DNA of 12,035 nt from Methanomethylovorans sp. (GTDB taxonomy: Archaea > Halobacteriota > Methanosarcinia > Methanosarcinales > Methanosarcinaceae). This document shows, one piece after another, positions 1 through 12,035 of the stretch. The translations under genes and the position numbers were made by a program. The stretch spans positions 1 to 12,035 of the forward strand of contig JAHFZE010000115.1 of assembly GCA_020854785.1 (NCBI GenBank). Direction: 5' to 3'. The notes under the pieces were generated by a model. That model was not told the DNA's origin and ran no database searches. It saw only the letters and a program-made list of their open reading frames with translations. The number at the start of each line of letters is the position of its first letter. The first letter of the stretch is position 1.

Positions 1-566
1 CTGCTACATTGTTCTTTTCTGGGACCTGCATTGACCTTATCGTGGATCTCAGTAACTATGGGCAGAGGAGTAAGGATGTTCAAAGCATAACTTGCCACAT
101 ATAGTGGATCTTGCTGTGCCTTTTTACTGGCTGCTTCAATTGCAGCACCTTTTGCACCGGCGATATCCCCAGAAGCGATACTTTCAACCCGCGCCTGATA
201 ATCATATAACCCGTTCTGCTCATGACAGGCCATGCAATCCACATCTGCACCATATCCCTCAAGATCTCCCCCTCCTGGGTGCAGCGGACCGTAAACACTT
301 AACCATGTATCTTTATCCATGCCGCTCAACATGACACCCTGGTCTCTTAGAGAATGCCATTCAGCAAGGTCCTGTTGTACATGGAAAGATTCGGCAACTT
401 CGCCCTTTACATTTAAATGACATCCAAGACAGACCTTATCAGACCATTTCTGATCGGTCATATAATGGGCCGCAAGGACTTCATTTCCACTATATCCAAT
501 GTAAGCATAAACGCCGGATATGAAAAGCATTAAAATAGCAATGACAAAGAGAAGATTGGCCTTCAT
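1..566 (-). CDS. mmcA: Multiheme c-type cytochrome, MmcA-like, N-terminal part (runs off left edge)
   Basis: This is the first 188 codons of an exported multiheme cytochrome c. From the ATG at 566 the protein opens with a signal peptide (charged MKAN, then a hydrophobic stretch to about residue 18, likely cleavage after VYA at 19-21). Two complete heme-binding motifs follow, CLGCH at 46-50 and CMACH at 111-115. A third Cys (187) followed by Ser sits at the very edge and probably opens a third CxxCH. Scattered extra His residues could be distal ligands. In Methanosarcina acetivorans the seven-heme MmcA is encoded just before rnfCDGEAB and passes electrons between Rnf and extracytoplasmic acceptors. 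The apbE gene next door supports that identity, but the rnf genes would lie outside the window, so the name is an inference. The gene is 11 nt behind the 142-aa gene in the same direction. The sequence GTGATC just before ATG matches the archaeal anti-SD; an in-frame GTG at 575 is a less likely start. Confidence 0.65.
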   Translation of the reverse strand, partial: MKANLLFVIAILMLFISGVYAYIGYSGNEVLAAHYMTDQKWSDKVCLGCHLNVKGEVAESFHVQQDLAEWHSLRDQGVMLSGMDKDTWLSVYGPLHPGGGDLEGYGADVDCMACHEQNGLYDYQARVESIASGDIAGAKGAAIEAASKKAQQDPLYVASYALNILTPLPIVTEIHDKVNAGPRKEQCS

Positions 567-577
567 AATGATCACAC

Positions 578-1006
578 TCACTTTTCTGAAATTCCCCCGG
601 GCTTTTTGGTAGCAACATCTTCAAGCTGCTTAATAGCAACGATTATTGTATTCCTCAAACTCTGTTCGTTCACTACTTTCAGATCATTCGTGACATATCT
701 ATCTATCTCGAATGTCTTGCGCACTACCCTTACGTTAAAATCAAAAACCTTGTCCAGAATTCCTTTTTCAGGGGTCATGCCAAAGAAATCAACATCCATG
801 TGATTACCAACTATGTTGGACCTGACTTCTATTTTCTCAAGGGGGGAATCGGGTTTTACATAAATGAGATGATGTTTTACGATACCAAATTGCTTTTCTA
901 TTCCCCTCCATCCATACTCTTCCATTATCTGATGGATCGCCACAACAAGGTATCTGTCCTTGCTTGAACGCGAGCCTGTAGGTGAAGCTCCACTGTGATC
1001 GCTCAT
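578..1006 (-). CDS. Uncharacterised 142-aa soluble protein, first gene of the cytochrome operon
   Basis: I do not recognise this family. The chosen start is the ATG at 1006, because AAGGAAGTG stands 5 nt before it; the longer open frame to 1048 has no such site. The 142-aa product has no signal peptide, no membrane segment and no cysteine, so it is probably cytoplasmic and not itself a heme or iron-sulfur protein. It begins with a Ser/Gly-rich, probably flexible tail (about 1-17) and continues as mixed alpha/beta sequence: an amphipathic HQIMEEYGWRGIEKQFG stretch, alternating charged and hydrophobic segments, and a final helix (NTIIVAIKQLEDVA). The stop lies 11 nt from the start of the multiheme cytochrome, so the two genes are almost certainly co-transcribed, and apbE is divergent. 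This suggests a role in expression, assembly or regulation of the cytochrome/Rnf system, but nothing in the sequence shows which. It is very likely a real gene; its function is unknown. Confidence 0.75.
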   Translation of the reverse strand: MSDHSGASPTGSRSSKDRYLVVAIHQIMEEYGWRGIEKQFGIVKHHLIYVKPDSPLEKIEVRSNIVGNHMDVDFFGMTPEKGILDKVFDFNVRVVRKTFEIDRYVTNDLKVVNEQSLRNTIIVAIKQLEDVATKKPGGISEK

Positions 1007-1106
1007 GATTACACTTCCTTTGATCAAAGATTTCCGTGAAAGAACCAACTAAATGACTGTTACAGTTCTGATTAAGTTTAAGATTGATTATGTCATTCCA
1101 TAAACC
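1007..1106. promoter_or_regulatory. Divergent control region between the cytochrome operon and apbE
   Basis: These 100 bp must hold promoters for both directions. A short perfect inverted repeat, ACTG-TTA-CAGT at 1056-1066, lies near the middle and could be an operator. A/T-rich TATA-like stretches are GTTTAAGATT near 1076-1085, about 27 bp before the apbE ATG (apbE has no SD, so a leaderless transcript is possible), and, on the other strand, CTTAAACTTAATC around 1070-1082. All assignments are by eye and weak. Confidence 0.3.
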
Positions 1107-2132
1107 ATGATGTATAAAACTGTTACCATTGCCCTGATAGCGATTTTATCAGTATCATTCATGATAAATTGTATCGACAAAAATATAGACAGCCCGGAGC
1201 CCCAACCACAGATATACAATGATACCAGAAGCATAATGGACACTATAGTAACTATTAAGGTCGTCGACACTGACAGCACTCATGCAAGAGAGGCTATAGA
1301 TAATGCTTTTGAGAAAGTGTACTTTGTTGACTCCAGCATGGACTATTTTGACAACAGCAGTGAATTGAGCAGACTTAACACTAATTCACAACTTTTGGAT
1401 GCAAGTAAAGATCTTACCTATGTAATCAATAAATCTATATATTATAAGAATATTACCCACGGGGCTTTTGACATTACAGTATTACCTCTCCTGGACCTGT
1501 GGAAGAGCAAATTCGCACCCGGGGGCACACATCAGCCACCTACCGAAGATGAGATCCGTGAAACACTAAGGCTTGTCAACGCCAGTAATATAACAGTCGG
1601 GGGAAATAATATATATATACAGGAGGGAATGAAGATCACCCTGGGTGGAATAGCAAAGGGATATGCTCTTGACGTTGCTATCGATTCACTTCGCAAGGAT
1701 GGGATCAGCTCAGGTTTTGTTGATGCCGGAGGGAATGGATTTTACATTGGCCATAAACCGGATGGAACTTCCTGGAGAGTGGGATTGCAGAATCCGAACG
1801 TGAGCCAGCAGGTGATAACTGTTATTGAGATCACCGATATGGCTGTAGCGACCAGCGGCAATTATGAAAGGTATTTTAGCGAAGAGGCAAAGGTCTCCCA
1901 TATTGCTGATCCTCGTACAGGATATCCTTCCCAGAACCTTATCAGTGCCACGGTCATTGCTCCTGTTGGTATAGACTCGGATGCACTGTCAACTTCTGTA
2001 TTCGTATTAGGAGAGCAGGATGGCCTTGAAATGATAGAGGGACTTGATGATGTGGAATGCCTCCTGATAACAAACGACAAAAGGATAGTAAGGTCCAGTG
2101 GGTTCCATAAGTATGAGGTCGCTTCAAATTGA
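1107..2132 (+). CDS. apbE: FAD:protein FMN transferase (ApbE family lipoprotein)
   Basis: ApbE moves FMN from FAD onto a Thr/Ser of target flavoproteins, classically RnfG/RnfD and NqrB/NqrC, on the extracytoplasmic face of the membrane. The 341-aa product carries family landmarks in order: an N-terminal hydrophobic segment ending in a lipobox-like MINC (Cys22, likely lipid anchor), SELSRLN (85-91), GAFDITVLPLLDLW (119-132), LGGIAKGYALD (179-189), DAGGN (206-210), VATSGNYERYF (247-257), ADPRTGYP (267-274) and the Mg-binding region around SDALSTSVFVLG (291-302). Length is normal for the family and no key block is missing. Two consecutive ATG codons open the gene and no SD is visible. It diverges from the cytochrome operon, whose probable Rnf partners would need FMN attached, which gives it an obvious client. 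It is convergent with thpR, with only 20 nt between the stops. Confidence 0.93.
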   Translation: MMYKTVTIALIAILSVSFMINCIDKNIDSPEPQPQIYNDTRSIMDTIVTIKVVDTDSTHAREAIDNAFEKVYFVDSSMDYFDNSSELSRLNTNSQLLDASKDLTYVINKSIYYKNITHGAFDITVLPLLDLWKSKFAPGGTHQPPTEDEIRETLRLVNASNITVGGNNIYIQEGMKITLGGIAKGYALDVAIDSLRKDGISSGFVDAGGNGFYIGHKPDGTSWRVGLQNPNVSQQVITVIEITDMAVATSGNYERYFSEEAKVSHIADPRTGYPSQNLISATVIAPVGIDSDALSTSVFVLGEQDGLEMIEGLDDVECLLITNDKRIVRSSGFHKYEVASN

Positions 2133-2152
2133 AAGTTATCTAATTCTGCAAT

Positions 2153-2698
2153 TCAGGACAGGTTTACCTCATGCAGGGTCTCGTAAATAGGACCCTGTGG
2201 GGTAAGCGTGCTTTTCTTAAGTTTTAAGGAATCTACGCGCATCTGTCCCACATCAAAACCTCTGAGAGAATCTAGTGAAGAAATAAGATCTTTCTTTCGG
2301 GGACCAGACAGATATGTGACCCTGGCAAGAGTTGCATGCGGAACGAACTTGCGGGGCTCTTTTTTAAAACCTATTTCAGAAAGTAAAATTTCCACTTGTC
2401 TATGAAGGCATGAATAATCACCATCTGCACCTAGCCACACGACCCTGGGGTTCTTCAAACCCGGAAAAGCACCCACGCCGGAAACTTTTGAATCAAAGGC
2501 AGGACAGTCCAGTCTATCAAGGGCATTGATGATCTCCGCCAATTGTGCCTCTTCAACGTCTCCTAAAAATTTCAGAGTGATATGTACAATACTGGGATCC
2601 ACTGGTCTTAATCCAGGTCCCATGAATCTGGACTGTATCTCAGAGATCTTTGCATGGAATTTTTCCGGAAGTTCCACCGCCACGAATAACCTGAACAC
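2153..2698 (-). CDS. thpR: RNA 2',3'-cyclic phosphodiesterase (2H family, 2'-5' RNA ligase-like)
   Basis: This 2H-phosphoesterase opens 2',3'-cyclic phosphates on RNA ends and, in its historic assay, joins tRNA halves through a 2'-5' bond. The 181-aa product has the two diagnostic HxTL catalytic motifs, HITL at 39-42 and HATL at 121-124, the typical opening FRLFVAVELPE, and the conserved ITLKFLGD strand. I chose the GTG at 2698: AAGGTG (2705-2710) stands the right distance before it. The next upstream GTG (2705-2707) is itself part of that SD, and starting there would give the odd prefix MFFV before RLFVAVEL. In many archaea this gene travels with tRNA-processing genes; here its neighbours are apbE (convergent) and dacZ (divergent), so it seems to be a single-gene unit. 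Cytoplasmic. Confidence 0.92.
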   Translation of the reverse strand: MFRLFVAVELPEKFHAKISEIQSRFMGPGLRPVDPSIVHITLKFLGDVEEAQLAEIINALDRLDCPAFDSKVSGVGAFPGLKNPRVVWLGADGDYSCLHRQVEILLSEIGFKKEPRKFVPHATLARVTYLSGPRKKDLISSLDSLRGFDVGQMRVDSLKLKKSTLTPQGPIYETLHEVNLS

Positions 2699-2766
2699 AA
2701 AAAACACCTTTATAGAAGTGTAACTGAAAACATAAAATACTGGCGCTGCAAGCTTACATAGGTACC

Positions 2767-2812
2767 TTTAATAGAGATAAGATGATTATATAATAATATG
2801 TGAAGAGGGGAC
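2767..2812 (+). promoter_or_regulatory. dacZ promoter and ribosome binding site
   Basis: A TATA-like TTTAATA at 2767-2773 would place the transcript start near 2797, leaving a leader of about 20 nt that includes the strong SD GAGGGGAC at 2805-2812, just before the ATG at 2816. A more canonical looking TTATATAAT (2786-2794) is too close: its predicted start would fall on the ATG and lose the SD. That second box is nearly palindromic and could instead serve the divergent thpR. Confidence 0.35.
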
Positions 2813-2815
2813 AAA

Positions 2816-3751
2816 ATGGAACAAAAAGGGATCATCACTGGTTATTATAGCAGCGGAACAGAGGTTACAGGTGAAAGTGAGGATTGTATGGAAAGAAATG
2901 ATGTTTTCATCGAAACTGCTGTGAAGCTTGCCGAAGGACTTGGATCTTCCGCTATAATCCTGGCTGGTGATTTCTGTTTTGAAGATGTCATTACAGATGT
3001 TCCCATATATCATGCTTTTACTGATCAGAAGGAACTGATCGATCAACTTATATTCTCTAACGGTAAAAAGGAAGTTCGTACATTCACCGACAAGATGATA
3101 GATAAATCTTATCATAAGTTGGAAGAGCTGGAAAAGATATCTGCTATCGAACATGTTCTGGGGAACATTTCGGAAGGAACGGTTGTCGGGATCGTGGGCA
3201 GCATAGATTCTTGCGCCATCGTGGTTCACAACCTGGAAGAAAACGACATGGTAAAAAAGATACGGGAATGTGAAGAACGTGTATCGCCTGAAGTTGTACG
3301 TGCTGTTTTGAACATTTGTTTCGATATTGCCACAAAAGGACGTGAAGGCAAAAAAATGGGTACAGCATTGATCGTAGGTGATGTAGATGAGGTCATGCTG
3401 AGATCACATCCTCTTATCATCAACCCATATCTGGGACAAACACCCGAGGACAGTAATATCCTTGAAGAGCACAACTGGGAATCAGTGAAGGAACTTGCAC
3501 AACTGGACGGAGTATTTGTGATCTCGGAAGAGGGAAAGATACATGCAGCAGGAAGATATCTCGATGTGGATGCAAGAGACATCAACATTGATAAGGGCCT
3601 TGGGGGAAGACATGTATCAGCTGCAGCCATCACAAGAGATACTGTCGCTGTGGCTTTCATTGTATCAGAATCTGGTGGCGTGGTTAGAATATACATAGAT
3701 GGAAAAGAATTGATCTGCATCGATAAGCCACAAAGGTGTATCCCTGCATAA
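2816..3751 (+). CDS. dacZ: Diadenylate cyclase DacZ (c-di-AMP synthase)
   Basis: DacZ is the archaeal enzyme that condenses two ATP into cyclic di-AMP, a signal tied to osmotic and potassium balance. The 311-aa protein has an N-terminal domain resembling the pyruvate kinase C-terminal fold (about 1-110, including SSAIILAGDF and PIYHAFTDQKELIDQL) and a C-terminal DisA_N/DAC domain (about 170-300). In the latter, LDGVFVISEEGKIHAAGRYL (230-249) matches the DGA metal/ATP region and GGRHVSAAAITRD (263-275) matches the GTRHRAA region. Two positions differ from the bacterial consensus: DGA reads DGV (231-233) and RHR reads RHV (265-267). There are no membrane segments, so the protein is cytoplasmic. 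A strong SD (GAGGGGAC) sets the start. It is a single gene between divergent thpR and convergent aceP, closed by a stem-loop terminator. Confidence 0.9.
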   Translation: MEQKGIITGYYSSGTEVTGESEDCMERNDVFIETAVKLAEGLGSSAIILAGDFCFEDVITDVPIYHAFTDQKELIDQLIFSNGKKEVRTFTDKMIDKSYHKLEELEKISAIEHVLGNISEGTVVGIVGSIDSCAIVVHNLEENDMVKKIRECEERVSPEVVRAVLNICFDIATKGREGKKMGTALIVGDVDEVMLRSHPLIINPYLGQTPEDSNILEEHNWESVKELAQLDGVFVISEEGKIHAAGRYLDVDARDINIDKGLGGRHVSAAAITRDTVAVAFIVSESGGVVRIYIDGKELICIDKPQRCIPA

Positions 3752-3770
3752 TAGTCGTTAAAAAAGGGAA

Positions 3771-3810
3771 GACCGGTTAAATCCGGTCAGATATTTAAGG
3801 ATCTTTTTTT
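3771..3810. terminator. Bidirectional stem-loop terminator between dacZ and aceP
   Basis: A perfect 6-bp inverted repeat, GACCGG (3771-3776) and CCGGTC (3783-3788) with loop TTAAAT, lies 20 nt after the dacZ stop. On the plus strand it is followed by a T7 run at 3804-3810. On the minus strand, reading out of aceP, the same hairpin is followed by TTCCCTTTTTT (3760-3770 as A-rich on plus). The T runs fit archaeal termination in both directions, and the plus-strand run overlaps the aceP stop codon. Confidence 0.7.
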
Positions 3811-4381
3811 ACATCGGCATTTTCATTCCAACTGCATTCAAGACCAATGCAGTACCAAGGTAAAGTGCTGCAAGACCTGTGATAAGGGTTATTGCTCCTG
3901 CGACCCCTAGTGGCAGCATTCCAAAGAAGACAGCTGCAAGGCTGAGGAATGTTAGGTCAAGCACTATAAAGACCACGGTTAGCATCTTTAGACCGATCTT
4001 TAATGTACCAAGTGTGAGCAAAATTGCTATGATTCCCCATACAAGCGTGAAAAATCCCATAGATGTAGCACTTGCTGCGTCCCAGGTTGCATTGAAAATT
4101 CCTAGTGGAGCTAGGTTTATGTATGAAAAACCGAGCCACCAGAGACCAAATATGGTGAATGCTGTTGCACCGAACGTGTCACCTTTCTTCCATAATTGCC
4201 AACCAGCAATTACTTCTGCAATGCCACCAAGCATGATCGCCATTGCGATTACCATAAGCGCGTCTGGGAGCATTCCCATGTTTAAAAGTCCTGCGAATGT
4301 AGCTGCAAACCCAAGACCGTAGAAACCTACTGCTGCCGGGCTTCCGGCTGTTGTATCTTTTATTGTAATTTCGCCTTCCAT
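3809..4381 (-). CDS. aceP: Acetate/monocarboxylate transporter, AceP (GPR1/FUN34/YaaH family)
   Basis: The 190-aa membrane protein is a member of the AceTr family, which moves acetate (and succinate in E. coli SatP) across the cytoplasmic membrane. The family opening is present in a variant form, SPAAVGFYGLGFAATFAGLLN (residues 14-34; most members have NPxPLGLxGFG). It is followed by GGIAEVIAGWQLWKKGDTFGATAFTIFGLWWLGF (52-85), a very typical block, and then four further hydrophobic helices, six in all. Methanosarcina uses an AceP of this type for acetate uptake during acetoclastic growth; in methylotrophic relatives it can serve biosynthetic uptake or export. GGGAAGTGA lies 7-15 nt before the ATG at 4381. 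It stands alone, convergent with dacZ, with about 490 bp of non-coding DNA upstream. Confidence 0.9.
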   Translation of the reverse strand: MEGEITIKDTTAGSPAAVGFYGLGFAATFAGLLNMGMLPDALMVIAMAIMLGGIAEVIAGWQLWKKGDTFGATAFTIFGLWWLGFSYINLAPLGIFNATWDAASATSMGFFTLVWGIIAILLTLGTLKIGLKMLTVVFIVLDLTFLSLAAVFFGMLPLGVAGAITLITGLAALYLGTALVLNAVGMKMPM

Positions 4382-4867
4382 AGTTTGTCACTTCCCAAAT
4401 ATATATAATGATTATTACAATCGTAGATCATTATTATCGTATAGTTGTACCACCCTTGAAAAAGAACGGGTTATATAATGATAAATTTAAAGTTACTTAC
4501 ACTGCAAGCTATCCAAACTTAGCCAAACACCTCCTACACAAGACACTTTCTAATAGCAGTATTTATGTGTTTTGTTTCTTTCTAGAAAGGTGGAGAATAC
4601 AAACGAGAGCGGTTCATAGAGCAAACCCATTATTTGACTGCATAAGCTATTTTAAGTTATAAAGGATGCTCATTTACGAATAAAATAGTAATATAAGGCT
4701 ATTATCATTAAAAAAGCTGCAAAATGGCTTTGCTATTTGAATTTGCGGCATAGTATAAATATATATTTGATGCTTTGACGACTTAGAACGAAATGTTTAA
4801 ATACAATAAAAGAGAAGGGTGGTGGTTTTCAAGGAAAAAGAGAAAGAATGCAGTACAATTCCTCCTT
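4382..4867. other. Non-coding stretch between aceP and pelota, with possible aceP leader
   Basis: I find no convincing gene in these 486 bp; the short open frames lack SDs and protein-like composition. For aceP (minus strand) a TATA-like box at 4471-4479 would give a leader of about 65 nt, while a longer A/T run near 4394-4405 is too near the ATG. Other structure: an imperfect 9-bp inverted repeat ACAAGACAC (4538-4546) with GTGTTTTGT (4567-4575, one G-U pair), a 12-bp perfect palindrome CTTTCTAGAAAG (4578-4589), and a strong plus-facing TATA-like TATAAATATATATTT (4754-4768) that has no gene to serve. A small RNA is possible but not shown. Confidence 0.45.
4710..4749 (-). terminator. Stem-loop with T run, probable terminator of the rqcH-pelota operon
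   Basis: On the minus strand, about 120 nt after the pelota stop, an outer stem GCCGC/GCAGC region (4745-4749 with 4716-4720, one G-U) encloses an inner 7-bp stem (AAATGGC 4722-4728 with GCTATTT 4732-4738 on the plus strand, one G-U, 3-nt loop). It is followed directly by six T (plus-strand A at 4710-4715). This resembles an intrinsic terminator. A pyrimidine-rich, T-rich tract nearer the stop (about 4833-4852) could also end the transcript in archaeal fashion. Confidence 0.55.
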
Positions 4868-5908
4868 TCATATCCTGAACCTCAGCAGAGCTGCAATTCC
4901 TCCGAGAGCAAGCAATTTCTGCCCAGGTTCAAAAGCTGTGCTGAACACCACTATACTTCCCTGGGAGTGTTCAACTGCCTGTAAGAAAGTATCTATCTCC
5001 CCTTTTTCTCTTTCTGCCCTCAGTAATTCATCACATATAAGAAGTACATCTATCGCCCCATAGTCAAGAGCCATCTGAACCTCAGAGAGACCGTAGGCTA
5101 CTTTGCCGTTAATTGCTATTTCCCTTAAGAGGTCATCCATAAGCTTTGATTCGCGAGCTATCCTTGATTGCTCCATTATCCTGTCAACTGCACCTCTTCG
5201 TAGTACTTCCTGAAAGCCGGACATACCAATAGATGCAGTGTCTTCAAAAACGATCTTTGAAGCCATATCCGGTTCTTTTTCCTGGACAAGCCTGAAAAAA
5301 TCCTCTTTTGTAAAACCCGGTCCGGCAAGTACAATGGACTCTGAGCCGGAAATGGCATGGACCAACTGATCGAGTATCTCCTGGAAAAAAACATTCCTCA
5401 GATTACCCTCGCCTTTGCCTGAAGACTGCGTGATATGAGAATAAACCTCTATACCATAATGCCTGACAAGACCAATGTCCGCATCTCCCTCCTCTACAGC
5501 TACAATAATAACAGACGGCCTCTTGGAAGCGATTTCAGCATCATCTATCCTTTCAAGCTGATCCTTCTTCCAGACCTTTATTATGGACAGATCAGTACCT
5601 TCCTCAATATTAAAAGTATGATGGGACCCAATATCCACACCGTGCTCTATGACACCATGTACCCTGAGCCTGTTAGAAAATTTATGAAATTCCAGACTCT
5701 CCACCCGCACCCCAAGCCTCACTGTTTTTTTCTCTACTTTTTCCGGACGTAATTTATCGGTTGCAGCATCGGCTTTTCTTTTAGTTACAGCAAAAACGAG
5801 GTCTCCTTTCTCAATGATATATTTGAGATGCCATAGGTCATCAAGAGTTTCAGCTAAGACAGATATTTCCCCTTCGTTTCCCCGCAGGTCTTTCTTCATT
5901 ACTCTCAT
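4868..5908 (-). CDS. pelA: mRNA surveillance protein Pelota (Dom34)
   Basis: Archaeal Pelota, an eRF1 paralogue, enters the empty A site of stalled ribosomes with aEF1A and, with ABCE1, splits the subunits (no-go/non-stop rescue). The 346-aa length is normal. The three domains are visible: an Sm-like N-terminal domain with DDLWHLKYIIEKGDLV (23-38) and the KTVRLGVRVESLEF stretch, a central domain with PSVIIVAVEEGDADIGLVR (from about 131) and SIVLAGPGF, and a C-terminal domain with YGLSEVQMALDYGAIDVLLICDELL. As expected for Pelota there is no GGQ peptide-release motif. The ATG at 5908 is preceded by CAGGTG at a suitable distance. It is the second (or third) gene after rqcH in the same direction, 77 nt downstream, so both ribosome-rescue steps are probably co-expressed. 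Cytoplasmic. Confidence 0.96.
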   Translation of the reverse strand: MRVMKKDLRGNEGEISVLAETLDDLWHLKYIIEKGDLVFAVTKRKADAATDKLRPEKVEKKTVRLGVRVESLEFHKFSNRLRVHGVIEHGVDIGSHHTFNIEEGTDLSIIKVWKKDQLERIDDAEIASKRPSVIIVAVEEGDADIGLVRHYGIEVYSHITQSSGKGEGNLRNVFFQEILDQLVHAISGSESIVLAGPGFTKEDFFRLVQEKEPDMASKIVFEDTASIGMSGFQEVLRRGAVDRIMEQSRIARESKLMDDLLREIAINGKVAYGLSEVQMALDYGAIDVLLICDELLRAEREKGEIDTFLQAVEHSQGSIVVFSTAFEPGQKLLALGGIAALLRFRI

Positions 5909-5929
5909 ATTAGCACCTGAACAAAATGA

Positions 5930-5989
5930 TCATACAAACAGCATCGTAAAAATAATTGCTATGAAAGCAACTATTATGAATTTGATCAA
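5930..5989 (-). CDS. Possible 19-codon hydrophobic micropeptide between rqcH and pelota
   Basis: An open frame starting at a TTG (5987-5989) that overlaps the rqcH stop codon by 2 nt runs 19 codons to a TGA at 5930-5932. Apart from one Lys and one Thr its residues are almost all Ile, Phe, Val, Leu, Ala and Met, as in a single membrane helix. The stop-start overlap is typical of translational coupling, but no good SD is visible and A/T-rich spacers can encode such stretches by chance. It is too short to recognise. Conservation in relatives would decide whether it is real. Confidence 0.2.
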   Translation of the reverse strand: MIKFIIVAFIAIIFTMLFV

Positions 5990-7980
5990 GCCTTAAAGTC
6001 AGATTCTCCCGGCGGTAACATCATAGCGATCTTGTCAGGAGAAGCGATCTGTTTTACAAATGCGGCATCCCCTATTGTATCCACATACTTCCTGTATACC
6101 TTTTTTGCTATATCGTTCTGGTTGAACTTGCCTGGTACCAGCTCTATAACATGCTTCGCCCTGCCACTTATTGCAGATAAGGGACCGCCTATTACCCTTG
6201 TCTGTTCACCCAGTTCAATACCAACCGCAACTCCTACAGGCACGTCCTTTAAATAGTTCCTTTCACCCCGGATAATGAAAGACCCTTTCTTTACATATTC
6301 ACCTGACTCCGGGGTTTTCGAAACCTGTGTGGGATTTACCCAGTAGCAGTCTGCACTGAACTGACCCGATTTCCAGACACTGGAATATGACACTACGAAA
6401 CGAGCTGCCTCCTCAATGGTCTGTGGAGGTACTTCTTTACCCCCCGTCTTGATCACGGTCAGTGGTGCACCAGGCACCTGGGTGTGCAGCACGATGTCCC
6501 GCTTTTCCATGTACTTCACAAAGATATCCTCATTGGTATCGGCATCTCTACCACCTATTACCAGGAAACCATCAGATGACACGAACCATCTGAATCTGTC
6601 GTACCAGTGCTTCTTAATGCGGACAGTACCTCCTTTCCTGGCAGCAGGCTTTTCTTTTTTCTGCATGGCCAGTTTAGTCTGCTCAATGGACCTTATAGCA
6701 CCTTCCTGTTTTTTTGTCAGTTTTTTAGACTTCTCGTAAAATAACTGAGCATTCTGAGGAACGGTCTTGGTCACATCTATATTCGTTCTCATGCCCATGA
6801 GGTCAAGCACCACTGTTCCCGTAGCTGAGTCTATGCTCAATATGGACTTTGCAGCCGGAACAGAATCCTTTGCAGCCTTTATGATGGATTTTATCTGATC
6901 CCACGAGTAACCTTTATCCCTTGCACTGGTAAGTACTTTTAAAACATCTTCTACAGCCTGATAATTAGCATAAATGGTTTCTGCAACGGAAGTTTGTTTC
7001 TCAGCCTCTTTACCATACTTCTCCACAGCCTCTTCCTGCTGTCTTAACCTGCGCTCCAGAAGATCAACTTTTTCCTTTTTCACCGAAACTGCCTGCTGAG
7101 TTATAGATGCAGCTTCCCTTTTACCAAAGTACTCATCCAATGCCTTATTAAATGATGGATAACGCTCTTTTGTCAGTGCACGGTATACTTCCAGTTCAAA
7201 TGGTACGACATCTATTGACTGAGCGGTATCTCCTTCACCTTTCTTTATGATACAGGGATCTAATTTTCCTGTCTGCAATGGAGAGAATATCTCTTTCATT
7301 GCCCTTAGGAGCAAAGCTATTTCCTCTGAGCCTACTTCCGAAACCGGAAGGTTCTTTTTGATCCCTGCCCTGGAGCATACTTCCTCTGAAAGAAGACCGC
7401 CAAGGTTGAACCTGGTGGCGACCGTGCGTACCACATCGGAATCTGAAGATCTGAAAACTGCAAGCATTTGTTCTTCACTTACATCAAGAGGACTGATCTG
7501 TGCCTCTGGATAACTGTATATCTCACCACTTCTCACCCTGCGGCCTTTGAATGTTGCAGGGTTCATAGGAAGAATGATACGCCTTTCATTATCAATGAGC
7601 ACGATGTTGCCCCTGGCAAAAAGCTCAGCCACCAGGACCGTTTCCACGCCTCCCCTGACAAAACCTATCTCTATTATCCTGTCAAAATCATACTGTTTAA
7701 TAGAAACTATCCTGCTGCTCATCACATGCTTGCGCAGTAACATGGGAAATGACTGTGGGATCTTTGGGCTCGGAGATGCATATTGGCTCAGATGAGCCCT
7801 CTTTCCTGCCTGGATTATAAAGTCTACCCGACCCTTACCGAAAACAAAGAGGTTGAAACGTATCTCATCTTCCAGTGGCTGATAGATCTTCCCTACTTTA
7901 GCATCAATGAGCGAGAGTTCACCTGAACTTAGTTCTGCCACAAGAGCTGCAACATCTGCACTTGTCATTTCCTCTTTCAT
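5986..7980 (-). CDS. rqcH: Ribosome-associated quality control protein RqcH (NFACT family)
   Basis: RqcH/Rqc2/NEMF proteins bind 50S subunits still carrying peptidyl-tRNA and, in bacteria and eukaryotes, add untemplated tails to the nascent chain. The 664-aa archaeal protein shows the NFACT-N domain (about 1-280, with TSADVAALVAEL and the D-R pair in FDRIIEIGF, D100-R101, that is essential in bacterial RqcH), helix-hairpin-helix-like middle sequence, a coiled coil at about 290-350 rich in Glu, Lys and Gln, a second helical arm to about 440, and the NFACT-R domain (about 455-560, starting KHWYDRFRWFVSSDGFLVIGG). The C-terminal region ends in DFKA. No NFACT-C extension is evident, as in other prokaryotic forms. 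No SD precedes the ATG, and a TATA-like box about 27 bp upstream suggests a leaderless message. It diverges from priS and precedes pelota. Confidence 0.95.
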   Translation of the reverse strand: MKEEMTSADVAALVAELSSGELSLIDAKVGKIYQPLEDEIRFNLFVFGKGRVDFIIQAGKRAHLSQYASPSPKIPQSFPMLLRKHVMSSRIVSIKQYDFDRIIEIGFVRGGVETVLVAELFARGNIVLIDNERRIILPMNPATFKGRRVRSGEIYSYPEAQISPLDVSEEQMLAVFRSSDSDVVRTVATRFNLGGLLSEEVCSRAGIKKNLPVSEVGSEEIALLLRAMKEIFSPLQTGKLDPCIIKKGEGDTAQSIDVVPFELEVYRALTKERYPSFNKALDEYFGKREAASITQQAVSVKKEKVDLLERRLRQQEEAVEKYGKEAEKQTSVAETIYANYQAVEDVLKVLTSARDKGYSWDQIKSIIKAAKDSVPAAKSILSIDSATGTVVLDLMGMRTNIDVTKTVPQNAQLFYEKSKKLTKKQEGAIRSIEQTKLAMQKKEKPAARKGGTVRIKKHWYDRFRWFVSSDGFLVIGGRDADTNEDIFVKYMEKRDIVLHTQVPGAPLTVIKTGGKEVPPQTIEEAARFVVSYSSVWKSGQFSADCYWVNPTQVSKTPESGEYVKKGSFIIRGERNYLKDVPVGVAVGIELGEQTRVIGGPLSAISGRAKHVIELVPGKFNQNDIAKKVYRKYVDTIGDAAFVKQIASPDKIAMMLPPGESDFKA

Positions 7981-8091
7981 AAAGCGACTATAATGCAGGT
8001 GTTGACTATAAGGTTTATGACAAGAAAGTAATATTAATCATAATCTGACCATTGTATCAGAATAAGATATTAAAACAACAAAATTACGCAA
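7981..8091. promoter_or_regulatory. Divergent promoter region of rqcH and priS, both probably leaderless
   Basis: Neither flanking gene has an SD. Toward rqcH, the 8-bp sequence GACTATAA occurs twice (7986-7993 and 8004-8011, 18 bp apart); read on the minus strand the distal copy TTATAGTC is 24-31 nt before the ATG, the usual TATA distance. Toward priS, AAGATATTAA (8064-8073) is 19-28 nt before its ATG. An inverted repeat TCTGA (8044-8048) / TCAGA (8057-8061) lies between the two promoters and could bind a regulator. Confidence 0.4.
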
Positions 8092-9258
8092 ATGAACGAA
8101 AGAACACGCAATTTTCTTGTGAGCAGGTTCCAGGCATACTACTCACAAGCTGAGATACACCTTCCTCCTGAGCATATATCCCGCGAGTGGGGATTCATTC
8201 CTTTCAGCGACAGCTCCGAGACCTTTATGAAAAGGCACATCGCTTTCGGCTCGGAAGGGGAGATCAAGGACTATCTGAAAGGAATAGCCCCTGCGCATGC
8301 TTATTATTCAGTTGCTTACTATGAGTATCCCAGCGCACCGAAGATGAAAGAGAAGAACTGGCAAAAGGCAGATCTGATCTTTGATATAGATTCCGACCAT
8401 CTTCCGGGGAAGATCAATTCTTATGCCGAAATGCTCGAAAAAGGAAAAAGAGAGACCTTTAAGCTTATGGAATTCCTGCTCGATGACTTTGGATTTGATG
8501 AAAAGGATGTACATATCGTCTTCTCCGGAGGGAGAGGGTATCACTGTCATATAACAGATCCTTCTGTATTGCATCTGGAAAGCCCTGAAAGACGTGAAAT
8601 AGTTGATTATGTCAGTGCAAAAGGAATGGACCTTGAGAGAATACTTGATACAAAAGAAGTAAGCGGGGACGCCGGAAGAGATAGTGCACAGATGCTGGTA
8701 TTTCCTTCGGAAGATGAGGGTGGGTGGAATGGAAGGATCAATAGATATTTCATTGCTTTCTTGGAAGAAATAACTGCCAGAGATGATGCCGAGGATATCC
8801 TGAGGGGATTCAAAGGAGTGGGAGAGAAAACAGCCCGACAGATCAGAGAAGTATTCAGGAACCAATCACAGGTCGAAGTACTAAAAAAAGGAAACATCGA
8901 CGTTTTGTCCGGGGTGAACAAAAAAGTGATCAATGCCCTGATAGAAGAAGGTATAAGGAAAATGTCAGCGGTCGTTGATGAACCTGTTACAGCCGACATC
9001 AAGCGTTTGATACGTCTTCCCGGATCTTTACATGGCGGTTCCGGACTGAAGGTCATGTCCTTAACGATCGATGAGCTTGAAACGTTCGAACCTTTAAGAG
9101 ATGCGGTGGTCTTCGATGATAGATCGGTCAGGTTAAAAGTTATAAAGCCTTTTGCAGTGCAAATGAAAGGGAAGGATATCGAGGTGGAACCGGGTGAGCA
9201 GGAGCTTCCTGAGTATGTGGCAGTACACCTAATATGCAGAGGTGTGGCAGAGGTATGA
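8092..9258 (+). CDS. priS: DNA primase small (catalytic) subunit PriS
   Basis: PriS, with PriL, makes the RNA/DNA primers for archaeal replication. The 388-aa protein has the archaeo-eukaryotic primase core: DLIFDIDSDH (94-103) with catalytic Asp98 and Asp100, FSGGRGYHCH (144-153), and RLPGSLHGGSGL (308-319), which holds the nucleotide-binding His and Arg region. Between these, roughly 236-290, is an insert with helix-hairpin-helix character: FKGVGEKTARQI (240-251) and LSGVNKKVINALI (272-284). No SD is visible and the ATG is probably used leaderless. The C-terminal codons overlap, by 4 nt (ATGA), the start of a decayed gins copy, the arrangement expected of an original priS-gins operon. An imperfect copy of the gene's 3' end lies about 2.4 kb downstream, next to the intact gins. 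The protein itself looks complete and functional. Confidence 0.96.
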   Translation: MNERTRNFLVSRFQAYYSQAEIHLPPEHISREWGFIPFSDSSETFMKRHIAFGSEGEIKDYLKGIAPAHAYYSVAYYEYPSAPKMKEKNWQKADLIFDIDSDHLPGKINSYAEMLEKGKRETFKLMEFLLDDFGFDEKDVHIVFSGGRGYHCHITDPSVLHLESPERREIVDYVSAKGMDLERILDTKEVSGDAGRDSAQMLVFPSEDEGGWNGRINRYFIAFLEEITARDDAEDILRGFKGVGEKTARQIREVFRNQSQVEVLKKGNIDVLSGVNKKVINALIEEGIRKMSAVVDEPVTADIKRLIRLPGSLHGGSGLKVMSLTIDELETFEPLRDAVVFDDRSVRLKVIKPFAVQMKGKDIEVEPGEQELPEYVAVHLICRGVAEV

Positions 9259-9345
9259 TTGTTGAAACATATGCTGTGAGCTGTTCTTACCTTAAAGTTT
9301 TGGTTCCAGATTTCTGTAAGAGCGTAGCAAGCTCCATAAGCAGCT
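9255..9345 (+). pseudogene. Decayed 5' fragment of gins behind priS
   Basis: Starting at the ATG that overlaps the priS stop, a 30-codon frame ends at a TGA (9345). Aligned without gaps, 9276-9341 matches 11748-11813 of the intact gins at about 43 of 66 bases by my eye count, in the same reading frame. At protein level VPDFCKSVASSI corresponds to SSDFFESVAKYI, with about 10 of 22 residues identical over the longer stretch. Before that block about 15 nt are missing relative to gins. Weaker resemblance may continue to about 9450. The frame stops too early to make a GINS protein, so this is a relic. Confidence 0.75.
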
Positions 9346-9567
9346 GATTTCATAATGTCAGGCCGGGAGATGCACAACTTATGAGAACAAAACGAAAAGA
9401 CAATGGACAACGCTGGCTACCATGAATATAGACTTAACGAACTGACTTTGTGTTTTTCATAAACTTGTGTATGAAAGACGACTTTCCGGGACAAAGTGGG
9501 AGATAGAATAGCATAAAAAGTAAATAGACATATCTATACATCAATCTACAAGTGTAAAGGTGACAAA
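9346..9567 (+). promoter_or_regulatory. Spacer and hcp promoter
   Basis: The first half may be further decayed gins sequence: CGCTGGCTACCATGAATAT near 9411 resembles the stretch around the intact gene's codons 58-66, but this is uncertain. The second half holds the hcp promoter: a TATA-like CATAAAAAG (9512-9520) predicts a start near 9542, giving a leader of about 26 nt that contains the strong SD AAAGGTGAC (9556-9564). No operator is recognised; the small palindrome AGACATATCT (9526-9535) lies just after the TATA box. Confidence 0.45.
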
Positions 9568-11187
9568 ATGTTCTGCTACCAGTGTGAAGAAACAATGAAT
9601 GGGGAGGGCTGCACAAATAACGGGATGTGCGGTAAGAAAGGGGAAATCGCAGACCTTCAGGACGATCTCATCTATGTGCTTAAGAGCATTGCATTCTACA
9701 ACCAGAAAGCAAGAGAAGCAGGTATTTCTCAGAAGAGCACTGATGAGTTTATGCTCGATGCACTGTTCTCAACCATAACGAATACAGATTTCAGAGCGAG
9801 CGGAATTCAGAACCGCATCGACAGAGGGCTCAAACTCCAGAGTGAGATCAGGCAAAAACTCCTGGATAACAATATGCTTGATGAGAAAGATCTGCCCGAG
9901 ATCGCAACTTTGAACCCGGAGAACCTCAAGGACAGGAATACCAGTATACTTGCAACAGAGAACGAAGATATCCGATCATTGAGAGAATTGTTGATCTATG
10001 GTCTCAAAGGAATTGCAGCATATGCACATCACGCTATGGTGCTTGGACATAATAACAAAAAGATCAATTCATTTATAGAAGAAGCTCTTGTGGCAACCAC
10101 GGATGATAGCCTGACTGATAAGAAGCTTATCTCACTGGTCCTAAAATGTGGAGAGAAAGGTTTTGACGTAATGGCCGAACTTGACATGGCAAATACCACC
10201 ACTTTCGGAAACCCGGAACCTACTTTGGTCAATATTGGAACAAGAGACAACCCTGGTATCCTCATCAGTGGACATGACCTGAATGACCTGAAACAACTGT
10301 TGGACCAAACACAAGGAATGGGTGTAGATGTATATACCCATGGGGAGATGCTGCCTGCAAATTCATATCCTGAATTTAAGAAGCACGAACACCTTATCGG
10401 CAACTATGGAGGATCGTGGTGGCGCCAGCAACAGGAATTTGAGAGTTTCAATGGACCGATATTACTGACCACCAATTGCATAGTTCCTCCAAGGAAGACA
10501 TATATTGACAGGTTATATACCACAGGTCCCGTAGGTTATGATGGTGTCACACACATTGTGGCTGAGGATGATAAGAAAGACTTCTCGGCCATGATCGAGC
10601 AGGCAAAGCAGTGCAAACCTCCGGTACAACTGGAAGGAGGTACCATCATGGCAGGTTTTGCTTATAATTCGGTATTATCTAACGCAGATCAGATCGTTAA
10701 TGCCGTCAAAGCGGGCAAGATCAAGAAGTTTATCGTTATGGCAGGATGCGACGGGCGACATAAGGAGAGGCAGTATTATACGGATTTTGCAGAAGCGCTT
10801 TCAAAAGACACTGTAATACTTACTGCAGGATGTGCAAAATATCGCTATAACAAACTTGATCTTGGAGACATTGACGGGATACCAAGAGTATTGGATGCAG
10901 GACAGTGTAACGATTCATTTTCATTGATCGTCATTGCACAAGGACTCATGTCCAGACTTGGATTTACCGATGTTAACGAAGCGCCGATCTCGTACAACAT
11001 CGCATGGTATGAACAAAAGGCAGTACTTGTATTGCTTACCCTACTGAGGCTTGAAATACGTAACATCACCCTTGGTCCAAAGCTACCGGCATTTATTTCA
11101 CCAAATGTCCTCAAAGTCCTGGTGGAGAAGTTCAATATAACGCCGAACAGCACTATAGAAGCAGATATGGAGAGACTATTGAAATAG
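9568..11187 (+). CDS. hcp: Hybrid-cluster protein (hydroxylamine reductase / NO reductase)
   Basis: Hcp carries one cubane cluster and one unusual Fe-S-O hybrid cluster. It reduces hydroxylamine in vitro and acts as an NO reductase in nitrosative stress in E. coli. The 539-aa length fits the full-length class I form. The N-terminal cubane ligands are C3, C6, C15 and C21 (CX2CX8CX5C). All hybrid-cluster ligands are visible: H236 (SGHDL), E260 (THGEM), C304 (TTNCIVPP), C394 (MAGCDGRH, the persulfide Cys), C422 (TAGCAKYR), C447 (AGQCNDS), E482 and K484 (WYEQKAV). There is no signal peptide, so it acts in the cytoplasm. A strong SD AAAGGTGAC sets the start. No hcr-type reductase gene lies beside it. 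It sits between two partial copies of the priS-gins junction, so it may have arrived or been moved with that duplication. In methanogens it probably protects against NO or oxidised nitrogen. Confidence 0.96.
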
Positions 11188-11534
11188 ACACTTAGATGCA
11201 GAGAGGAGCGTATATCAAAGAAGTTTCAAATGAGGTGTTTCGTATCCCTTCCGATCTTTCTTCCTATTGCTGCGATGGTCGATACAAATTGTCCAGCACC
11301 TTAAATGAAAACATTCATCTTGGTCAATACTTTAGCGGAAACTATAGCTCATAGTGATTGGCAGATCGCTGCCCACCTGAAGAAAAGCATACATTTCATG
11401 GAATAATCAATACTGATGAACCATTGCAATTAACCTGCCACAAAATGTACAACTGGAGAAAAAGGGGATATCATCTTTCATCAAAACAACAAAGGTTTAA
11501 AGGTTGAAGGAATGTTTATACATCCCTGCAGGCC
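11188..11534. other. Intergenic stretch after hcp without a recognised gene
   Basis: Two short open frames occur on the plus strand: 11196-11354 (52 aa, MQRGAYIKEVSNEVFRIPSD and on, eight nt after the hcp stop) and 11305-11406 (33 aa, beginning MKTFILVNTL). Neither has an SD and I recognise neither. Their composition is protein-like enough to suggest relics of coding DNA. Because the next segment is a decayed 3' end of priS, this stretch may be its more heavily decayed upstream part, but I could not align it convincingly. No clear terminator for hcp is seen. Confidence 0.35.
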
Positions 11535-11719
11535 CATCTTAAGGATGCATCATTGATCTTTAAAAGTTTAAAGGCAAAATACCATGGGAAATAAGTTTTC
11601 AAGACTGGATATTCGTAAAAGTTCCCTGAAAGAACAAGATTTAAGTGGAACAAGAGAAAGAATTAATGCCCGATATGGCGGTACACCTGACGTGTAGAGG
11701 TGTGGCAGAATATGAATAG
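11535..11719 (+). pseudogene. Decayed 3' fragment of priS in front of gins
   Basis: The last part is a clear copy of the priS C-terminus: 11681-11709 matches 9223-9251 at 25 of 29 bases, including 14 identical bases in a row (AGAGGTGTGGCAGA at 11696-11709 and 9238-9251). Translated, MAVHLTCRGVAE corresponds to VAVHLICRGVAE of PriS. Further upstream the resemblance continues with frameshifts: FSRLDIRKSS against VRLKVIKPF, and IFKSLKA against TFEPLRDA. An in-frame TAA (11642-11644) and small deletions show it is not expressed as protein. It ends at TAG 11717-11719, overlapping the gins start, and supplies the SD-like GAGGTG (11697-11702) for gins. Confidence 0.75.
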
Positions 11720-12035
11720 AACAGAATTGAAAGATATCCTGCGCAGCGAGAGCAGTTCTTCCCTTAGACCCTTAAGTTCCGATTTCTTCGAGAGTGTAGC
11801 TAAATACATCCGGGAACTGGAAGATGAGATCAGACTGATCAATAATCCCAGATCTGTTGAATCCAGAATGCTGGAAGATGAACTGCAGAGCGCTATCACT
11901 GATATCGAAGTAATATTCCTGCGCAGGATAAAGAAGATCACTACAAGGGCAACTTCAAACGCATTTTCAAAAAAATCACCGAATCAGGATATGGACAAAC
12001 TGTTGCCTGCTGAAAGGAAGATATATGACTCTGTA
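11712..12035 (+). CDS. gins51: GINS replication complex subunit (Gins51/15 type), N-terminal part, runs off right edge
   Basis: The frame is open for 108 codons from the ATG at 11712 to the window end. The archaeal GINS complex joins MCM helicase and the RecJ-like GAN/Cdc45 protein at the fork, and its genes are commonly next to priS or PCNA. The visible part is the alpha-helical A domain: a start MNRTELKDILRSE, a Ser-rich link, then LSSDFFESVAKYIRELEDEI (21-40), the block typical of the GINS51 N-terminus, followed by MLEDELQSAITDIEVIFLRRIKKI with the conserved helix that contains the RR/KI signature. The B domain, if present, is off the edge. GAGGTG (11697-11702) lies 9 nt before the ATG. 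In place of functional priS, only a decayed priS end stands upstream, so expression must come from hcp readthrough or a local promoter. Confidence 0.8.
   Translation, partial: MNRTELKDILRSESSSSLRPLSSDFFESVAKYIRELEDEIRLINNPRSVESRMLEDELQSAITDIEVIFLRRIKKITTRATSNAFSKKSPNQDMDKLLPAERKIYDSV

Follow-up and report, generated by a model that had tools for sequence, protein, structure and literature searches.

Single-crossover (Campbell-type) integration leaves an insert between direct repeats of its target, with both outer genes complete. The locus described here, from an archaeon of the genus Methanomethylovorans, has the same repeats and complete outer genes, whereas no circle or carrier was found in the plasmid records and viral contigs searched and the route is a candidate one. 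In the Methanosarcinales, priS, the gene for the small subunit of DNA primase, adjoins Gins15, as already in print for the PCNA-PriS-Gins15 / L44E-S27E-aIF2alpha-Nop10 cluster (PMC2643942). Our locus belongs to the same priS-gins adjacency, but hcp, the gene for the hybrid cluster protein, lies between the two genes here and in a second genome of the genus, a split that the available part of that paper does not describe. Duplication and deletion have been proposed for this very junction: the C-terminal domain of PriS is suggested to have arisen when the neighboring gins51 was duplicated in tandem (PMC2861644). That event would be ancient and made a protein domain, whereas the present one is recent by comparison, spans the junction, and yields no new protein. 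Translation was coupled in 13 of 14 tested overlapping gene pairs from archaea and bacteria (PMC6728339); the priS-gins overlap of the family is of that kind, and by analogy its translation might be coupled as well. In Streptococcus pneumoniae merodiploids formed by transformation, a tandem duplication likewise keeps an essential gene intact beside a changed copy, but those duplications cover ~100–900 kb and start from a repeat, whereas the copy here is ~250 bp (PMC3784515). Homology-facilitated illegitimate recombination also joins foreign DNA by homology at one end (PMC3240628), but the second, illegitimate joint of that process would be hypothetical at our locus. Our literature searches, as far as their listings and the papers cited here go, turned up no description of such a scar.

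The window, the whole 12,035-nucleotide stretch that was analyzed, is contig C319 of a Methanomethylovorans assembly that is 76.5% complete and consists of 327 contigs. We set it beside five genomes of the same genus: G001 (linked to the record Methanomethylovorans sp. PtaU1.Bin093), G002 (EBM-47), G003 (UBA470), G004 (MAG-12), and G005, which is presumably Methanomethylovorans hollandica. The G005 genome amounts to 2.7 Mb in two contigs, with the hcp-split locus on the 2.43 Mb contig; a size of 2.71 Mbp has been given for M. hollandica (PMC13193254). priS and gins were also sought in 111 genomes of the family, the window's own genome included.

In the window, an intact priS is followed by a 5′ fragment of gins, hcp, a 3′ fragment of priS, and an intact gins (Table 1). 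A first-pass annotation had proposed this gene order and a duplicated priS-gins junction, and both were confirmed, the spacers of the window scoring above shuffled controls. priS is 93% identical to its counterpart in G005, and gins is 95% identical over residues 1–108. Apart from hcp, the open-frame list of the window contains no forward frame of at least 80 aa between priS and gins.

Table 1. Features of the priS-gins locus in the window
Feature	Position	Strand	Basis
priS, intact DNA primase small subunit	8092..9258	+	open frame of 388 aa; Pfam DNA_primase_S 2.3e-25
Left copy, degraded 5′ gins fragment	9255..9363, end approximate	+	shuffles, anchored extension, three-species alignment
hcp and upstream region, stretch conserved between window and G005	9483..11208	+	89.4% over 1731 bp
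hcp, hybrid cluster protein, intact, 539 aa	9568..11187	+	Pfam Prismane 8.7e-161; genus clade
Degraded DUF2278 gene tail (lamin-tail domain)	11266..11563, borders approximate	+	tblastn, three DUF2278 proteins
Right copy, 3′ priS fragment overlapping gins start	11567..11719, left border approximate	+	shuffles, anchored extension, alignments
AGAGGTG, proposed gins ribosome-binding site within priS fragment	11696..11702	+	putative role
gins (Gins51/Gins15), intact as far as seen	11712..12035	+	contig ends inside gene

A self-search of the window's genome returned a second copy of the junction, 11673–11800 against 9215–9328 (68% identity, E 1.9e-4). We then compared local alignments under strict gap costs with 2000 dinucleotide shuffles per comparison. 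No shuffle scored as high as the left spacer of the window against its own gins or that of G003 (0/2000 each), and for the right spacer 6/2000 did so against its own priS and 0/2000 against that of G003. The outcome that the first-pass annotation had named as fatal to the duplication, relic alignments no better than shuffled sequence, thus did not occur for the window spacers (0–6 of 2000). The left spacer was significant in G005 (2/2000 shuffles as high) and the right one weak (94/2000), whereas the left spacer of G001 was not significant alone (1358/2000) and the right one gave 44/2000. In the alignment with relatives that the same annotation had suggested, both fragments aligned in G005 and G001, where their recognition depends chiefly on where they lie and on how they align with the window. 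A resemblance by chance, or a chimeric contig in the metagenome assembly, might be suspected because the window comes from so incomplete and fragmented an assembly. This reading is already refuted because G005 has the same arrangement on its 2.43 Mb contig; G001 also has both fragments, the shuffle controls speak against chance, and the probability that we leave to it is negligible.

The borders of the fragments, ~9255–9363 and ~11567–11719, are best estimates from the alignments. Once its last 43 bases were removed, the right spacer gave no priS match in a free search (434/2000 shuffles as high), and neither did 11564–11668 alone (308/2000 against G003, 723/2000 against the window's own priS). 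The priS match stretches to ~11567–11587 only if the alignment is anchored in register, in which case 0/500 shuffles scored as high against G003, G002, and G005, 1/500 against G001, and 21/500 against its own priS. Extension of the gins fragment upstream of 9316 was matched by 0/500 shuffles against both G003 and the window's own gins. Its continuation to ~9363 is less sure (5, 16, 11, and 32 of 500 against G003, own, G002, and G005), and for the gins fragment of G005 no significant extension was obtained beyond that position (130 and 172 of 500 shuffles). By the alignment, shuffle, and anchored-extension tests, direct repeats of the target flank the insert. Two other assignments were tried and rejected. 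The stretch 11485–11610 was considered as more priS, and it matches the end of proteins of 340–360 aa in relatives, a full-length one of which has the DUF2278 and lamin-tail domains. The stretch 11584–11682 was considered as the start of a third gene, and a search of 99 genomes with a 33-aa query matched the window alone; the next best match had an E of 0.37, and the alignment there fits the priS fragment.

Across the family, priS and gins occur together on one contig and strand in 105 of 111 genomes; four of the other six have neither gene and two have one. The spacing is 2, overlapping and fixed, in 98 of the 105, and the ancestral state is this overlapping priS-gins pair at fixed spacing. 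A large gap is found only in the window (spacing 2457), G005 (2432), and G001 (295). The junction is overlapping and clean in G002, G003, and G004. The window and G005 have the layout of fragment, hcp, and fragment, while G001 has both fragments and a DUF2278 tail between priS and gins, with no hcp there. The first-pass annotation had suggested an old event that separates two replication genes; the scar is indeed common to three species, and it breaks an overlap fixed in nearly the whole family. The spacing is 14, 12 bases above the family norm, in four genomes of genus g11 (G015, G028, G060, and G066), and a priS match in another genome (G126:C18:51128-52144) holds six TGA and one TAA.

At the locus of G001 (L035), compared with G002, G005, and the window, stretches resembling G002 alternate with stretches resembling the window and G005, one part of priS being G002-like and the priS end window-like. 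This mosaic suggests that species of the genus often recombine with one another, or else that the assembly is mixed.

Hybrid cluster proteins include a class I protein of a methanogen, and NO reduction is a role proposed for them in bacteria (PMC10210160). In protein and DNA trees of 18 rows, the hcp genes of the window, G005, G001, and G002 form one clade (support 100/99 for protein, 100/100 for DNA), which splits into window with G005 and G001 with G002; the last two carry hcp at another site. That the four genes form one clade indicates that hcp was already in the genus and changed place; as far as the sequences tell, the gene is relocated within the genus, not acquired, and the gain of hcp that the first-pass annotation had offered as one possibility is not supported. 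The segments on either side of the hcp site of G001 and G002 (L120 and L121, on G001:C54 and G002:C44) are separated from each other in the window's genome, in G005, and in G003, which indicates that this site is itself a rearrangement. A flank duplication at that site was considered and dropped: one 34-base pair with 71% identity was found at one locus and none at the other.

Directly left of the priS fragment lies a degraded gene tail with a lamin-tail domain (DUF2278), which the first-pass annotation had overlooked. The best tblastn E-values for the tail were 7.95e-4 in the window, 2.8e-12 in G005, and 1.1e-16 in G001, in a search of only five short sequences. A full-length relative scores 1.7e-76 for DUF2278 and 1.1e-9 for LTD in Pfam. 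The window tail, of ~100 codons, has a one-base deletion relative to G005 and G001, whereas G001 retains the last 37 codons, 59–73% identical to three relatives. A search with the tail recovered no further clear copy from the six genomes of the genus. Microhomology at the joint between DUF2278 and priS was also considered and rejected, with 10 of 17 letters shared there against 10–11 elsewhere in priS.

We consider it probable that the scar arose by one insertion with a duplicated target, in which a short overlap was copied to both sides. The ancestor would have had the overlapping priS-gins pair of the family, and a segment with hcp and the tail of the DUF2278 gene would have joined into the junction, leaving a target of ~250 bp (~150 bp from the priS end plus ~105 bp from the gins start) on both sides of the insert. 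With the overlap present on either side, priS and gins would both have remained complete. The left copy would have been a useless 5′ stub of gins following the stop of priS, and would have decayed, while at least the last ~45 bp of the right copy would have been kept, carrying the ribosome-binding site and start of gins, which in the ancestor lay within priS. Two routes give the same product and are indistinguishable here: the junction might have crossed over with a DNA circle that bore the same sequence, or a template switch might have occurred while a break was being repaired. Some findings weigh against a single insertion: G001 is without hcp, so that hcp might be a second step, its gins fragment is not significant alone, and the priS match of G005 is weak.

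The first-pass annotation had offered another history, in which priS-gins-hcp was duplicated in tandem and each copy then lost a different gene, which would end in the same gene order. This scheme places an hcp copy downstream of gins; the window ends inside gins, and the evidence on that side comes from the relatives. To the right of gins, G005 runs collinear with G001, G002, G003, and G004 over 2.8–4.7 kb, and no second hcp or remnant was found there in any of these five genomes; moreover, the priS fragment is bordered by the DUF2278 tail and not by more priS. Behind the gins fragment, 9364–9482 matched no assigned feature. The lack of a second hcp and the DUF2278 neighbor argue that the fragments are the ends of a short target rather than whole genes lost reciprocally, and we regard reciprocal loss as very improbable.

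The insertion might instead have taken two steps, a short local tandem duplication of the overlap (priS-gins'-'priS-gins) and then the arrival of hcp and the DUF2278 piece between the copies, perhaps separately. G001, which keeps both fragments and the tail without hcp, is what such a history would leave; hcp is native to the genus and occurs at another site too; and in the four relatives compared for this (G009, G016, G022, and G033) a distance of >500 kb on the contig coordinates separates hcp from the DUF2278 match. However, a deletion removing hcp also explains G001, given its shortened tail, and the bare duplication without an insert is absent from the 105 genomes with both genes. We think this history unlikely, though it deserves more weight than the other alternatives.

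As a route, Campbell-type integration is a form of the single insertion that we favor; as a gain of hcp on a circle from another species, it is a different claim. A single crossover with a circle holding the 3′ end of priS and the 5′ end of gins gives exactly this layout, but hcp is native to the genus and the fragments point to no separable donor. The gins fragment of the window shares 63–69 of 109 letters with all six genus members against 40–53 of 109 with eight outgroup sequences, and that of G005 61–70 of 120 against 38–49. The priS fragment of the window shares 67–74 of 125 letters with the genus against 52–64 of 119–125 with outgroups, whereas the ranges overlap for G005 (37–44 of 76 against 39–48 of 76–77) and G001 (38–45 of 75 against 38–49 of 75–76). 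The gins fragments thus appear to belong to the genus, the priS parts are less clear, and no donor can be named from these counts. G003 was considered as the donor and rejected, since the letters shared with it are found partly in outgroups too and can be ancestral, and the counts do not separate it. Nor was a carrier found: the plasmid search gave 46 records with relatives of hcp, each below 60% identity and the ten listed all bacterial, at the DNA level 10 plasmid records were hit, all of them within hcp, and two scans of viral contigs gave no relative. We judge an import of hcp from another species very improbable. Transposons duplicate 2–14 bp of their target on insertion, and the target repeat of ~250 bp is far too long for that; among forward frames of at least 80 aa between priS and gins, there was no candidate for a transposase besides hcp, and a transposon seems an improbable source of the scar.

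Under the single insertion, the two copies would have had different fates, and the right copy is better preserved than the left in all three pairs (133/177 against 55/105 for window and G005, 128/176 against 24/46 for window and G001, and 162/178 against 33/65 for G005 and G001). The identity at fourfold sites in up to six genes is 0.73, 0.62, and 0.61 for the same pairs, and inside gins it is 31/37, 26/37, and 26/38; in the three genes after gins, it is 0.75–0.79 between G005 and G001. The right block is clearly above the neutral level for G005 and G001, and above it for window and G001 against the six-gene yardstick. For window and G005, it is not above the fourfold level (0.75 against 0.73, P 0.29), and the fourfold identity within gins is higher still, which counts against a leader role. 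A recent import into the mosaic G001 may add to its high right-block value. The conservation test for a leader role of the priS fragment is therefore mixed. The motif AGAGGTG, which precedes the gins start by nine bases, is intact and identical in the fragments of the window, G005, and G001, and AGAGG occurs inside priS at the same place in the intact junctions of the genus. From its identity in the three fragments, we infer that the motif serves gins as ribosome-binding site, and this is the probable reason why the priS fragment was kept.

Where the start signals of the downstream gene are embedded in the upstream one, parting the two would require an insertion that duplicates their overlap. 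We tentatively suggest as a rule, and hold it to be possible rather than likely, that overlapping pairs are parted in this way alone, the partial copy of the upstream gene being retained as a leader for the downstream one. If true, gins would now have its promoter and leader in the priS fragment together with the DUF2278 tail. The scar itself is well supported, and its importance is probably local. Overlapping genes are seldom seen coming apart, and a single genus here shows the undisturbed junction, the complete scar, and a scar that has lost part of its length. The locus makes it possible to test how an essential and probably coupled pair can be split without loss of either gene, and how a gene fragment can be kept for a signal and not for a protein; annotators might bear in mind that a fragment of this sort may be a leader. 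Upstream of priS, the window also encodes a diadenylate cyclase (2816–3751, + strand; Pfam DacZ_A and DAC), with LigT-like, YaaH-like, pelota-like (eRF1 domains), and NFACT genes nearby.
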